Source of the DNA: Cyanobacteria bacterium FACHB-471
GTDB lineage: Bacteria; Cyanobacteriota; Cyanobacteriia; Elainellales; Elainellaceae
DNA length: 64,000 bases
Assembly (NCBI GenBank): GCA_014695345.1
Contig: JACJOC010000086.1
Coordinates: forward strand, 186,001-250,000
Direction: 5' to 3'
The number at the start of each line of letters is the position of its first letter. Within the stretch, counting starts at the first letter, position 1. The notes under the pieces are model-generated. The model searched no databases. It was given only the letters and a program-made list of their open reading frames with translations, and was not told the DNA's origin. This document shows positions 1 through 64,000 of the stretch, one piece after another. A program made the position numbers and the translations under genes.

Positions 1-165
1 TAGCCCTAAATCTAAAATCACCAGATCAAAATCTCCGGCATGGCTCACTTGCAGTGCTTCTCGCCCGGTGTTAACGGCGATGGTCGTGAAGCCGTGTGCC
101 TGTAGCCCGGATTCCAGAAAGTCGATGATGCGGAGATTGTCTTCGATGATGAGAATTCGACTCAT
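1..165 (-). CDS. Response regulator, N-terminal receiver part (truncated by window edge)
   Basis: The minus strand from the ATG at 165 reads MSRILIIEDNLRIIDFLESG and continues to the window edge, giving 55 codons without a stop. The opening beta strand with an acidic pair (E8, D9) and the later DFDLVILDLGL stretch, which carries the probable phosphoacceptor Asp, are those of a CheY-like receiver. It follows the sensor kinase on the same strand and overlaps its 3' end, so it is most likely the cognate regulator. The output domain lies outside the window; an OmpR/PhoB-type winged helix is only an inference from the partner kinase type. Confidence 0.85.
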   Translation of the reverse strand, partial: MSRILIIEDNLRIIDFLESGLQAHGFTTIAVNTGREALQVSHAGDFDLVILDLGL

Positions 166-1603
166 GGATAGTGGCTGGAGTAGCGTCAAGTGGAATCACA
201 ATCGTAAAGGTAGCACCATGACCGGGATGACTGGAAAGCTCAACCCAGCCGCCATGAGCATGGGCGATCGCTTCCACAATAGAAAGCCCCAATCCGTGAT
301 TTTCGCCCTGAGTTTCCTGTGCTGTGGTGACAAAGCGTTCAAAAATACGCACCTGATCTTCTAGGGCAATTCCTTCTCCTGTATCGCTCACCCAAATGTG
401 AGCATGGTTTTCGCGGATTGAGGAACCGAGGGCGATCGCATCCCCTACTTGAGTATGGCGAATAGCATTCTGCACTAGGTTCATTACAGCTTGGGTAATC
501 CGCTGGCGATCGACCCGAATTGGGCTTAAACCTTTCGATTCCAGCTTCCACTGTCGATTTGCTAGAGAACGGACTTTGAGATACAGTTCCTCGGTTAACC
601 AGTCCAATTCTTCCAACTTGAGCGTGAGAAAATCGGGTCGTTCTGCCTTTGCCAGGAGCAATAAATCATTGACGAGGCGATTCATTCGATCGAGTTCATC
701 AATTGCCAGTGCGATCGTTTGTTCCTGTCGTTCCGGGCGATACTTTAAAGTTTCGAGATAGCCGCGAATCACGGTAATCGGGGTTCGCAATTCGTGACCA
801 GCATCTTTCAAAAATTCCTGCTGGCTCTCAAACGCAACCTGAAGTCGATCTAGCATCGCATTGAAAGTGGTCGTCAATTTGGCAATTTCGTCTGTGCCCT
901 CTACCGCAATTCGCTGAGTCATATCCGACTCGGTGATAGACTGTGCGGTTTCAGTTAACGTTCGCAGCGGAGACAGCACTTGTCCTGCGGTTGTCCAGGC
1001 GATTACCGCTGCAATTCCCATGACCCCCAACATGACCGGAATGATCAGTAACACTGCTCCATCCACCAACTGATAAATACTATCAGCACAGTGAACAATC
1101 ACTAACACTCCCTGAGCTTGTCCATCAATAATGATAGGTTCCGCAATGTAAAACAGTTCACCCGCTGAAGTATTGACGCTTCCTTGCTCGGCATTCACTA
1201 ACTGTCCCCATTGTTGAATTAAGGCAGCATCTTGTGTTAGCAATTCCGTTGGAAACAGGTCAGTGTATTGATAAACCTCGCCTTGTAGGAGAGCGATCGC
1301 ATAGTCGTCTGCATCTATTGGTTCGTATTGGGACAGGAAAACATCAAAAATCGTAGCAACTTGCTGTCCAGCGGATGCATTAGAACTTGGACGATACTCA
1401 CGCACAAGTTGTTGAAACTCATCGGTTTGGCGTGAAACATATTCCTGAGAGTGGTCACGAATCCGCTCATATAGAACATGGTGAGTTACCAAAATAGATG
1501 CAACCCCAGAGAAGGTAGTGAGTAAAAAATACCAGATCAAGATTCGAGGACGGGTACTGTTAAACCATTGCCGCCATTGCCTGAGAGGAGGCATGTAGCT
1601 CAT
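71..1603 (-). CDS. Membrane sensor histidine kinase (HAMP-HisKA-HATPase)
   Basis: A 510-residue kinase. It has a membrane segment at about residues 21-45, an extracytoplasmic sensor region to about 180, a second membrane segment at 182-206, then HAMP, a HisKA domain with the phosphoacceptor His270 in GHELRTP, and a HATPase domain with N-box (NLVQNAIRHT), GEGIALEDQVRIFERF and GLGLSIV. The start at 1603 has a GAGGAGG Shine-Dalgarno six bases upstream and overlaps the stop of the preceding small ORF (ATGA), implying translational coupling. The reading frame runs about 32 codons past the start of the downstream regulator, an overlap of 95 bp that is long for such a pair. The signal sensed is unknown; the b561 cytochrome in the same operon hints at redox. 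Confidence 0.9.
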   Translation of the reverse strand: MSYMPPLRQWRQWFNSTRPRILIWYFLLTTFSGVASILVTHHVLYERIRDHSQEYVSRQTDEFQQLVREYRPSSNASAGQQVATIFDVFLSQYEPIDADDYAIALLQGEVYQYTDLFPTELLTQDAALIQQWGQLVNAEQGSVNTSAGELFYIAEPIIIDGQAQGVLVIVHCADSIYQLVDGAVLLIIPVMLGVMGIAAVIAWTTAGQVLSPLRTLTETAQSITESDMTQRIAVEGTDEIAKLTTTFNAMLDRLQVAFESQQEFLKDAGHELRTPITVIRGYLETLKYRPERQEQTIALAIDELDRMNRLVNDLLLLAKAERPDFLTLKLEELDWLTEELYLKVRSLANRQWKLESKGLSPIRVDRQRITQAVMNLVQNAIRHTQVGDAIALGSSIRENHAHIWVSDTGEGIALEDQVRIFERFVTTAQETQGENHGLGLSIVEAIAHAHGGWVELSSHPGHGATFTIVIPLDATPATIHESNSHHRRQSPHHRLSGIRATGTRLHDHRR

Positions 1604-1779
1604 GGCAACCTCCTCAGTTGCCGAGAGAATAGGATTTCTAAATGGATTCGCTGCTGCTTTGAGAATTTAACAGAAGCAGTTTCGTCAGTATGGACACTCC
1701 CTGAGTTCACATAAGTCATCTGCTGTTGCAAGTAACTCATGTATTGCTGCACAGAGAAGTAGGATATTGATTGAGCCAT
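1600..1779 (-). CDS. Small hypothetical protein between cytochrome b561 and kinase
   Basis: A 59-residue ORF starting MAQSISYFSVQQYMSYLQQQ and ending RRLP. Its TGA overlaps the kinase ATG (ATGA), and its start lies about 20 bases after the cytochrome gene, so it fits neatly into the operon. A GGAG lies 11 bases before the ATG at 1779; an in-frame GTG at 1791 is an alternative start. There is no membrane segment or recognisable motif: the N-terminal half is rich in Gln, Ser and Tyr and the C-terminal half is basic. I do not recognise the family. Position is the main evidence that it is translated; it may serve chiefly to couple translation. Confidence 0.5.
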   Translation of the reverse strand: MAQSISYFSVQQYMSYLQQQMTYVNSGSVHTDETASVKFSKQQRIHLEILFSRQLRRLP

Positions 1780-1801
1780 GATGAACTGCACTCCAGTAGG
1801 G

Positions 1802-2392
1802 CTAGTTAAGTGATGTTTTTTTCAAGGCTTTGCCTACTCGTCGCCAGAGCGATCGCACATACTTCTTCTGATCAACCAGGTGCAGCGCAACAAATCCTAG
1901 AAATGTGTACGCGATCCAGAAGTGTAGATCTCTTGCCAACTCTACAATAGCCGCCTTCTCAGGAAAAATGTCCGGTAGCGTCGCAATCCAGAAGAAAGGA
2001 ACATTCCCGCTTTGATAAGAATTAGATAGAAGAAATCCACTCAGAGGAACTGCTAGCATAAACAGGTAAATTGCTGTGTGCAGCAGGAATGTGCGAATCC
2101 ACTCACCTGTAAACTTGGGCAAGCGGCGCGTATACTTGCGCCACCAGACGCGCTGCAAAATAAAGATTCGCCAAGTTAGCAATGCCATTGTTAATGCACC
2201 AACTGACTTGTGCAAGGTGTAAGCGTTGTCCTGCAGGGCTGTATCTTCTGGTAGCCGTACCATTCCAAACCCTCCAACCCATAGCAACAAATAGCCACTT
2301 GCCATGATCCAGTGAATTGACCATAGCTGTTTGAAAGCTGAAGTTAATCTGGGTTTAGCTACCGCTTTTTGAGGCACTAATTGAGAACTCAT
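1802..2392 (-). CDS. Cytochrome b561-family membrane protein
   Basis: A 196-residue protein with four hydrophobic helices. Histidines are placed as in prokaryotic b561/di-haem cytochromes: HWIM in helix 1, LHKSVG in helix 2, LLHTAIY in helix 3 and DLHFW/ALH in helix 4. Family members move electrons across the cytoplasmic membrane between quinols and small acceptors; the partner here is unknown. I prefer the ATG at 2392, which has AGGAG eight bases upstream, over an upstream in-frame start at 2461 that would add a non-conserved leader. It is first in an operon with a small ORF, a sensor kinase and a response regulator, so the two-component pair may control it. Confidence 0.85.
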   Translation of the reverse strand: MSSQLVPQKAVAKPRLTSAFKQLWSIHWIMASGYLLLWVGGFGMVRLPEDTALQDNAYTLHKSVGALTMALLTWRIFILQRVWWRKYTRRLPKFTGEWIRTFLLHTAIYLFMLAVPLSGFLLSNSYQSGNVPFFWIATLPDIFPEKAAIVELARDLHFWIAYTFLGFVALHLVDQKKYVRSLWRRVGKALKKTSLN

Positions 2393-2560
2393 CGGAAATC
2401 TCCTGCATTTCAATGACGTTTTTGCTCTGTCATTCAATATCCGAGAGTTCCATAAATTCACAATAAACCGTTGATAAAAACTTTTTTATAAATCTGACAA
2501 ACAACGTTGTCTTCTGCACAAATCACTTTTTACAGCCGTTTTCATTTTTAATCATTATGT

Positions 2561-2600
2561 GCAAGCTGCAAGATTACAAAGCAAGTTGCAAGATTACAAA
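2561..2600. repeat. 20-bp tandem direct repeat upstream of the cytochrome b561 operon
   Basis: Two adjacent 20-bp units at 2561-2580 and 2581-2600 differ only at one C/T position. They share the core TGCAAGATTACAAA and sit in the divergent region between the cytochrome operon (start 2392) and the channel gene (start 2710). Two-component regulators of the OmpR/PhoB class commonly bind head-to-tail repeats spaced by about two helical turns, so this is a candidate operator for the regulator in this operon. Confidence 0.6.
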
Positions 2601-2709
2601 CTTTCAACAATTTCCTTGACTACATGAAGATTGGAATTGAATCGGGCATACTACCCTATGCCTCTGATATCTTAGAGCACTCAGCGACACATCGTTTCCC
2701 GCTTCTCCC

Positions 2710-4644
2710 ATGCAAAAACCGATCTACAGCCCTCAAGAAATTCGCAGCACCCGCTACAGCACCCTTGCCAACCTATTGCGCTACAGGTTTGACAACTTCA
2801 TGGCTAAGGGTACTGTCGCCTTAGTCAGTGGATTAGCACTAGTTTCTTTCGTGTTTATCTTGCTGATGGCAGTTCTGGTCAATCTGTCTGGAATTGCACC
2901 AGAAGATGGCGATCGCCTCAGTTTGCCAGAAGCTGTGTGGGGGGTGCTGATGCGAACGCTCGACTCAGGTACGGTCGGCGGCGATACGGGCTGGGTGTTT
3001 CGCCTGACTATGCTATTTGTCACTTTTGGCGGCATCTTTGTAGTGAGTACCCTCATTGGTCTACTCAGTAGTGGAATTGATGCAAAGTTAGAAGACCTCC
3101 GCCAAGGTCGCTCACGGGTAATCGAAACCGATCACATTGTGATTTTGGGCTGGTCCCTCCAGGTTTTTACCCTGATCTCTGAGTTAGCTCTAGCAAATGC
3201 CAACCGACCCGATACTTGCATTGTTATCCTCAGTGAAGCAGACAAAGTGGAAATGGAAACGGCGCTTCAGAGTACCTTAGGGAGACTGCCTCGAATTCGG
3301 CTAGTTTGCCGCACTGGCAACCCCAGTAATATGGCTGACCTGGGAATCGTGAACATTCAAACTGCGCGCTCTATCATTATCCTGAATTCTGCTCAAGATC
3401 ATGCAGATGCCCAGTTAGTGAAGACACTGTTAGCGATTACTAATATTCCGCGATCGCACTCTCAGCCTTATCACATTGTTGCTCAGGTCCAGACCGCTAA
3501 AACCCTGGATGTGATCAACATCATTGGGCAAAGCGAAGTAGAAACATTATTAACGAATGACCTAATCTCGCGTATCGTCGTACAAACCTGTCGGCAATCA
3601 GGATTGTCTGTGGTTTATATGGATCTGCTTGATTTTAGCGGGAATGAGATCTACTTTAAAACGGAGCCTGCACTACAGGGAAAGACGTATGGTCATGCGC
3701 TTCTGTCTTACAATGACTCCACTGTAATTGGGATTCAGCGCGTTGATGGAGCGATTCAACTCAATCCGCCCATTCATACCCCTATCCAAGCAGGGGAACA
3801 AATTATCTTAATTAGTGAAGATGACGACACCATTCACTTATCAAATCTCGCTGATACGTTAATTGATTCCCAAGCTATTCGGGCAGCAAAACAAGCTTTA
3901 GCCAGAGCCGAACACACTTTGATTTTGGGCTGGAACGATCGCGTTTGCATGATCATTCAGCAGCTCGATCAGTATGTTGCGTCTGGTTCTACTGTGACGG
4001 TCGTAGCTGAGTTTCCAGATGCCGAAGTCGATTTGTCAGAAGAAACACTTAAACTACAGAATCAAACGGTGCGCTATCAACAGGGCGATCCAGCCGATCG
4101 AGAAGTGCTAGAAAGCCTCAATTTAACCGAATACAATCATGCTGTTGTTCTATGCAATCCAAGCTTGGAGGTTGAGCAAGCAGATGCCCAAACTCTGGTA
4201 ACACTGCTGCATTTGCGGGATATTTCCGATCGCCATCACCATAACTTTCAGGTAGTCACCGAAATTCTGGATGTAAGAAATCAAGCGCTCGCTCAAGTTG
4301 CTCGTCCAGATGATTTTGTCATCAGTGAGCAGCTCATCAGTTTGATGCTGGCGCAAGTGTCTGAACAGAAGAACATTAATGCTGTACTGAGCGACTTATT
4401 CAGCCCAGAAGGATCGGAGATTTACCTCAAACCCGTCGCGGACTATGTTGAGATCGATCGCCCCGTTAACTTCTATACGATTGTTGAGTCTGCTAAAAAA
4501 CGAGGAGAGTCAGCGATCGGGTATCGGTGCAAAGCGGATGCCAATAACCTGGCGAGATCTTATGGCGTTGTGATTAATCCATCCAAAAATCAGCTTGTCG
4601 AGTTTAAGCCTCAGGACGCGATCATTCTGTTGGCTGAGTCTTAA
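2710..4644 (+). CDS. CASTOR/POLLUX-like ion channel with two RCK/TrkA-N domains
   Basis: A 644-residue protein. Two membrane helices at about 34-59 and 97-121 flank a pore-like segment (about 75-95, TLDSGTVGGDTGW). Rossmann-type RCK domains follow, the first from about 141 (DHIVILGWS) and the second near 398 (HTLILGWND). This order, with the DSGTVGGDTG pore segment, is that of the CASTOR/POLLUX/DMI1 family, whose plant members are nuclear-envelope cation channels; bacterial homologues are little studied. A cytoplasmic-membrane cation channel gated by nucleotides or ions is the likely role. A perfect hairpin follows about 50 bp after the stop. The ATG at 2710 leaves a basic leader before the first helix. 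Confidence 0.85.
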   Translation: MQKPIYSPQEIRSTRYSTLANLLRYRFDNFMAKGTVALVSGLALVSFVFILLMAVLVNLSGIAPEDGDRLSLPEAVWGVLMRTLDSGTVGGDTGWVFRLTMLFVTFGGIFVVSTLIGLLSSGIDAKLEDLRQGRSRVIETDHIVILGWSLQVFTLISELALANANRPDTCIVILSEADKVEMETALQSTLGRLPRIRLVCRTGNPSNMADLGIVNIQTARSIIILNSAQDHADAQLVKTLLAITNIPRSHSQPYHIVAQVQTAKTLDVINIIGQSEVETLLTNDLISRIVVQTCRQSGLSVVYMDLLDFSGNEIYFKTEPALQGKTYGHALLSYNDSTVIGIQRVDGAIQLNPPIHTPIQAGEQIILISEDDDTIHLSNLADTLIDSQAIRAAKQALARAEHTLILGWNDRVCMIIQQLDQYVASGSTVTVVAEFPDAEVDLSEETLKLQNQTVRYQQGDPADREVLESLNLTEYNHAVVLCNPSLEVEQADAQTLVTLLHLRDISDRHHHNFQVVTEILDVRNQALAQVARPDDFVISEQLISLMLAQVSEQKNINAVLSDLFSPEGSEIYLKPVADYVEIDRPVNFYTIVESAKKRGESAIGYRCKADANNLARSYGVVINPSKNQLVEFKPQDAIILLAES

Positions 4645-4691
4645 AGTGACAGTCAGTTATGAGCTGCTAGACACTACAGATCTCGGTTCTA

Positions 4692-4733
4692 GAGGATGCT
4701 TTTATTCAACTCCAGCTGAATAAAAGCATCTTC
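4692..4733 (+). terminator. Hairpin terminator after channel gene
   Basis: GATGCTTTTATTCA (4695-4708) pairs perfectly with 4717-4730 around an 8-base loop, and the stem can extend by three more pairs. There is no clear T-run, so it may be a Rho-independent terminator of modest strength or an mRNA-stabilising hairpin. Confidence 0.65.
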
Positions 4734-4806
4734 CTAAAGACAGATTCTCTTTCCCAATAAACTCGGTTTGAATGAAGATCCGTTTACGCATACGGACTGC
4801 TGCTCC

Positions 4807-7800
4807 ATGAAACGCGATGCGACTGGTAAGTTTGTCAACAATTGGGCTTCAGAGACTAAGCAACGAATTAGCATTTCTCTCACCAGTACAGCGTGGCGAT
4901 CGCTCGATCAGGCAGCTCACAAGCAAGGAATATCGCGCTCTGAGGTGATTGAGCACTTTGCTCGTAGCCTCCAGGATGAGCATTCTACCGATTTCAGTGA
5001 GAGTAGTGCTCAGATCACTTTGCTGCAAAATCAAATCCTGGAGCAGCAGCATGAAATTGCCACCTTGCAGCATCAGAAGCAAGAATTAGAGGCGCTTTTA
5101 GAAGATACTCCAAAGGCAGACAAAGCAACAGAGCACAAGGTCGCGATAATTCTGGAAAGCATTACGGATGCCTTTGTTGCCTTTGATCGGGCCTGGCGCT
5201 ACACCTATGTGAATCAGGCAGCAGCTCAACTTCTGCACACAACACCAGAAGAACTGATTGGCAAACACGTTTGGAACGACGTTTTTCCTGAATTGGTAGG
5301 TGGAGTCGCCTACCAAGCCATGCATCGGGCAGTCGCAGAACAAGTTCTTGTTACATGGGAAGAATTTGGTGAATCAATTCAACGTTGGATAGAAGCCAGT
5401 GCTTATCCTTCGGCAGAGGGGGTAGCCGTTTATTTTCGGGATGTGACGGAACGCAAGCAAGCAACGGAAGCACTGGAGAACCAGCAGAAATGGTTAGAAG
5501 CGGTGCTGAATTTAATGCCAACGCCGATGGTGTTTATTGAACCGGGAACGGCAAAAGTCACCTTCTCCAATCGAATTGCAAACCAGTTGGCAGGGGGTGA
5601 TTTACCCAAAAACAAATCCCTGGATGAGTATGTTGATACCTATTACTGCACCGATGCGAATGGCGATCGCATTCTCACAGAACGAATGCCTGCGGTGTTG
5701 ATCGCTCAGGGAGAACGGCTAGAGAACTACGAGATGAATTGGTATACCCCTGGCGGCATTCGCTCAACCCTGTGCTGGGGAGAAACGCTGCCCGCCATGC
5801 ATGGACATCCTGCGGTCGGCATTGGCATGTTTCAGGATGTGACTCGCCTCAAGCAAATCGAGGAAGACCTACGGCAGACCGAAGAACGGTTACAGCTTGC
5901 TCTTACGTCGGCCCAAATGGTTGCCTGGGATAGGGATTTAAGAACGAACCAGGTTGTATGTTCTCCTAATGGGGCAGAGGTTTGGGGCGTTCACATTGGG
6001 ACAGCAGAAGATTTCATGGCGGTGATTCATCCAGAAGATCAGCAACAGATTGTGCAGGCGGCTGAACGGGCACTTGCGGGTGACCAGTCCTATGTTCAGG
6101 AGTATCGGGTGATTGGTCCAGATGGAGTGCATCGCTGGATCAAGAGCCAGGGACGTGTTTATCTGGATGAGGCTGGGCGCGGTATTCGCATGAGTGGTGT
6201 TTCACTCAATATTACTGAGCGCAAGCAGATTGAAGCCGAGCGCGATCGCCTTTTAGAGCAGGAACAAACTGCCCGGCGGTTAGCCGAGAATGAACGTCAG
6301 CGGTTAAGGGACATTCTCATGCAAGTCCCTGCCATGTTTGCAGTGCTGTCAGGGCCTGAGCACGTCTTTGAGCTAGCTAACTCCACCTTTCTTACCGTTT
6401 CTGGACGTAGTGAAGACATTATTGGCAAAACGGCACGAGAAGCCTTTCCCGAAATGGAAGGTCAGGGCTATTTTGAGATTCATGATCGTGTCTATCAAAC
6501 AGGGGAGATTGTTCAAGGAGATGAGTACCTATCTCGTTGGGATGCGGATGGTAGCGGCAATTTAGTTGAAGGAGTTTTCAATTTTGTTTTTCTGCCGCTG
6601 AGAAATATCGACGGTTACATCGACAGTATTTTGATTCATGGAATCGAAGTCACGGCCCAAGTACAAGCCCGTCAGCAGGCAGAAGCCTTACTCGAAGAGC
6701 TTCAGCGAAAGGAACGTCAGCAGCAATTTTTGATTGAACTGAATGATGCCATTCGCACTATTCAGGACTCGAAGGATATTATGTGGCGGGTTGTGAGCGC
6801 TACAGGACAACACTTTAATGTCACTCGTTCTACTTACGGTGAGATTGATCCTACTCAAGAATATGTGATTGTTGATCGCGATTACTGTAACGGGGTGAAC
6901 AGCATTGTTGGCAGACACCACATGAATTCGTTTGGTTCTGAAATTGTGGTCGAGCTGAAGCAGGGTAAAACCATTGTGGTCGAGGATGTCGATCGCGATC
7001 CTCGCACGGCCGGAGTTGGAGTGGCGGCTTTTGATGCAATTCAAACCAAGTCTGTTCTGTGTGTTCCCCTGGTTAAATCAGGGCAATTTGTGGCGCTGCT
7101 GGCGTTGCATCATGCGGTTCCTCGCCATTGGACCCAAGAAGAGGTGGCAATGCTGGAGCGAACCGCTGAAAAAACCTGGTTAGCCGTGGAGCGATCGCGA
7201 GCAGAAGCAGAATTGCGGGAAAGTGAAGCTCGTCTGCAACTCTCACTCAAACTTGGACGGATGGGCACCTGGGACTGGGATATACAGCCAGGTACAATCG
7301 CTTGGTCAGCAGGGCATTTCACCATACTAGGTCTACAGCCTTGGGAGTGTGAACCGAGCTACGAGATTTGGGCAAGTCGAGTTCATCCTGACGACCTGGC
7401 AGAAACGGAAGCAAAGCTTCAGCAGGCGATGCAGGAGCAAAGCGAGTACCATCACGAATATCGCCTACGCTGGTCAGATGGCTCAATTCACTGGGTCGAA
7501 GCAAGAGGGTTGTTTTCCTACGACACGCAAGGACATCCTAAGCACTCAATTGGTGTTGTGATTGACATAACGGAGCGCAAGCAAGTTGAACAGGAACGAG
7601 AACAATTGCTTGAGCGTGAACGCATTGCCCGATCGCAGGCAGAAGAGGCTCAACATCAACTGGCAACCATCTTTGAAACATCCCCGATTGGACTCGCATG
7701 GTTAGACGCTGAGCAGCGGTATATTGCCATCAATGAAGCGTTGGCTGAAATCAATGGACTAACCCGCGAACAACACTTGGGTTGTTCAATTGCAGATATT

Positions 7801-9693
7801 TTTGGTGAGTTCGAGCCTACATTAGTTGAGGTCTTCCATCGGATCTACACGACGGGAGAGCCTTTTATCTCCCCAAATCTCGCACTCAATGTACCCGCAC
7901 GAGGCGATCGCCGTCCTGGTTATTACAACGTTCACTATTTACCAACGGTCAACTCAAACAATCAGGTCGAAGGGGTCCTCGTATATGTTGTTGATGTGAC
8001 AGAGCGCGTCAGGTTAGAGCTTGCCCAACAGTTTCTCTCTGAGGCAAGTGCGGTCCTGGCGTCTTCCCTGGATTATCAGACCACGTTGGAGCAAGTTGCA
8101 CAGCTTACCGTACCGAAATTAGCAGATTGGTGTACCGTTCACACGGTTGAAGAAGATGGCTCGATTGACCAGATTGCGGTTGCTCACATCGACCCCGCTA
8201 AGCTGGAATGGGCTTATCAGATTCGGGACAAATATCCGTTAGACCCCAATTCTCCTCGTGGGGCTGCTTTCACTCTGCGAACTGGACAGCCCGATTTTGT
8301 GCCAGAGATCCCCGATGAGCTGCTAGTGCAGGCGGCTCATGACCCAGAGCATTTAGAAATTCTGCGACAGGTTGGCTTTAGTTCTGTGATGACGGTGCCT
8401 CTACGAACTCAGTCCTGGACGATAGGAGTAATTTCCTTCATTGCTGCTGAGTCTGGACGGCAGTACACCTCAGTCGATTTGCAGTTGGCAGAGGAATTAG
8501 CTCGTCGCGCTTCTTTGGCAATCGAGAATGCTCAGCTCTATCAGGTAGCCCAACAGGATCGGGCCAAAGCAGAAGCCGCTAACCGCGTCAAAGATGAGTT
8601 TTTGGCGGTGCTGTCCCATGAATTGCGATCGCCACTCAATCCCATTCTGGGCTGGACGAAAATCCTACGCAATAGACAATTAGACGCAACCAAAACCGAA
8701 CAGGCTCTAGAAACAATTGAACGCAACGCCAAGCTACAGGCGCAACTCGTTGAAGACTTGTTGGATATCTCCCGTATCCTACAAGGAAAGATGGTCTTAA
8801 ACACGGCATCTGTGAATCTGGCTACCATCATTCAATCTGCTTTGGAAACGGTCCGTTTAGCAGCCGAAGCAAAACAGATACAAATTCAAACCATATTGAA
8901 TCCCGTTTCAGGCACCGTTTCGGGTGATGCAAATCGGCTTCAGCAAATAGTTTGGAACCTTCTCTCTAACGCGGTGAAATTCACGGCACCGGGAGGGCGC
9001 GTGGAGGTCAAGTTAGAGCAAGTTGGCGCATCTGCTCAGATTCAAGTTAAAGACACTGGAAAAGGGATCAAGCCGGAGTTTCTTCCTCACGTGTTTGACT
9101 ACTTCCGCCAAGAGGACGGCACCACAACCCGACAATTTGGTGGACTCGGATTGGGATTGGCGATCGTGCGTCAACTCACCGAACTGCACGGCGGAACGGT
9201 TTGGGCAGAGAGTCCAGGACAAGATTTGGGAGCAACCTTTACCGTCCAACTGCCACTCAATATCGTCAGTCAGGTGCGATCCACTCAGGATGAGCCTTTA
9301 GCAGCACCAACAGACTTGTCCCATATTCAAATATTGGTGGTAGATGATGATGCCGACATGCGAGAGTTGGTGTCCTTTGTTCTCAGCCAGTCTGGGGCAC
9401 AAGTGACCACTGCCGCTTCCGCTATCCAGGCGTTGACCCTCCTCAACCAATCTGTGCCTGACCTGCTGCTCTGTGATGTTGGGATGCCAGAGATGGATGG
9501 TTATGCCCTGATTCGACAAATTAGGAAATGGGCACCTGAGCAAGGCGGCACCCTTCCCGCGATCGCCCTGACTGCCTACGCTGGAGAACTGGATCGGCAG
9601 CAGGCAATCGCCGCAGGATTCCAACTTCACCTTTCAAAACCTGTGGAGCCAAAAGAATTAATCCGGGCGATCAGGTCATTAAGCGTGATTTGA
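4807..9693 (+). CDS. Hybrid histidine kinase with N-terminal ribbon-helix-helix, multiple PAS and GAF domains and receiver
   Basis: About 1628 residues. From the ATG at 4807 the first 55 residues read as a CopG/RHH-type DNA-binding fold (strand KQRISISLT, helix AWRSLDQAAHKQG, turn ISRSEVIEHFARS). Then come a coiled coil (about 60-105), four PAS domains (about 115-620), a GAF domain (about 640-800), two more PAS domains (about 810-1070, with repeated D(V/I)TERKQ boundaries), a second GAF domain (about 1075-1240), HisKA (SHELRSP, about 1270), HATPase (NLLSNAVKF, GGLGLGLAIV) and a C-terminal receiver (VVDDDADM, DVGMPEMDG, Lys in LSKPVEP). The protein is soluble: no membrane segment is present. 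An in-frame TTG at 4768 would add 13 residues, but the RHH match begins after the ATG. It is monocistronic, with no adjacent regulator. Confidence 0.9.
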   Translation: MKRDATGKFVNNWASETKQRISISLTSTAWRSLDQAAHKQGISRSEVIEHFARSLQDEHSTDFSESSAQITLLQNQILEQQHEIATLQHQKQELEALLEDTPKADKATEHKVAIILESITDAFVAFDRAWRYTYVNQAAAQLLHTTPEELIGKHVWNDVFPELVGGVAYQAMHRAVAEQVLVTWEEFGESIQRWIEASAYPSAEGVAVYFRDVTERKQATEALENQQKWLEAVLNLMPTPMVFIEPGTAKVTFSNRIANQLAGGDLPKNKSLDEYVDTYYCTDANGDRILTERMPAVLIAQGERLENYEMNWYTPGGIRSTLCWGETLPAMHGHPAVGIGMFQDVTRLKQIEEDLRQTEERLQLALTSAQMVAWDRDLRTNQVVCSPNGAEVWGVHIGTAEDFMAVIHPEDQQQIVQAAERALAGDQSYVQEYRVIGPDGVHRWIKSQGRVYLDEAGRGIRMSGVSLNITERKQIEAERDRLLEQEQTARRLAENERQRLRDILMQVPAMFAVLSGPEHVFELANSTFLTVSGRSEDIIGKTAREAFPEMEGQGYFEIHDRVYQTGEIVQGDEYLSRWDADGSGNLVEGVFNFVFLPLRNIDGYIDSILIHGIEVTAQVQARQQAEALLEELQRKERQQQFLIELNDAIRTIQDSKDIMWRVVSATGQHFNVTRSTYGEIDPTQEYVIVDRDYCNGVNSIVGRHHMNSFGSEIVVELKQGKTIVVEDVDRDPRTAGVGVAAFDAIQTKSVLCVPLVKSGQFVALLALHHAVPRHWTQEEVAMLERTAEKTWLAVERSRAEAELRESEARLQLSLKLGRMGTWDWDIQPGTIAWSAGHFTILGLQPWECEPSYEIWASRVHPDDLAETEAKLQQAMQEQSEYHHEYRLRWSDGSIHWVEARGLFSYDTQGHPKHSIGVVIDITERKQVEQEREQLLERERIARSQAEEAQHQLATIFETSPIGLAWLDAEQRYIAINEALAEINGLTREQHLGCSIADIFGEFEPTLVEVFHRIYTTGEPFISPNLALNVPARGDRRPGYYNVHYLPTVNSNNQVEGVLVYVVDVTERVRLELAQQFLSEASAVLASSLDYQTTLEQVAQLTVPKLADWCTVHTVEEDGSIDQIAVAHIDPAKLEWAYQIRDKYPLDPNSPRGAAFTLRTGQPDFVPEIPDELLVQAAHDPEHLEILRQVGFSSVMTVPLRTQSWTIGVISFIAAESGRQYTSVDLQLAEELARRASLAIENAQLYQVAQQDRAKAEAANRVKDEFLAVLSHELRSPLNPILGWTKILRNRQLDATKTEQALETIERNAKLQAQLVEDLLDISRILQGKMVLNTASVNLATIIQSALETVRLAAEAKQIQIQTILNPVSGTVSGDANRLQQIVWNLLSNAVKFTAPGGRVEVKLEQVGASAQIQVKDTGKGIKPEFLPHVFDYFRQEDGTTTRQFGGLGLGLAIVRQLTELHGGTVWAESPGQDLGATFTVQLPLNIVSQVRSTQDEPLAAPTDLSHIQILVVDDDADMRELVSFVLSQSGAQVTTAASAIQALTLLNQSVPDLLLCDVGMPEMDGYALIRQIRKWAPEQGGTLPAIALTAYAGELDRQQAIAAGFQLHLSKPVEPKELIRAIRSLSVI

Positions 9694-9824
9694 GATGCAG
9701 AGGTAAGGTTTGAGAACTCTATAGCTCACCTGTTTCCTTTGGTGATTACATTTCTGATTCCCCAAAAGTTAATCCATCCTTGTAGGCTAGAAAAGCTGCT
9801 TTTTTGTTTAACGGTGTTCGATTC

Positions 9825-10331
9825 ATGCAAAAGACTAATGCCTTCGCCATTCTTGCCCCCGTTCCAGAAAGGCACTTGATTTCAGGGTTAGAGGCAATCG
9901 CCACGCAACTTGATTCTGACGACTTGCCACCTGACCATTCGCCCAAAGTTGCCTTTGGCAGCATGGACTTCGAGGTGTTGGGCGAAGTCGAAAAGCTGCG
10001 GAATGGAAAGGCGATCGAAGTCTTCATCTATGCCTCCGATGCCCAAGGCGATCAACCCCTAAACCCAGAAGTGACCTGGCGGGGACTGTATGTGGGGTAT
10101 GTCGGCTCTCGTCGCGGTCGCTATCCGGGTAAATCGATTTATCGTCCCCCGTCCACTGCAACTGATGCCCCAACCTGGGCAGTGTTTTGGGAGGTGCAAG
10201 AGTTAGAGCAGCTTAAGCAGGCAGTTCCCATCGGCAACTTGCGAGGAAAGAACAAGAAAACCAACTATCAGGCTCGATTTATTCCAGAAGGACCCGTTCT
10301 GATTGAATATCCTGCAATTCGTCAGCGTTAA
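9825..10331 (+). CDS. Conserved hypothetical protein
   Basis: A 168-residue soluble protein beginning MQKTNAFAILAPVPERHLIS. It has no membrane segment, signal peptide or catalytic motif that I recognise. Visible features are a Gly-Arg-rich core (VGYVGSRRGRYPGKSIYRPP) and aromatic residues in a central WRGLYVGYVGS / WAVFWEV region. I chose the ATG at 9825; an in-frame TTG at 9804 is possible but adds an unconvincing leader. It lies between the large kinase and the sugar-dehydrogenase gene on the same strand, about 110 bp from each, so probably has its own promoter. The function is unknown. Confidence 0.7.
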   Translation: MQKTNAFAILAPVPERHLISGLEAIATQLDSDDLPPDHSPKVAFGSMDFEVLGEVEKLRNGKAIEVFIYASDAQGDQPLNPEVTWRGLYVGYVGSRRGRYPGKSIYRPPSTATDAPTWAVFWEVQELEQLKQAVPIGNLRGKNKKTNYQARFIPEGPVLIEYPAIRQR

Positions 10332-10438
10332 CTCACAAGGCGATCGCAATTCTGAAACCGCTGAAATTTGTTATTACGAAGAAAGATCATGCACCAGAGT
10401 GTGTTCACGATGTTTCGCTGTAATAGGAACCTTCTGCG

Positions 10439-11794
10439 ATGAGTCCCTTACGTTTTTTGATGGTGGCGATCGCGCTGGCGATCGCTGCTTGCACTCAAAC
10501 TCAAGCAACCCTGGAGCAAGAAACAACCTCCGCTCAATCTACCCCTCAATCTACCGAAACGGAATCTACTGAAACTGATGTCGCTCAAGCACCCCAACCG
10601 CAAAACCTGATTCCGACTGAACCCTTAACCCCCACGCCCATTCGCATTACTCCGGCTGACCTGCCCGAACCCTACGCCAGTCAAAGTGCTTCTCAGCGGC
10701 CCAACGTTGTACCCATTCCTGAGAATCCGTCCTTGCAGGTACCCGAGGGGTTTACGGTCAACGTTTTTGCTGAAGGGCTAAAAGAACCGCGCTGGCTAGC
10801 TTTAACGCCTTCCGGTGACGTGTTGGTGACAGAAACCCCAGACAACCGCATTCGCCTGTTGCGAGACACCAACGGCGACGGCGCAGCCGATGTCAACCAA
10901 ACCTTTGCTGAAGCCGCAAACGGGTTGAACATTCCCTTTGGTATGGCGTTTGCCGATGGCTTTTTCTTTTTAGGCAACTCTGCCGAAGTCCGCCGCTATC
11001 CCTATACTGAAGGGCAGCAGCAGCTTACTGGTTCCGGCGAAAAAATTGCCGACCTCCCCGGTGGTGGCTACAACCAGCACTGGACACGCAACGTAGTCAC
11101 ATCTCCTGATGGTCAGCAGCTTTACGTGTCCGTCGGCTCTCGTTCTAACGCCGATCGCGAACCGCTGCCCCGCGCCTCTGTGCAAGTGATGAATCTGGAC
11201 GGCTCAAACCCACAAACCTTTGCCTACGGGCTGCGGAACCCCGTTGGTTTAGACTTTCATCCCGAAACTGGCGAACTTTACACCACGGTGAATGAGCGGG
11301 ATGGTCTGGGGGATGATTTGGTGCCGGACTACTTCACCCGAATTCAGCAAGGGGATTTTTATGGCTGGCCCTATGCTTACTTCAGCCCTGACCGACTTGA
11401 TCCTCGTCAAACTTCTGGTGGGCAAAGCATCAACCCAGAACTAGCAGCCCAAACCAAAGCCCCTGATGTCCTATTTCAGGCACATTCAGCCGCTCTGGGG
11501 GTACAGTTTTACGACGGTGAGACCTTCCCCGAACGCTATCGCAATGGCGCGTTTGTTGCTTTCCGTGGCTCTTGGAATCGCAGCGCTGGCACAGGCTACA
11601 AAATTGTGTTTGTGCCGTTTGAGAATGGTCGCCCAACTGGAGAATACGAAGATTTTGTCACCGGGTTTCTGACCGATCCATCTGGCCCAACCACTTGGGG
11701 TCGTCCAGTCGGGGTACTCGTACTGCCCGATGGTAGCTTCCTGTTCACAGAAGAACCGAATGGACGGATATATCGGGTTCAGTATCAGGGATAG
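10439..11794 (+). CDS. Glucose/sorbosone dehydrogenase-like PQQ-type lipoprotein
   Basis: A 451-residue secreted lipoprotein. The signal peptide ends in a lipobox LAIAAC with the lipidated Cys at residue 18, followed by a Thr/Ser/Gln/Pro-rich linker to about residue 85. The rest is a GSDH-type six-bladed propeller: VFAEGLKEPRWLAL, DTNGDGAAD, HWTRNVVTSPDG, YGLRNPVGLDFHPETG, and GDFYGWPYAY. Family enzymes oxidise aldose sugars with PQQ at the outer face of the cell. Whether this one holds PQQ cannot be read from sequence alone, and many cyanobacteria lack PQQ synthesis. The ATG at 10439 gives a clean signal peptide. A strong hairpin follows the stop by 7 bp. Confidence 0.8.
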   Translation: MSPLRFLMVAIALAIAACTQTQATLEQETTSAQSTPQSTETESTETDVAQAPQPQNLIPTEPLTPTPIRITPADLPEPYASQSASQRPNVVPIPENPSLQVPEGFTVNVFAEGLKEPRWLALTPSGDVLVTETPDNRIRLLRDTNGDGAADVNQTFAEAANGLNIPFGMAFADGFFFLGNSAEVRRYPYTEGQQQLTGSGEKIADLPGGGYNQHWTRNVVTSPDGQQLYVSVGSRSNADREPLPRASVQVMNLDGSNPQTFAYGLRNPVGLDFHPETGELYTTVNERDGLGDDLVPDYFTRIQQGDFYGWPYAYFSPDRLDPRQTSGGQSINPELAAQTKAPDVLFQAHSAALGVQFYDGETFPERYRNGAFVAFRGSWNRSAGTGYKIVFVPFENGRPTGEYEDFVTGFLTDPSGPTTWGRPVGVLVLPDGSFLFTEEPNGRIYRVQYQG

Positions 11795-11801
11795 GGCGGA
11801 A

Positions 11802-11842
11802 TGGATAGGGAGAAGTAATTCATGACTCCTTCTCCCTATCCA
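11802..11842 (+). terminator. Hairpin terminator after sugar-dehydrogenase lipoprotein gene
   Basis: TGGATAGGGAGAAG (11802-11815) pairs perfectly over 14 bp with 11829-11842, with a 13-base loop. It lies 7 bp after the upstream stop and 44 bp before the next gene. Confidence 0.7.
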
Positions 11843-11885
11843 CTCCCCAACCTTTAAGATCAAGCTGTCCCTAACCTAAATTGCT

Positions 11886-12833
11886 GTGTTCGGTTTTTTA
11901 ATTGTTTTACTCGCTTCCTTCTTTTTCTGTTTTCAGAATGTCATCGTCAGGGTTCTCTTCAACCAACACGCTGTTTTAGGGGTGTTTCAAACGGGTGGAT
12001 TTGTTACGCCAAATCTGCAAAATTCGTTTTTGCTGATGTTTATGCGAATGGTATTGGTGGTGCCGTTGATGGCATTTCTAGTACCCAAGCTGCATCCGCC
12101 AGCCTGGAGAGAACTCCGTCAGTTGTGGCAGGTAGAACAACGATCGCTTCTAGGGCAATCCTTCCTCGCAGGACTTCTCATGTTTCTCTATCTGGCGTTG
12201 CTTTACGTCTCGATTGGGGTAATTCCCGCCGGGATCGCACTAACGCTGTTTTTTACCTATCCCGTGTTTACGGCGCTGTTTTCCTGGCGCTGGTTTGGCG
12301 ATCGCCCGTCCCTTCTGCGTTGGAGCATTATGGGATTTGTCCTGTTGGGCAGCTTTTTGACCCTTCCCCATGTCAGCCCCAGCAGCACCAGTGGCAGTTG
12401 GCTGGGCATCATCACGGGCATCGCCTCTGGAATCGCTTACGCTCTTTATACCGTCGTTGCCCAGAAGAGTTTTGAAAAACTGCATCCCTTTCCTTTCACC
12501 TGGATTAGCTTTGCCACCACATTAGTTTTGTCGGCAGCCTGTTTGCTGGTTTGGCAGATCCATGAGGCTCAGCTTCCGTGGCTGGCTTTATGGATTGGAG
12601 GATTGCTCTCCGCTATTTTTACCTTTGCTGGACATTTGCTCAACAATCTCGGAATTCGTCTGATTGGAGCAACTACAGCCTCCATGATTGGCGCCAGCAA
12701 CCCAGCGCTAACGGTTGCCCTGGCATGGCTGACGATTCAGGAAAGGTTGAATGTTGTGCAGATTTTGGGAGTGGCGATCGTCACCCTCAGTGTCGCTCTG
12801 CTCAGCCAGGAACGTCGATTTGTTAAGGGATAA
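11886..12833 (+). CDS. EamA/DMT-family transporter
   Basis: A 315-residue integral membrane protein with about ten hydrophobic helices arranged as two EamA repeats. The conserved GxxPAxAxxLFFTYPVFTALF motif of the first repeat is at about 112-134. A matching GATTASMIGASNPALTVALAW motif in the second repeat begins near 266. Such proteins are cytoplasmic-membrane exporters or permeases of small metabolites and amino acids; the substrate cannot be told. The start is a GTG at 11886 immediately before the first helix (VFGFLIVLLASFFFC). It is separated from the upstream gene by a terminator hairpin, so is probably transcribed alone. Confidence 0.85.
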   Translation: MFGFLIVLLASFFFCFQNVIVRVLFNQHAVLGVFQTGGFVTPNLQNSFLLMFMRMVLVVPLMAFLVPKLHPPAWRELRQLWQVEQRSLLGQSFLAGLLMFLYLALLYVSIGVIPAGIALTLFFTYPVFTALFSWRWFGDRPSLLRWSIMGFVLLGSFLTLPHVSPSSTSGSWLGIITGIASGIAYALYTVVAQKSFEKLHPFPFTWISFATTLVLSAACLLVWQIHEAQLPWLALWIGGLLSAIFTFAGHLLNNLGIRLIGATTASMIGASNPALTVALAWLTIQERLNVVQILGVAIVTLSVALLSQERRFVKG

Positions 12834-13153
12834 CTTGATTCACGAACCAAGCTCGATTGTATTTTTTGGGTAAAGTTAGAGCAGTTCAGTTGCGATTTGT
12901 GTAAAAGTCGTGCCAGCATTTCTACGTATCTGTCGGCTATGGAAAACTTATGCTTTCAGTTAAATTTATCTAGTCATGGTGCGAAGCAGCACGGATAATC
13001 CGTTTCGCTGTTCGTTTCAACCCAAACCGTAAAATTTATATGAATCAAGTTCCAAATAATACAATTTGTTTAGGGTTTTTACTTAGACTAAAACTTTAAG
13101 CTTTCGATCAACTTTTACTAAGGTGTAGCTTTTGAGTCGTTTCGTAAAGGGCA
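12834..13153. other. 320-bp AT-rich intergenic region
   Basis: I see no ORF, RNA gene or strong repeat here. It presumably holds the promoter of the glycosyltransferase-like gene that starts at 13154, whose AAAGG lies close before the first ATG. Confidence 0.5.
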
Positions 13154-14065
13154 ATGCGGGCAATGGTGAGTACTGAGCAGGCTAAGGCTGATGAGTTAGC
13201 GACTGATTCTCAAAATCAGCAGAACCCTGGTGCGCTTCGATTGGTTGACCAGATTAGCAAGGTTCTGATTATTGCCTACCGCGAATCGACTCAGGTGCTT
13301 GAAGCAGCCCTTGTCAAAGAGGGGTTTGAATGTGAAGTGGTGAGGCAGGTTGACCGCGAAGAGCTACGCGGCTCATCGCCTAGCTATCTCTGTATGCTTA
13401 ACCATCAGCGGGCTTGGCAACAGGCATCCGAGGCAGAGCAACCCACTCTGATTGTGGAAGCAGATTTTGTGCCAGTTGAAGGCATGGGCAAGCTGCCAGT
13501 GCCCTACGAGCCAGATGACCAGAATATGGGAATCACCTGGTTGTACACCTGTGCTCCGCAGATCTATAGCGTTTCTGAGCGAGGCTATGCGCGCGGCTTT
13601 TCGACGGCGATGGTGGCTTATATTCTCACACCTCGAAGTGCGGGCGCGTTAGTCGAGATGGTCGAGGAAATTCGCGCAACTAGTGGGGCAAACGCTTACA
13701 CGACTTGGGACTCACAGGTTGAAGGGTTTTTGCGGGCAAGGCGGTTTAGAAACTATATTCCTTTCCGCAATTACGGTGAACATGGCGGACGACCCAATCC
13801 AGAACATCGGCAGAATGGGCTGAGTGCTGTACATCGAGCGGATGTGCTGTATGGCAAGCTGGCGTTTTTGCCGCCCTACGCAGTTCAGGAAGATGGGAAG
13901 GGCAACCAGCTTCAGCTTGTGACCGCGAGACTGCAAGCCCGCCTTAAAGGAATTGCGCGACTGGCGCGGGGGCGTTTCCTGCGGTTTAAGATCGTTCGCA
14001 CGTCGAGCGTCCCAAGTCGGCTAATTGGGTTTGCGCTACGCAGACAGCTTTCACCTTGGCTCTAA
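13154..14065 (+). CDS. Putative glycosyltransferase (GT25/LPS-biosynthesis-like)
   Basis: A 303-residue soluble protein. After a polar leader of about 30 residues, the core has a beta strand SKVLIIAYRES and LNHQRAWQQASEAEQPTLIVEADFVPV. This resembles the GT25 pattern in which a helix carrying W(Q/K)xA is followed by a strand ending in an acidic E-x-D metal/sugar-nucleotide motif. A Gly/Arg stretch (NYGEHGGRPNPEHRQNG) and a basic C-terminus follow. GT25 enzymes add sugars to lipopolysaccharide or surface glycans. The assignment rests on partial motif likeness, so it is tentative. An in-frame ATG at 13163 is an alternative start. A very strong hairpin closes the transcript. Confidence 0.55.
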   Translation: MRAMVSTEQAKADELATDSQNQQNPGALRLVDQISKVLIIAYRESTQVLEAALVKEGFECEVVRQVDREELRGSSPSYLCMLNHQRAWQQASEAEQPTLIVEADFVPVEGMGKLPVPYEPDDQNMGITWLYTCAPQIYSVSERGYARGFSTAMVAYILTPRSAGALVEMVEEIRATSGANAYTTWDSQVEGFLRARRFRNYIPFRNYGEHGGRPNPEHRQNGLSAVHRADVLYGKLAFLPPYAVQEDGKGNQLQLVTARLQARLKGIARLARGRFLRFKIVRTSSVPSRLIGFALRRQLSPWL

Positions 14066-14084
14066 CAATTCTTCGAGGGAAAGC

Positions 14085-14129
14085 CTTAGAGGGAAGGCAC
14101 CCCGCTTCGCGGGGTGCCTTCCCTCTAAG
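14085..14129. terminator. Strong bidirectional hairpin between convergent genes
   Basis: A perfect 21-bp stem (14085-14105 with 14109-14129) with a three-base loop, GC-rich at its top. It separates the convergent glycosyltransferase-like gene (stop 14065) and cupin gene (stop 14145), so it can end transcripts from both sides. Confidence 0.8.
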
Positions 14130-14144
14130 AATTAGTACTCAGTT

Positions 14145-14639
14145 TTACGGTGAAGGCGGTTGAGGAGTTGGTTGCATGTCATCCCAGTTGATCAGTTGGC
14201 GATCGCTCCCCATTCTCACCTGACGCTGACGCAATCGCGGATAGTCGCATACATCAAAACTCCGTCGCTCTCCACCCATCAGGTAAACCAAATCTTCCTC
14301 AAACGGATTGCTCAAACTGTGGGGCAGTGAGGGGGCAGTAAAACCCATGAAATCCCCGGCGGCGACTTCTATGAAACGATCGCCAATTTCGGCAATGCCG
14401 CAACCCGAAAGGATGTAAATAAATTCTTCCTCCTGGTGGTGAAAGTGAAACTGGGTGGTTTCTTTTCCGGGTTCAACTCTCACCAGATGAATAGCTAAAC
14501 GAGTCATCCCTACGGTATCGCTAAGGGATTTTGTGTTTCGCACCGCCTTTGAATTAAGTGCATGAGTTTTAACGATTTCAGGCATTGCGGCGATGTAGCT
14601 GGCCTTGAGCAGCGGCGCTAAATCCTGATCTTCTTCCAT
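14145..14639 (-). CDS. Cupin-domain protein
   Basis: A 164-residue protein with a single conserved cupin barrel. Motif 1 is seen as PGKETTQFHFHHQEEEFIYILSG (about residues 58-80), supplying three His and a Glu for a metal. Motif 2 is seen as AGDFMGFTAPSLPHSL, supplying the last His. The C-terminus is Pro-rich. Cupins of this kind bind a divalent metal and may be isomerases, dioxygenases or sensors; no specific substrate is indicated. The start lies 33 bp from the divergent gene that begins at 14673, so the two share a very short promoter region. Confidence 0.85.
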   Translation of the reverse strand: MEEDQDLAPLLKASYIAAMPEIVKTHALNSKAVRNTKSLSDTVGMTRLAIHLVRVEPGKETTQFHFHHQEEEFIYILSGCGIAEIGDRFIEVAAGDFMGFTAPSLPHSLSNPFEEDLVYLMGGERRSFDVCDYPRLRQRQVRMGSDRQLINWDDMQPTPQPPSP

Positions 14640-14672
14640 TTTCTCCTCCTACCATCTCACTCCTACAAGTCC

Positions 14673-15728
14673 ATGACTGCACAACTGATCAAACCCATCC
14701 TCACCCTGCTTGCCGTGCAATCCGATGATTCCTCCAGCGGAGTAACGCTGTGGAATGCTCCTGTGAAATTGATTAAAGCCATTCTAAGCAAGCAGCCCGA
14801 AATTAGTGAAGCGATGAAAGCTAAGGGGCAGCCTGTTGATTGGACAGAAACTCCCGCTGTGAGGACAGCAAGTGGGGCGATCGCTTCCACTAAAGATGCA
14901 GCAGGCGAACTGTCCCAAAAAGTCGCTCACTGGTTAGCCACCGTCGCCACCTCAGCCCAGGAAAACATCGGACAACTGACCGCAGGAAGCACCCAACCCC
15001 TTCAAAATGCTGCCTCACAGGTTAAGCAGGCGATCGCCCAAACGACTCATAGCGCGACAGACTTTCTCCAGTCCACTCAGTCATCTGTTCAAGCCACCAT
15101 TCAAGGCACGATTGACAGCGCCACCACCTCGACTACCAGCTTTTTTCAAACGGCTGCTCATACCCTGCAAGATTCCACGGCTGAGCTCGGTACGGAGGCT
15201 GCGACAGGTCTAGGAGACTCCGTTGAAACAGCTACTTCCTTTACCTTAGAAAAGGTGGGGCAGGCACTATCAGGAGCTTCCTGGCTGGTCGTCAAAAGCT
15301 ATTTATGGGTCAGCAGCAAAGTCTCAACCGGCGCACAGCAAGCGATCTTAGAGACAACAGGCGCTGAAACGATAACTCCTGATCCCACGCCAATTGTGAC
15401 TGCTGCTCCAGAAGTAGGTAGCTGGGTGATTTTTGCGGAAGTATGCGGAGTGCTGGTGTTTTACGCTGCCCTCGGTTGGTACGCTTTCTGGGTTTGGCAA
15501 AACCTACCCTATCGACCCGGCAAACGGCTTGTCGGTAAGCCCGACTTTGACCCTAGCCGCTGGATCTGGTGGAGTCAAGCCAGTCCTGAATCCGGACTCG
15601 ATCAGCCCCATCCAGAGCAATCGTCCCACCCAGAACAACGGTGGAACTGGCACAATTTACCCTATGCAGAAGTATTGAAAGGGCTAATTAGCAGAACTGG
15701 AACTTCCGAACGCTCTAACGACCAGTAA
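14673..15728 (+). CDS. Hypothetical protein with long amphipathic Ala/Thr/Ser/Gln-rich helices and a membrane segment
   Basis: A 351-residue protein. Residues about 65-230 are an Ala, Thr, Ser and Gln-rich stretch with 11-residue-like periodicity (for example ASQVKQAIAQTTHSATDFLQ), reminiscent of LEA or apolipoprotein-type amphipathic helices. One clear membrane helix (about 248-272) is followed by a Trp- and Pro-rich cytoplasmic or lumenal tail. I know no named family. The helices suggest membrane-surface association or desiccation protection, but this is inference from composition only. The gene is divergent from the cupin gene and is followed by a short repeat element (15756-15849). Confidence 0.65.
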   Translation: MTAQLIKPILTLLAVQSDDSSSGVTLWNAPVKLIKAILSKQPEISEAMKAKGQPVDWTETPAVRTASGAIASTKDAAGELSQKVAHWLATVATSAQENIGQLTAGSTQPLQNAASQVKQAIAQTTHSATDFLQSTQSSVQATIQGTIDSATTSTTSFFQTAAHTLQDSTAELGTEAATGLGDSVETATSFTLEKVGQALSGASWLVVKSYLWVSSKVSTGAQQAILETTGAETITPDPTPIVTAAPEVGSWVIFAEVCGVLVFYAALGWYAFWVWQNLPYRPGKRLVGKPDFDPSRWIWWSQASPESGLDQPHPEQSSHPEQRWNWHNLPYAEVLKGLISRTGTSERSNDQ

Positions 15729-15755
15729 TCTTGTAGCCATAACAGTTATACCGAT

Positions 15756-15849
15756 TTACTCTCTCATTAGAAGATTAGGGATGCATCCCCACGGCGCGGG
15801 AGTGCATCCCTAATCTTTTAGGACCTAATTTTCAACTGGGAGGGAGTAA
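15756..15849. mobile_element. MITE-like palindromic repeat, family A copy 1
   Basis: A 94-bp element with ends TTACTC...GAGTAA and a strong internal hairpin (15771-15785 pairing with 15803-15817). A clearly related copy lies at 55030-55133 and shares the end sequences, the hairpin and the flank CCTAATTTT..GGGAGTAAT. Two copies in intergenic positions with inverted ends suggest a small non-autonomous mobile element. Confidence 0.65.
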
Positions 15850-15962
15850 TTTGAGAATGTCGCAGATGTGGGTAGGGGTACACCGCGTGCGCCCTTACAG
15901 AGATTGATGTGTCGCGAAATCTGTTTAAACCAGTATCAGTACAATTTATGTAAAAAGGGAGC

Positions 15963-16805
15963 TTACGGAATTGAGATTTCCAGCTCATAAGTTGCATTGC
16001 CGCGCGTACTGCCAACAATTACCTGGTAATCGCCAGTGTGGGGCAAAAGCACTGTTTCTGACTGCGCCTCCGTGGTCAGAATATCTCCACTAGGAGACAC
16101 GACATCAAAGGCGGCATTTTGTTTGGTTGAGGTCAGGGCAATCTCCATTTGCTGTCCTCCCTGAGCATTCAGCAAGTACACATCCCGTTCTCCGCGAATG
16201 ACGGCATGGTTAATCACTGTGCTATTACGACCTGCCTCAAACTGGACTTGCTCTGTATGCACAGCAGTAGCCGAATCCAGTAGGTCACTCGCCTCCAGAC
16301 CAGCCTCATTTGTAAAGCGCGATCGCACCTCTTCGCAATCGGCACTAGCCAGTTCCATGTCTGGCGTAGCAACTTTGCTGGGGGTGATACTCCAGGTTTC
16401 TTCAGTATCCTGTACGTCATACTCAATCCAGGTGCGGATTTGGGCAGCTAGCTGATCTCCTTCCACCGAGCCAGAAATCTTTTGAGCGTAGGAGGAATAG
16501 TAGTTTTGAGCCTCGTTGCTAATGGTGGCGCGACTGTCTCCGGTGACGGTTTGATCCGCTGCTACGGTTAAGCGCAACACCGTCGATTGCGTTGGTAGAT
16601 CGGCACTGTAACAATATTGCCCTGGTGCGATCGCCTCTGTAGAAGTATCTAAGGGCGGTTCTGAGGATGCAGACGAATCGCTTAGATCCGGTGCAGCAGA
16701 GCTAGAACTGGACTCTGGAGCAGGAGGTCGTGATTGCTCGGTACAGGCGATCGCGATCGGAATCACCCCTAGAATTGCCAGAGCTAAAAATTTGCGCACA
16801 AGCAT
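15963..16805 (-). CDS. Lipoprotein with C-terminal PPC-like beta domain
   Basis: A 280-residue protein. The signal peptide ends in AIAC with the lipidated Cys at residue 21. A Ser/Pro/Ala-rich linker follows to about residue 60, then a middle domain containing YCYSADLPTQ and the DCEEVRSRF segment. A C-terminal region (about 190-280: VINHAVIRGERDVYLL, GQQMEIALTS, HTGDYQVIVGS, TYELEISI) matches the pre-peptidase C-terminal (PPC) beta-sandwich pattern. It is likely exported and membrane-anchored. The PPC-like domain is usually an accessory binding module, so no enzyme activity is implied. No operon partner is obvious. Confidence 0.75.
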   Translation of the reverse strand: MLVRKFLALAILGVIPIAIACTEQSRPPAPESSSSSAAPDLSDSSASSEPPLDTSTEAIAPGQYCYSADLPTQSTVLRLTVAADQTVTGDSRATISNEAQNYYSSYAQKISGSVEGDQLAAQIRTWIEYDVQDTEETWSITPSKVATPDMELASADCEEVRSRFTNEAGLEASDLLDSATAVHTEQVQFEAGRNSTVINHAVIRGERDVYLLNAQGGQQMEIALTSTKQNAAFDVVSPSGDILTTEAQSETVLLPHTGDYQVIVGSTRGNATYELEISIP

Positions 16806-16938
16806 AACACTATCTTCTCGACACAGTTGATGGAATTGATACAGTTGGTTTCGTCGTAATCATCCTACTCAATGTGCTGTTAGGGCTATTGAGGTATTGC
16901 TGATCTGATGTGTGAATTTCGTAGGGGCATTGCCATGA

Positions 16939-17376
16939 TCAGCGCTGACGTGATTGTTGGAGCGATCGCCACAAAAACTTCCCAACCCTCCAAATCAGAA
17001 TCGCAACTAAACCTAAGTTAAGAACTACCAGCCACAAAAGGTGAATTCCCAGGACATTGCTTATTCTGTCCGTGTTGAAAGCAACATAAAACAGCGCAGA
17101 TGTCCAAAGCAGAACCAGAACCAAAGCGCCGACCACTCTACCAATTGACTGAGTGAATGACCAGGGACGAAGAATTAAGTAAAGGCAAGTAATTTCAATC
17201 AAAGAGGCAAAAACATTGCGTGACAAATCATCTTCAAAGTTTTGGGCAAATGCTGCCCCTTCAGCATCAGTTGAAATAGGAAGATTATCAATAGTCTCCA
17301 GGTACATCAATCCTAAAAGAATGACCCAATAGACGGCAAGACCATAGAGCCTTAACCAACGAAAAAAAGATCGCAT
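16939..17376 (-). CDS. Small integral membrane protein, unknown function
   Basis: A 145-residue protein starting MRSFFRWLRLYGLAVYWVIL with four predicted membrane helices and a short acidic loop (STDAEGAAFAQNFEDD). I prefer the ATG at 17376, with GAGGA just upstream. An upstream in-frame start at 17457 would begin within a short palindromic repeat (GGGTTAGCGCAGCGTAACCC, about 17436-17455) that looks intergenic. No family is recognised and no operon partner is evident. Confidence 0.7.
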   Translation of the reverse strand: MRSFFRWLRLYGLAVYWVILLGLMYLETIDNLPISTDAEGAAFAQNFEDDLSRNVFASLIEITCLYLILRPWSFTQSIGRVVGALVLVLLWTSALFYVAFNTDRISNVLGIHLLWLVVLNLGLVAILIWRVGKFLWRSLQQSRQR

Positions 17377-18236
17377 ATTCCTCAACCCAAGAAAGATTAT
17401 GAGGTAAAAAGTGTGATTCAAACAATTTGTAGGAGGGGTTAGCGCAGCGTAACCCATGCTGCTCTAGTGAATAAATGTATTACGTTACGGCTAGTTCGCT
17501 CTGGTTTCATGTGAACTATAAAAGCAATTTATTTATAAGGAAAAAAAGACCAATCAACAGTACCACTAACAGGACGAATCGCTCTCCATTGAATAGCCTC
17601 AACTAAAACAGACTTAATTCTTAAATATCTCTTCATTTCCTAAAGAAGGTATTACTGGAGCATCACGATTCCTAATTGACCAAAAAGTAGATTGATATCT
17701 TGAAGAGTAGGAACTGATTCCTGAAAGAAGTCCCAATGCAGTAAGTTTTTCTACTTTAAGAATTTGCCTATAGAAGTGTAGAAAGATTGAAACGGGGACG
17801 GGGAGAGTCAGTAGCTCCTACGTAAATAATCTTGACTTGCAGTGTACGGAGACGGCAAAGCGGACGGAGAAGAGCATCAGGATGCAGAGGTTCAGGATGC
17901 AGAGGTTCCAGCATGGAGACTCACTTAAAAACTTCGATACCAAAATGTCTCAAGTTATGGATGGAGCGATCGCCAAAACATTCCGCTTCCATTCCGCTTC
18001 TAATCCAAACCCTTTCCACCAACCTACCCGGCACCTGGCATCCCACACCCCCCTCCTCCATCAAGATTTCACAACAAAGTTTAAGACATGAATCAGGCAG
18101 TAAACCCGACAATAGAAGTAGATGATTCAATCGGCTAATGGTGCAAGTTGCGTAACCGAGTAATTGCGCTGAAATGGAAATGAGAGCTTGATGCACCGTT
18201 GGCTGAGCAAAAGTTACTTTTAGGGATTTATTAACT
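17377..18236. other. 860-bp gene-poor intergenic region
   Basis: It holds a palindromic GGGTTAGCGCAGCGTAACCC at about 17436-17455, a 15-bp tandem duplication at 17877-17906, and a minus-strand stretch (about 17529-17800) that reads open in two overlapping frames but lacks a convincing start. The latter includes a 35-codon ATG frame at 17529-17636 (MKRYLRIKSVLVEAIQWRAI). It may be a decayed gene. Plus-strand frames near 17832-18125 look like chance ORFs. The rest is presumably the putA promoter region. Confidence 0.4.
17877..17906. repeat. 15-bp tandem duplication
   Basis: TCAGGATGCAGAGGT occurs twice in direct tandem (17877-17891, 17892-17906). It is short and intergenic, with no evident role. 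Confidence 0.7.
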
Positions 18237-21200
18237 GTGGTTCTACAAGTATCTGAGAGTACCTACGAAACCAAAACTCAGGCGATCGCCCGCAAACTAC
18301 TCTCTGCAACGCGGGAAAATCGGTCTTTCCTGGCTCAGATGCGCGACCAGATGCGCTGGGATGACAAGATGCTGTCCTGGACGATGAATAATCCGGGCTT
18401 GCGGGTTCAGCTTTTTCGCTTTATTGACTGCCTACCTGCGCTCCGCAGCAAGCCTGAGATCGCCCGCCACATGCAAGAATACCTGAGCGACCCGACGGTC
18501 GAACTGCCAGGGGCACTCAAGGGAATGCTCAACTTTGCCAACCCCGACTCAATGCCAGCACAGGTCGCCGCTTCGACCGTTTCAACAGCAGTAGAAACCC
18601 TGGCACACAAATACATTGCCGGGGAAAATATCAGGCAGGTAATCAAAACAATCGAGCAGCTTCGCAAAGATAAGATGGCGTTTACGGTCGATCTGCTGGG
18701 CGAAGCGGTGATTACCGAGGCTGAAGCACAGTCCTATCTCGATCGCTATTTGGAATTGATGGAACAGCTTACTGATGCAGCCAAGCGCTGGTCAACGGTA
18801 GACGCGATCGATCAGGCAGACGGGGAAACGCTGCCCAAGGTGCAGGTATCGGTAAAGCTGACTGCATTCTATTCCCAGTTTGATCCGCTGGATGCGGAAG
18901 GCAGTGAAGAACGGGTGAGCGATCGCATTCGTCTCCTACTTCGCCGCGCCAAGGAACTCGGTGCTGCCGTTCACTTTGATATGGAGCAGTACGCTTACAA
19001 AGATTTGACGCTGGACATTCTGAAGAAGATCTTATTAGAAGATGAATTCCGCAGCCGCACGGATGTTGGCGTAACACTTCAGGCTTACCTGCGTGACAGC
19101 TATGAGGATTTGCAGGGCGTAATTGATTGGGCAAAACAGCGTGGCACTCCACTCACTGTGCGTCTTGTGAAAGGAGCCTATTGGGACCAGGAAACAATCA
19201 AAGCCGCGCAAAAAGATTGGCCGCAGCCCGTTTATGCCGATAAAACCTCAACGGATGCCAACTTCGAGCGCATAACGACCCGTCTGCTCGAAAACCACGA
19301 GTATCTCTACGCTGCGATCGGTAGCCACAACGTCCGATCGCAAGCACTCGCGATCGCCATCGCTGAAACGCTGAACATTCCCCGTCGCCGCTTTGAATTG
19401 CAGGTGCTATATGGAATGGGGGATAAGTTGGCAAAAGCGATCGCAGATATGGGCTACCGCGTTCGAGTCTACTGCCCCTATGGTGAACTTATTCCTGGCA
19501 TGGCTTACCTGATTCGCCGACTGCTAGAAAACACCGCCAACAGTTCCTTCCTCAAACAAAATCTGGAAGAGCGGCCCGTTGAGGAATTGCTATCTCCTCC
19601 TCAATTTGAAGAGGATAATCGGGAATTGGCAAACGGCAACGGACACTCCATTCAATCCCTAACCCCTAACCTCCTCTTCCCCAACGCCTCCGACACTGAC
19701 TACGCCATTCTCTCGGAACGCGATCGCGCTCAAAAAGCCCTGCAAACCGTGCGTCAGCAGTTGGGCAAAACTTACCTGCCGCTGGTCAATGGCGAATATC
19801 AATCGACCCAGGAAACGGTGAATTCGGTGAATCCCTCCAACCCGTCGGAGGTGATTGGTCAGGTCGGGTTGTTGAGCGTGGAGCAGGCAGATCAAGCGAT
19901 CGCCGCCGCTAAAGCAGCCTTTCCTGCCTGGAGAAAAACACCCGCAATAGAACGAGCAAATATATTACGAAAAGCTGCCGATCTAATGGAGCAGCGACGG
20001 GCAGAACTATCGGCGTGGATGGTGCTGGAAACGGGCAAAGCGCTGAAGGAAGCAGACGGTGAAGTATCAGAGGCGATCGACTTCTGCCGCTACTACGCCG
20101 ACGAAATAGAGCGGTTGAGTCAAGGGTATAGCTACGACCTGCCCGGGGAAACAAACCGCTATCGCTATGAGCCGAGAGGGATCTCGCTGATCATTTCTCC
20201 CTGGAATTTCCCACTAGCAATTCCCACGGGCATGACCGTTGCGTCACTGGTGGCAGGAAACTGTACATTGCTGAAGCCCGCAGAAACCTCTTCTGTAATT
20301 GCTGCAAAGATGGCAGAAATTCTGGTAGAAGCGGGAATTCCCAAAGGTGTTTTCCAATTTGTGCCAGGAAAAGGCTCTAGCGTGGGCGCTCACATGGTGA
20401 AGCATCCTGACGTTCACATGATCACGTTTACAGGTTCTCAAGAAGTGGGCTGCCGAATTTATGCAGAAGCAGCGATCGTACAGCCTGGACAAAAGCACCT
20501 GAAGCGAGTTGTGGCAGAGATGGGCGGCAAAAACGCCATCATCGTGGATGAAAGCGCCGATTTAGATCAGGCAGTTCAAGGGGTGGTGCAATCTGCCTTT
20601 GGCTATAGCGGTCAAAAGTGTTCTGCCTGCTCACGGGTGATTGTACTAGAGCCGATTTATGAGACGTTCGTAAATCGGGTCGTGGAAGCGGCGCGATCGC
20701 TCAACGTAGGAGCCGCAGAACTGCCCAGCACTCAGGTGGGACCCGTAATCGACGCAGCCGCCCAAAACCGGATCAAAGCCTACATTGAAAAAGGTAAATC
20801 CGAAGCAACAGTAGCGCTAGAAGTGCCCGCCCCCGAAAATGGCTACTTCGTTGGGCCGGTTATCTTCACCGACGTTTCACCCGATGCCAAAATCGCCCAG
20901 GAGGAAATTTTTGGTCCAGTGTTGGCAATCTTGAAGGCGAAGAATTTTGATCAGGCAATAGCGATCGCCAACGGCACCCTCTATGCCCTAACGGGCGGAC
21001 TCTACTCTCGCACCCCCTCTCACATTGAGCGGGCCCAAGATGAGTTTGAAGTTGGCAACCTGTACATTAACCGGGGAATTACCGGGGCGATCGTGGCTCG
21101 TCAACCCTTTGGCGGCTTCAAACTCTCCGGCGTTGGCTCCAAGGCAGGTGGTCCAGACTACCTGCTGCAATTCCTCGAACCCCGTGCCGTCACCGAAAAT

Positions 21201-21242
21201 ATCCAGCGCCAAGGCTTTGCTCCGATTGAAGGAGTAGAGTAA
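18237..21242 (+). CDS. putA: Bifunctional proline dehydrogenase / P5C dehydrogenase
   Basis: A 1001-residue fused enzyme oxidising proline to glutamate. The N-terminal FAD-dependent PRODH barrel (about 100-455) shows VSVKLTAFYSQFDPL, VHFDMEQYAYKDLTL, VRLVKGAYWD, GSHNVRS, and FELQVLYGMG. The aldehyde dehydrogenase part (about 515-990) shows SPWNFPLAIPTG, FTGSQEVG, EMGGKNAIIVDESAD and the catalytic Cys795 in GYSGQKCSACSRV, with the C-terminal PFGGFKLSG. There is no N-terminal DNA-binding domain as in enterobacterial PutA, so it is not self-repressing. The linker (about 470-490) is an expanded low-complexity stretch. The start is a GTG at 18237. It is monocistronic and ended by a hairpin at 21253-21305. 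It would supply electrons to quinones from proline. Confidence 0.93.
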   Translation: MVLQVSESTYETKTQAIARKLLSATRENRSFLAQMRDQMRWDDKMLSWTMNNPGLRVQLFRFIDCLPALRSKPEIARHMQEYLSDPTVELPGALKGMLNFANPDSMPAQVAASTVSTAVETLAHKYIAGENIRQVIKTIEQLRKDKMAFTVDLLGEAVITEAEAQSYLDRYLELMEQLTDAAKRWSTVDAIDQADGETLPKVQVSVKLTAFYSQFDPLDAEGSEERVSDRIRLLLRRAKELGAAVHFDMEQYAYKDLTLDILKKILLEDEFRSRTDVGVTLQAYLRDSYEDLQGVIDWAKQRGTPLTVRLVKGAYWDQETIKAAQKDWPQPVYADKTSTDANFERITTRLLENHEYLYAAIGSHNVRSQALAIAIAETLNIPRRRFELQVLYGMGDKLAKAIADMGYRVRVYCPYGELIPGMAYLIRRLLENTANSSFLKQNLEERPVEELLSPPQFEEDNRELANGNGHSIQSLTPNLLFPNASDTDYAILSERDRAQKALQTVRQQLGKTYLPLVNGEYQSTQETVNSVNPSNPSEVIGQVGLLSVEQADQAIAAAKAAFPAWRKTPAIERANILRKAADLMEQRRAELSAWMVLETGKALKEADGEVSEAIDFCRYYADEIERLSQGYSYDLPGETNRYRYEPRGISLIISPWNFPLAIPTGMTVASLVAGNCTLLKPAETSSVIAAKMAEILVEAGIPKGVFQFVPGKGSSVGAHMVKHPDVHMITFTGSQEVGCRIYAEAAIVQPGQKHLKRVVAEMGGKNAIIVDESADLDQAVQGVVQSAFGYSGQKCSACSRVIVLEPIYETFVNRVVEAARSLNVGAAELPSTQVGPVIDAAAQNRIKAYIEKGKSEATVALEVPAPENGYFVGPVIFTDVSPDAKIAQEEIFGPVLAILKAKNFDQAIAIANGTLYALTGGLYSRTPSHIERAQDEFEVGNLYINRGITGAIVARQPFGGFKLSGVGSKAGGPDYLLQFLEPRAVTENIQRQGFAPIEGVE

Positions 21243-21252
21243 ATTGCCAAAT

Positions 21253-21305
21253 GGAGAAATGTTTTTGAATGCAAAACCTTTGATTTCACATTCAAAAACA
21301 TCTCC
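21253..21305 (+). terminator. Hairpin terminator after putA
   Basis: GGAGAAATGTTTTTGAATG (21253-21271) pairs with 21289-21305 with only a small bulge, starting 11 bp after the putA stop. It is a plausible terminator, although no long T-run follows. Confidence 0.6.
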
Positions 21306-21311
21306 ACGCAA

Positions 21312-21436
21312 TAGGTTGGGTGGAGCATCGCGCAACCCAACACCGCAGTATTAGACCTAGCATTAAGCGTAGGATGGATAAAGTTCATCCTACGCTTAAT
21401 GCTTCTGTTGGGTTCCGCTTTGCTTCACCCAACCTA
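21312..21436. repeat. Nested palindromic repeat
   Basis: The outer ends TAGGTTGGGTG (21312-21322) and CACCCAACCTA (21426-21436) are exact inverses. In the middle sits a separate perfect 17-bp hairpin (21360-21376 pairing with 21386-21402, loop of 9). Cyanobacterial genomes carry many GGTTGGGT-type palindromes; here a second palindrome appears to be nested in one. Confidence 0.65.
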
Positions 21437-21494
21437 CGTGTGGTAACGGTTCTGGGAGTTGTGTCAGGTAACCAGGTAGAGTAGTGAGGGTAAG

Positions 21495-21710
21495 TTGAAT
21501 GAGGTAAGCACGGTGGGGATTGGAGAAATACTGGTTTTGATTCTGCTGCTGGTTGTCGCCTTTGCCGTCTTCGGCTTGTTTCTGCGCATTACAAAAGCAG
21601 TGATTAGCATTGGAATTACTCTCTTTTTGCTACTCCTAGCGCTCTACTTTATCTTCGGCATCACCCCTTTAGACTTATTGCGACAGATCGTGCAACTCTT
21701 TCAGGGATAA
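21495..21710 (+). CDS. Small two-helix membrane protein
   Basis: A 71-residue ORF with two hydrophobic helices (about residues 10-32 and 37-56) and a short C-terminal amphipathic end (LDLLRQIVQLFQG). Its TTG start at 21495 has GAGGG at good spacing; a GTG six codons later with GAGG upstream is an alternative. There is no recognised family. It lies alone between two repeat elements, so it is either a genuine small membrane protein or, less likely, a chance ORF. The strong hydrophobic pattern and the ribosome-binding site favour the former. Confidence 0.55.
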   Translation: MNEVSTVGIGEILVLILLLVVAFAVFGLFLRITKAVISIGITLFLLLLALYFIFGITPLDLLRQIVQLFQG

Positions 21711-22062
21711 CCAGTAATTAATCACTAATGACACTCCCTAATCGCTCAGCAAGGTCATCTAGTGCTTTCGAATTTGTCACTGGCGTTTTGTAATTCACCA
21801 TACTGCGCGATAAGACTCGTAGCACTTCCTCAACGGTTGTTACACCCGTCGTTCCTTTTCAAGGGTGGCAATGGGCAACCACAACCCTTTATTTCCCAAA
21901 CTTCGTTTCTGATACGGAATCCATTTCATAAAGAAGCCCTATTTGGTGTACGGGCGAAGCATTCGGCAAAAGAATTGTGTCTCAGTGACAGGGATTGAGA
22001 CCGAATGCTTCGCCCCTGCCGATACCGCTACTCCACAGACGGATTGGGTATGAGAAGTTGCC
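21711..22062. other. 352-bp intergenic region with inverted repeat
   Basis: The only structure seen is the inverted repeat at 21952-22015. Short ORFs here look like chance frames. Confidence 0.5.
21952..22015. repeat. Palindromic repeat GGGCGAAGCATTCGG
   Basis: The 15-bp arm GGGCGAAGCATTCGG (21952-21966) is exactly inverted at 22001-22015, separated by 34 bases. This sequence type recurs as a dispersed palindrome in cyanobacterial genomes and may be a small non-autonomous element. It also lies just past the 3' end of the convergent thioesterase gene and could act as a terminator. Confidence 0.65.
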
Positions 22063-22545
22063 TTACCCCTCAGGTGGCATGAGCCTTGCCAGCGCATCCT
22101 TCACTGCTGGAGGTAGTTGGCCCATAATTTTGCCTTTTTCTCGATCGACTGCGACCAGGGCGACCTGCGCCGTTACGTAAAGCTCCTGGCGATCGGGAGA
22201 ATGGATTTGGTAATCCCAGTTGATTCGCACACCTTCCATCTGGGTCATTCTGGCTTTGACAATCGCCGCCATTCCCATGCGAAGCGGTCGATGATAGCGG
22301 ATGGACAAATCAACAACGGGCAGATCGCAGCCCAGCGCGACCAGGTCGGCAAATTCGATGCCAAGCGATCGCAAACATTCCACTCGCGCTTCTTCTAACC
22401 AGGCGATATAGGAACCGTGCCAGACCGTTCCGGCATAGTCCGTATGGTGAGGCTGTGCCCGGACTGGATATTCAAACCAGCTTTCCGTCACTGCCTGCAA
22501 CGAGTTTAGATGGATTGCACTAGTTGGCTCTAGCTGTGGCTGCAT
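22063..22545 (-). CDS. Hotdog-fold acyl-CoA thioesterase (4HBT family)
   Basis: A 160-residue protein. The 4HBT signature is seen as HHTDYAGTVWHGSYIAWLEEARVE, with the usual catalytic Asp of the D-x-x-G-x-(V/T) motif at about residue 36. Later strands (LPVVDLSIRYHRPLRMG, VRINWDYQI, VTAQVALVAVDR) complete the hotdog fold. Members hydrolyse acyl-CoA or acyl-ACP. In cyanobacteria one such enzyme is the DHNA-CoA hydrolase of phylloquinone synthesis; I cannot say whether this is that enzyme or a general thioesterase. The N-terminus is about 20 residues longer than typical. Confidence 0.8.
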   Translation of the reverse strand: MQPQLEPTSAIHLNSLQAVTESWFEYPVRAQPHHTDYAGTVWHGSYIAWLEEARVECLRSLGIEFADLVALGCDLPVVDLSIRYHRPLRMGMAAIVKARMTQMEGVRINWDYQIHSPDRQELYVTAQVALVAVDREKGKIMGQLPPAVKDALARLMPPEG

Positions 22546-22658
22546 AAAGGATCACTCCACTCAACGCAGGGCTTCTCTAAGAAGCCATATGTTCACACTA
22601 ATTCTTACATTACTTAGACCTTTCGACCTCTACACAAAAGTACCTACTGAGTAGTCCA

Positions 22659-22679
22659 GGTGTGTGGCCAAGCGGTTAA
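22659..22679 (+). other. tRNA 5'-half-like fragment (relic)
   Basis: GGTGTGTGGCCAAGCGGTTA resembles the acceptor strand and D-arm of a tRNA, closest in memory to tRNA-Gln, tRNA-Ser or tRNA-Leu. It is followed by TTTTTT rather than an anticodon stem, and no T-arm (GGTTCRA) is found downstream. It is therefore at most a broken remnant. Confidence 0.4.
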
Positions 22680-22949
22680 ATTTTTTGTCTTCCCGGGGTT
22701 AGCAATAGCCATAGCCCAAAGTGCCTGTCTTATAAGCGTTAGAGAAGCTAGACGATCGGTCTAATCATACTAAGTACTCAGAGCACCCTCAAGCTACTTT
22801 AAAGATTCAGTGAAATTGCGTAAGTAGATCTATTGATATAAGAGGTTACCCAACTATACTTTTGGGAGGTTTCGTAAGAGTAACCCCTTCAAAGTATTCA
22901 GGATTTACAGTTACGGTGGGCGGCTACTTTAGCTGAACACAGTGATAGC

Positions 22950-22979
22950 TTGTGAAAGCAAAAAAAATTGCTTTCACAA
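22950..22979. other. 12-bp perfect hairpin in intergenic DNA
   Basis: TTGTGAAAGCAA (22950-22961) pairs with TTGCTTTCACAA (22968-22979) around an A-rich six-base loop. It could be a terminator of an unrecognised transcript or an operator-like palindrome. Confidence 0.5.
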
Positions 22980-23260
22980 CTTAATTGTATTGAGCTAAAG
23001 GCAATTAAGTTTTGTGTCTTCTCTCAGTATTGAAATAACAATTTCAACCAGGATTTGTACTAATTCTCTTTCAACCTGAATGTTGTTGAGTGCGTCCCGA
23101 GTACGCGAGGCAGGTTCAATAACGTTCAGCTTCGATAGAAACAATATTAACGGATGCATCAAAGCATAAATTTGCGAGAAAACGGCTGGTTGTACCTCTG
23201 CTTGGCGTTCGTTTCTAGATAGCTTGATTCATAAACTTATTGCATTTGGAGCAAACGAAT

Positions 23261-24400
23261 ATGGTGTTAATTTCCTCTGAGGTCGCAGTCGCGGGTAGTC
23301 TAACTACACCCAAAGTTATTCCACCGATTTACTTCTACATTCCTCAGCGCTATTTCCCAGCAGAAGGGTTTCCAGAGCACCCTGACGACTATTGGGCATG
23401 GCAAAATACGAATCCTGGGAAATACCAATGGGGTATGTACAACTGGACATTGCAAACCTATCTGTTTTTGAAAGCGGACGGTTTTCCCTGTTCATTAGTG
23501 GGTGAACTGCCCACAGAGGGGATTGTGATTACGCATCGAGATTTGTTGCCTGATCACGTGCAACCAAACCATAAAACTTTGTTCATTTGTATTCTAGGTG
23601 ACAAAATTGAGCATCCTTATGCCCAACTGCACATCGTGCAGAATTTGAAAGATAAAGTACAGAAAAGATATCCTACGCTGTGGGATAAATATTACTTTCC
23701 TCACTGGGCGCAGTCCAGCCTGATTCGCCGTAATCCAGAGCGAGGCGATCGCTTTGAAAACATTGCTTACATGGGCGATATAAAAAACTTGGCTCCAGAG
23801 CTGCGTGACCCTGCTTTTCAAGAGACTTTAGAGTCAATGGGACTGCGCTGGCGCATCGTTGGTCGTGAAGGATGGAATGATTACAGTGAAATTGATGCTG
23901 TCATATCCGTGCGACGTTTTATACCGCTCAAAACTCTTCGTGTCAAACCTGCGTTGAAGCTATGTAATGCCTGGCATGCAGGAGTTCCGGCCATTCTCGG
24001 AAAAGAGCCAGCATTTCAAGCAGAACGCAAACGAGATCTGGATTACCTCGAAGTCAACTCACTAGATGAACTGTTAAACAGCTTGCAAGCCTTGCGCGAC
24101 GATGTAGAGCTGCGGCAGGCGATGATTGCTAATGGGCGGCTTCGAGCTAAGGAGACTTCTAGTGTGAACTTAACGAGGCTCTGGCGACGGTTCTTGACCG
24201 ATACTGCCACAACCACGTATGAACACTGGTGTAACGGCTCAATCTGGGATCGCCGAGTATTTCTTCAGCGGCGCTACATGGTGGTTAAACAAGAGCGTAT
24301 TCAGAAGCGGCTACAGAATACTTTGAATTCTGTGCAGTCATTTAGGCGGAAGTTTATTAGTAATCCTGTAAAAAATCTGCTTGGAATCACCCAAGACTAA
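23261..24400 (+). CDS. Glycosyltransferase-like protein, function unassigned
   Basis: A 379-residue soluble protein. It shows a glycogen-phosphorylase/GT-B-like C-terminal arrangement: an acceptor-side Rossmann region early on (IYFYIPQRYFP, FLKADGFPCSLVGELPTEGIVITHRD). A C-terminal half follows, with FENIAYMGD, WRIVGREGWNDYSEIDAVISVR and KPALKLCNAWHAGVPAILGKEPAFQAER, which resembles the sugar-nucleotide-binding KxxxAxxxGVP segment of GT4/GT1 enzymes. The basic C-terminal tail may bind membrane. I chose the ATG at 23261 (GGAG ten bases upstream) over an in-frame TTG at 23240. The sugar donor and acceptor are unknown. A MITE-like repeat lies between its stop and a strong terminator. Confidence 0.6.
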   Translation: MVLISSEVAVAGSLTTPKVIPPIYFYIPQRYFPAEGFPEHPDDYWAWQNTNPGKYQWGMYNWTLQTYLFLKADGFPCSLVGELPTEGIVITHRDLLPDHVQPNHKTLFICILGDKIEHPYAQLHIVQNLKDKVQKRYPTLWDKYYFPHWAQSSLIRRNPERGDRFENIAYMGDIKNLAPELRDPAFQETLESMGLRWRIVGREGWNDYSEIDAVISVRRFIPLKTLRVKPALKLCNAWHAGVPAILGKEPAFQAERKRDLDYLEVNSLDELLNSLQALRDDVELRQAMIANGRLRAKETSSVNLTRLWRRFLTDTATTTYEHWCNGSIWDRRVFLQRRYMVVKQERIQKRLQNTLNSVQSFRRKFISNPVKNLLGITQD

Positions 24401-24481
24401 AGTCAGTTTCCAAAAACTCAGGGGGTAAGGGTTCAGCTCTTACCTCCTCATGGACGGAATGCAGAAAGAAAACTGCGCTTG

Positions 24482-24579
24482 CTTACAGCCATTTTCCCAT
24501 GGGTAAGCCATAGCGTAGGGTCGTTCGCGAACGACCCCTACAGGGATTTGTGGTTTATCCAAGTGGAAACGGCTGTAAG
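24482..24579. mobile_element. MITE-like repeat, family B copy 1
   Basis: A 98-bp element with 9-bp perfect terminal inverted repeats CTTACAGCC/GGCTGTAAG that extend imperfectly to about 20 bp. It has a central palindrome around TTCGCGAA. An inverted-orientation copy is at 46246-46344. If the true ends are CAGCC/GGCTG, each copy is flanked by TA, as expected for IS630/Tc1-mariner-type insertion. Confidence 0.75.
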
Positions 24580-24595
24580 AAATTCAGCGAGAGTG

Positions 24596-24634
24596 AAAAA
24601 TCGTGTCCCTCACATTGTATGGGACACGATTTTT
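24596..24634. terminator. Strong intrinsic terminator
   Basis: AAAAATCGTGTCCC (24596-24609) pairs perfectly with GGGACACGATTTTT (24621-24634), giving a GC-rich stem with T-runs readable on either strand. Confidence 0.8.
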
Positions 24635-24669
24635 GCTATTTCAGTGGCACTACACAGGGCTGAAATAGC
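24635..24669. other. Second hairpin abutting the terminator
   Basis: GCTATTTCAG (24635-24644) pairs perfectly with CTGAAATAGC (24660-24669), directly after the terminator stem with no gap. Confidence 0.65.
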
Positions 24670-25002
24670 GTTATCGGATTCGCATAGAGGTCGGACAAGT
24701 AAAGTCATCCAGTCTGTAGCCCTACACTACTTTCTTGCCCAACTTACGGGTGCACCTATACCGGTTAAAGTGCACCTTAACCCTTTGTTATCAATCTTCA
24801 GAAAACGAATTGAAGCGCTGCAGCAAGGGTTATGATGACTGAGCAAAGGCGAATTAAGAGCGATCGCCCAGCGATTTGTTGTTTGACATTATTTGTATCA
24901 AACTATTGCAAATCGTTGGATTTTTTGTCGAGCAATTTTTACTGTTTTAGCGGTAGCAGCAGCTTGTTATTTAGTTCAAAACGCTTTAAGTGAGAGGCAA
25001 CG

Positions 25003-25851
25003 ATGATAGAAAAAATTTTGCTGGCAGACTCAGGCATAGGACAATCTGAAGAAATGCTCAAAGCTCTGATGGAGATTCCATCTATTCAAGGAGCATCTGT
25101 GACGATCTTGCATGTCGTGCCGCCTCAAGCCAGTGCTGATGCAATGACCCAAAATTGGGAAAGTGGCGGAAAAACCTTAGCAAAAGCAGTTCAAACGCTT
25201 CAGCTTGACCCAAACCGCACAACTGCTATGTTGCGAGAAGGCGACCCGAAAGATGTGGTTTGCCGAGTCGCCGAAGAAATAGATGCCGACCTGATCATCA
25301 TGGGATCACGGGGGCTAAAGCGGTTGCAATCAATTTTAGAGAATTCCGTAAGCCAGTACGTGTTTCAACTGGCTTCCCGTCCCATGCTGCTGGTCAGAGA
25401 TGACATTTACGTTAGAAAAATTAACCGCGTCATGGTGGCGATGGACAACTCTGCTTCGGCTCAAGCGTCCTTAAAATTGGCGTTGTCGTTCCTGCGAGAT
25501 ATTAAAGGAGGGCAGCTGATTCTGGCTCACACAAATCCTGATCTGAAGGTCAAGCGGGATGAAATGGAAATTGATCCAAATCAAGATCCAGTGTTGATTC
25601 CAGCAATCGCTGAAGCCAAAAAGCTGGGGATCAACTACCGCTGTGTGGCTCCAGTCGGCAAACCGGGAGCGCGGATTTGTGAAACCGCCGATGAGCTTAA
25701 CGTTGATTTATTAGTATTGGGTTCGCCTGAGCGACGTCCCTCGGTGGCAAAAGCGTTACCTGATTTGGATCGTCTTTTGGGACAATCCCTTTCAGACTAT
25801 GTGCGGGTTTATGCAAACTGTCCCGTCCTGCTAGTTCGAACCGTTTCCTAA
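25003..25851 (+). CDS. Tandem-domain universal stress protein
   Basis: A 282-residue protein made of two UspA domains (about 1-135 and 138-282). The first ends in the nucleotide-binding signature MGSRGLKRLQSILENSVSQYV. The second has VMVAMDNSASAQASLKLAL and a diverged LGSPERRPS...LGQSLSDYV loop, so it may bind nucleotide poorly. Such tandem proteins are cytosolic and act in stress tolerance; no specific partner is known. A GAGAGG lies before the ATG. The gene is monocistronic and is followed by a MITE-like repeat. Confidence 0.88.
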   Translation: MIEKILLADSGIGQSEEMLKALMEIPSIQGASVTILHVVPPQASADAMTQNWESGGKTLAKAVQTLQLDPNRTTAMLREGDPKDVVCRVAEEIDADLIIMGSRGLKRLQSILENSVSQYVFQLASRPMLLVRDDIYVRKINRVMVAMDNSASAQASLKLALSFLRDIKGGQLILAHTNPDLKVKRDEMEIDPNQDPVLIPAIAEAKKLGINYRCVAPVGKPGARICETADELNVDLLVLGSPERRPSVAKALPDLDRLLGQSLSDYVRVYANCPVLLVRTVS

Positions 25852-25881
25852 ACAAAGTAGCCCGAACAGTGTAGATTGATG

Positions 25882-25976
25882 GGCGTTGCTATAAGGCGTG
25901 AATTTTGTCAGGGCGTTTCGCGGAACGCCCTGACGAGTTTGGATAAACGTCTGAGTAGTATTCTTCCAGCAACGCC
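25882..25976. mobile_element. MITE-like repeat, family C
   Basis: A 95-bp element bounded by exact inverted ends GGCGTTGCT (25882-25890) and AGCAACGCC (25968-25976). Inside it is a perfect 11-bp hairpin (25907-25917 with 25924-25934). Elements of this form, with GGCGTTGC ends and a central GGGCGTT..AACGCCC palindrome, are common dispersed repeats in cyanobacteria. Only one copy is seen in this window. Confidence 0.6.
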
Positions 25977-26000
25977 TGTTGTCCTAAACCCTTGCCCTAG

Positions 26001-26948
26001 ATGAAAGCGCCTGCTCCCCGCAACCGCACCCTTCAATTAAGTGAGACAGAGCGATCGCACTACTGCCAAAAGTTAATTCATCTAAGTGAACCCGTTGAAC
26101 CAGCCGCTCTCCTGGATCGAACCGTCTGCCAGGATCTATTTGAAGTGCTGGATTATTTGCCAACAAAATTTGTCGATTTGTTATTTGTCGATCCGCCCTA
26201 CAACCTGAGCAAGCGCTTCAATCAACAAATTGTCAGGCGGCGATCGCTAGCTGATTATGAGGTTTGGGTTGATAGCTGGCTTTCACGCTTGGTTCGCACG
26301 CTTAAACCGACTGCCTCTGTTTATCTTTGCGGCGACTGGCAATCTTCTCCCGCCCTCTATGCCGTTGCTTCCCAATACTTTATCATCCGCAACCGTATCA
26401 CCTGGGAACGTGAGAAAGGACGTGGCGCAAAGGCAAATTGGAAAAACTGTGCCGAAGACATCTGGTTCTGCACCGTTTCTGAAAACTATTACTTTAATGC
26501 TGCTGCCGTCCAACTAAAGCGACAGGTACGCGCTCCCTATACAGACACTCAGGGTCGTCCCAAGGACTGGGAACGCAGCCCCAATGGTAACTTTCGCTTG
26601 ACCGCAGCATCTAACTTGTGGACAGATATCACAATACCGTTCTGGTCAATGCCCGAAAACACGAACCACCCTACCCAAAAGCCGGAAAAGCTGCTGGCAA
26701 AAATCATTCTGGCAAGCTCGCCTCCCGAAGCAGTTGTGCTTGATCCATTTCTTGGCTCTGGCACGACTTCAGTGGTGTCTAAAAAACTCGATCGCCGCTT
26801 TGTTGGGATTGAACTTGACCAATATTATGCTTGCTTAGCCGAGAAGCGACTAGAACTAGCAGAGAGCGATCGCCAAATTCAAGGATATGGCGATCGCGTC
26901 TTCTGGGAGCGCAACAGCTTCCCTTTACAAAAACATATAGGATCGTAA
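26001..26948 (+). CDS. Orphan DNA methyltransferase (beta-class amino-MTase)
   Basis: A 315-residue enzyme. The catalytic motif IV DPPY is at residues 64-67 and the AdoMet-binding motif I (DPFLGSGTT) is near 248. The order IV-then-I is that of beta-class N6-adenine or N4-cytosine methyltransferases; DPPY favours N6-adenine but does not exclude N4-cytosine. An aromatic/charged region (ITWEREKGRGAKANWKN) and HPTQKP precede motif I, as in many solitary enzymes. No restriction endonuclease gene lies nearby, so it is probably a housekeeping or epigenetic methyltransferase. The target sequence cannot be read from the protein alone. Confidence 0.88.
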   Translation: MKAPAPRNRTLQLSETERSHYCQKLIHLSEPVEPAALLDRTVCQDLFEVLDYLPTKFVDLLFVDPPYNLSKRFNQQIVRRRSLADYEVWVDSWLSRLVRTLKPTASVYLCGDWQSSPALYAVASQYFIIRNRITWEREKGRGAKANWKNCAEDIWFCTVSENYYFNAAAVQLKRQVRAPYTDTQGRPKDWERSPNGNFRLTAASNLWTDITIPFWSMPENTNHPTQKPEKLLAKIILASSPPEAVVLDPFLGSGTTSVVSKKLDRRFVGIELDQYYACLAEKRLELAESDRQIQGYGDRVFWERNSFPLQKHIGS

Positions 26949-27042
26949 TGCTTCTTAATCAAAGAAGCGCCAAGTGTAAAAACTCGACGCTCCTTTATTC
27001 AAAGCTAAATCCTAATAAATTGTCAGTCAATCGATAAATCGA

Positions 27043-27156
27043 TTAAGAACCTTTTCCTTCACGGCTAGCCGTTTGAATGTAAAGGATCAACAGAAAAACT
27101 GTTGGAACCAACACAAACAGAATAACGGCAACAAATCCTAAATCATTAACTTGCAT
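27043..27156 (-). CDS. psbM: Photosystem II protein M
   Basis: A 37-residue single-helix protein reading [20 protein letters not shown] and ending in a polar, basic tail. The N-terminal MQVN(N/D)LGF and the [16 protein letters not shown] helix are diagnostic of PsbM, a thylakoid membrane subunit at the photosystem II dimer interface. The ATG is at 27156 and the TAA at 27043-27045. It lies downstream of the ferredoxin gene on the same strand but is separated by a terminator hairpin, so it probably has its own promoter. Confidence 0.95.
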
Positions 27157-27251
27157 TGAATCCAGCCCCTAAGCTCATTCAAAAAAGACAGACCTGACAC
27201 AAGAATACCACCCAGTGAGTTTTGCATTTCGTCTATTCACTAAGCAGTGTT

Positions 27252-27298
27252 ACAAAAACTAGGGGAGCAACCTCGTAGTCTACTCCCCTAGTTTTTGT
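27252..27298. terminator. Terminator after the ferredoxin gene
   Basis: ACAAAAACTAGGGGAG (27252-27267) pairs perfectly with 27283-27298. Read on the minus strand it gives a 16-bp stem with a T-run, 9 bp after the ferredoxin stop. Confidence 0.8.
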
Positions 27299-27306
27299 CT
27301 ATTTAC

Positions 27307-27603
27307 TTATGGCTTTGTCTTCACACTCACTGGTCCGTTGACCACTACCTGACAGGCAAGCCGATAGGTTTCTGGCTTTTTTTTGAGCTTGCGATTTTCC
27401 ACTTCGGTTCTAGGCGATAGGTTTTCCATCCCTTCTACAATTTCAACAACGCAGGTACCGCACTGCCCGTACCCACCACAATTCATCATCTTGCCCATGA
27501 AGGTGTAGAGGTCAATGCCATTTTCAAGGGCTTTGAACCTCAGGTTTGCACCGTCGGCAGCAATAACTTCCCGTTCTTCTTCGACAAACTTAATATTAGC
27601 CAT
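27307..27603 (-). CDS. 2Fe-2S ferredoxin
   Basis: A 98-residue protein with cysteines at 42, 48, 51 and 84 in [14 protein letters not shown] and LACQV, the spacing of an adrenodoxin/plant-like 2Fe-2S cluster. It differs from photosynthetic PetF in the cluster loop and in a Lys-rich stretch ([11 protein letters not shown]). It is divergent from psbB, a neighbourhood I recall in other cyanobacteria, which hints at a photosynthesis-linked electron carrier. The redox partner is unknown. About 274 bp separate its start from psbB. Confidence 0.9.
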
Positions 27604-27877
27604 ACCGCTTCTCTTCCTTGCGCTTCGTATTCATAGCGCTTGCATTAGCTCCCCACACTGGTTACACTTCTACATACACTTTCATTTTTACAAGCTTATT
27701 GTCAAACTGTCGAAATTGTTCTGCCTTGGGTCTGAAAGGGCAGACAGCAGTAAGTCTTGGTTGGTTGGCTGGTATCTAATTTCTGATAGTCTTATCTCTG
27801 ATAGGCTCATCAGTATTATTAGATGCCTTAATAAAATGCTGAAGGAAGCGTTGAAACATATAGGAGGAGCGTAGTCA
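27604..27877. promoter_or_regulatory. Divergent fdx-psbB promoter region
   Basis: This AT-rich region must carry promoters for both genes. Two copies of TCTGATAG (27782-27789 and 27797-27804), 15 bp apart, lie about 75 bp before psbB. An AGGAGGAG ribosome-binding site precedes the psbB start by about eight bases. I do not assign specific -35/-10 boxes. Confidence 0.45.
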
Positions 27878-29410
27878 ATGGGACTACCCTGGTACCGAGT
27901 ACATACAGTCGTCCTGAACGATCCAGGCCGATTGATCGCTGTGCATCTGATGCATACTGCCCTGGTAGCGGGCTGGGCTGGCTCGATGGCTTTATATGAG
28001 CTAGCTATTTTTGATCCCAGTGATCCCGTCTTGAATCCCATGTGGAGACAGGGCATGTTCGTTTTGCCATTTATGGCACGTCTAGGGGTTACCGAATCCT
28101 GGGGTGGCTGGAGCATCACTGGTGGTCCAGCAGTTGACACGGGTTTCTGGTCATTTGAAGGAGTTGCCGCAGCACATATCGTGCTTTCTGGTCTGTTGTT
28201 CCTGGCTGCCTGCTGGCACTGGGTCTACTGGGATCTGGAGCTGTTTAGAGACCCACGCACGGGTGAACCTGCACTTGACTTGCCCAAGATGTTTGGTATT
28301 CACCTATTTTTGTCTGGACTACTTTGCTTCGGGTTTGGTGCATTCCACCTGACTGGTCTATTTGGACCGGGTATGTGGGTGTCTGATCCCTACGGTTTAA
28401 CGGGCAGTGTGCAACCTGTCGCTCCATCTTGGGGACCAGAGGGCTTCGATCCGTTTAATCCAGGTGGCATTGTAGCTCACCATATTGCGGCTGGTGTAGT
28501 CGGCATTATTGCAGGCTTATTCCACTTGACGGTGCGTCCACCTGAGCGACTTTACAGAGCATTGCGCATGGGGAACATTGAAACCGTTCTCTCTAGCAGT
28601 ATTGCTGCTGTTTTCTTTGCTGCGTTTGTGGTCGCTGGTACCATGTGGTACGGCAGCGCTGCAACCCCAGTTGAGCTGTTTGGTCCAACCCGCTATCAGT
28701 GGGACAGCGGTTACTATCAGCAAGAAATTGATCGACGTGTACAAGCCAGTGTGGCAAATGGTGAAAGTGTCTCAGAAGCCTGGGAAGGAATTCCTGAGAA
28801 GCTGGCGTTTTATGACTATGTCGGAAACAACCCTGCCAAGGGTGGCTTGTTCCGTACTGGACCCATGGACAAAGGTGACGGAATTGCTCAAGGTTGGTTA
28901 GGACATCCTGAATTCCGGGATGGAGAGGGCCGTCTATTGACAGTGCGTCGTCTTCCTAACTTCTTTGAAACATTCCCAGTGATTTTGACTGACAAAGATG
29001 GCGTTGTCCGGGCGGATATTCCGTTCCGTCGGGCTGAATCAAAGTATAGTTTTGAGCAAACCGGTGTCACGGTTAGCTTCTATGGTGGTGAATTGGATGG
29101 TCAAACCTTCAAAGATCCGGCAACTGTGAAGCGCTATGCCCGTAAAGCTCAGCTCGGTGAGCCGTTTGAGTTTGACCGTGAAACGCTGAACTCTGACGGT
29201 GTATTCCGTACTAGCCCTCGTGGTTGGTTTACCTACGGTCACGCGGTCTTTGCACTGCTCTTCTTCTTTGGACATATCTGGCACGGTTCTCGGACACTGT
29301 TCCGCGACGTGTTTGCTGGGGTTGATCCTGATCTGTCTGAGGAGCAAGTCGAGTGGGGCTTCTTCCAGAAAGTGGGTGACAAGTCAACCCGTCGGAAAGA
29401 GCCTGTCTAA
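27878..29410 (+). CDS. psbB: Photosystem II CP47 chlorophyll protein
   Basis: A 510-residue core antenna protein of photosystem II in the thylakoid membrane. It starts [20 protein letters not shown] and has six membrane helices carrying paired chlorophyll-ligand histidines (for example [39 protein letters not shown]). The large lumenal loop between helices 5 and 6 (about 255-450) is intact. The length equals that of other cyanobacterial CP47 proteins. A hairpin follows at 29425-29467, and psbT starts 183 bp after the stop, so the two genes may be partly co-transcribed. Confidence 0.98.
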
Positions 29411-29424
29411 AATCAAATCTTTTC

Positions 29425-29467
29425 TAGAATGGCGGGACAGCAGCAAAGCTAATGTCTCGCCATTCTA
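29425..29467 (+). terminator. Hairpin between psbB and psbT
   Basis: TAGAATGGCG (29425-29434) pairs with CGCCATTCTA (29458-29467), and the stem extends inward through GACA/TGTC after a mismatch. It may terminate part of the psbB transcripts or protect their 3' ends. Confidence 0.6.
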
Positions 29468-29592
29468 AAGATTCAAGAGAATGATTTGAGATGAGAGAGA
29501 ATAGTTTTGTGTCGTTTGGGCTACAGCTTTTAACTTATTCTCTCTTTTGTCTGTAAACTATTAGGTGCTGGGCGAATAGGAACGCGAAAATT

Positions 29593-29691
29593 ATGGAAAG
29601 TGTTGCTTACATCCTGGTTTTGGCTGGTGCGATTGGTGTTTTGTTTTTTGCGATCGCTTTCCGTGAGCCACCCCGGATTAACAAGGATTAG
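29593..29691 (+). CDS. psbT: Photosystem II protein T
   Basis: A 32-residue single-helix protein beginning MESVAYILVLAGAIGVLFFA and ending REPPRINKD. The MESVAYI start, hydrophobic helix and IAFREPPR end are diagnostic of PsbT, a small thylakoid subunit near the photosystem II dimer interface. It follows psbB, the standard order in cyanobacteria and plastids, and is closed by the terminator at 29771-29809. Confidence 0.96.
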   Translation: MESVAYILVLAGAIGVLFFAIAFREPPRINKD

Positions 29692-29770
29692 AGCATAGCG
29701 TGATAAATGTTCACATTCCAAGATCACAACTTAATTTAGCTTGGAAAGTGTATTCTCAAGTTGTGTTAGT

Positions 29771-29809
29771 AACCTGAGCCATCCTATAAAGGTTTGGCTC
29801 AGGTTTTGT
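29771..29809 (+). terminator. Intrinsic terminator after psbT
   Basis: AACCTGAGCCA (29771-29781) pairs perfectly with TGGCTCAGGTT (29795-29805), followed by a T-rich tract. Confidence 0.8.
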
Positions 29810-29842
29810 TCTTAAATAGACGTATCCCTTTTGGGTTTTTCC

Positions 29843-30391
29843 ATGCGGTGTCCATTCTGTCAATTTACAGATAATCGAGTTTTGGAATCTCGCTCCGCCG
29901 AGTCGGGGCAAAGCGTTCGACGACGGCGAGAGTGCTTGCAGTGCAACCGCCGATTTACGACCTACGAACGCATTGAATATGTTCCCATTACCGTGATTAA
30001 GCGAGGGGGCGATCGCGAATCTTTTGATCGTTCTAAGTTATTACGAGGGATCGTTCGCGCCTGCGAAAAAACTGGAATTGAGCAGGTTGCACTCGACAAT
30101 ATTGTGGATGAAATTGAGGCAGAGCTTCAGCAGCGGGCCTTGCGCGAAGTGCCTAGCAATGAAATTGGTGAACTCGTACTGCACCACCTACAAAGCTTAA
30201 ATGAAGTTGCCTATGTGCGCTTTGCATCGGTGTACCGTCAGTTTCGCGGTATCCGAGATTTTGCAGACACGCTAACTCACCTGCAAGCATCTAGCGATAC
30301 CAGCACAGACAATCATCAAAGCTCAAAAATAGACTCCAACTTAAATCTTGAAGAAAGAGTAGAACCTCAGTCTTTTGTGACTCATTCATAG
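29843..30391 (+). CDS. nrdR: Transcriptional repressor NrdR
   Basis: A 182-residue regulator of ribonucleotide reductase genes. The N-terminal zinc ribbon has CPFC and CLQC pairs with the RRRREC linker, followed by the ATP-cone ([30 protein letters not shown]). It senses ATP/dATP and binds NrdR boxes. I use the ATG at 29843, which gives the invariant MRCPFC start; an upstream in-frame TTG is less likely. The C-terminal tail after about 155 is longer and more polar than in most NrdR proteins. The psbB-psbT-nrdR-S1 order is one I recall from other cyanobacteria. Confidence 0.95.
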
Positions 30392-30913
30392 GTTCTAGCA
30401 GTGTACGTACAAATTCTCCTAGATTTTCCAAACGCTCTATTCTGGAAGATTTGAGAACTTTGAAAGTTCTTGCAATCGTGAGCTTAGAGTTGGAAATCCC
30501 CCATCCTTGAGGCGTAGGGGTCGAAGCGCAGCGTTTTGATGCAGGTGAAACTTGTATTTATCAGCACTTATATATTTGTTGAGAATCGTTCTTCTAGTCG
30601 TTTGAGCACCTAAAGCAGACGAGTTAGAATCACCCTTCCCTATTTCATCCGTAGGATTGCTCGTTCAGAAAAGCGAATTTTTTATCTCCGATTGATTGCT
30701 GGTTACTGAATCTCTCTAAATCCATTCAAAAGAGTATATCGAAGGGATTTAATTGGGTTATGATAGTTCGTCTAGGGTCAAATGCTGCTGAGATGCAAAT
30801 CTCATACAATAAGAGCTATTAGGATGCTTGCTACAGATGCACATTTAGAGCAGTGCGTATGCATCAATAAGAGACCACTACCATTACGGAGAAACCACTA
30901 GGAAACAATTAGC
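30392..30913. other. 520-bp leader/intergenic region before ribosomal protein S1
   Basis: I see no ORF or RNA gene. Short palindromes occur (for example AGAACTTTGAAAGTTCT near 30452). It probably holds the S1 promoter and a long 5' leader, but no defined element can be named. Confidence 0.45.
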
Positions 30914-31909
30914 ATGGTCAATCAGGAAAAAATAGATATTGGCTTTACTCACGAAGACTTTGCCGCCCTTCTCGACAAATATGACTACCATTTCAGCCCT
31001 GGAGACATCGTCGCCGGGACAGTTTTTAGTCTTGAGCCGAGAGGCGCTCTGATTGACATTGGTGCTAAGACCGCTGCTTACATTCCAATCCAAGAGATGT
31101 CAATCAACCGGATTGATAGCCCCGATGAGGTGCTGCAATCCAACGAAACTCGCGAGTTTTTCATCCTGACCGATGAAAATGAAGATGGACAGCTTACCCT
31201 CTCTATTCGTCGCATTGAGTACATGCGAGCTTGGGAAAGGGTTCGTCAACTTCAGACAGAAGATGCGACCGTTCGTTCTAACGTGTTTGCAACGAACCGA
31301 GGCGGTGCGCTCGTGCGAATTGAAGGACTGAGAGGATTTATCCCCGGTTCTCACATCAGCACTCGCAAACCCAAAGAAGATTTGGTGGGCGAAGAGCTTC
31401 CGCTGAAGTTTTTGGAAGTTGATGAAGATCGCAACCGTCTGGTGCTGAGCCATCGCCGTGCTTTGGTTGAGCGCAAGATGAACCGCTTGGAAGTGGGCGA
31501 AGTGGTTATTGGTACCGTGCGTGGACTCAAGCCTTACGGTGCATTCATCGATATTGGCGGCGTAAGTGGTCTACTCCACATTTCCGAGATTTCTCACGAT
31601 CACATTGATACGCCTCACAGCGTCTTCAACGTTAACGACGAAGTCAAGGTGATGATTATTGACCTGGACGCAGAGCGAGGTCGGATTTCGCTCTCAACCA
31701 AGCAATTGGAGCCAGAACCCGGTGATATGGTGAAAAACCCTGACCTGGTCTACGACAAAGCTGAGGAAATGGCTGCCAAGTATCGTGAGCGCATGATGCA
31801 GCTCTCTCAACCGCAGTCAGAAGAGCCAGAAGAAGAGCCAGAAGAGGAAGAAATCGTCTTAGATGAAGACGTGTCAGCTGAGGAAGAACCAATTTTAGTG
31901 ACTGAGTAG
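30914..31909 (+). CDS. rpsA: 30S ribosomal protein S1 (short cyanobacterial form)
   Basis: A 331-residue protein with three S1 RNA-binding domains at about 31-99, 117-182 and 198-266, seen from GDIVAGTVFSLEPRGALIDIG, NVFATNRGGALVRIEGLRGF and GEVVIGTVRGLKPYGAFIDIG. A highly acidic C-terminal tail follows. Cyanobacterial and plastid S1 proteins have three domains rather than the six of E. coli. It helps ribosomes bind mRNA. A terminator follows at 31946-31986. Confidence 0.95.
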   Translation: MVNQEKIDIGFTHEDFAALLDKYDYHFSPGDIVAGTVFSLEPRGALIDIGAKTAAYIPIQEMSINRIDSPDEVLQSNETREFFILTDENEDGQLTLSIRRIEYMRAWERVRQLQTEDATVRSNVFATNRGGALVRIEGLRGFIPGSHISTRKPKEDLVGEELPLKFLEVDEDRNRLVLSHRRALVERKMNRLEVGEVVIGTVRGLKPYGAFIDIGGVSGLLHISEISHDHIDTPHSVFNVNDEVKVMIIDLDAERGRISLSTKQLEPEPGDMVKNPDLVYDKAEEMAAKYRERMMQLSQPQSEEPEEEPEEEEIVLDEDVSAEEEPILVTE

Positions 31910-31945
31910 CTGCTAAAGCTGCCAAACTAGTGGGCTTCAAGGCAT

Positions 31946-31986
31946 AATTTGGGGTGGTGCAGAGAATCTGTGCTGCCCCAAATTTT
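31946..31986 (+). terminator. Intrinsic terminator after ribosomal protein S1
   Basis: AATTTGGGG (31946-31954) pairs with CCCCAAATT (31976-31984), with an internal imperfect stem, then a run of T. Confidence 0.8.
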
Positions 31987-32000
31987 TTGTCGGAGGTTGC

Positions 32001-32756
32001 TTGGTCACGATTCGCTGTAAAGACGCTACGTTCACTAATATTCAGGCGGTCATCTTTGACAAAGATGGAACGCTGGCTAACTCCGAGCTTTTCTTGCGGA
32101 ACTTGGCACATCGGCGATCGCGCCTCATTGACGCTCAGATTCCTGGTGTGCAAGAGCCATTACTGATGGCGTTTGGGGTGGAAGGCGATCGCATCAATCC
32201 TGCTGGAATGATGGCTGTTGGCAGTCGCCGAGACAGTGAAATTGTCGCTGCTGCTTACATTGCTGAAACTGGACGCGATTGGATTGAAGCACTGAACATG
32301 GCTCACTCAGCCTTTATTGAAGCCGATCGCTCAATGCCACGAAAAGCTGATCACACGCCATTCTTTGAAGCTGGACGGGAGCTACTTCAAACGTTGACGG
32401 CAGCAGGGCTAAAGTTAGGCATTCTCTCGGCAGATACCACCCCTGGGGTTAAAGATTTTAGCGATCGATATCAGCTAAAACCCTACTTTCAGCTTCAAAT
32501 GGGGTCAGACGAAGGATATAGCAAACCAGATCCTGCCCTCTTACAGGAAGCCTGTCGTCGTTTAGCGGTTAAGCCGGAAGCAACGTTAGTGGTGGGAGAT
32601 TCCCAGGCTGATATTCAGATGGCTCGTGCAACAAATGTTGCGGGCTGCATTGGAGTTACCTGGGGTTGGACAAGCCCTTTTGCCTTAGAGGCTGATGTCT
32701 TAGCTGGACTGTTTAGCGATATCCAGATTGCGATCGCACAAACTCCAGTTCAGTGA
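32001..32756 (+). CDS. HAD-superfamily hydrolase (phosphoglycolate-phosphatase-like)
   Basis: A 251-residue soluble phosphatase. Motif I is FDKDGTL (nucleophile Asp near residue 20), motif II LGILSAD, motif III Lys in GYSKPDP and motif IV VVGDSQADIQMA. An alpha-helical cap lies between motifs I and II. The start is a TTG at 32001 with GGAGG at ideal spacing, directly after the S1 terminator. The substrate is unknown. It is co-oriented with metK, 109 bp away, but probably separately expressed. Confidence 0.85.
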   Translation: MVTIRCKDATFTNIQAVIFDKDGTLANSELFLRNLAHRRSRLIDAQIPGVQEPLLMAFGVEGDRINPAGMMAVGSRRDSEIVAAAYIAETGRDWIEALNMAHSAFIEADRSMPRKADHTPFFEAGRELLQTLTAAGLKLGILSADTTPGVKDFSDRYQLKPYFQLQMGSDEGYSKPDPALLQEACRRLAVKPEATLVVGDSQADIQMARATNVAGCIGVTWGWTSPFALEADVLAGLFSDIQIAIAQTPVQ

Positions 32757-32865
32757 TCAAGGAACAGGAAAACGCGCTATGCTATTTGTTCCGAATCCTA
32801 AGTATGGTAATCTCCATTCTTATCCCTACCTTTTTGTCCATCTAGCCTAAGAGAGGTCATTGCCC

Positions 32866-34128
32866 TTGTCTCGTCGCCACCTCTTTACTTCTGAATCGGT
32901 TACTGAAGGTCATCCCGACAAGATATGCGATCAAATTTCGGATACTATTCTGGATGCTCTTCTGTCCCAGGATGCTGCTAGCCGGGTTGCCGCTGAGGTT
33001 GTCGTCAACACAGGTCTAGTGCTAGTTACGGGTGAGATTTCATCCAAAGCTCAGGTTAACTATGTTGACCTGGTGCGGCAGAAAATTGCCGAAATTGGTT
33101 ACACTGACGCGATTAATGGCTTCTCTGCCCATAGCTGCGCGGTCATGGTTGCCCTGGATGCCCAGTCTCCCGACATTGCCCAAGGTGTTGACCAGGCTCA
33201 GGAAACCCGAGAGCAGAAGAGCGAAGAAGAGCTAGACGCAGTAGGCGCAGGCGACCAGGGCTTGATGTTTGGCTTTGCCTGCAATGAGACCCCAGAGTTA
33301 ATGCCTTTACCAATCAGTTTGGCACACCGCATTTCGCGCAAACTGGCAGCGGTTCGCAAAACAGGACAACTGACTTACTTGCGCCCCGATGGCAAAACTC
33401 AGGTGACAGTTGCCTATGAAGGGGGGCGACCTGTTGGAATCGATACAATTTTGGTCTCAACCCAGCACACTGCAACCATCGACGACATTACAGATGAGGC
33501 AGCAGTACAGGCTCGGATTAGAAAAGATCTTTGGTCCCTCGTTGTGCAGCCTGTTTTTGCAGATATTGATATCAAGCCAGACGAAAGTACTCGCTTCTTG
33601 GTTAACCCAACAGGCAAGTTTGTAATCGGTGGACCTCAGGGCGATTCTGGACTAACCGGGCGAAAAATTATTGTCGACACCTATGGCGGTTATTCTCGTC
33701 ATGGAGGTGGCGCTTTCTCGGGGAAAGATCCCACGAAGGTCGATCGCAGCGCAGCGTATGCAGCTCGATATGCAGCAAAAAATATCGTGGCAGCAGGGCT
33801 AGCAGAAAAATGCGAAGTTCAGCTTAGCTATGCAATTGGTGTGGCTCGTCCGGTCAGCATCATGGTAGAAACCTTTGGTACTGGCACAATCGATGATGAA
33901 CGCCTGCTTGAGCTAGTCAAAGAACATTTTGAGCTACGCCCTGCGGGAATCATTCAGGAATTTAACCTGAACCGGCTACCGGGCGATCGCGACGGACGCT
34001 TCTATCAAGACGTTGCAGCCTATGGTCACTTCGGACGCACCGATCTAGACCTTCCCTGGGAGCAAACCGACAAAGCTGTTCTGCTCAAAGAAGCAGCATC
34101 TCACCTACTGTCAGGCGCAGCGGTATAA
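32866..34128 (+). CDS. metK: S-adenosylmethionine synthetase
   Basis: A 420-residue enzyme making AdoMet from methionine and ATP. It shows [30 protein letters not shown] (ATP-binding), [16 protein letters not shown] and the conserved C-terminal GHFGR. I prefer the TTG at 32866, which yields the family start (M)[10 protein letters not shown] and lies nine bases after GAGG. An in-frame TTG at 32860 is only three bases from it. No SAM riboswitch is visible upstream. A very strong bidirectional hairpin separates it from convergent cutA. Confidence 0.95.
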
Positions 34129-34145
34129 AAGCTGAAGCCGATATT

Positions 34146-34198
34146 AAGCAATAAGCTTCTATTGTGCGAGTAAACTGCACAATAGAAGCTTATTGCTT
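34146..34198. terminator. Strong bidirectional terminator between metK and cutA
   Basis: A perfect 22-bp stem (34146-34167 with 34177-34198) with a nine-base loop and a T-run, between convergent genes whose stops are at 34128 and 34205. Confidence 0.85.
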
Positions 34199-34204
34199 TT
34201 AGGA

Positions 34205-34558
34205 CTACTGCCTCTCCATATCTTTTTTCACGGATTGGGTTTGCTCAGCAATCCAGTTTAGATAAGGCTGTGAACCTGCCAAAATTGGAAGAGCAATAAT
34301 TTCGGGAACCTCGTAGGAGTGAATTTCGCGAATTTTAGCTTCCAGGTCAGCAAATTGGTTCAGGTCAGTTTTAATCATCAGTTGCCATTCTTCTTCCTGG
34401 TGAACCTTGCCCTGCCAGGTGTAAACAGACTGAATCGGCATGATGCTCACACAAGCTGCAAGACGAGCTTGAATCAGGGTGTGGGCGATCGCCTCTGCCT
34501 CTGCCCTTGAAGCTGCCGTAACTAGCACCACCCCATATTGATTAAGATTCTGAGTCAT
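34205..34558 (-). CDS. cutA: Divalent-cation tolerance protein CutA
   Basis: A 117-residue protein with the CutA1 pattern: VVLVTAASRAEAEAIAHTLI, LAACVSIMPIQSVYTWQGKV, EEEWQLMIKT and the HSYEVPEIIALPI motif. CutA forms very stable trimers of ferredoxin-like fold and is linked to copper tolerance, although its exact role is unsettled. The last dozen residues are a charged tail. The gene is divergent from metH (about 120 bp apart). Confidence 0.93.
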   Translation of the reverse strand: MTQNLNQYGVVLVTAASRAEAEAIAHTLIQARLAACVSIMPIQSVYTWQGKVHQEEEWQLMIKTDLNQFADLEAKIREIHSYEVPEIIALPILAGSQPYLNWIAEQTQSVKKDMERQ

Positions 34559-34680
34559 CCTAAATTTTCAACAATTAGACAGCAAACATTGCGTATTTCC
34601 ATCCTATGCTCAGCAGAAATGGGGTGAGGTTGATAATCTAGAACTTATCTGGATTTTCTGCCCAAAGGTCATTTCCCCTT

Positions 34681-37600
34681 ATGACGACAAATTCTTTTCT
34701 TTCCCGCCTACATAGCCCCGATCGCCCCGTAATCGTGTTTGATGGGGCAATGGGTACGTCACTTCAGACACAAAACCTGACGGCTGAGGACTTTGGCGGC
34801 GCAGAATATGAGGGCTGCAATGAGTATTTGGTAGAAACCAAGCCCGGAGCGGTGGAACAGGTACACCGAGAATTTTTAGAAGCCGGGGCAGACGTGATCG
34901 AAACCGATACGTTCGGCGCTGCCTCTATCGTGCTAGCAGAGTATGACCTGGCAGATCAGGCTTACTCGCTCAACAAAAGAGCGGCTGAATTAGCAAAACG
35001 GGTCGCAGCGGAGTACTCTACGCCTGAAAAGCCGCGATTTGTCGCAGGATCAATGGGCCCAACCACGAAGCTGCCGACATTGGGACACATCGACTACGAC
35101 ACGATGAAGGCATCCTTCGCAGAGCAGGCAGAAGGGCTATTTGACGGCGGCGTAGATCTATTCATTGTGGAAACTTGCCAGGACGTACTACAAATTAAGG
35201 CAGCGCTGAATGCGATTGAGGAGGTCTTCCAGAAGAAAGGAGAGCGGCGATCGCTGATGGTTTCCGTGACGATGGAACTTCAGGGCACGATGCTGGTCGG
35301 CTCCGATGTCAGCGCCATGTTATCTATTCTGGAACCTTACCCAATTGACATCCTGGGGCTAAACTGCGCTACTGGTCCCGATCGCATGGCAGAACACATT
35401 CGCTATTTGTCTGCTAATTCGCCCTTCGTCATCTCCTGCATTCCCAATGCTGGAATTCCTGAAAACGTTGGTGGACACGCTCACTACAAACTCACCCCTC
35501 TGGAACTGCGAATGGCTCTGATGCACTTCGTTGAGGATTTGGGTGTGCAAGTGGTTGGTGGTTGCTGTGGCACCCGACCCGATCACATTCGTCAGTTAGC
35601 AGAAGTTGCGCCAACGCTGACTCCGAAGCAACGGGAGGTTAGGGAGGCAGGGGTTAGGGAACAAGCTGCCACACCCCACACCCTACACCCCAAACCCTAT
35701 TCCCCCAACTACACCCCTGCTGCGGCCTCGATCTATACTGCTCAGCCTTACGACCAGGACAACTCCTTTCTAATTGTTGGAGAGCGGCTGAATGCGAGTG
35801 GCTCGAAGAAGTGTCGGGATTTGCTGAATGCGGAAGATTGGGATGGGTTGGTGTCGTTGGCAAAAGCGCAGGTGCGAGAAGGGGCGCACGTTTTGGATGT
35901 CAACGTTGACTACGTTGGACGTGACGGGGTGCGCGATATGCGAGAACTGGTGTCGCGCCTGGTGACGAATGTGACGCTGCCGCTGATGCTGGACTCGACT
36001 GAGTGGCAAAAGATGGAAGCGGGGCTGAAGGTGGCAGGCGGCAAGTGCTTGCTCAACTCGACCAACTACGAGGACGGCGACGAGCGCTTCTTTAAGGTGT
36101 TGGAACTAGCGAAGCAGTACGGCGCGGGAGTCGTTGTCGGTACGATTGATGAGGAAGGGATGGCGCGAACAGCGGAGAGGAAATTTGCGATCGCCCAACG
36201 CGCCTACCGAGATGCTTTAGAGTTTGGCATTCCAGCTTACGAAATCTTCTACGACCCCTTAGCGTTACCCATTTCTACCGGGATTGAAGAGGATCGGGCG
36301 AATGGCAAAGCGACAATCGATGCAATCCAGCGAATTCGGGCAGAGTTACCGGGATGTCACATTGTTTTGGGCATTTCCAATGTCTCCTTTGGTTTGAATC
36401 CAGCGGCACGGATGGCGTTGAACTCGATGTTTTTGCATCTGTCGATGGAGGTGGGGCTAGATGCGGCAATTGTCAGCCCTAACAAAATTTTGCCGCTCGC
36501 CAAGATTGACCCCAAACCTCAGGAAGTGTGCCGTCAACTGATCTTTGATGAGCGTAAGTTTGAAGGGGATATTTGCGTTTACGACCCGCTAGCAGAGTTA
36601 ACCACACTGTTTGAAGGGGCGACGACGAAGCGCGATCGCAGCCAAGACGAAAACCTGCCTGTGGAAGAGCGGCTCACCCGCCACATCATTGACGGCGAAC
36701 GAATTGGGCTAGAAGAACAGCTCACCAAAGCGCTAGAAAAATACCCGCCCCTAGAAATCATCAACACCTTTTTGCTTGATGGCATGAAAGTCGTCGGTGA
36801 ACTGTTTGGTTCCGGGCAGATGCAGCTTCCTTTCGTGCTGCAATCCGCAGAAACGATGAAAGCCGCCGTTGCTTACCTGGAACCCTTCATGGAAAAGGAA
36901 GATTCCAGTCAGGCAAAAGGCACCTTCATCATTGCCACCGTTAAAGGCGACGTTCACGACATCGGCAAGAATCTAGTCGATATTATCCTGTCGAACAACG
37001 GCTACAAGGTGATTAACCTGGGCATCAAGCAGCCCGTTGACAACATCATTGACGCCTACGAAACCCATAAAGCCGACTGCATTGCTATGAGCGGCTTGCT
37101 GGTCAAATCAACCGCCTTCATGAAAGAAAACCTGGAGGTATTCAACGAACGCGGCATCACCGTTCCTGTGATTCTGGGTGGCGCAGCCCTCACCCCCAAA
37201 TTTGTCTACGAAGATTGCCAAAACACCTATAAAGGCAAAGTGATCTATGGCAAAGATGCCTTCTCAGATCTGCACTTCATGGACAAACTGATGCCCGCCA
37301 AAGCCCAGGCAAACTGGGACGACCTCCAGGGCTTCCTCAACGAAGTCAGTACGCCAGAAACCAGCGCACAACCCCAATCCCCTCCAACCCCTACCCCCCA
37401 GTCCCTAGCCTCTAGCCCCCAAACTCCTGAAGACACCCGACGCTCCGAAGCCGTTCCCCTGCTCACTCCCCCTGCTCCTCCCTTCTGGGGTACCAAAATC
37501 TTGCAGCCCACAGACATTCCCTTTGAGGAACTGTTTGCCTATCTAGATTTGCAGGCATTGATCGCAGGACAGTGGCAATTCCGCAAACCCAAAGAGCAGT

Positions 37601-38295
37601 CTCGTGAGGACTATGACCAGTTCTTAGCAGACAAGGTTTACCCGATTCTGGAAACCTGGAAACAGCAGGTTGTAGAGCAGAATTTGCTGCATCCTCAGGT
37701 AGTTTATGGCTATTTCCCTTGTCAGTCTGAAGGAAATTCGCTTCACCTGTACGATCCGGCAATTCCTGTAGACGTATTGCAAAAAGGGGAATCGGAAGCA
37801 ATTGCCACCTTCAACTTCCCGCGTCAGCGATCGCTCCGTCGCCTCTGCATTGCTGACTTCTATGCATCTAAAGAGAGCGGAATGATCGATGTATTCCCCA
37901 TGCAAGCCGTTACCGTTGGCGAAGTCGCCACAGAATACGCCCAAAAGCTGTTTGGCTCTAACCAATACACCGACTATCTCTATTTTCACGGGCTAGCGGT
38001 GCAGGTGGCAGAAGCAGTAGCGGAGTGGACTCACGCTCGAATTCGTCAGGAGCTAGGCTTTGACGCGGAGGAGCCGGATAACATTCGGGACATTCTAGCT
38101 CAGCGCTATCGTGGCTCACGCTATAGCTTTGGCTATCCGGCTTGCCCCAACATTCAAGATCAGTACAAGTTACTGGAATTGCTGGGGGGCGATCGCATTC
38201 ACCTGCACATGGACGAAAGCGAGCAGCTTTACCCAGAGCAATCGACAACGGCGATCGTGGCTCATCATTCGGTGGCAAAGTACTTTAGCGCTTAG
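34681..38295 (+). CDS. metH: Cobalamin-dependent methionine synthase
   Basis: A 1204-residue enzyme that methylates homocysteine using 5-methyl-THF and B12. Domains in order: homocysteine-binding barrel (1 to about 310) with zinc cysteines in LNCATGP and [10 protein letters not shown]; pterin-binding barrel (about 360-625, [15 protein letters not shown]); B12-binding module (about 660-890) with the lower-ligand His in DVHDIGKN; and the C-terminal AdoMet reactivation domain (about 945-1190). Two linkers are unusually long and of low complexity (about 318-355 and 895-945). The metK gene nearby belongs to the same cycle. No cobalamin riboswitch is seen in the short upstream gap. Confidence 0.95.
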
Positions 38296-38319
38296 GTGGT
38301 GGGGATTTCTCTTGTTTCT

Positions 38320-38349
38320 CTCGTTCCTGGCTTCTAGCCAGGAAACGAG
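38320..38349 (+). terminator. Hairpin after metH
   Basis: CTCGTTCCTGGCT (38320-38332) pairs with AGCCAGGAAACGAG (38336-38349) with one bulged base and a three-base loop, 24 bp after the metH stop. Confidence 0.65.
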
Positions 38350-38434
38350 GCAAAAGATTTAGGAGAAACCTTCCTCTGCCGAAATTTTTATGCTATCGCT
38401 GTATCAAACAACAGCCCCTCTCTCCCCCGCCCCT

Positions 38435-40591
38435 ATGAAAGCCAGCGAAGTTCTAAGCCGTTACGCTGCCGGAGAACGAGACTTTCGCCGCGCTAACCTG
38501 CGGGGACAGTCGCTTAAGGGACAGAATCTCTCTGGGTCAGACTTTAGCGAGGCAGATATTCGGGGTGCAAGCTTTGCTCAAGCTCAGCTACGGGGCGCAA
38601 ACTTTACGCGGACTGTTGCTGGAGTGCAGCGACGCTGGGTAGCTGGGCAACTGCTGCTCCTGCTGGTGATTACGTCCCTAGCAGGAGTGCTGCAAGGCTA
38701 CTTTGGCTACTTCATTGCCTTATACTTTCCCTACTGGTGGGACTCCGACTACGACTGGGATTACTTTACCCTAGACCTGGCTGTCACAGCCGCTTACTTC
38801 ATTACCATTCTGGCTACGTTCATAGCGATCGCTCGTCAGGGTTTTACAGCTAGGGCCGCTAGCACGATCGCCGTTGCAGTTGCAGTTGCAGTTGCAGTTG
38901 CAGGCGCGGGCGTAGACGCAGTTGCAGGCGCAGGCGCAGGCGCAGTTGCAGTTGCAGGCGCAGGCGCGGGCGCGGGCGCAGGCGCAGGCGTAGTCGCAGT
39001 TGCAGTTGCAGTCGCAGGTGCAGTTGCAGTTGCAGTTGCAGTTGCAGTCGTAGTCGCAGCCGCCGTCGCCGTCGCAGGTGCAGGCGCAGTCGTAGGCGTG
39101 GGCGCAGGCGCAGTTGCAGGCACAGGCGCAGGTGCAGTTGCAGTCACAGTTGCAGTTGCAGTTGCAGCCGCAGTCGCAGCCGCAAGTCTGCTGCTGGGCC
39201 TTTATTGCAGCCGTCATGCCCTCAAAGGTGATGAAAAATTTGCGCTGCTTCCCAGCTTTGGCATTGCCTTTGCGGCGCTGGGCGGCACTCGCTTTTACGG
39301 GGCTGACCTGGCGGGCGCTAACTTCACGGGTGCCAAGCTAAAAAGCACCAACTTTCGGGCAGCAACGCTGACTCACGTTTGCTGGCACAGCGCCCAAAAG
39401 CTAGATCGCGCCAGAGTGGGTGATTCCATTTTGACGAATGCAGCCGTTCTCGACCTGCTTACCAGCCGCAACGGGTATAACAAGTCTTATGTCGATGCGA
39501 ATCTGCGGGGCGCAAACCTAAATGGGGTCAACCTCAATGCCGCTAATCTGAAATGGGCAGACCTGAGCGATGCCACATTGCAGCAAGCCAACCTGCGTGA
39601 TATCAATTTGCGCGAAGTTCTGGCGATTGGCACCGATTTTACTGGGGCTTACCTCACTGGAGCCTGCTTGGAAGCTTGGAACATTGACCACACGACCAAA
39701 CTCGATCAGGTGGACTGTCAGTATGTCTTTTTGCTAGAGCATCCTAACGAGTTGGGTAACCGCGAACGTCGCCCCCACGACCCGGACGAGATGTTTAAGC
39801 CCGGGGATTTTGAAAAGCTCTATCGCAAGATGATCAATGTGGTGCAAGTGCTGTTTCGCAACGGCATGAACAGTACCGCCTTTGCTGCGGCCTTCCAGGA
39901 ATTGATGGCAGAGCATCCCGACATCAGCTATGACTCAATTCAGGCGGTTGAACGTAAAGGCGACGATGCGCTCGTCACCCTAGAAGTTTCTGAGACGGCT
40001 GACAAAGCTGAAATTTCTCGCAGTTTGCAAGCGGCTTATGCCGACAAAGTTTGTCAGCTAGAAGCCAGAGTGGAGCAGCTACAGCTCCACGCCGCTGATC
40101 TGAAAGAAGTCGCCCTGGCACAAACCGCGCAAAAGGCACAGATTTTTAATCAACTCGTTGGAGGAGGTCAAGCCGTGCAGGAAACCCACGATTCTAGTCA
40201 AAACATTAATGTGGGCAGAGATTTTACGCTCACAGGTTCAACGCTCAACCTGGGCGAAATTAGCGGCAGCGTGACGAACACGATTAACCAGTTGCCCGAT
40301 GATGGAGGTGGCGATCGCCCCACTCTAAAAGAGCTACTCACTCAACTGCAAGTGGCGATCGAAACCGATGCTGACCTGCCTGACCCCGACAAAGCCGACC
40401 TGCTAGAGCAGGTGCAAAACTTAGCAGCGGCACAGCAAACCGAAGAACCCGCTCAGAAAGAGGGATTGGTGCGAAGGGCAAAGAAGATGTTTGAGGCGAC
40501 TTTGAAAGGTTTACCGGAGACGGCAAAGATTGCAGAGGCGTGCAGCAAACTCTTACCGATGATTTTGCGGGTATTAGGGGTTCCGGTTTAG
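38435..40591 (+). CDS. Pentapeptide-repeat membrane protein with hexanucleotide-encoded Ala/Val/Gly segment
   Basis: About 718 residues. The start MKASEVLSRYAAGERDF matches the common N-terminus of cyanobacterial pentapeptide proteins, so I prefer the ATG at 38435 to the in-frame ATG at 38390. A first pentapeptide block (A(N/D)LxG type) covers about 15-60. Two hydrophobic helices follow, then a stretch of about 104 residues made almost only of Ala, Val and Gly encoded by a hexanucleotide array (38873-39184), long enough for several membrane passes. A second pentapeptide block covers about 295-420. The C-terminal region has a coiled coil, a NINVGRDFTLTGSTLNLGEI beta motif and a helical end domain. 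The function is unknown; it is likely a membrane-anchored scaffold. Confidence 0.8.
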   Translation: MKASEVLSRYAAGERDFRRANLRGQSLKGQNLSGSDFSEADIRGASFAQAQLRGANFTRTVAGVQRRWVAGQLLLLLVITSLAGVLQGYFGYFIALYFPYWWDSDYDWDYFTLDLAVTAAYFITILATFIAIARQGFTARAASTIAVAVAVAVAVAGAGVDAVAGAGAGAVAVAGAGAGAGAGAGVVAVAVAVAGAVAVAVAVAVVVAAAVAVAGAGAVVGVGAGAVAGTGAGAVAVTVAVAVAAAVAAASLLLGLYCSRHALKGDEKFALLPSFGIAFAALGGTRFYGADLAGANFTGAKLKSTNFRAATLTHVCWHSAQKLDRARVGDSILTNAAVLDLLTSRNGYNKSYVDANLRGANLNGVNLNAANLKWADLSDATLQQANLRDINLREVLAIGTDFTGAYLTGACLEAWNIDHTTKLDQVDCQYVFLLEHPNELGNRERRPHDPDEMFKPGDFEKLYRKMINVVQVLFRNGMNSTAFAAAFQELMAEHPDISYDSIQAVERKGDDALVTLEVSETADKAEISRSLQAAYADKVCQLEARVEQLQLHAADLKEVALAQTAQKAQIFNQLVGGGQAVQETHDSSQNINVGRDFTLTGSTLNLGEISGSVTNTINQLPDDGGGDRPTLKELLTQLQVAIETDADLPDPDKADLLEQVQNLAAAQQTEEPAQKEGLVRRAKKMFEATLKGLPETAKIAEACSKLLPMILRVLGVPV
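38873..39184. repeat. Hexanucleotide array (GTTGCA/GGCGCA variants), about 52 units
   Basis: A 312-bp run of in-frame six-base units of the form G-K-Y-G-C-A, mixed GTTGCA, GGCGCA, GTCGCA, GGTGCA and GTAGGC variants. It encodes alternating Val-Ala and Gly-Ala pairs inside the pentapeptide-repeat protein. Unit gain or loss would always keep the reading frame. Confidence 0.95.
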
Positions 40592-40617
40592 GAAGCGTAA
40601 CTCCTGCTCATTAATGT

Positions 40618-40692
40618 GTAGGGTGTGTTAGCGACAGCGTAACGCACTGAGTGGTGAATGATGCGTTACGGCGATCGCCTAACGCATCCTAC
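40618..40692. repeat. Imperfect palindromic repeat
   Basis: The ends GTAGGGTGTGTTAG and CTAACGCATCCTAC are inverted with mismatches, and the inner GCGTAACGCA and TGCGTTACG arms also pair. This GTAGGRTGCGTTA-type palindrome is a frequent dispersed repeat in cyanobacteria. Confidence 0.6.
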
Positions 40693-40822
40693 GAGATCTA
40701 TTCAGCAGCTATGCGCGATCGCCAAGCAGCTATGCGGAACCGTAAAGGAGCTGTGCGGAACTATCGAGCAGCTATACAAAATTGTAAAGAAGCTAATCAC
40801 TCCTTTAAAGCGTGAAGGGTAG
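40661..40822 (+). CDS. Candidate 53-residue heptad-repeat peptide
   Basis: An ORF from the ATG at 40661 to the TAG at 40820-40822. Its first 15 codons lie partly in the palindromic repeat. The rest is encoded by a degenerate array of exactly 21-bp units and reads QLCAIAK QLCGTVK ELCGTIE QLYKIVK KLITPLK, with Leu and Val/Ile/Ala at coiled-coil a and d positions. A hairpin overlaps the stop. No Shine-Dalgarno is evident before the ATG. It may be a real coiled-coil micropeptide, the tail of a decayed gene or an accident of the repeat. I do not recognise a family. Confidence 0.35.
   Translation: MRYGDRLTHPTRSIQQLCAIAKQLCGTVKELCGTIEQLYKIVKKLITPLKREG
40707..40795. repeat. Degenerate 21-bp tandem array
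   Basis: The core AGCTATGCG or a close variant begins at 40707, 40728, 40749, 40770 and 40791, exactly 21 bp apart each time. The unit bodies have diverged. Confidence 0.75.
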
Positions 40823-40848
40823 CCCGGCAAAGCCACTCTACCCTTCAC
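40812..40848 (+). terminator. Hairpin overlapping the stop of the heptad ORF
   Basis: GTGAAGGGTAG (40812-40822) pairs perfectly with CTACCCTTCAC (40838-40848). Confidence 0.55.
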
Positions 40849-40939
40849 ACAACGCATCTATAGAAAAAGCACGCCTTACCCAAGTTTGTAAAACGTGCTG
40901 ATTGGAGAGACACCACAACTAAATCTGCGGTCTGTACCT

Positions 40940-41566
40940 CTAGCGTTCTACATACGTTGCAACGCGAGGAGTCCGAGTGCCAGCCGAAGCTCCAATCAGG
41001 GAAGCAGCTAAGCTCAACAAAGAACCAATCACAAACGACCAACCTGCTTTAGCAGCGTTGCCTGCAATGTCGCGAGTTTCTTGAGGTGTTGTATTAGCTA
41101 CACTGGGGTCAGGAACTTCTACACCACCGGCAGGCTGCACCTGATTAATGACTTCTCCAGCGTTAGACGCAACAATGCCAAAGAGTCCCGACACACCGCT
41201 GGTAAGCAACCATGCACTGAGAGCCAAGGTGGTTGCCCAAAGGATTGCACCATTCAACAGACCGGTGTTGCGGTTCATGGGTCCGCAACTCCGAGCCATC
41301 ACCCAGCTACCCAAAAATAGCGAGATTAATAAACTAATGACTGTCCAGATGCCAACAGCAGTGCCCACCTCTCCAGCAGCACTGTTAGGCGCGTTTGAAC
41401 CTGCAAGCGTCGTTAGACCGATCGCCGCTCCAAGCGCGCTTAAAATCAACTGCGATACCAAAGCAATAACCAGACCAGCAAGGATGGGACCCCATCTAAC
41501 CCGGTCGTGATAATCTGTGGCTGCAACAACGGGCTCTACTACACCGGGCCGATTTGCATATGTCAT
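40940..41566 (-). CDS. Multi-helix membrane protein, unknown function
   Basis: A 208-residue protein from the ATG at 41566 (MTYANRPGVVEPVV; an upstream in-frame start at 41587 is less likely, since GGGAG sits suitably before 41566). It has four or five helices: WGPILAGLVIALVSQLILSAL, GIWTVISLLISLFLGSWVMA, AILWATTLALSAWLL and SFVIGSLLSLAASLIG. Ala/Gly-rich helices with VARxxGP loops resemble small cyanobacterial membrane proteins annotated as hypothetical. No function can be assigned. Confidence 0.7.
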   Translation of the reverse strand: MTYANRPGVVEPVVAATDYHDRVRWGPILAGLVIALVSQLILSALGAAIGLTTLAGSNAPNSAAGEVGTAVGIWTVISLLISLFLGSWVMARSCGPMNRNTGLLNGAILWATTLALSAWLLTSGVSGLFGIVASNAGEVINQVQPAGGVEVPDPSVANTTPQETRDIAGNAAKAGWSFVIGSLLSLAASLIGASAGTRTPRVATYVER

Positions 41567-41692
41567 ACAAGTGAACTCCCTTGCCAATTCGTTTTTCTAG
41601 CAGTTATCTGAGCCTCTACTTTAGGATCAGTCCACTGCTCTTTTTCTCTCCCCTGAGGGGAGGTCACGGCTCTTTCGGAAGGGAGAATTCTG

Positions 41693-42019
41693 TTAGCGCA
41701 GCCGGACGGCTGTTCCGGTGGCGGTAATCAGCAACAGGGCTCCAGTTTCGTCAATGTTAATGGTGCCTGTGTCTATTTCGATACCGATGACTGCATTGGC
41801 ACCTAGTCGCTCAGCACGTAGCCCCAGTTCGGCGATCGCCTCTTGCTGCCCCTTTTCAAACACTCGCTCGTAGCTGGCAGTGCGCCCTCCAATAATGTCG
41901 CGAATTCCAGCAAAAAAATCTCTCAGCGCGTTGCTGCCGTAAACCACTTCTGCCGTGACGACTCCCAGGTAAGATTCGACCACTGCTCCCTGAATTACGT
42001 CAGTTGTTGATAAAATCAT
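41693..42019 (-). CDS. YbjQ/UPF0145 family protein
   Basis: A 108-residue protein with the family pattern MILSTTDVIQG, YLGVVTAEVVYGSNALRDFFAGIRDIIGG and ERLGANAVIGIEID. Members form pentameric rings and are often annotated as heavy-metal-binding, but no reaction is established. It is monocistronic. Confidence 0.9.
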   Translation of the reverse strand: MILSTTDVIQGAVVESYLGVVTAEVVYGSNALRDFFAGIRDIIGGRTASYERVFEKGQQEAIAELGLRAERLGANAVIGIEIDTGTINIDETGALLLITATGTAVRLR

Positions 42020-42248
42020 TCCCTTGCCCTCTCACAAGATTCTTTCATGACACTACCATTCTGCGATCAGACAACGATCAAGCGGATCAAATCATGCCTG
42101 GGAGTCAAGGTCTTGTGTCTGGATATGTTTCTCGGCAGATTTCTGTTCTAGAAATTCGTTTAACCTGTCATCGTAAATGAGTCCTGATCTGGTTTTCAGA
42201 TCGCTGTAGCTAATCAACAAAGTAAACAACGGTAGGAAATGCGCGGGG

Positions 42249-43430
42249 TTGGCTGTGAATAAGCAAGCTGTGAATAAACAAGCTGTCGGTGGTGCCATCT
42301 GTCAAGCCATAAACTGGCCACGATCGGCTGCATTGATGACATTGACAGCCAGTGTAGTCATGTCGGGGCTGTTGGGGGCGATTGCTCAACCCACTCAAGC
42401 TCAGGTACAGGGTCGGCAAACGCAGGGTGTTCTGCTGGCGCAAAATAACAATCGGCAGCTTAATGATCTGCTGCGGCAAGGGCGGCAACAGGTTAATGCA
42501 GGAGATTATGCAGGAGCACTGGCGACCTATCAGCAAGCCGCTAGCATCGACCCAGAAAATGCCCGCATCTTCTCAGGAATCGGCTACTTGCAGGCGCGGC
42601 AAAATAACTACCAGGAGGCGGCAACGGCTTATCAGCAGGCGATCGCCCTGGACAACGATAATGCCGCTTTTTACTACGCCCTGGGTTACAGCCTGGCAAA
42701 TCTGGAGGACTACAGCGGAGCTGCCGAAGCATACCGCCGAAGCACTCAGCTAGAACGCAACAACGTTGATGCTTACCTCGGCTTGGGGGTTGTACTAGTT
42801 CGGCAAGAAGACTATGAAGGCGCACTGCAAGCCTATCAGCAGGTAGCAGCTTTGAACCCCAACAATGCAGTCGTGTTTGAGTCAATGGGGTCTGTGCTAA
42901 TTCAGCAAGAACGGTATACAGAAGCAGTGGAGACCCTCCGACGGGCCTTGCAGCTCAACCCGCGCCGGGGCAGTATTCAGCTAAATTTAGGGGTAGCTCT
43001 GGTAAATTCAGGTGACCTTGCGAATGGATTGGCCGCCTTTGAACAAGCCGCTAGCCTGGAACCGCGCAATGCTCAAATTCACTTGCAAATTGGTGACATC
43101 TTTAGGGCTCAAGGAAATTTAGACCAGGCGCTTGTGTCCTATCAGCGGGGTGCTTCAGCAGAACCAAATTCACCAGAGGCACAAGCCCTGATCGGCAGCG
43201 TTCTGTTGGAAAAGGGAGATTATCTGCGGGCGATTGTGGCGTATCGGCGGCTGGTCGAGCTTGCCCCTCAAAATCCAGAAGGATTTTATGAGCTAGGGTT
43301 GGCGCTGCAAGGGCGCGATCGCACGGATGAAGCGATCGCCAATTTAGAACAGGCACTCACGCTCTATCAACAGCAAAACAATGCCGAAGGCGTGGCAAAG
43401 GTAGAAGAAGTGCTGGATGAAATTCGCTAA
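42249..43430 (+). CDS. TPR-repeat protein, probably exported
   Basis: A 393-residue protein. The N-terminus has a duplicated VNKQA unit, then a signal-like helix (about 27-46) ending PTQAQ, then nine to ten tetratricopeptide repeats from about residue 68 (AGDYAGALATYQQAASIDPENA and successors). The TTG at 42249 is given as start, but in-frame GTG codons at 42255 and 42270 and an ATG at 42336 just before the signal helix are alternatives. TPR proteins are interaction scaffolds. The next gene starts 15 bp after its stop, so the two form an operon with a lipase-like alpha/beta hydrolase. Confidence 0.8.
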   Translation: MAVNKQAVNKQAVGGAICQAINWPRSAALMTLTASVVMSGLLGAIAQPTQAQVQGRQTQGVLLAQNNNRQLNDLLRQGRQQVNAGDYAGALATYQQAASIDPENARIFSGIGYLQARQNNYQEAATAYQQAIALDNDNAAFYYALGYSLANLEDYSGAAEAYRRSTQLERNNVDAYLGLGVVLVRQEDYEGALQAYQQVAALNPNNAVVFESMGSVLIQQERYTEAVETLRRALQLNPRRGSIQLNLGVALVNSGDLANGLAAFEQAASLEPRNAQIHLQIGDIFRAQGNLDQALVSYQRGASAEPNSPEAQALIGSVLLEKGDYLRAIVAYRRLVELAPQNPEGFYELGLALQGRDRTDEAIANLEQALTLYQQQNNAEGVAKVEEVLDEIR

Positions 43431-43445
43431 GTTGGATAGAAACCC

Positions 43446-45245
43446 ATGAGCGTTGAGCGCTGCTACACTTCTGAATCCCTACCGTTTCGGTGGAAAAACG
43501 CCGAAGCCAGTCAGGTCGATCAGCGCTGGCTCGGCGGCATCATTCGCAACTCAGCCCCTTTCTCAGACTGGTGGACAAAGGCGCGTGTGGTGCAGCTTGC
43601 CTATAAGGGTGAGTATGAGGCTGATGCAAGAACCTATGCAGGCAAATCGAGTGAAGCAGCGATCGCTGAAGTGCTCCATCAGGAATTGCTGATCTACTGC
43701 CAGCTCCACAATGACTTTCAGAATCTGGGTGAATGTCACGAAAAATATCCTGGTTTCTGCCAAGAAGTAAACGAAGCGTTCGTGATCAAAACCCTGAATA
43801 GCTGGAAGCAAAAACAGTTTACTCAGGCAATCAGTCGCAACTTTGAGGTGTATGGCGATCGCCAGAATCCTCACGTTTACCTGGTCGTCAGCACTGCTTC
43901 TGTATCTTTGAAGGTCGAACGGCGGCTACCGCCCAACCATCGCTTTCGCCCCCTGTTCAACATAGACGAGCTAGCTCGGACAATTCAGAAACAGAATGTC
44001 AACACGCTGACGCTGCGGACTCATGGCTATGCCACCCCCGCTAAGGGCTTTTATGACGGCTTTGCTGAGGAGGCAGATGCCTTGCAAGGCACCAACACGA
44101 TTTCAGCGCAGCATCTCTACGTCGGCTATCACTGGCCCAGCGAACAGCCCTTCTTTAACCTGGGGCTGCTCAAAGACCTGGTTAGCAATGTCGGAATTTT
44201 GCTCAAATTTGTCGGCAGTCTTTTTGTCATCAGTTTATTGCCCAGCCTCCTTTTGGCATTGCTCTATGATCTAGTTTTACCCTTACAGGTTCGCTGGTAT
44301 TGGACTTTTCCAGTCATTGTATTTGTGCTATGGCTACTTGCTTTTGGGCTGTTGCGGGCAGTTGTCTATCAGCGCGATCGCTATCGAGCCATTCACTATG
44401 GTGCGCCTGATTTAGCAGAGTTCTTTTGGCGGCTCGATCGGGTTCTCAAGCAGCTTCAAGCCCCTGCGGCTTCCCTAAAAGAGTCGGTTGATTTACCCAA
44501 AAGCATTCGCACCAAAGTTAACCTGGTCGGACACAGCATGGGCGGTTTAGTTGTCGTCAACACCCTGCGCGTCCTGTCCGATCGCTTTGGTAAAGACGAT
44601 CGCGCCACTGAGCAAGAAAAGCAAATGGGCGAATGCTTGGATTTAGGCAAGCTGATCCTGGCATCTCCAGATATTCCGCTAGAACTAATTCAGGAAGGCA
44701 GAAATAACTACGTCCGCTCGGCAATTCGGCGCTGTGAGCAGATTTACCTGATGTCGAGCGATCGCGATATCGTCTTGCGCTACCTCTCAATCTTGAGCAA
44801 CTGGTTTACCGAACCCAGCATTGAAATGTCAGGTTTGCGCTTGGGCAATATCTACCTCAGACGCGCCAACAAACCAAAGGATATGCTGTGGATTCGCAAC
44901 GCGCTGCTCTCCAGACGGGCAGTCGAAGCAACATCTGCCTATGACTTGTTTGAAAGCTTCAATTATCTCGACTGCTCCAGAATGGTGGGTGTGAATGCGA
45001 TCGCGCTGGGGTTAAATCCATTCACAGCCCTACTGATCGATTTGGGAAACATCCTGCCCTATTTGCTGGGCAAGATTGACGTACACGGTGGTTACTTTCG
45101 GACTTACGCACCGACCTTCAAGTTCTTGCAATTCCTCATGCAAAATGACAATCCTTCTGAGGCAGAGATCCGTCAGGAGCTGGAGCGATGTGACCCCCAT
45201 GACCAAATTCTGCTTTTGCCCCAGCGCTCAATGGGTGATGACTAG
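43446..45245 (+). CDS. Membrane-bound alpha/beta hydrolase of unknown substrate
   Basis: A 599-residue protein. A hydrolase fold begins near residue 180 (LTLRTHGYATPAKGFYDGF), is interrupted by two membrane helices (about 250-310), and resumes with the nucleophile motif GHSMGG near residue 362. A probable acid is in SSDRDIVLRY (about 440) and a probable His in DVHGGY (about 552). The layout resembles the DUF900-type hydrolases. A lipase or esterase activity on membrane lipids is plausible but unproved. The gene lies 15 bp after the TPR gene. The start MSVERCY is at 43446. Confidence 0.7.
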   Translation: MSVERCYTSESLPFRWKNAEASQVDQRWLGGIIRNSAPFSDWWTKARVVQLAYKGEYEADARTYAGKSSEAAIAEVLHQELLIYCQLHNDFQNLGECHEKYPGFCQEVNEAFVIKTLNSWKQKQFTQAISRNFEVYGDRQNPHVYLVVSTASVSLKVERRLPPNHRFRPLFNIDELARTIQKQNVNTLTLRTHGYATPAKGFYDGFAEEADALQGTNTISAQHLYVGYHWPSEQPFFNLGLLKDLVSNVGILLKFVGSLFVISLLPSLLLALLYDLVLPLQVRWYWTFPVIVFVLWLLAFGLLRAVVYQRDRYRAIHYGAPDLAEFFWRLDRVLKQLQAPAASLKESVDLPKSIRTKVNLVGHSMGGLVVVNTLRVLSDRFGKDDRATEQEKQMGECLDLGKLILASPDIPLELIQEGRNNYVRSAIRRCEQIYLMSSDRDIVLRYLSILSNWFTEPSIEMSGLRLGNIYLRRANKPKDMLWIRNALLSRRAVEATSAYDLFESFNYLDCSRMVGVNAIALGLNPFTALLIDLGNILPYLLGKIDVHGGYFRTYAPTFKFLQFLMQNDNPSEAEIRQELERCDPHDQILLLPQRSMGDD

Positions 45246-45518
45246 GTGATGACTAACGGTTGATGGCTGATAGGCAATGGAACTTCAACCCAGAACTAGT
45301 GGCTCCAACTAAATTAATTTTTTTTGCGATCGCCTGTCTAAATTGTCGGAAAATCCTGGTGAGGTAAGAATAGAGCAGAGTATGGTGTTAGTATTTATCC
45401 TGCATCTACTCGGTTGACTTTATGCATCAGGTCAGGTTTAGTCGAGGGCTGGGTCAAGGGGTGAATAGAGTATCTGGTTTCGTTGCCGTAGTTTAACCGC
45501 AGCAAAATTATCAAAACC

Positions 45519-46163
45519 ATGAGCGATACTACGGCGTTTTTAGCTGGCTGTGCGGTCACAGGATTCGCAGCAGTGCTGTTGCTGCGAGCAGGTTTGCCGT
45601 TTTCGTCCCCCACTGAGATGCAGCCTTCTCCGGCTGTGACAGAGCAGCAGTCGCCATTACCCGTCCCCCCTTCAGCTAGCGGGCTAGGAGATTCTGATAG
45701 TTCTCAGTTGCAGCGAGAATTAGATCGACAGCGGGCGATCGCCGATGCTCTAGAAGACAAGCTAGACGATCAGGAAACGACCATCACAAGGCTAGAGTCG
45801 CGCCTGCAAAACCAGGAAGACGAGATTGAGCAAGTCCTGGCTCAGCTTCAAGAACAACAGCAATCTGTTGCAGATATTACGACTCGACGAGCAGATGAGA
45901 CTTCTCTAGATCAAAACTCCTCTCAGTCGGGTGTCCTCTGGATGGTGGGCGGTTTAGTGTTGGTGCTGATCGTAGGCGGCAGCGTCGTCTTTATTTGCGT
46001 CATCATTGTGTTGCTCTTACCCCAACGCCAGCCACCTCGAAACACCACTCACATCATTCATCAGCCCAACATTCCCCCCTCCTATCCCTACGTTGAGCAG
46101 CAGTTCTTACCACCTGCCCAACCTAGAACCCGACGCACCGATTACATCGACTACAACGGATAA
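45519..46163 (+). CDS. Hypothetical protein with coiled coil and two membrane segments
   Basis: A 214-residue protein. The N-terminal helix (about 5-26) is signal-anchor-like. A Pro-rich linker follows, then a coiled coil (about 62-120, ELDRQRAIADALEDKLDDQE). A second strong membrane helix lies at about 138-166 and a Pro/Tyr-rich tail ends the protein. I recognise no family. It is probably an inner-membrane protein whose coiled coil faces one compartment. A perfect hairpin (46183-46220) follows 19 bp after the stop. Confidence 0.65.
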   Translation: MSDTTAFLAGCAVTGFAAVLLLRAGLPFSSPTEMQPSPAVTEQQSPLPVPPSASGLGDSDSSQLQRELDRQRAIADALEDKLDDQETTITRLESRLQNQEDEIEQVLAQLQEQQQSVADITTRRADETSLDQNSSQSGVLWMVGGLVLVLIVGGSVVFICVIIVLLLPQRQPPRNTTHIIHQPNIPPSYPYVEQQFLPPAQPRTRRTDYIDYNG

Positions 46164-46182
46164 TTGGGTTACTGATTCTGAA

Positions 46183-46220
46183 GCATTAAGGGCGAAACCT
46201 GAAGGTTTCGCCCTTAATGC
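46183..46220 (+). terminator. Perfect 18-bp hairpin terminator
   Basis: GCATTAAGGGCGAAACCT (46183-46200) pairs perfectly with 46203-46220 with a two-base gap at the tip. It lies directly after the coiled-coil protein gene. Confidence 0.75.
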
Positions 46221-46245
46221 TGATTGCATTGATTGCAGTAGATGA

Positions 46246-46344
46246 CTTACAGCAATTTCCACTTGGATAAACCACGAATCCCTGTAAGGGCAGTTCGCGA
46301 ACTGCCCTTACGCTATGGCTTACCCATTGGAGAATGGCTGTAAG
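46246..46344. mobile_element. MITE-like repeat, family B copy 2
   Basis: A 99-bp element in the opposite orientation to the copy at 24482-24579. It has end CTTACAGCAATTTCC on the left and GGCTGTAAG on the right, shares the GGTTTATCCAAGTGGAAA and TGGGTAAGCCATAGCG blocks, and has a central palindrome around TTCGCGAA. Confidence 0.75.
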
Positions 46345-46428
46345 TGATGTTTCGCTACAGTCCGAAGTCACCTCGACTTTGTAGAATACGTCACATCAGT
46401 AATGCTCGATCGTGACTACGGGGACTGT

Positions 46429-47244
46429 ATGCATAGCTTTATTCCACCTAACAGGTTCTTTCCATATCTCACCTGGACTGAGGTTCAAGCGATGCCCGAC
46501 AAGGCAAATGTGGTGTTGCTTCAACCCGTGGGGGCGATCGAGCAACACGGCCCGCATCTGCCGTTGATCGTGGATGCCGCAATTGGGGTAGCGGTCTTGG
46601 GAAAGGCCTTAGAAAAACTGAATTCTGAGATTCCTGCCTATGCGTTGCCGCCGCTGTATTACGGCAAATCCAACGAGCACTGGCACTTTCCAGGAACGAT
46701 TACCCTGAGCGCTCAAACCTTAATCGCGACTCTGACTGAGGTTGCTGAAAGCGTGTATCGTGCAGGTTTTCGCAAACTGGTGCTGCTTAACTCCCACGGT
46801 GGACAGCCTCAAGTCATAGAAATTGTGGCGCGAGATTTGCACCAGCAACACGAAGATTTTATGGTATTTCCCCTATTTACCTGGCGAGTGCCTCACTGTG
46901 CAAGTGAGTTTTTTTCGCCCAAGGAAAAAGAACTGGGCATTCATGCAGGTGATGCCGAAACGAGCCTGATGCTCTCGGTTTTGCCCGACCAGGTACAAAT
47001 GCAGAAAGCGGTAGCAGAGTATCCTCATGGGTTGCCCGAAGAGAGTTTACTCAGCATGGAAGGAAAATTGCCTTTTGCCTGGACGACTCGTGATCTAAGC
47101 CAGAGTGGCGTGTTGGGCGATCCAACAGTGGCAACTAAAGAAAAGGGCGATCGCCTGCTTGACTCCGTATCTGACGGTTGGGTCCAGGTCATCCAGGATA
47201 TTTACAAATTTCAGCAGCCATCTGCCTGGAAAGGAAAATACTAA
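46429..47244 (+). CDS. Creatininase-family amidohydrolase
   Basis: A 271-residue protein. Metal-binding motifs include PVGAIEQHGPHLPLIVDA (Glu, His, Asp), LLNSHGGQ and IHAGDAETS. The family hydrolyses cyclic amides such as creatinine and is also found in flavin/deazaflavin and purine-breakdown contexts. I chose the ATG at 46429, with GGGGA at good spacing, over one nine codons upstream. A nucleoside transporter gene starts 28 bp after the stop, so the substrate may be a nucleoside- or purine-derived cyclic amide (inference from context only). Confidence 0.85.
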   Translation: MHSFIPPNRFFPYLTWTEVQAMPDKANVVLLQPVGAIEQHGPHLPLIVDAAIGVAVLGKALEKLNSEIPAYALPPLYYGKSNEHWHFPGTITLSAQTLIATLTEVAESVYRAGFRKLVLLNSHGGQPQVIEIVARDLHQQHEDFMVFPLFTWRVPHCASEFFSPKEKELGIHAGDAETSLMLSVLPDQVQMQKAVAEYPHGLPEESLLSMEGKLPFAWTTRDLSQSGVLGDPTVATKEKGDRLLDSVSDGWVQVIQDIYKFQQPSAWKGKY

Positions 47245-47272
47245 TCGGGACATCTACCACTACAGAAAGCTT

Positions 47273-48511
47273 ATGGAGCGTCTCATTTCACTGTTCGGGC
47301 TGCTCGTTTTCATTGCGATCGCCTATCTGTTTTCGACCAATCGGCAAGCTGTACGCTGGCGGCCCGTGCTGTGGGGAGTTGCGCTACAGCTATTTTTTGC
47401 CCTATTTATCCTCAGAACTCCCATCGGCTTTGCCATTTTTGAGTTCATCGGCAATTTAGTGACGCAATTTCTCAACTTTTCTGATGCAGGCGCATCCTTT
47501 GTCTTTGGTGAAAACTTTGAAGATTTCTTCTTTGCCTTCAAAGTTTTGCCAACTATCATCTTTTTCTCCGCCTTCATTGGTGTGCTTTATCACTACGGCA
47601 TCTTACAGCGCGTCGTCCAATGGATTGCCTGGTTGATGATGCGAACCATGCGAACCTCGGGTTCGGAATCGCTCTCAGCAGCAGGCAATATCTTTGTCGG
47701 GCAAACCGAAGCACCGCTGCTAATTAAGCCTTACGTTTCTTCCATGACTCAATCAGAGCTACATGCTGTGATGACGGGTGGGTTTGCGACCATAGCAGGT
47801 GGCGTACTGGCAGCCTACGTTTCCTTTGGTATTCCAGCAGAGCACCTGATCGCCGCATCCGTGATGTCTGCCCCCGCTGCTCTGGCAATTTCTAAGCTGC
47901 TTTACCCCGAAACCGAAGATTCACCAACAGCGGGTGATATCAAGATAAAAGTCGAGCGTACGTCTGTTAATGTAATTGATGCCGCTGCAAGTGGAGCGAT
48001 CGACGGCTTAAAGCTTGCCCTCAATGTTGCCGCCATGATCATTGCATTTTTGGCTCTGCTGGCAATGTTTAATGCTTTGTTGGGCTGGTTGGGCAGTTTA
48101 GTTGGTCTGTCCAACCTTTCCCTGGAGCTGATTCTCGGCTACTTGCTAGCCCCGATCGCCTGGCTGATGGGTGTTCCTTGGGCAGATTGTCTTCAGGTAG
48201 GAGCCCTACTGGGTAAAAGGACGATTCTGAACGAATTCATTGCTTATCTAGACCTGAGCGAACTGATTGGCGCGGGTGCCAGTTCCGCAGGCACCGAGGC
48301 AACCGCCACCATTTCAGAAGGAGCAGCAATCATTACCACCTATGCCCTCTGCGGTTTTGCCAACATCGGCTCCATCGGCATTCAAATCGGTGGCATCGGC
48401 GGAATTGCTCCCGATCGCCAACATGACCTCGCTCGCTTAGGCGTTCGAGCCATGATTGGAGGCACGCTAGCTTGTTTTATGACAGCAGCGATCGCTGGAA
48501 TGCTTCTGTAA
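47273..48511 (+). CDS. Concentrative nucleoside transporter (CNT/NupC)
   Basis: A 412-residue membrane protein with about ten helices. Signature regions are GNIFVGQTEAPLLIKPYV (substrate/cation site), MTGGFATIAGGVLAAYV, LLGKRTILNEFIAY and ALCGFANIGSIGIQIGG. CNT proteins take up nucleosides with sodium or protons across the cytoplasmic membrane. The ATG at 47273 opens the first helix. Co-transcription with the creatininase-family gene suggests joint salvage of a nucleoside or base. Confidence 0.92.
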   Translation: MERLISLFGLLVFIAIAYLFSTNRQAVRWRPVLWGVALQLFFALFILRTPIGFAIFEFIGNLVTQFLNFSDAGASFVFGENFEDFFFAFKVLPTIIFFSAFIGVLYHYGILQRVVQWIAWLMMRTMRTSGSESLSAAGNIFVGQTEAPLLIKPYVSSMTQSELHAVMTGGFATIAGGVLAAYVSFGIPAEHLIAASVMSAPAALAISKLLYPETEDSPTAGDIKIKVERTSVNVIDAAASGAIDGLKLALNVAAMIIAFLALLAMFNALLGWLGSLVGLSNLSLELILGYLLAPIAWLMGVPWADCLQVGALLGKRTILNEFIAYLDLSELIGAGASSAGTEATATISEGAAIITTYALCGFANIGSIGIQIGGIGGIAPDRQHDLARLGVRAMIGGTLACFMTAAIAGMLL

Positions 48512-48561
48512 AAGAGTTAATTTTTCATCCGCTTCACGCACGAAAGCTAACTTTTAAAGTC

Positions 48562-49332
48562 CTAGTCCCAATACTCCGGCTCCGGACCTAATTCTCCAAC
48601 TCGTCCGGGTGGCCAAAAGCGCACAGCAGCTCTGCCGATAATGTTCTCTCGTGGAACGTAGCCCCAGAAGTGGCTATCGTAACTGTTGTTGCGGTTATCA
48701 CCTAGAACTAGGTAAGAATCTTCGGGCACGACTTCCGGGCCCCACTGATACTCTGGTTCAGCAGCGATGTAATTTTCTCGCAGGGCTTGTCCGTTTACAT
48801 AAACTCGCCCTCCGCGAACTTCAATGGTTTCTCCGGGTAAACCAATAACTCGTTTGATGAACGCGTCTTTCATCGAGGGGTTTTCTTGTTTCAGCCGATC
48901 TGTCGGCCAAAACACCACAATGTCCCCCCGCTCAGGATTACTAAACCGATAGCTGACTTTCTCCACGATCAGGCGATCGTTGACTTCCAGGGTTGGCAGC
49001 ATCGATTCAGAAGGAATATAGCGGGCCTCTGCCACAATTTGACGAATCCCAAAGGCTAGAATTGCACTCAGTCCAATCGTCTTTAGCCCCTCTATCCAGG
49101 GATTTTCTGCGACTTTGTGATGTCCCCCCGGTGGCTCGGGAGCAACTGGTAACTGTGAGCCATCAGCCTCTGATGGGCTGATGGGAACAGGCTGATTAGT
49201 TACAGGATGAAGCTCGGCTTCTGGATTGGGGTTGTGGTCGGATGGAGTAGGCATTGAGGGCTCTAAACTATTAGCACCGTTGTGTTCACTGTGGTCAAAG
49301 TTATCAGGCACGGATTGCTGAAAACGGGTCAT
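48562..49332 (-). CDS. lepB: Signal peptidase I
   Basis: A 256-residue protease. One membrane helix (about 80-100) follows a long Pro/Asn-rich cytoplasmic leader. The catalytic Ser110 is in IPSESMLPTL and the general-base Lys160 in FIKRVIGLPGE. Further boxes GDIVVFWP and GDNRNNSYDSHFWG are intact. It removes signal peptides from secreted and thylakoid-lumen proteins. The roughly 75-residue N-terminal extension is longer than in many bacterial enzymes; a later in-frame start is possible (Met27). Confidence 0.93.
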   Translation of the reverse strand: MTRFQQSVPDNFDHSEHNGANSLEPSMPTPSDHNPNPEAELHPVTNQPVPISPSEADGSQLPVAPEPPGGHHKVAENPWIEGLKTIGLSAILAFGIRQIVAEARYIPSESMLPTLEVNDRLIVEKVSYRFSNPERGDIVVFWPTDRLKQENPSMKDAFIKRVIGLPGETIEVRGGRVYVNGQALRENYIAAEPEYQWGPEVVPEDSYLVLGDNRNNSYDSHFWGYVPRENIIGRAAVRFWPPGRVGELGPEPEYWD

Positions 49333-49568
49333 AAACTGTACTAGTCACAAAAATATAGCGATTTTAGGCACTAAGCTGCAGGTTTTAGGTTGAATCAGGA
49401 TTTTAGCCTAGTAGTTAGAGATTGCCTTGACCAGAATTTTGATTAGAACGTTAGAAAATTGGTCTTATAACTACTTTGTTTCTACTTCAACTGTACAAAC
49501 AAATTTGACTACTCGTAGAAACTATAGCTAATCATGTCTGATGTTACCCATCTGTTATTACCCATCTA

Positions 49569-49917
49569 TTGATTCGTCATGCCCAGATTTTGCTGCCAGG
49601 TGGTGAGTTTCTGCTGAGAGAGATGGAGGTTCGCGATCGCCAAATTACTCGCATCGCTCCAGACCATCTCTAGAACTATCTACGGGGGAGCGATCGCCCG
49701 TCCAGGAAATTGACGCACCGGGTCTGAGTTTGTTGCCAGTAGTGCTCGATCCCCAGGTTCGCTTTCGCGAGCCTGGTCTGGACCATAAAGAAGACTTGTT
49801 TACTGCAAGCTGTGCTTGTGCTAAAGGGGGCGTAACTTCCTGTCTGGAGATGCCTAACACACGACCGCTGACTACAACTTAGGCTGCACTGGACGACAAA
49901 TTGCGTCGAAACCTTCG
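49569..49917 (+). pseudogene. pyrC: Dihydroorotase N-terminal relic
   Basis: Reading from 49569 gives [20 protein letters not shown] then [11 protein letters not shown] and a stop at 49671. Shifting frame, from 49688 the DNA reads [55 protein letters not shown] and meets a stop at 49880. These are the first 100 or so residues of a cyanobacterial dihydroorotase (pyrimidine synthesis). The first metal ligand of DPxxHxREPG has become Arg. There are one frameshift and two in-frame stops, and the rest is missing. The relic ends where cysA (minus strand) ends, so it is a decayed, truncated copy. Confidence 0.85.
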
Positions 49918-50934
49918 TTAGATTGAGTAATACAGCGGGAATGCTTTAGCTTCTTTGGGTTTCACAAAAACTCGCTGCTGTGGCTCTAGTTTGAGTTGGT
50001 CAAAGCGATCGCGAGTCAAATGAGCCGTGACGACCTGTCCGTCGTCCAGCGCTAACTCTGCTTGCACTTCCCAACCCAGATGAATCAGGCGAGTGACTCT
50101 GGCGGCAACGGTAGTGCCGTTAGGCTGCGTTTCGATTAGTACGTCTTGAGGACGCAGAAAGACCTCTGGGTGAGCCGAGTCAAACCCATTCCCCTGAAAA
50201 ATATGGGACGTACTGGGCAACACATTAACCGGACCAATAAAGCTCATCACAAAAGCGCTAGCCGGATTGTCATAGATCTGGGCGGGACTGCCGACCTGCT
50301 CAACCTTGCCTTTATTCATAACCACGAGTTCATCCGAGACTTCCATCGCCTCTTCCTGGTCGTGGGTAACGAAGACGGTCGTCACGTGGACTTCATCATG
50401 CAGACGACGCAGCCAAGCCCGTAGGTCTTTTCGCACTTTGGCATCAAGTGCCCCAAAGGGTTCGTCAAGCAGCAGCACTTTTGGCTCCACAGCTAGCGCT
50501 CTGGCTAGAGCGACCCGTTGACGCTGACCGCCAGAGAGCTGAGAGGGGTAGCGATCGCCCAACCCCGCCAACTGCACTAACTCCAGCAATTCTTCCACCT
50601 TTGCTTTGACTTTCGCCTTGGGTGTTTTGCGAATCTCCATGCCAAAAGCGATATTCTTACGCACGGTCAGGTGCTTGAACAAGGCGTAATGCTGAAACAC
50701 AAAGCCAATGTTGCGGTCCTGAACGGTTTCATGGGTCGCGTCTCTACCCGTGAGAATGACTCTGCCTGTGTCGGGTTGTTCTAACCCAGCAATCAACCGT
50801 AGCAGTGTAGATTTGCCTGATCCTGAAGGCCCAAGCAGAGCGACCAGCGATCCGGTCTTAATTTCTAAATCAACTTGATCGACCGCTTGAAAGCTGCCAA
50901 ACTGCTTTGAAACATTCTCAATAACAATGCCCAC
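49918..50934 (-). CDS. cysA: Sulfate/thiosulfate ABC transporter ATP-binding protein
   Basis: A 338-residue ATPase. The Walker A is [11 protein letters not shown], the Q-loop VFQHYALF, the signature [15 protein letters not shown], the Walker [12 protein letters not shown] and the switch His [10 protein letters not shown]-terminal TOBE-like regulatory domain (about 240-338) includes [11 protein letters not shown]. The likeness to CysA is strong in the N-terminal [18 protein letters not shown]. It would energise sulfate uptake with CysT, CysW and a binding protein, none of which is encoded in this window. Alternative substrates (molybdate, polyamine) are less likely. Confidence 0.85.
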
Positions 50935-51123
50935 TGCAACCAGACCTCATGCTGAAGGGAAATGACCTTGATAGCAGCAAATTATCAGCACTTCATCTCA
51001 GTCCTTAAATTTGATGCTACTGTCTCACGCTCAACGATCCCCAGCTACTTTATAAATTTACTGTAGATTTATACCACAAATTTTCATAACTAAACGGTGA
51101 ATCGGTTAAGCAAGAATCTGTAT

Positions 51124-51810
51124 CTAGCTCCTTACTCCGCTGAGAGAAGGAGCCGGAATGGAGACGCTTGCTCGCTTAAGCCAGATAGCTCTCAGTCCAG
51201 CAGCTTTTGCGCCTTCATAATCTTCTTTAAAGCTATCGCCAATGTGCCATGCCTCACCGGGAGAACAGTTATGTTTCTGCAATGCGGTCGCAAAAACTTT
51301 GGGATCGGGCTTTGCAGCCCCCACTTCTGTGGAAATGGTGACCGAGCTAAAGAATTCGGCTAGCTCCAGAGCAGATAGGACGGCGTAAATACGAGAGTCA
51401 AAGTTAGAAACAACCCCCAGTTCAACACCCTGATCGCGCCACTGCACCAGCGTAGAGCGAATGTCAGGATAAACGAGCCAGGGTTCAGCTGTCTCGAAGT
51501 GGCTGTAGAGAACGGTAAAAAACGCTGAGAAATCAGTGAATTGGTCTAACACTCCGGCTTTTTGGAACGTTTGAGCGGCGATCGCCCACCACCAGGCAAA
51601 TTCTCGCTCTGGAATCTCTGACCGTGACACCCTCGGAAATGCCATTGGAGAGGCTGCCCGGAAGCTTTGGAAGAAAGCATTATCCAGGACTTCAGCCTCT
51701 ACCACTACTCCAAATTGGCGAGCCAGCGAACCATAAACTTCGCCCACACTGCCTTTCACGCCAAATAGCGTGCCAACAGCATCCAAAAAAATCACCTTGG
51801 GATGCTTCAT
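51124..51810 (-). CDS. HAD-like hydrolase (REG-2/HDHD3 type)
   Basis: A 228-residue soluble protein. Motif I reads FLDAVGTL, motif II GVVSNFDSR, motif III Lys in GAAKPDPKVF and motif IV HIGDSFKEDYEGAKAAG. The second Asp of the usual DxD motif I is Val here, which is typical of this subfamily and may reduce or change phosphatase activity. It is co-directional with ndbB and por (45-bp and 92-bp gaps), so the three may form an operon. The substrate is unknown. Confidence 0.85.
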   Translation of the reverse strand: MKHPKVIFLDAVGTLFGVKGSVGEVYGSLARQFGVVVEAEVLDNAFFQSFRAASPMAFPRVSRSEIPEREFAWWWAIAAQTFQKAGVLDQFTDFSAFFTVLYSHFETAEPWLVYPDIRSTLVQWRDQGVELGVVSNFDSRIYAVLSALELAEFFSSVTISTEVGAAKPDPKVFATALQKHNCSPGEAWHIGDSFKEDYEGAKAAGLRAIWLKRASVSIPAPSLSGVRS

Positions 51811-51855
51811 CAGCGTCTACCTACCTAGAGCAATAGCTAACGTTACATCAAGACT

Positions 51856-53049
51856 CTAGATAGAAAGCATCTCACGCAACGGGCGCACGATCCAGTTCAA
51901 ACCGACCTTAAGTTGGTGATCCAGAGTAGGCATTCGGTAAAGATATGCTAAACGACGCGCAACGTAGGCTAGCTGTCCGTCTAGCTTTACTCCCAAGCCA
52001 GTAAAGGTTGCATCATCGGTGCCCAAAGTCATCATCTCGCCAAGATGCTGATAGCGGAACGGCAACAGCGGACGATTGGTTAACGATGCCCAAATATTCC
52101 AACCCACATACTCTGCTTGCTGAAAAGCGGATTGGGCGGTCGCTGGAACTTTCTGTCCATCTACATCCTGGCATTCTGCCAGATCGCCCAGTGCAAAAAC
52201 TTCGGGATATTCGATCGCCTGAAGAGTTGGCGTGATTACAAGCTGTCCTCGTGAGTTATGCTTCAGCGGTAGATTTTGCACAACCTCTGCAACCTTGTTG
52301 CCGACTGTCCATAGCACCACTTCAACTGGGATTGTGTCGACCTTCCCTTTGTACTCCAATGAAATCGTGTTCTCACCCAACGCTTCTACCTTCGTTTCCA
52401 GGTCGATCCACACGCCCCGCTCTTCCAGGGCCTTTTGAGCTGCTTCCCGGTTAAATTCTGGTGAGGTTCTAAGGATTTGGTCGGTTAGTTCCACCAACCG
52501 CAGCCGTCCTCGTTCTTTTAACCGATCTGCTAGTTTGCAGGCTAACTCAACGCCGCTATAACCTGCGCCGACGATAGCAACTCGGATTTTGTCTGCCTCA
52601 GATGCTTCCAGGGTTCGCAGTCGTTCTTCTAGACGATAGGCATCAGCGATCGTGCGAAAGGGAATCGCGTATTCGGCTGCCCCTGGCACGATATCCAGAG
52701 GGGTTTCGCCGCCAAGCGCTAAGACTAGGCGATCGTAGGACAGTTCTGGTCCGTCCTGAAGCTGCACCTGCTTTGACTGCACATCAATTCCGGCAACGGC
52801 CGCCTGATAGAAATGTACGCCTGTGCCTGCCAACAGTTCAGTGTAAGGAGGGGCAATTTCCCAGGTTTGCAATTCGCCTGTAAGCAATTCGTAGAGCAGA
52901 GGCGAGAATAGGAAGCGATCGCGCTGGTCAACCAGCACGATTTCAGGCTTTTCGAGTTTGCTCCAGGGGAGTTGGCTCAGCCGCAGCGCGGTATAAAGAC
53001 CGCCAAAGCCGCCGCCGAGAATGCAAATACGCTTGGGTTGTTGGGTCAT
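51856..53049 (-). CDS. ndbB: Type II NAD(P)H dehydrogenase NdbB (demethylphylloquinone reductase)
   Basis: A 397-residue flavoprotein. The FAD-binding GGGFGG is at residues 12-17, the NAD(P)H-binding GAGYSGVELA near 160, and the second FAD motif FALGDLAE near 290. The N-terminus PKRICILGGGFGGLYTALRL and internal VDQRDRFLFSPLLYEL, EIAPPYTELL agree with Synechocystis NdbB (slr1743) as I remember it. That protein has been reported to reduce demethylphylloquinone before its methylation to phylloquinone, the photosystem I quinone. It sits between por and a HAD hydrolase gene on the same strand, which fits a pigment/cofactor role. Confidence 0.85.
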   Translation of the reverse strand: MTQQPKRICILGGGFGGLYTALRLSQLPWSKLEKPEIVLVDQRDRFLFSPLLYELLTGELQTWEIAPPYTELLAGTGVHFYQAAVAGIDVQSKQVQLQDGPELSYDRLVLALGGETPLDIVPGAAEYAIPFRTIADAYRLEERLRTLEASEADKIRVAIVGAGYSGVELACKLADRLKERGRLRLVELTDQILRTSPEFNREAAQKALEERGVWIDLETKVEALGENTISLEYKGKVDTIPVEVVLWTVGNKVAEVVQNLPLKHNSRGQLVITPTLQAIEYPEVFALGDLAECQDVDGQKVPATAQSAFQQAEYVGWNIWASLTNRPLLPFRYQHLGEMMTLGTDDATFTGLGVKLDGQLAYVARRLAYLYRMPTLDHQLKVGLNWIVRPLREMLSI

Positions 53050-53141
53050 GGTAAGGAAGTCAATCCACTCAGGACAACTTTACTTACAGGATAACAAGGC
53101 AATCCGCTTTGTTGGGAGCCAGCATAGCGATCGTCCAACAA

Positions 53142-54131
<990 letters not shown>

Positions 54132-54316
54132 TCAGACTCTCTGTTCAGACTTGGTTAAGTACCAGTAATCGGCACTGATTATGCTCTCACAAATTTCATA
54201 TCAATTAAGATGTCGTTACTGATTTGTAACTAAACTCTTAGAATTTGTAACCTTTTGTAGAGTAAACCCCGATCACGGGTTAAAAGGAGGTCTACCCTAA
54301 GGTCCTACCAGGCGAG

Positions 54317-54371
54317 TAGTTTTTTTCCTAACCTGTGCAGAGAAGCTATTACAGATAGGAAAAAAACGACT
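54317..54371 (+). promoter_or_regulatory. Shine-Dalgarno-sequestering hairpin before the HdeD-like gene
   Basis: TTTTTTTCCTA (54320-54330) pairs with TAGGAAAAAAA (54356-54366), and CTGT (54333-54336) with ACAG (54351-54354). The AGGA that would be the ribosome-binding site for the ATG at 54372 is wholly inside the stem. U-rich pairing over the Shine-Dalgarno is the arrangement of fourU-type RNA thermometers, so translational control by heat or stress is possible. Confidence 0.55.
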
Positions 54372-54980
54372 ATGACATCCAACGTGTCTCCTGAAACTAG
54401 CGCTGAAACTAGCGCTGGAACTAACACCATTAATAAACAGGTAAACAATTCTCCTTTAGTGGGTGTCCTGCTCATTGTTCTAGGTATTGTGGGGCTTGCC
54501 CTACCCATCTTCTCAACCCTTGTTGCTGAGACTTGGGTTGCCTTCATCCTGATTTCTGCAGGAGCTGCTAAGGTCGTTTATGCGTTTCAAACGCGCGATC
54601 GCGGCGGTTTCATCTGGAAACTGCTGTTGGGAGTCCTTTATGTAGCGACCGGTCTTATGCTGTTCGTCTATCCTCGAACGGGCATCCTTACTCTGACTTT
54701 GCTACTGGGTAGCTTTTTCCTGACAGAAGGCGTGTTTGAAACAATCTTGGCGTTTCGTCTGCGTCCGCAGCAAAACTGGACCTGGGCTTTAGTGAATGGA
54801 ATTGTAACGCTGGCATTTGGCGGTATAGTTTTGTTCCAATGGCCCTTTAACGCTCCTTGGCTAATTGGCACACTGGTTGGTGCAAGCGTTTTGTTTAGCG
54901 GCGTTTCGCGGGTAATGCTGTCGTTTGGCCGTGGTTCTGATTCTGCGATGAATCAAACTGACTCAGCTGCTTCGGCTTGA
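54372..54980 (+). CDS. HdeD-family membrane protein
   Basis: A 202-residue integral membrane protein with six helices. It shows the HdeD/DUF308 pattern: PLVGVLLIVLGIVGLALPIF, VAFILISAGAAKVVYAF, LLLGVLYVATGLMLFVYP and LVNGIVTLAFGGIVLFQWP. A polar Thr/Ser leader with a duplicated ETSA/GTN unit precedes helix 1. The E. coli relative is linked to acid resistance; its role in cyanobacteria is not established. The start codon lies at the foot of a hairpin that hides the ribosome-binding site. Confidence 0.85.
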   Translation: MTSNVSPETSAETSAGTNTINKQVNNSPLVGVLLIVLGIVGLALPIFSTLVAETWVAFILISAGAAKVVYAFQTRDRGGFIWKLLLGVLYVATGLMLFVYPRTGILTLTLLLGSFFLTEGVFETILAFRLRPQQNWTWALVNGIVTLAFGGIVLFQWPFNAPWLIGTLVGASVLFSGVSRVMLSFGRGSDSAMNQTDSAASA

Positions 54981-55029
54981 GGATAGTTTTGTTAACAGTC
55001 ATTAGTCTTTTGCAGATTTGATTAGTGGC

Positions 55030-55133
55030 CTACTCCTCTCCTAATAAAAGATCAGGGATGCCCTCCGCGTCGTGGGTGCATCCCTGATCTTTATGATCTT
55101 TTAATGCCTAATTTTTAATCGGGAAGGGAGTAA
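55030..55133. mobile_element. MITE-like palindromic repeat, family A copy 2
   Basis: Homologous to 15756-15849. It has a left end CTACTCC, a perfect 15-bp hairpin (AAAGATCAGGGATGC at 55047-55061 with 55078-55092) and the right flank GCCTAATTTTTAATCGGG..GGGAGTAA. It lies between the convergent HdeD-like and malQ genes. Confidence 0.65.
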
Positions 55134-55191
55134 TGAGAGAAAATTGAAATCCCTCTTCTACTGCGGGAGAGGGATTCAGGGTAGGTAAGAT

Positions 55192-56703
55192 TTATCGGCT
55201 ATAGAGATGAGTGAGACGGAGTAGGCGATCGCTCAATTCTTGAGTCAACACATTAGAGTCGGTGTAACGCCAGCGCCAGTTACCTGCGGATACGCTAGGG
55301 TCATTCATACGAGCATGGTTATCCAAACCCAACACATCTTGCAGTGGAATAACAGCCAAGTCACCAACCGAAGCAAGTGCTAGCTGGATGAATTCCCAAT
55401 TGATCTGTTTAATCTCTTCGGCAGATGTATAGCCTAAATAGTGAGCCACAAATTGCTTTTCTCCAGCACTGGCTCCTGACCACCAACCTAAAGTTGTGTC
55501 GTTGTCATGAGTGCCAGTGTAAACCACACAGTTATTGATGTAATGGTGCGGTAGGTAAGGATTTTTAGGATCTTCACCAAAGGCAAACTGTAGGATTCGC
55601 ATTCCGGGAAATTGGAAGCGATCGCGTAGTTCCTCAACCTCAGGTGTGATAATTCCTAAATCCTCTGCCATGATCGGCAAACTGCCTAACTGGTCGCTTA
55701 GTGATTCAAAGAACTCGGCATCTGGGCCTTTGATCCACTCACCATTGATTGCAGTTTCCTCTCCAGCAGGAACTTGCCAGTAGGCTTCAAACCCTCGGAA
55801 GTGATCAACTCTAACAATATCAACATATTGCAGCGTTGCCTGAAACCGCTTTACCCACCAGGCATAGTTGGTTTGCTTAATTTGATCCCAGTCATATACG
55901 GGGTTCCCCCAAAGCTGCCCAGTAGCGCTAAAGTAATCAGGCGGAACTCCGGCAATGTAGGCAGGTTCAAAGGTTTGTGGATCTAGTTTAAATGTTTCTG
56001 GACTTGCCCAAACATCAGAGCTGTTGTGGCAAACGTAGATAGAAATATCACCTACAATTTGAATATTTTTCTGATTGGTATAAGCCCGAAGTTTTGACCA
56101 CTGCTCAAAGAATTTAAACTGCAAGAATCGATGGAATTGGATACTTTCTTGCAACTGTTCTGCGGCTGCTTTGAGTGCATCTGGTTCTCGTCGGGCGATC
56201 GCCCCTTCCCAATAATTCCAGCTTTTCCCCTCATTGGCTTCGAGCAACGACATGAACAGCACATAGTCATCTAACCAATAGGACTGTTCTTGAGAAAACT
56301 GTTCGAGCTGTGGATTCGGCGTGCTGAGGTTCTGAAAGCGTTCGTAAGCCAATTTGAGAAACTTAAACTTATGTGGAATCACCCGATCGAAATCAACCAA
56401 ATGAGGAGCAGCATTTTCCTCAGAGGGTAGTGGGGACAGTTCATCTGCGTTCAGCAAACCTTCTTCTGCCAAGGTTTCCAGGCTGATCAGGAGAGGATTT
56501 CCGGCAAAAGCGCTGAAATTCATGGTGTATGGAGAATGCTCATATCCAGTTGGGCCTAATGGCAAAACTTGCCACAGCTTTTGCCCACTTCTCTCTAAGA
56601 AATCCACAAATTCGTATGCCGATTTGCCTAAATCACCAATTCCAAATTGACTGGGTAGACTGGTTGGGTGCAGTAGAATGCCGCTAGCACGTTGAAAGCT
56701 CAT
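55192..56703 (-). CDS. malQ: 4-alpha-glucanotransferase (amylomaltase, GH77)
   Basis: A 503-residue cytosolic enzyme that transfers alpha-1,4-glucan chains during glycogen and malto-oligosaccharide turnover. It starts MSFQRASGILLHPTSLPSQF. GH77 motifs include GPTGYEHSPYTMNFSAFAGNP, the nucleophile Asp in DIVRVDHFRGFEAYW, the acid Glu in MAEDLGIITPEV and TGTHDNDTTLGWW. The length is that of the usual bacterial enzyme. It is monocistronic, with a 303-bp gap to the divergent cphB. Confidence 0.96.
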   Translation of the reverse strand: MSFQRASGILLHPTSLPSQFGIGDLGKSAYEFVDFLERSGQKLWQVLPLGPTGYEHSPYTMNFSAFAGNPLLISLETLAEEGLLNADELSPLPSEENAAPHLVDFDRVIPHKFKFLKLAYERFQNLSTPNPQLEQFSQEQSYWLDDYVLFMSLLEANEGKSWNYWEGAIARREPDALKAAAEQLQESIQFHRFLQFKFFEQWSKLRAYTNQKNIQIVGDISIYVCHNSSDVWASPETFKLDPQTFEPAYIAGVPPDYFSATGQLWGNPVYDWDQIKQTNYAWWVKRFQATLQYVDIVRVDHFRGFEAYWQVPAGEETAINGEWIKGPDAEFFESLSDQLGSLPIMAEDLGIITPEVEELRDRFQFPGMRILQFAFGEDPKNPYLPHHYINNCVVYTGTHDNDTTLGWWSGASAGEKQFVAHYLGYTSAEEIKQINWEFIQLALASVGDLAVIPLQDVLGLDNHARMNDPSVSAGNWRWRYTDSNVLTQELSDRLLRLTHLYSR

Positions 56704-57006
56704 GGTGATTTCAAAGACACAGATTAGTCCAAAACTATCTCTTATTTAGGACAAGTCTCAATAGGACGTTAGATAGATTTCCAACTTGAATTCCATAGAA
56801 TCACAATCTTAATTTGCAACAATTGTTACAGAAATCGCCAAAATCTCTGTCTCAAGCGAGGTCAGATTTACCCGATTTCAGCAGTACGCTTATTAAGGTA
56901 TTTCTCAAACGTACATTAAAGGCGATCGCTCTCTCCGAATCACTTTAGCAGCTACGATCGAGAACCGATTAAAAATCTCAAGTTAAAAATTAAGGTAGGG
57001 CACAGT
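56704..57006. promoter_or_regulatory. Divergent malQ-cphB intergenic region
   Basis: 303 bp with no ORF or marked repeat. It must contain promoters for both genes, and one GCGATCGC octamer lies near its right part. No defined operator was recognised. Confidence 0.45.
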
Positions 57007-57843
57007 ATGGAGCCGAGTCAAAGTCGGGGACAGTTAGTCATCATTGGTGGGGCGGAAGATAAAGAAGGAGACTGCACTATCCTTCGAGAGTTTGTAAGAT
57101 GCGCTGGAGGGGTCAACGCTCGAATTGCAGTTTTAACCGCAGCGACCAGCCTACCTGGAGAAGTTGGAACCCAATACATGCGAATTTTCGAGCGTCTGGG
57201 AGTGGAAGATGTTTGTGTCATTGATACCGATTATCGAGAAGACGCAGACCGTTCTGAAAATTTAGAAAAGGCTGAAAAGGCAACGGGTGTATTCTTTACT
57301 GGCGGAGACCAGGCACGTATTACTGACCTGATTAAAGACACTAAACTCGACAGTGTGATTCACAGACGCTACAACGAAGGAATTGTTGTGGGGGGCACTA
57401 GTGCAGGAGCCGCAATGATGCCCGACATGATGATTGTTGAAGGAAAATCCGAAACAAACCCTAGTGTTGATGCAGTCGAGATGGGACCAGGAATGGGTTT
57501 TCTTCCTGGCATCGTGGTTGACCAACACTTCGCCCAAAGAGGTCGGTTAGGACGACTAATTTCAGCCCTGGTACAGCAACCTGCCGTGTTAGGAATTGGC
57601 ATTGATGAGAATACGGCTGTAATTGTGACGGGTGATGAGTTTGAAGTTGTGGGTGAGGGAGCCATCACAGTTGTAGATGAGTCAGGTACCACTCACAACA
57701 ATCTGGAAGGATTACTCAAAGATGAGCCTCTGGCGGTTTGTGGCGTTAAGCTCCACATCCTGCCTCACGGCTATCGGTTTAACTGGAGGACTCGCCAACC
57801 CGTCATTGCAACCCCAAACCTGGTAGGTCAGCAAACTGCATAA
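57007..57843 (+). CDS. cphB: Cyanophycinase
   Basis: A 278-residue serine peptidase of family S51 that degrades the Asp-Arg storage polymer cyanophycin to beta-Asp-Arg dipeptides. The nucleophile Ser132 is in GGTSAGAAMM, matching the numbering known for Synechocystis CphB. FTGGDQARI, MGPGMGF and the DQHFAQRGRLGRL motif are present. The cyanophycin synthetase gene cphA, often next to cphB, is absent from this window. The 3' end overlaps the convergent DUF89 gene by 41 bp. Confidence 0.96.
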   Translation: MEPSQSRGQLVIIGGAEDKEGDCTILREFVRCAGGVNARIAVLTAATSLPGEVGTQYMRIFERLGVEDVCVIDTDYREDADRSENLEKAEKATGVFFTGGDQARITDLIKDTKLDSVIHRRYNEGIVVGGTSAGAAMMPDMMIVEGKSETNPSVDAVEMGPGMGFLPGIVVDQHFAQRGRLGRLISALVQQPAVLGIGIDENTAVIVTGDEFEVVGEGAITVVDESGTTHNNLEGLLKDEPLAVCGVKLHILPHGYRFNWRTRQPVIATPNLVGQQTA

Positions 57844-59098
57844 CTCCCCATTCTCCATTGGTTAACCAGCCTGGGTCTATTTGATTGAGTAATCCTACTT
57901 GTTCAGGCTGTAAGCCTGCTACGACTTCCGATTTGAGGGTTCGTAATGCTAATAGAGGAGAGAGAAAGTAGCATACGATCTCTTCAAATCGGGTCGTAAA
58001 TGACCAGTGCCGATCTCCTAGTAGGCGGCGATAGTTAGCATCACCTTTGAGAATGACTAAATTACTCTGAGACAACTCATGATGCAGTGTTTGGGGTAGT
58101 TCCCAGAGCTCTAAAGGTGAAACCCAGTAAGGATCTGCTAGGAGTTGTAGTCGTCCGATCGCCAAATAATTCTTGAGCCTTTCTGCCAGACTCTGGACAC
58201 TCATCTCCCTATCATTGGATAAAACGGCCAGGGTATGATGAACGTCTACAATGGTGGCATCTGAGACAAACGTAGGATGAATCTTAAGATGCAGATAAAC
58301 AGTAAAGGGAGAAGGTTGAGTTAGCAATAGATCAATCAGGAAGAGGTCACAAATTAACTCAAAGCCTGCATTATCTGCGACTAAATCAATTCGGGGGTGC
58401 GATCGCCATCTCTCTTCCCCTTTCCCTTGCTCCGCGAACCAATCTAACAGTTTATCCGTATCGTCTACCAAAACGTGAGTTTTCTGAGCCTGCTCAAATT
58501 CAGTTTCAGCGTTACTTTCAAAAACCAAATCAACAGTAGGCTTTAAGCTTAAATCAGCTTGATTTCCCCAGAGCGCATTGTGAAGTAGCGCAACAAGATT
58601 AGTATTCCACGCAATATCTTTTTTGCTTTCATTGAACTGTGATTGATGCAACGAGTTAATTTGAGAACTTACTGCACGAACTTTTTCTAGAGATGTGGTT
58701 AAGCTGGCATGTTTTTGGGTATGAAAAGGATCAAAACCTTGCCATGCTCCAGGTTGGAAGTACCGCGTTGCTTCTAAAAGACGACGGTAAAAATAAACCT
58801 CGGCAAAGAACCAGGGCACCTCTATCCAGGAACAATTGAGGTAAGGATGCAGATAGGTTGACCACTCCGCTAAATCGGGGGCATTTTCGTCTTCAAGCAG
58901 TCGCACTTTGCCCTCAAATAGCCCTTGCACCAAGGTTTCCAGAGCGACAACAATGTCAGTTGGGAAATTATTTTCATCGATTGTGCGTTGGGCGATCGCA
59001 GGCCACCGTTGAGTTAGGGTCAGGTGAGCAAAAGACCCTGGCTCGGACATCATCAGCGGCGGCGGCACAGCCAATCGGGGATGCTGAAATGGAGGCAT
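57803..59098 (-). CDS. DUF89/ARMT1-like damage-control phosphatase family protein
   Basis: A 431-residue soluble protein. The DUF89 active-site pattern is visible: an Asp/Asn pair in LVADNAGFELICDLFLIDLLL, a conserved Lys in LVILKGDANYRRLLGD, and VDVHH between them. Metal-dependent DUF89 phosphatases remove harmful phosphometabolites; yeast and human members act on sugar phosphates. The bacterial substrate is unknown. It is convergent with cphB, overlapping its last 41 bp, with no room for a terminator between. Confidence 0.8.
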   Translation of the reverse strand: MPPFQHPRLAVPPPLMMSEPGSFAHLTLTQRWPAIAQRTIDENNFPTDIVVALETLVQGLFEGKVRLLEDENAPDLAEWSTYLHPYLNCSWIEVPWFFAEVYFYRRLLEATRYFQPGAWQGFDPFHTQKHASLTTSLEKVRAVSSQINSLHQSQFNESKKDIAWNTNLVALLHNALWGNQADLSLKPTVDLVFESNAETEFEQAQKTHVLVDDTDKLLDWFAEQGKGEERWRSHPRIDLVADNAGFELICDLFLIDLLLTQPSPFTVYLHLKIHPTFVSDATIVDVHHTLAVLSNDREMSVQSLAERLKNYLAIGRLQLLADPYWVSPLELWELPQTLHHELSQSNLVILKGDANYRRLLGDRHWSFTTRFEEIVCYFLSPLLALRTLKSEVVAGLQPEQVGLLNQIDPGWLTNGEWGVMQFADLPGLGLQ

Positions 59099-59396
59099 GG
59101 CAAAAGTTAAGGTGCAGCTTTGAAATTATTGGGGCGATCGCTTAAATCCATTAGCAAACTAAGAATACTTCACTTTTTGGGATTGCCGGATGCAGCCACA
59201 GCGTGTGTTTGTTGCTTTTGTCTGTAAAGACATTTCTCACAACCCCCTACGGTTGATGCATTCAACCAATTAAATCAACAAATTTCTTTTTTGTATTCTA
59301 GACAACATCTATCTAGGGGCTGAGGGCATTGCTTAAGAACATCCTTTAAGTTCTGTAAAGGTCATCAAGACTACTGTGACAATTGAAGAGGTATTT

Positions 59397-60023
59397 ATGA
59401 TTCGCAACCAAATTTCTAAGCGTTTGGTTTTAGGTCTAGTTGGGTTAAGCAGTGCGCTCGTTCTGTCCGCCTGCAACCAACCCACCGATACTGCTGAGGT
59501 CGAGTCAACAGAGGTCCCTGCAACCACAACAGAGGTTCCTGCAACTGAAGACCCTGCTGTCGAAGACCCTACTGCTGAGGGCGCAACTGCTGGTGAAGGA
59601 GAAACGGTTGCAGATCTAGCGGCATCTGATGAATCTTTTAGCACCCTAGCAACTGCCATTGAAGCCGCAGGACTGACTGAAACGCTTTCAGGCGAGGGCC
59701 CTTACACGGTTTTTGCACCTACCAACGAAGCCTTTGAAGCACTACCCGAAGGCACTCTGGATCAGCTTCTACTTCCTGAAAATAAGGACGTTCTAGCTCA
59801 AGTTTTGACCTACCATGTCGTGCCAGAAGAGCTTCCTGCTAGCGAAATCGCAGCCGGAGAAGTGGAAACAGTTGAGGGCACACCTGTCACCGTTGAGGTT
59901 GATGAAGCCGCTGGCGGAGTCATGGTCAACAATGCAACGGTGATCGAGCCTGATATTCAGGCTAGCAACGGGGTAATTCACGCTGTCGATCAGGTCATTC
60001 TACCGCCCGGAGCCGAGTTGTAG
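59397..60023 (+). CDS. Fasciclin-domain lipoprotein
   Basis: A 208-residue exported protein. The signal peptide ends LVLSAC with the lipidated Cys at residue 26 from the chosen ATG at 59397 (GAAGAGG upstream; an earlier GTG start at 59376 is unlikely). A Thr/Glu/Pro-rich acidic linker follows to about residue 70. The FAS1 domain (about 72-208) has TLATAIEAAGLTETLSGEGPYTVFAPTNEAF, LTYHVVPEE and the closing NGVIHAVDQVILPP. FAS1 domains act in cell-surface adhesion. The 298 bp upstream show no other feature. Confidence 0.92.
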   Translation: MIRNQISKRLVLGLVGLSSALVLSACNQPTDTAEVESTEVPATTTEVPATEDPAVEDPTAEGATAGEGETVADLAASDESFSTLATAIEAAGLTETLSGEGPYTVFAPTNEAFEALPEGTLDQLLLPENKDVLAQVLTYHVVPEELPASEIAAGEVETVEGTPVTVEVDEAAGGVMVNNATVIEPDIQASNGVIHAVDQVILPPGAEL

Positions 60024-60112
60024 AGAACTGACTTGTCCAGCTTCAGGACTCTTTTCCTGATCGAGTTAAGTTTTAGAGTTTAATACCGCTTCACCTGTCT
60101 AGACTAAGCTTG

Positions 60113-60144
60113 AACGAGGATATGCCAGCCATATCCTCGTTTTA
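60113..60144. terminator. Bidirectional terminator between convergent genes
   Basis: AACGAGGATATG (60113-60124) pairs perfectly with CATATCCTCGTT (60130-60141), followed by T residues. It lies between the fasciclin gene (stop 60023) and the DUF1611 gene (stop 60178). Confidence 0.8.
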
Positions 60145-60177
60145 CATATTCTCGTTTTGTCGTGAGTGCAGTATTGG

Positions 60178-61218
60178 TCACTTGAGAATTGCATCTAGAA
60201 TAGGTTCTGCGTTGAAGCGAATCACGTCGGTGCAAGGCAGCCCTGTTTCTAGCTGGGCATGTTCGATCGCTTCCTGTGCTTCTTCTTCGTTCAGGTGAAA
60301 GGTGTTAAGGGCGATCGCTACCACTTTCACCTCAGAAAATGCTCCGCCAGCAGAGGCAACCGTTTCGTACACCTGAATAACTTTGGGTAAGGGTGGAATG
60401 GGAATATCTGCGAAGTGCTGAATGTGAGTTTGTCCCGCTCGATGAACTAGGACTAGGTGAGTAGGTTGACTACCCCGCATCAGCGGTAAGGTCGCGGTAG
60501 AGGCTGGATTCATCAGTGATCCTTGCCCTTCGACAAACAGAATGTCGTAGTCATATCCATAGCGCATCATGATTTGCTCGACTGCGCCAGAGGCAAAATC
60601 AATTCTGATTGCGTCTAAAGGAATGCCGTCATGACCCAGCATTAGCCCTGTTTGACCTGTTGCCAGAATGCGGGACTGTAAACCTCGCTCTTGTGCAGCT
60701 CGATTTAGCTCTAAACTAGCAGACATTTTGCCGACGCTCATATCGGTGCCAACGGTCAGAACTCGTAGACAGGGAAGCGATCGCGCCTGACCACTGCCTA
60801 CTGTTAAACCTTGTGGCTCTCGGCGCACATCCCAAATCAACTGACCGGGTTTTAGCAAGCTGCTGAGTTGGGGATCAGTTGCCAGGGGTGTATGCAGTCC
60901 ATTCACAACTGACAAACCCGCAGCAACAGCTTGTTTTACTTCCTGCCACCAGGCTTCGGGCAGCGCCCCACCAGAGGGAGCGATCCCAATCATTAACATG
61001 GTAGGCTGATAGGCGAGTGCCTCTGCTACTGATGCAACAATGGGCACCGGACGCGAAATTCCAATCAGCTCTGAAAGCGATCGCCCTGGAGATTGCTCAT
61101 CCACGACTGCCACAATCGACAGATCGCTATAACGCAGTAGAGAAATGCCCGTTTTTCCTTTTGCCCCTTGCAGCCCTTCATGCATCAGCAGGGCAATGCG
61201 ATCGCTAGCCGTGAACAC
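60178..61218 (-). CDS. DUF1611 / DgcN-like protein
   Basis: A 346-residue protein with a C-terminal P-loop-like domain (TVGTDMSVGKMSASLELNRAA near 140-160) and FVEGQGSLMNPAS. The family includes DgcN of the DgcN-DgcA pair described for D-glutamate breakdown. I prefer the GTG at 61218, which gives the family start (M)FTASDRIALLMHEG with GGGGGTG upstream; the ATG at 61245 would lengthen the overlap with the epimerase gene from 14 to 41 bp. Tight overlap with the DgcA-like gene supports joint function. The substrate here is not shown. Confidence 0.8.
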   Translation of the reverse strand: MFTASDRIALLMHEGLQGAKGKTGISLLRYSDLSIVAVVDEQSPGRSLSELIGISRPVPIVASVAEALAYQPTMLMIGIAPSGGALPEAWWQEVKQAVAAGLSVVNGLHTPLATDPQLSSLLKPGQLIWDVRREPQGLTVGSGQARSLPCLRVLTVGTDMSVGKMSASLELNRAAQERGLQSRILATGQTGLMLGHDGIPLDAIRIDFASGAVEQIMMRYGYDYDILFVEGQGSLMNPASTATLPLMRGSQPTHLVLVHRAGQTHIQHFADIPIPPLPKVIQVYETVASAGGAFSEVKVVAIALNTFHLNEEEAQEAIEHAQLETGLPCTDVIRFNAEPILDAILK

Positions 61219-62251
61219 GTTGCACCCCCAATCCTGGTAAGTCATTTGGCACTAGACAGCCATTTTCCAAAGAGGCCCCAACAAACGGATCATCAATTAG
61301 GTTGAGATGACTATCCAAGTCTAAATGATCTGCAAAAGGAGCCAGATGGGCCGCTGCGGTATTGGCTAAAGCGCTGTCCGAGTAGCAGCCAAACATAATT
61401 TGCAAGCCACAGGCTTTGGCAGTGTGAATCATCCGGAGTGCCTCACTCAAGCCGCCCGATTTCATTAGCTTAATGTTGATACCATGAACGCGATCTGCCA
61501 GTTTGGGAATGTCGCGACTATCAAAACAGCTTTCATCTACGAAAATGGGCAAGGGCGACTGACGATACAGTTCCAGCAAATCTGACTCCTGACCTTTGTC
61601 GAGCGGCTGCTCAATGTAGGTGACACCCCGTTCCGCTAGCCAGTGGCTCATAGAAATAGAATCTGCCAAATTCCAACCGCCATTTGCGTCAACACTAACT
61701 TTTGACCCTTTGGGCACTTCTTGCTGCACTGCTTTAAGCATTTCTTGGTCTGCCATGATCCCACTAGGGCTACCCAGTTTCACCTTAACGGCTTGAAAGG
61801 GAGCAAGCTGTAACCAATGCAGCAACCGTTGCTGAGCCGCTTTAGGGGAACTGATACCAATGGTGGCAGAGGTGGGCACGATGCGATCGCGCTCCAATCC
61901 CCAAAGTTTCCATAGCGGCAGCCCCAGATACTTGCCGCGCCAGTCATGCAATGCCAAATCAATCGCAGTCCAGGCAGCAGAGGGTAGATTGGCATCTGTC
62001 AAAATTTGCTCAATCCGCTGCTGGTCAAAGGGAGTCAGCGACTTTAATTGAGGCGCAATTTGCTGAAGCTGAAGAACAAGCTCTTCGGTGGGCTGAGGAC
62101 GACCTACCGAAAAAGGTGAAGCTTCTCCCCAGCCTTCAATTCCGTCATGTTCTAAAATTAGCCAGACGTTTGTACTTTCTGCCGACGTGCCGCGACTAAT
62201 GGTCAGGGCAAATCGCTTGTGAACCGTAAATGTCTCAACCCGAATCTGCAT
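61205..62251 (-). CDS. Dipeptide epimerase / DgcA-like enolase-superfamily enzyme
   Basis: A 348-residue enolase-superfamily racemase. The capping domain (1 to about 120) precedes a barrel with the KxK catalytic lysines in AVKVKLG, metal ligands in SVDANGGWN, YIEQPL and FVDESCFD, and the second catalytic Lys in INIKLMKSGGL. This is the L-Ala-D/L-Glu epimerase subgroup, used in murein peptide recycling. With DUF1611 partners such enzymes are called DgcA in D-glutamate catabolism. It overlaps the DUF1611 gene and follows the VOC gene by 27 bp. Confidence 0.88.
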   Translation of the reverse strand: MQIRVETFTVHKRFALTISRGTSAESTNVWLILEHDGIEGWGEASPFSVGRPQPTEELVLQLQQIAPQLKSLTPFDQQRIEQILTDANLPSAAWTAIDLALHDWRGKYLGLPLWKLWGLERDRIVPTSATIGISSPKAAQQRLLHWLQLAPFQAVKVKLGSPSGIMADQEMLKAVQQEVPKGSKVSVDANGGWNLADSISMSHWLAERGVTYIEQPLDKGQESDLLELYRQSPLPIFVDESCFDSRDIPKLADRVHGINIKLMKSGGLSEALRMIHTAKACGLQIMFGCYSDSALANTAAAHLAPFADHLDLDSHLNLIDDPFVGASLENGCLVPNDLPGLGVQRVHG

Positions 62252-62278
62252 GATGCATCCGCAAGCGTTGCTCCAATC

Positions 62279-63843
<1,565 letters not shown>

Positions 63844-64000
63844 GCCGCAAATCTTTCCTCAGCCAGCGATCGGACTGTCAGCTATTAGACCGTTTCTGTA
63901 GAGAAGCAAATTATATCTTTGCTTTTTATCACTACCACTACTACCATTCTGCCAATTCATCAGGATTATAGGGAGTTCTTTCATCCCTTATCCTACGCTC

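Follow-up and report, generated by a model that had tools for sequence, protein, structure and literature searches.

An X-Ala hexanucleotide array in the predicted membrane domain of a cyanobacterial pentapeptide-repeat protein: fast turnover within a slot of conserved length

Results and Discussion

The window, that is, the whole 64,000-nucleotide stretch of the Cyanobacteria bacterium FACHB-471 genome analysed here, encodes a pentapeptide-repeat protein (PRP) in which an in-frame hexanucleotide array fills part of a hydrophobic slot between two repeat blocks. The array is periodic in its DNA as well as in its product, the slot keeps its length among cyanobacterial homologues, the arrays turn over much faster than their flanks, and the repetitive state has switched repeatedly on a tree of those flanks. 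The reading that we find reasonably probable is that of a membrane-anchored PRP solenoid carrying an inserted domain of about six helices and constrained size, whose helices 3-6 have been rewritten as X-Ala hexamer arrays in many lineages. A stricter version is offered more tentatively, namely a split beta-helix family in which helices 3-6 are repeatedly overwritten by hexamers, with a fixed helix count and otherwise turnover at a microsatellite rate.

Gene layout and family membership

The features are collected in Table 1. Homologues suggest an alternative start, ATG 38435 (MKASEVL..., 718 aa), which may be the true one.

Table 1. Positions in the window of the PRP gene and its parts
Feature	Positions	Strand	Basis
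PRP membrane protein gene, 733 aa	38390..40591	+	Open reading frame
N-terminal pentapeptide block, about 2.5 beta-helix coils	38468..38620	+	Pfam PF13576/PF00805; AlphaFold pLDDT about 98
Predicted transmembrane helix 1	38630..38725	+	AlphaFold H66-97; K/R-rich flank ahead, 99 homologues
Predicted transmembrane helix 2, then positively charged RQGFTAR	38756..38839	+	AlphaFold H108-135; charge counts
Hexanucleotide array, X-Ala dipeptides, in the slot of predicted helices 3-6	38868..39184 (first-pass part 38873-39184, 52 units)	+	Repeat analysis; low-confidence model helices
Conserved re-entry segment after the membrane domain, SLLLGLYCSRHALKGDEKF...GGTRF	39185..39289	+	GGT conservation
C-terminal pentapeptide block, predicted continuation of the N-terminal solenoid	39290..39739	+	Pfam; DSSP; structural alignments bridging both blocks, 0.9-2.0 A
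C-terminal region: small alpha/beta unit, long helix, low-confidence linker, helical bundle	39806..40588	+	AlphaFold model; relatives

By that family's own tests the window protein is a PRP, as its tandem A(D/N)LXX repeats score above the Pfam cut-offs (PF00805, 101 bits against 20.2; PF13599, 67.8 against 38; PF13576, 55.6 against 27), and PF00805 is present in all 55 aligned sequences. The full-length members that were read have a common plan: N-terminal pentapeptides, an AGxQxRW-like motif, two helices, the hydrophobic slot, a GDEKF-like and GGTSF-like segment, further pentapeptides and the C-terminal region. In the re-entry GGT, two columns are invariant and the third is conserved in at least 90% of the 55 aligned sequences.

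No Pfam domain was found in the C-terminal region of the window protein, and Pfam returned for the 55 aligned sequences (27 of which are truncated ahead of that region) the repeat families, LD_SV2 in four, three single hits and nothing else; the membrane and C-terminal parts of these proteins are largely undescribed by Pfam. A function could not be assigned through families, since Pfam and NCBIfam returned pentapeptide-type models only and PADLOC a single weak match, to the candidate defence family PDC-M14B (E 1.2e-4, ORF residues 644-725, about 40319-40564). The helical C-terminal unit may be a module that other cyanobacterial proteins share. The NCBIfam equivalogs for HetL (73.4 of 260 bits) and Alr5209 (102.6 of 125 bits) did not reach their cut-offs. 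Moreover, a PDB sequence search with the C-terminal 294 aa gave two matches only, both with E about 0.8. Of the 36 genomes of the order, 23 contain relatives of the C-terminal region, and of the 388 genomes in the class, 136 contain relatives of the 117-residue flank that follows the array, the own genome being counted both times. The window genome itself looks rich in PRPs, with 57 matches to the window protein (itself counted), mostly against its pentapeptide stretches.

The array in DNA and codons

The first-pass annotation had described 52 in-frame hexamers made almost only of Ala, Val and Gly codons, and this holds exactly: the frame is kept through 104 residues, and the exceptions are one Asp and two Thr. 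The commonest units are GTTGCA (19), GGCGCA (10) and GTCGCA (5), with 11 rarer forms; the first position of the dipeptide is V28/G20/A3/D1 and the second A45/V5/T2, which gives a mean hydropathy of about 2.0 (Kyte-Doolittle, from residue counts). Tandem Repeats Finder reported 38868-39184 with period 6, 52.8 copies and 81% matches, the highest copy number of its 14 rows for the window, and lag-6 identity in 300-bp windows reached its peak, 0.81, at 38873; elsewhere in the window, once 700 bases on each side of the peak were excluded, it averaged 0.27 (sd 0.03, maximum 0.37). The units thus run head to tail with codon-level identity, as in a coding variable tandem repeat that stays in frame.

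Codon usage separates the array from the gene that carries it, Ala being encoded by GCA at 40 of 49 positions in the array versus 17 of 82 in the remaining gene (Fisher p 8e-12). In addition, the period-6 order of synonymous codons exceeds what composition gives (z 5.3), and its weakening by synonymous-codon shuffling means that the repeat exists in the DNA beyond what the protein requires. Strict Ala alternation (at least 0.9 in 40 aa) was found in 27 of 105 homologues, short arrays that offered less than 40 aa to score being counted as non-repetitive, and 19 of these 27 strict arrays have a period-6 synonymous codon order of z at least 2, the other eight not exceeding that value and one of them lying at -3.1. 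A phase-variable contingency locus acting by frame shift was rejected, as in-frame units of 6 bp cannot shift the frame. Single-stranded folding of the + strand of the window array was no better than that of dinucleotide shuffles (z 0.10), which leaves a DNA hairpin unsupported as the cause of slippage.

We give hardly any credence to an assembly artefact or collapse. One near homologue with about three units (L043) does come from a metagenome-assembled genome (MAG) of 4x coverage, and a few related contigs start in or beside the slot (L016, L064, L079); however, the units of the window array have diverged, their frame is kept, the array lies inside a 312-kb contig, and other arrays sit on contigs of several megabases (L094, L122).

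Two long minus-strand frames run across the array, at 38771-39217 (148 aa, rich in Cys-Asn/Cys-Ala) and 38836-39147 (103 aa, rich in Thr-Ala/Pro-Ala). We take them as by-products of a repeat that contains no stop codons in these frames; an annotation pipeline could list them as genes. By reading of the frames, four other DNA matches to the array in the own genome (L050-L053) are Pro/Ala-rich stretches of other proteins. A protein search of 59 genomes with the array translation matched only the window and one PRP of the same plan (L165 of G083), and is no proof that such arrays are restricted to the family, as it was insensitive enough to miss the known arrays L132 (G043) and L120 (G037). The L165 stretch (G083:C6:97194-97424) is divergent; it seems to be without helices 1-2, its Ala-X array following the N-terminal pentapeptides directly.

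Membrane topology and structure models

AlphaFold predicted helices for the window protein at residues 66-97, 108-135, 139-161, 183-201, 204-226 and 233-263, the first two being the ordinary hydrophobic helices already noticed ahead of the array. Over residues 161-230, which make up most of the array (147-250), pLDDT is only 33-44, so that the array helices are not established. In the non-repetitive homologue L025, the slot is modelled as helices 54-86, 96-116, 118-139, 143-176, 178-198 and 207-234, with pLDDT mostly 45-85. These predicted helices in the same slot, together with the hydropathy layout and the flanking charges, agree with the earlier view of the array as a membrane region.

Hydropathy profiles were drawn from 99 of the 107 slots, namely those of 140-210 aa. 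In the mean profile of 42 non-repetitive homologues, three polar dips separate four hydrophobic stretches in the array part, a layout which the 33 repetitive arrays follow weakly, their interior r of 0.56 being equalled by 14 of 300 dipeptide shuffles. Val-Ala and Gly-Ala tracts do come in blocks in the window array, which is blockier than most dipeptide shuffles (p 0.023, 300 shuffles). That such blocks tune helix packing, as had been proposed, agrees at best loosely with that r and with the six of 33 arrays that are blocky at p<0.05.

The charges around the slot were counted in the 99 homologues, per 100 residues. Ahead of helix 1 there are 14.6 K/R and 0.8 D/E, in the loop between helices 1 and 2 D/E prevail (5.1 vs 2.8 K/R), and after helix 2 K/R reach 6.8 against 1.1 D/E; inside the slot charges are few (1.1 K/R, 1.9 D/E), and after the array 13.3 K/R stand against 9.5 D/E, a weak inside signal. 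According to the positive-inside rule, positively charged flanks face the cytoplasm. On this pattern the array would begin and end at the cytoplasmic side, its end less clearly so, and an even number of helices would be called for. Short forms with slots of 86-97 aa could accommodate about one helix beyond helix 2 and so break this even-number rule.

It has also to be considered whether the X-Ala tract forms a beta or silk-like structure and not helices, which we judge very unlikely. A strict two-residue alternation suits a strand, where it would turn all Ala to one face, Gly-Ala runs resemble silk, and the pLDDT of the array is low enough to leave room for such a fold. Nevertheless, the slot is predicted to be helical in the non-repetitive homologue, the average of 42 homologues has the dips and stretches described above, and the flanking charges fit a membrane domain. 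Gly-Ala tracts are, for their part, poor membrane helices.

The first-pass annotation spoke of two pentapeptide blocks. According to both AlphaFold models they are probably one beta-helix, of the right-handed quadrilateral kind in the predicted model, split by the inserted membrane domain. NP275 aligns to the window model with Z 18.5, 98 residues superposing at 0.9 A across residues 1..318, and the NP275-276 fusion with 116 residues at 1.4 A across 1..362; the homologue model gives 104-residue alignments across 1..316 with both Rfr23 (1.4 A) and the synthetic Beta1 (1.8 A), all these ranges being first and last residues only. As far as residue 318, about 103 residues of the window model lie outside the membrane helices, and 98 of them would be aligned to NP275; this makes it very likely that the two blocks belong to a single split solenoid. 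Longer alignments, from about 165 residues upwards, have an rmsd of 6-13 A, with the remainder of the second block not superposed (HetL on the window model: Z 21.0, rmsd 7.2, 212 residues), and on the homologue model NP275 aligned to the second block alone, 302..400.

Slot length among homologues

The slot was taken from helix 1 to the re-entry segment and delimited by HMMs of both flanks, the two models being seeded by 68 rows in which a strict motif had located it. Fifteen sequences without the N block and one without the C block were set aside, C-block matches below 30 bits and identical copies were skipped, and 107 distinct slots were kept. Of the class matches, 30 arrived as loci and 80 more were fetched, weaker matches being left out; nine stretches, from eight loci, were obtained from GTDB contigs, and a genus-wide search around G158 at 1e-20 turned up 8 genomes out of 26, none of them new to the set. 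The array slot, measured in these 107 distinct cyanobacterial homologues, is not peculiar to the window genome.

Slot length is strongly conserved: 97 of the 107 slots have 144-194 aa (184 aa in the window), the others having 86, 91, 97, 100, 107, 204, 205, 217, 233 and 268 aa. With the five short forms excluded, the median is 167 aa for repetitive slots (alternation of at least 0.8; n 33), 170 aa for intermediate (n 24) and 167 aa for non-repetitive ones (n 45), with standard deviations of 14.5, 10.4 and 21.2, respectively. Hence the array state makes the slot neither longer nor more variable in length, except that all five short slots (86-107 aa) carry Ala-X remnants. Three of these lie on contigs of about 2.1, 5.5 and 6.4 Mb, which indicates that contraction happens and is tolerated.

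The analysis started from the idea of an expandable membrane spacer. In the form weighed here, strains or cells would differ without constraint in its length and number of helices, and this would be an adaptation. We now consider this reading unlikely. In its favour are the five short forms, three of them on the megabase contigs, and the Moorena relatives, whose slots of 161, 171, 188 and 205 aa sit between flanks that are 87-93% identical. Against it, the range of 144-194 aa that holds nearly all slots and the equal medians of repetitive and ordinary ones indicate an array that fills a membrane domain of conserved size, and at a flank identity of 99.4% two arrays are equal in length and 99.7% identical. 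The part of the claim that stands is that array length differs while flanks are conserved, as among those Moorena relatives that have flanks 90-93% identical but slots measuring 161, 188 and 205 aa, a difference in copy number between close relatives (species or paralogues); total size is constrained, and unconstrained length tuning is not supported.

Sequence turnover and recurrence

We compared all 18 pairs of homologues with a flank DNA identity of at least 0.88; an earlier set of 24 hand-picked pairs, which had missed one pair above that threshold, gave the same outcome. Thirteen pairs have repetitive or intermediate slots, and in 12 of these the array part has a DNA identity of 0.53-0.67 with 15-132 gapped bases, always below helices 1-2 of the same pair (0.69-0.86). 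The thirteenth is the pair with flanks at 0.994 mentioned above. The five non-repetitive pairs have slot identities of 0.97, 0.91, 0.88, 0.67 and 0.66, none of them more than 0.06 away from the value for helices 1-2 of that pair; the two diverged ones (0.66-0.67) both involve the divergent member L107, and their helices 1-2 are equally diverged. In all these comparisons, shared members mean that the pairs are not independent, and alignment of low-complexity sequence inflates identity. Overall, array slots are hardly alignable between relatives whose flanks are 88-93% identical, and differ in length by up to 44 aa. Homologues with conserved flanks thus carry different arrays, as had been expected, and a hypervariable in-frame repeat is supported.

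On the flank tree, at least 15 changes between the repetitive and non-repetitive states are needed for 78 labelled rows (33 repetitive), versus 25 on average, and never fewer than 20, in 200 shuffles of the labels. The repetitive state is therefore clustered yet recurrent, inherited to a degree and gained or lost many times. This count omits the five short forms and remains 15, over 83 rows, when they are entered as repetitive; an earlier count of 17 had scored short arrays (less than 40 aa of slot to score) as non-repetitive for that alone. Support on the tree is modest, with 19 of its 104 inner branches starred and 49 open, but the switch between L068 (repetitive) and its neighbour L085 (non-repetitive) is firm (support 100).

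These observations also bear on a selfish or neutral decay at the DNA level, in which the hexamers would have spread through a weakly selected domain because they are harmless; we hold this to be improbable as well. Array types do differ between lineages (Val-Ala/Gly-Ala in the window; Ala-Phe, Ala-Ser and Ala-Ile elsewhere), codon order points to DNA-level duplication, and 45 of the 102 full-size slots are non-repetitive, all of which speaks for it. However, slot length is kept and charges in the slot are few, so hydrophobicity and size look selected.

The constrained membrane domain that we favour could arise as follows. The solenoid would lie on the cytoplasmic side of the membrane, where the inserted domain would keep it in place, and might serve as a membrane-bound scaffold. 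As the chain would leave and re-enter the solenoid on one side, the domain would keep its size and the parity of its helices, a strict parity that the 86-97 aa forms do not fit. Helices 3-6 would need just hydrophobicity and the right total length, with little demand on sequence, and the gain or loss of one hexamer would add or remove two residues, leaving the frame intact and the product hydrophobic. Strand slippage or unequal recombination, of which we infer slippage as the mutational route, may then have rewritten these helices as in-frame X-Ala arrays in many cyanobacterial lineages. Such arrays would turn over much faster than the flanks, while selection on topology would hold the size by balancing gain against loss.

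Comparison with known systems

HglK of Nostoc/Anabaena PCC 7120, a protein of 727 aa with four predicted N-terminal spans and 36 repeats from residue 501, is likewise cyanobacterial and combines predicted membrane spans with pentapeptide repeats, according to the consulted excerpt of its description (PMC8145042). Compared by that description, its spans are N-terminal and precede one long C-terminal repeat block, whereas those of the window protein lie between two repeat blocks; a similar array was not mentioned in the excerpt (PMC8145042).

At the DNA level, the nearest analogue found is the 6-bp (GCTGGC)n repeat of Salmonella mutL, whose three copies encode LALALA and change in number by slipped-strand mispairing (excerpt of PMC2955026). 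Both are in-frame hexanucleotides encoding an Ala-containing dipeptide, but the mutL repeat forms a lid over the ATP-binding pocket and affects mutability (PMC2955026), while the window array has 52 copies in a predicted membrane domain. No description of such arrays in PRPs was found in the open-licence full-text literature, and the word pentapeptide was absent from the excerpt consulted of a study of microsatellites in Leptolyngbya-like genomes (PMC8619395).

HetL, NP275, Alr5209 and other solved PRPs share the right-handed pentapeptide beta-helix, to which the window and homologue models align across both blocks; we know of no solved PRP that is split by a membrane domain. With the SV2 luminal domain, too, a membrane protein carries a beta-helix of the pentapeptide type (LD_SV2 matching weakly in 4 of 55 homologues, structural Z about 11). 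In SV2 the beta-helix sits in a loop of the transporter, whereas the window protein has the membrane domain inside the beta-helix.

Since members with ordinary helices and members with nearly pure X-Ala sequence have one slot size and similar flanks, the family amounts to a test, set up by nature, of the minimum of sequence information with which a membrane domain of several helices can do. If the reading is true, it also provides a collection of naturally occurring transmembrane bundles built from simple X-Ala sequence. A bacterial microsatellite would here reside in a conserved domain, with duplication in the DNA as the source of sequence change and topology as the limit to it.

Two loci deserve separate mention. 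The near homologue L043 (positions 3545-4348; Leptolyngbyaceae RU_5_1), with 73% identity in the best segment and about three hexamers, could be an assembly collapse in its low-coverage MAG; its frame stops early in the second repeat block, which may also be an assembly error. In Moorena sp. SIO3I8, L044 and L045 each hold two gene copies close together on one contig, and as their arrays are quite different, duplication adds to the diversity of the arrays.
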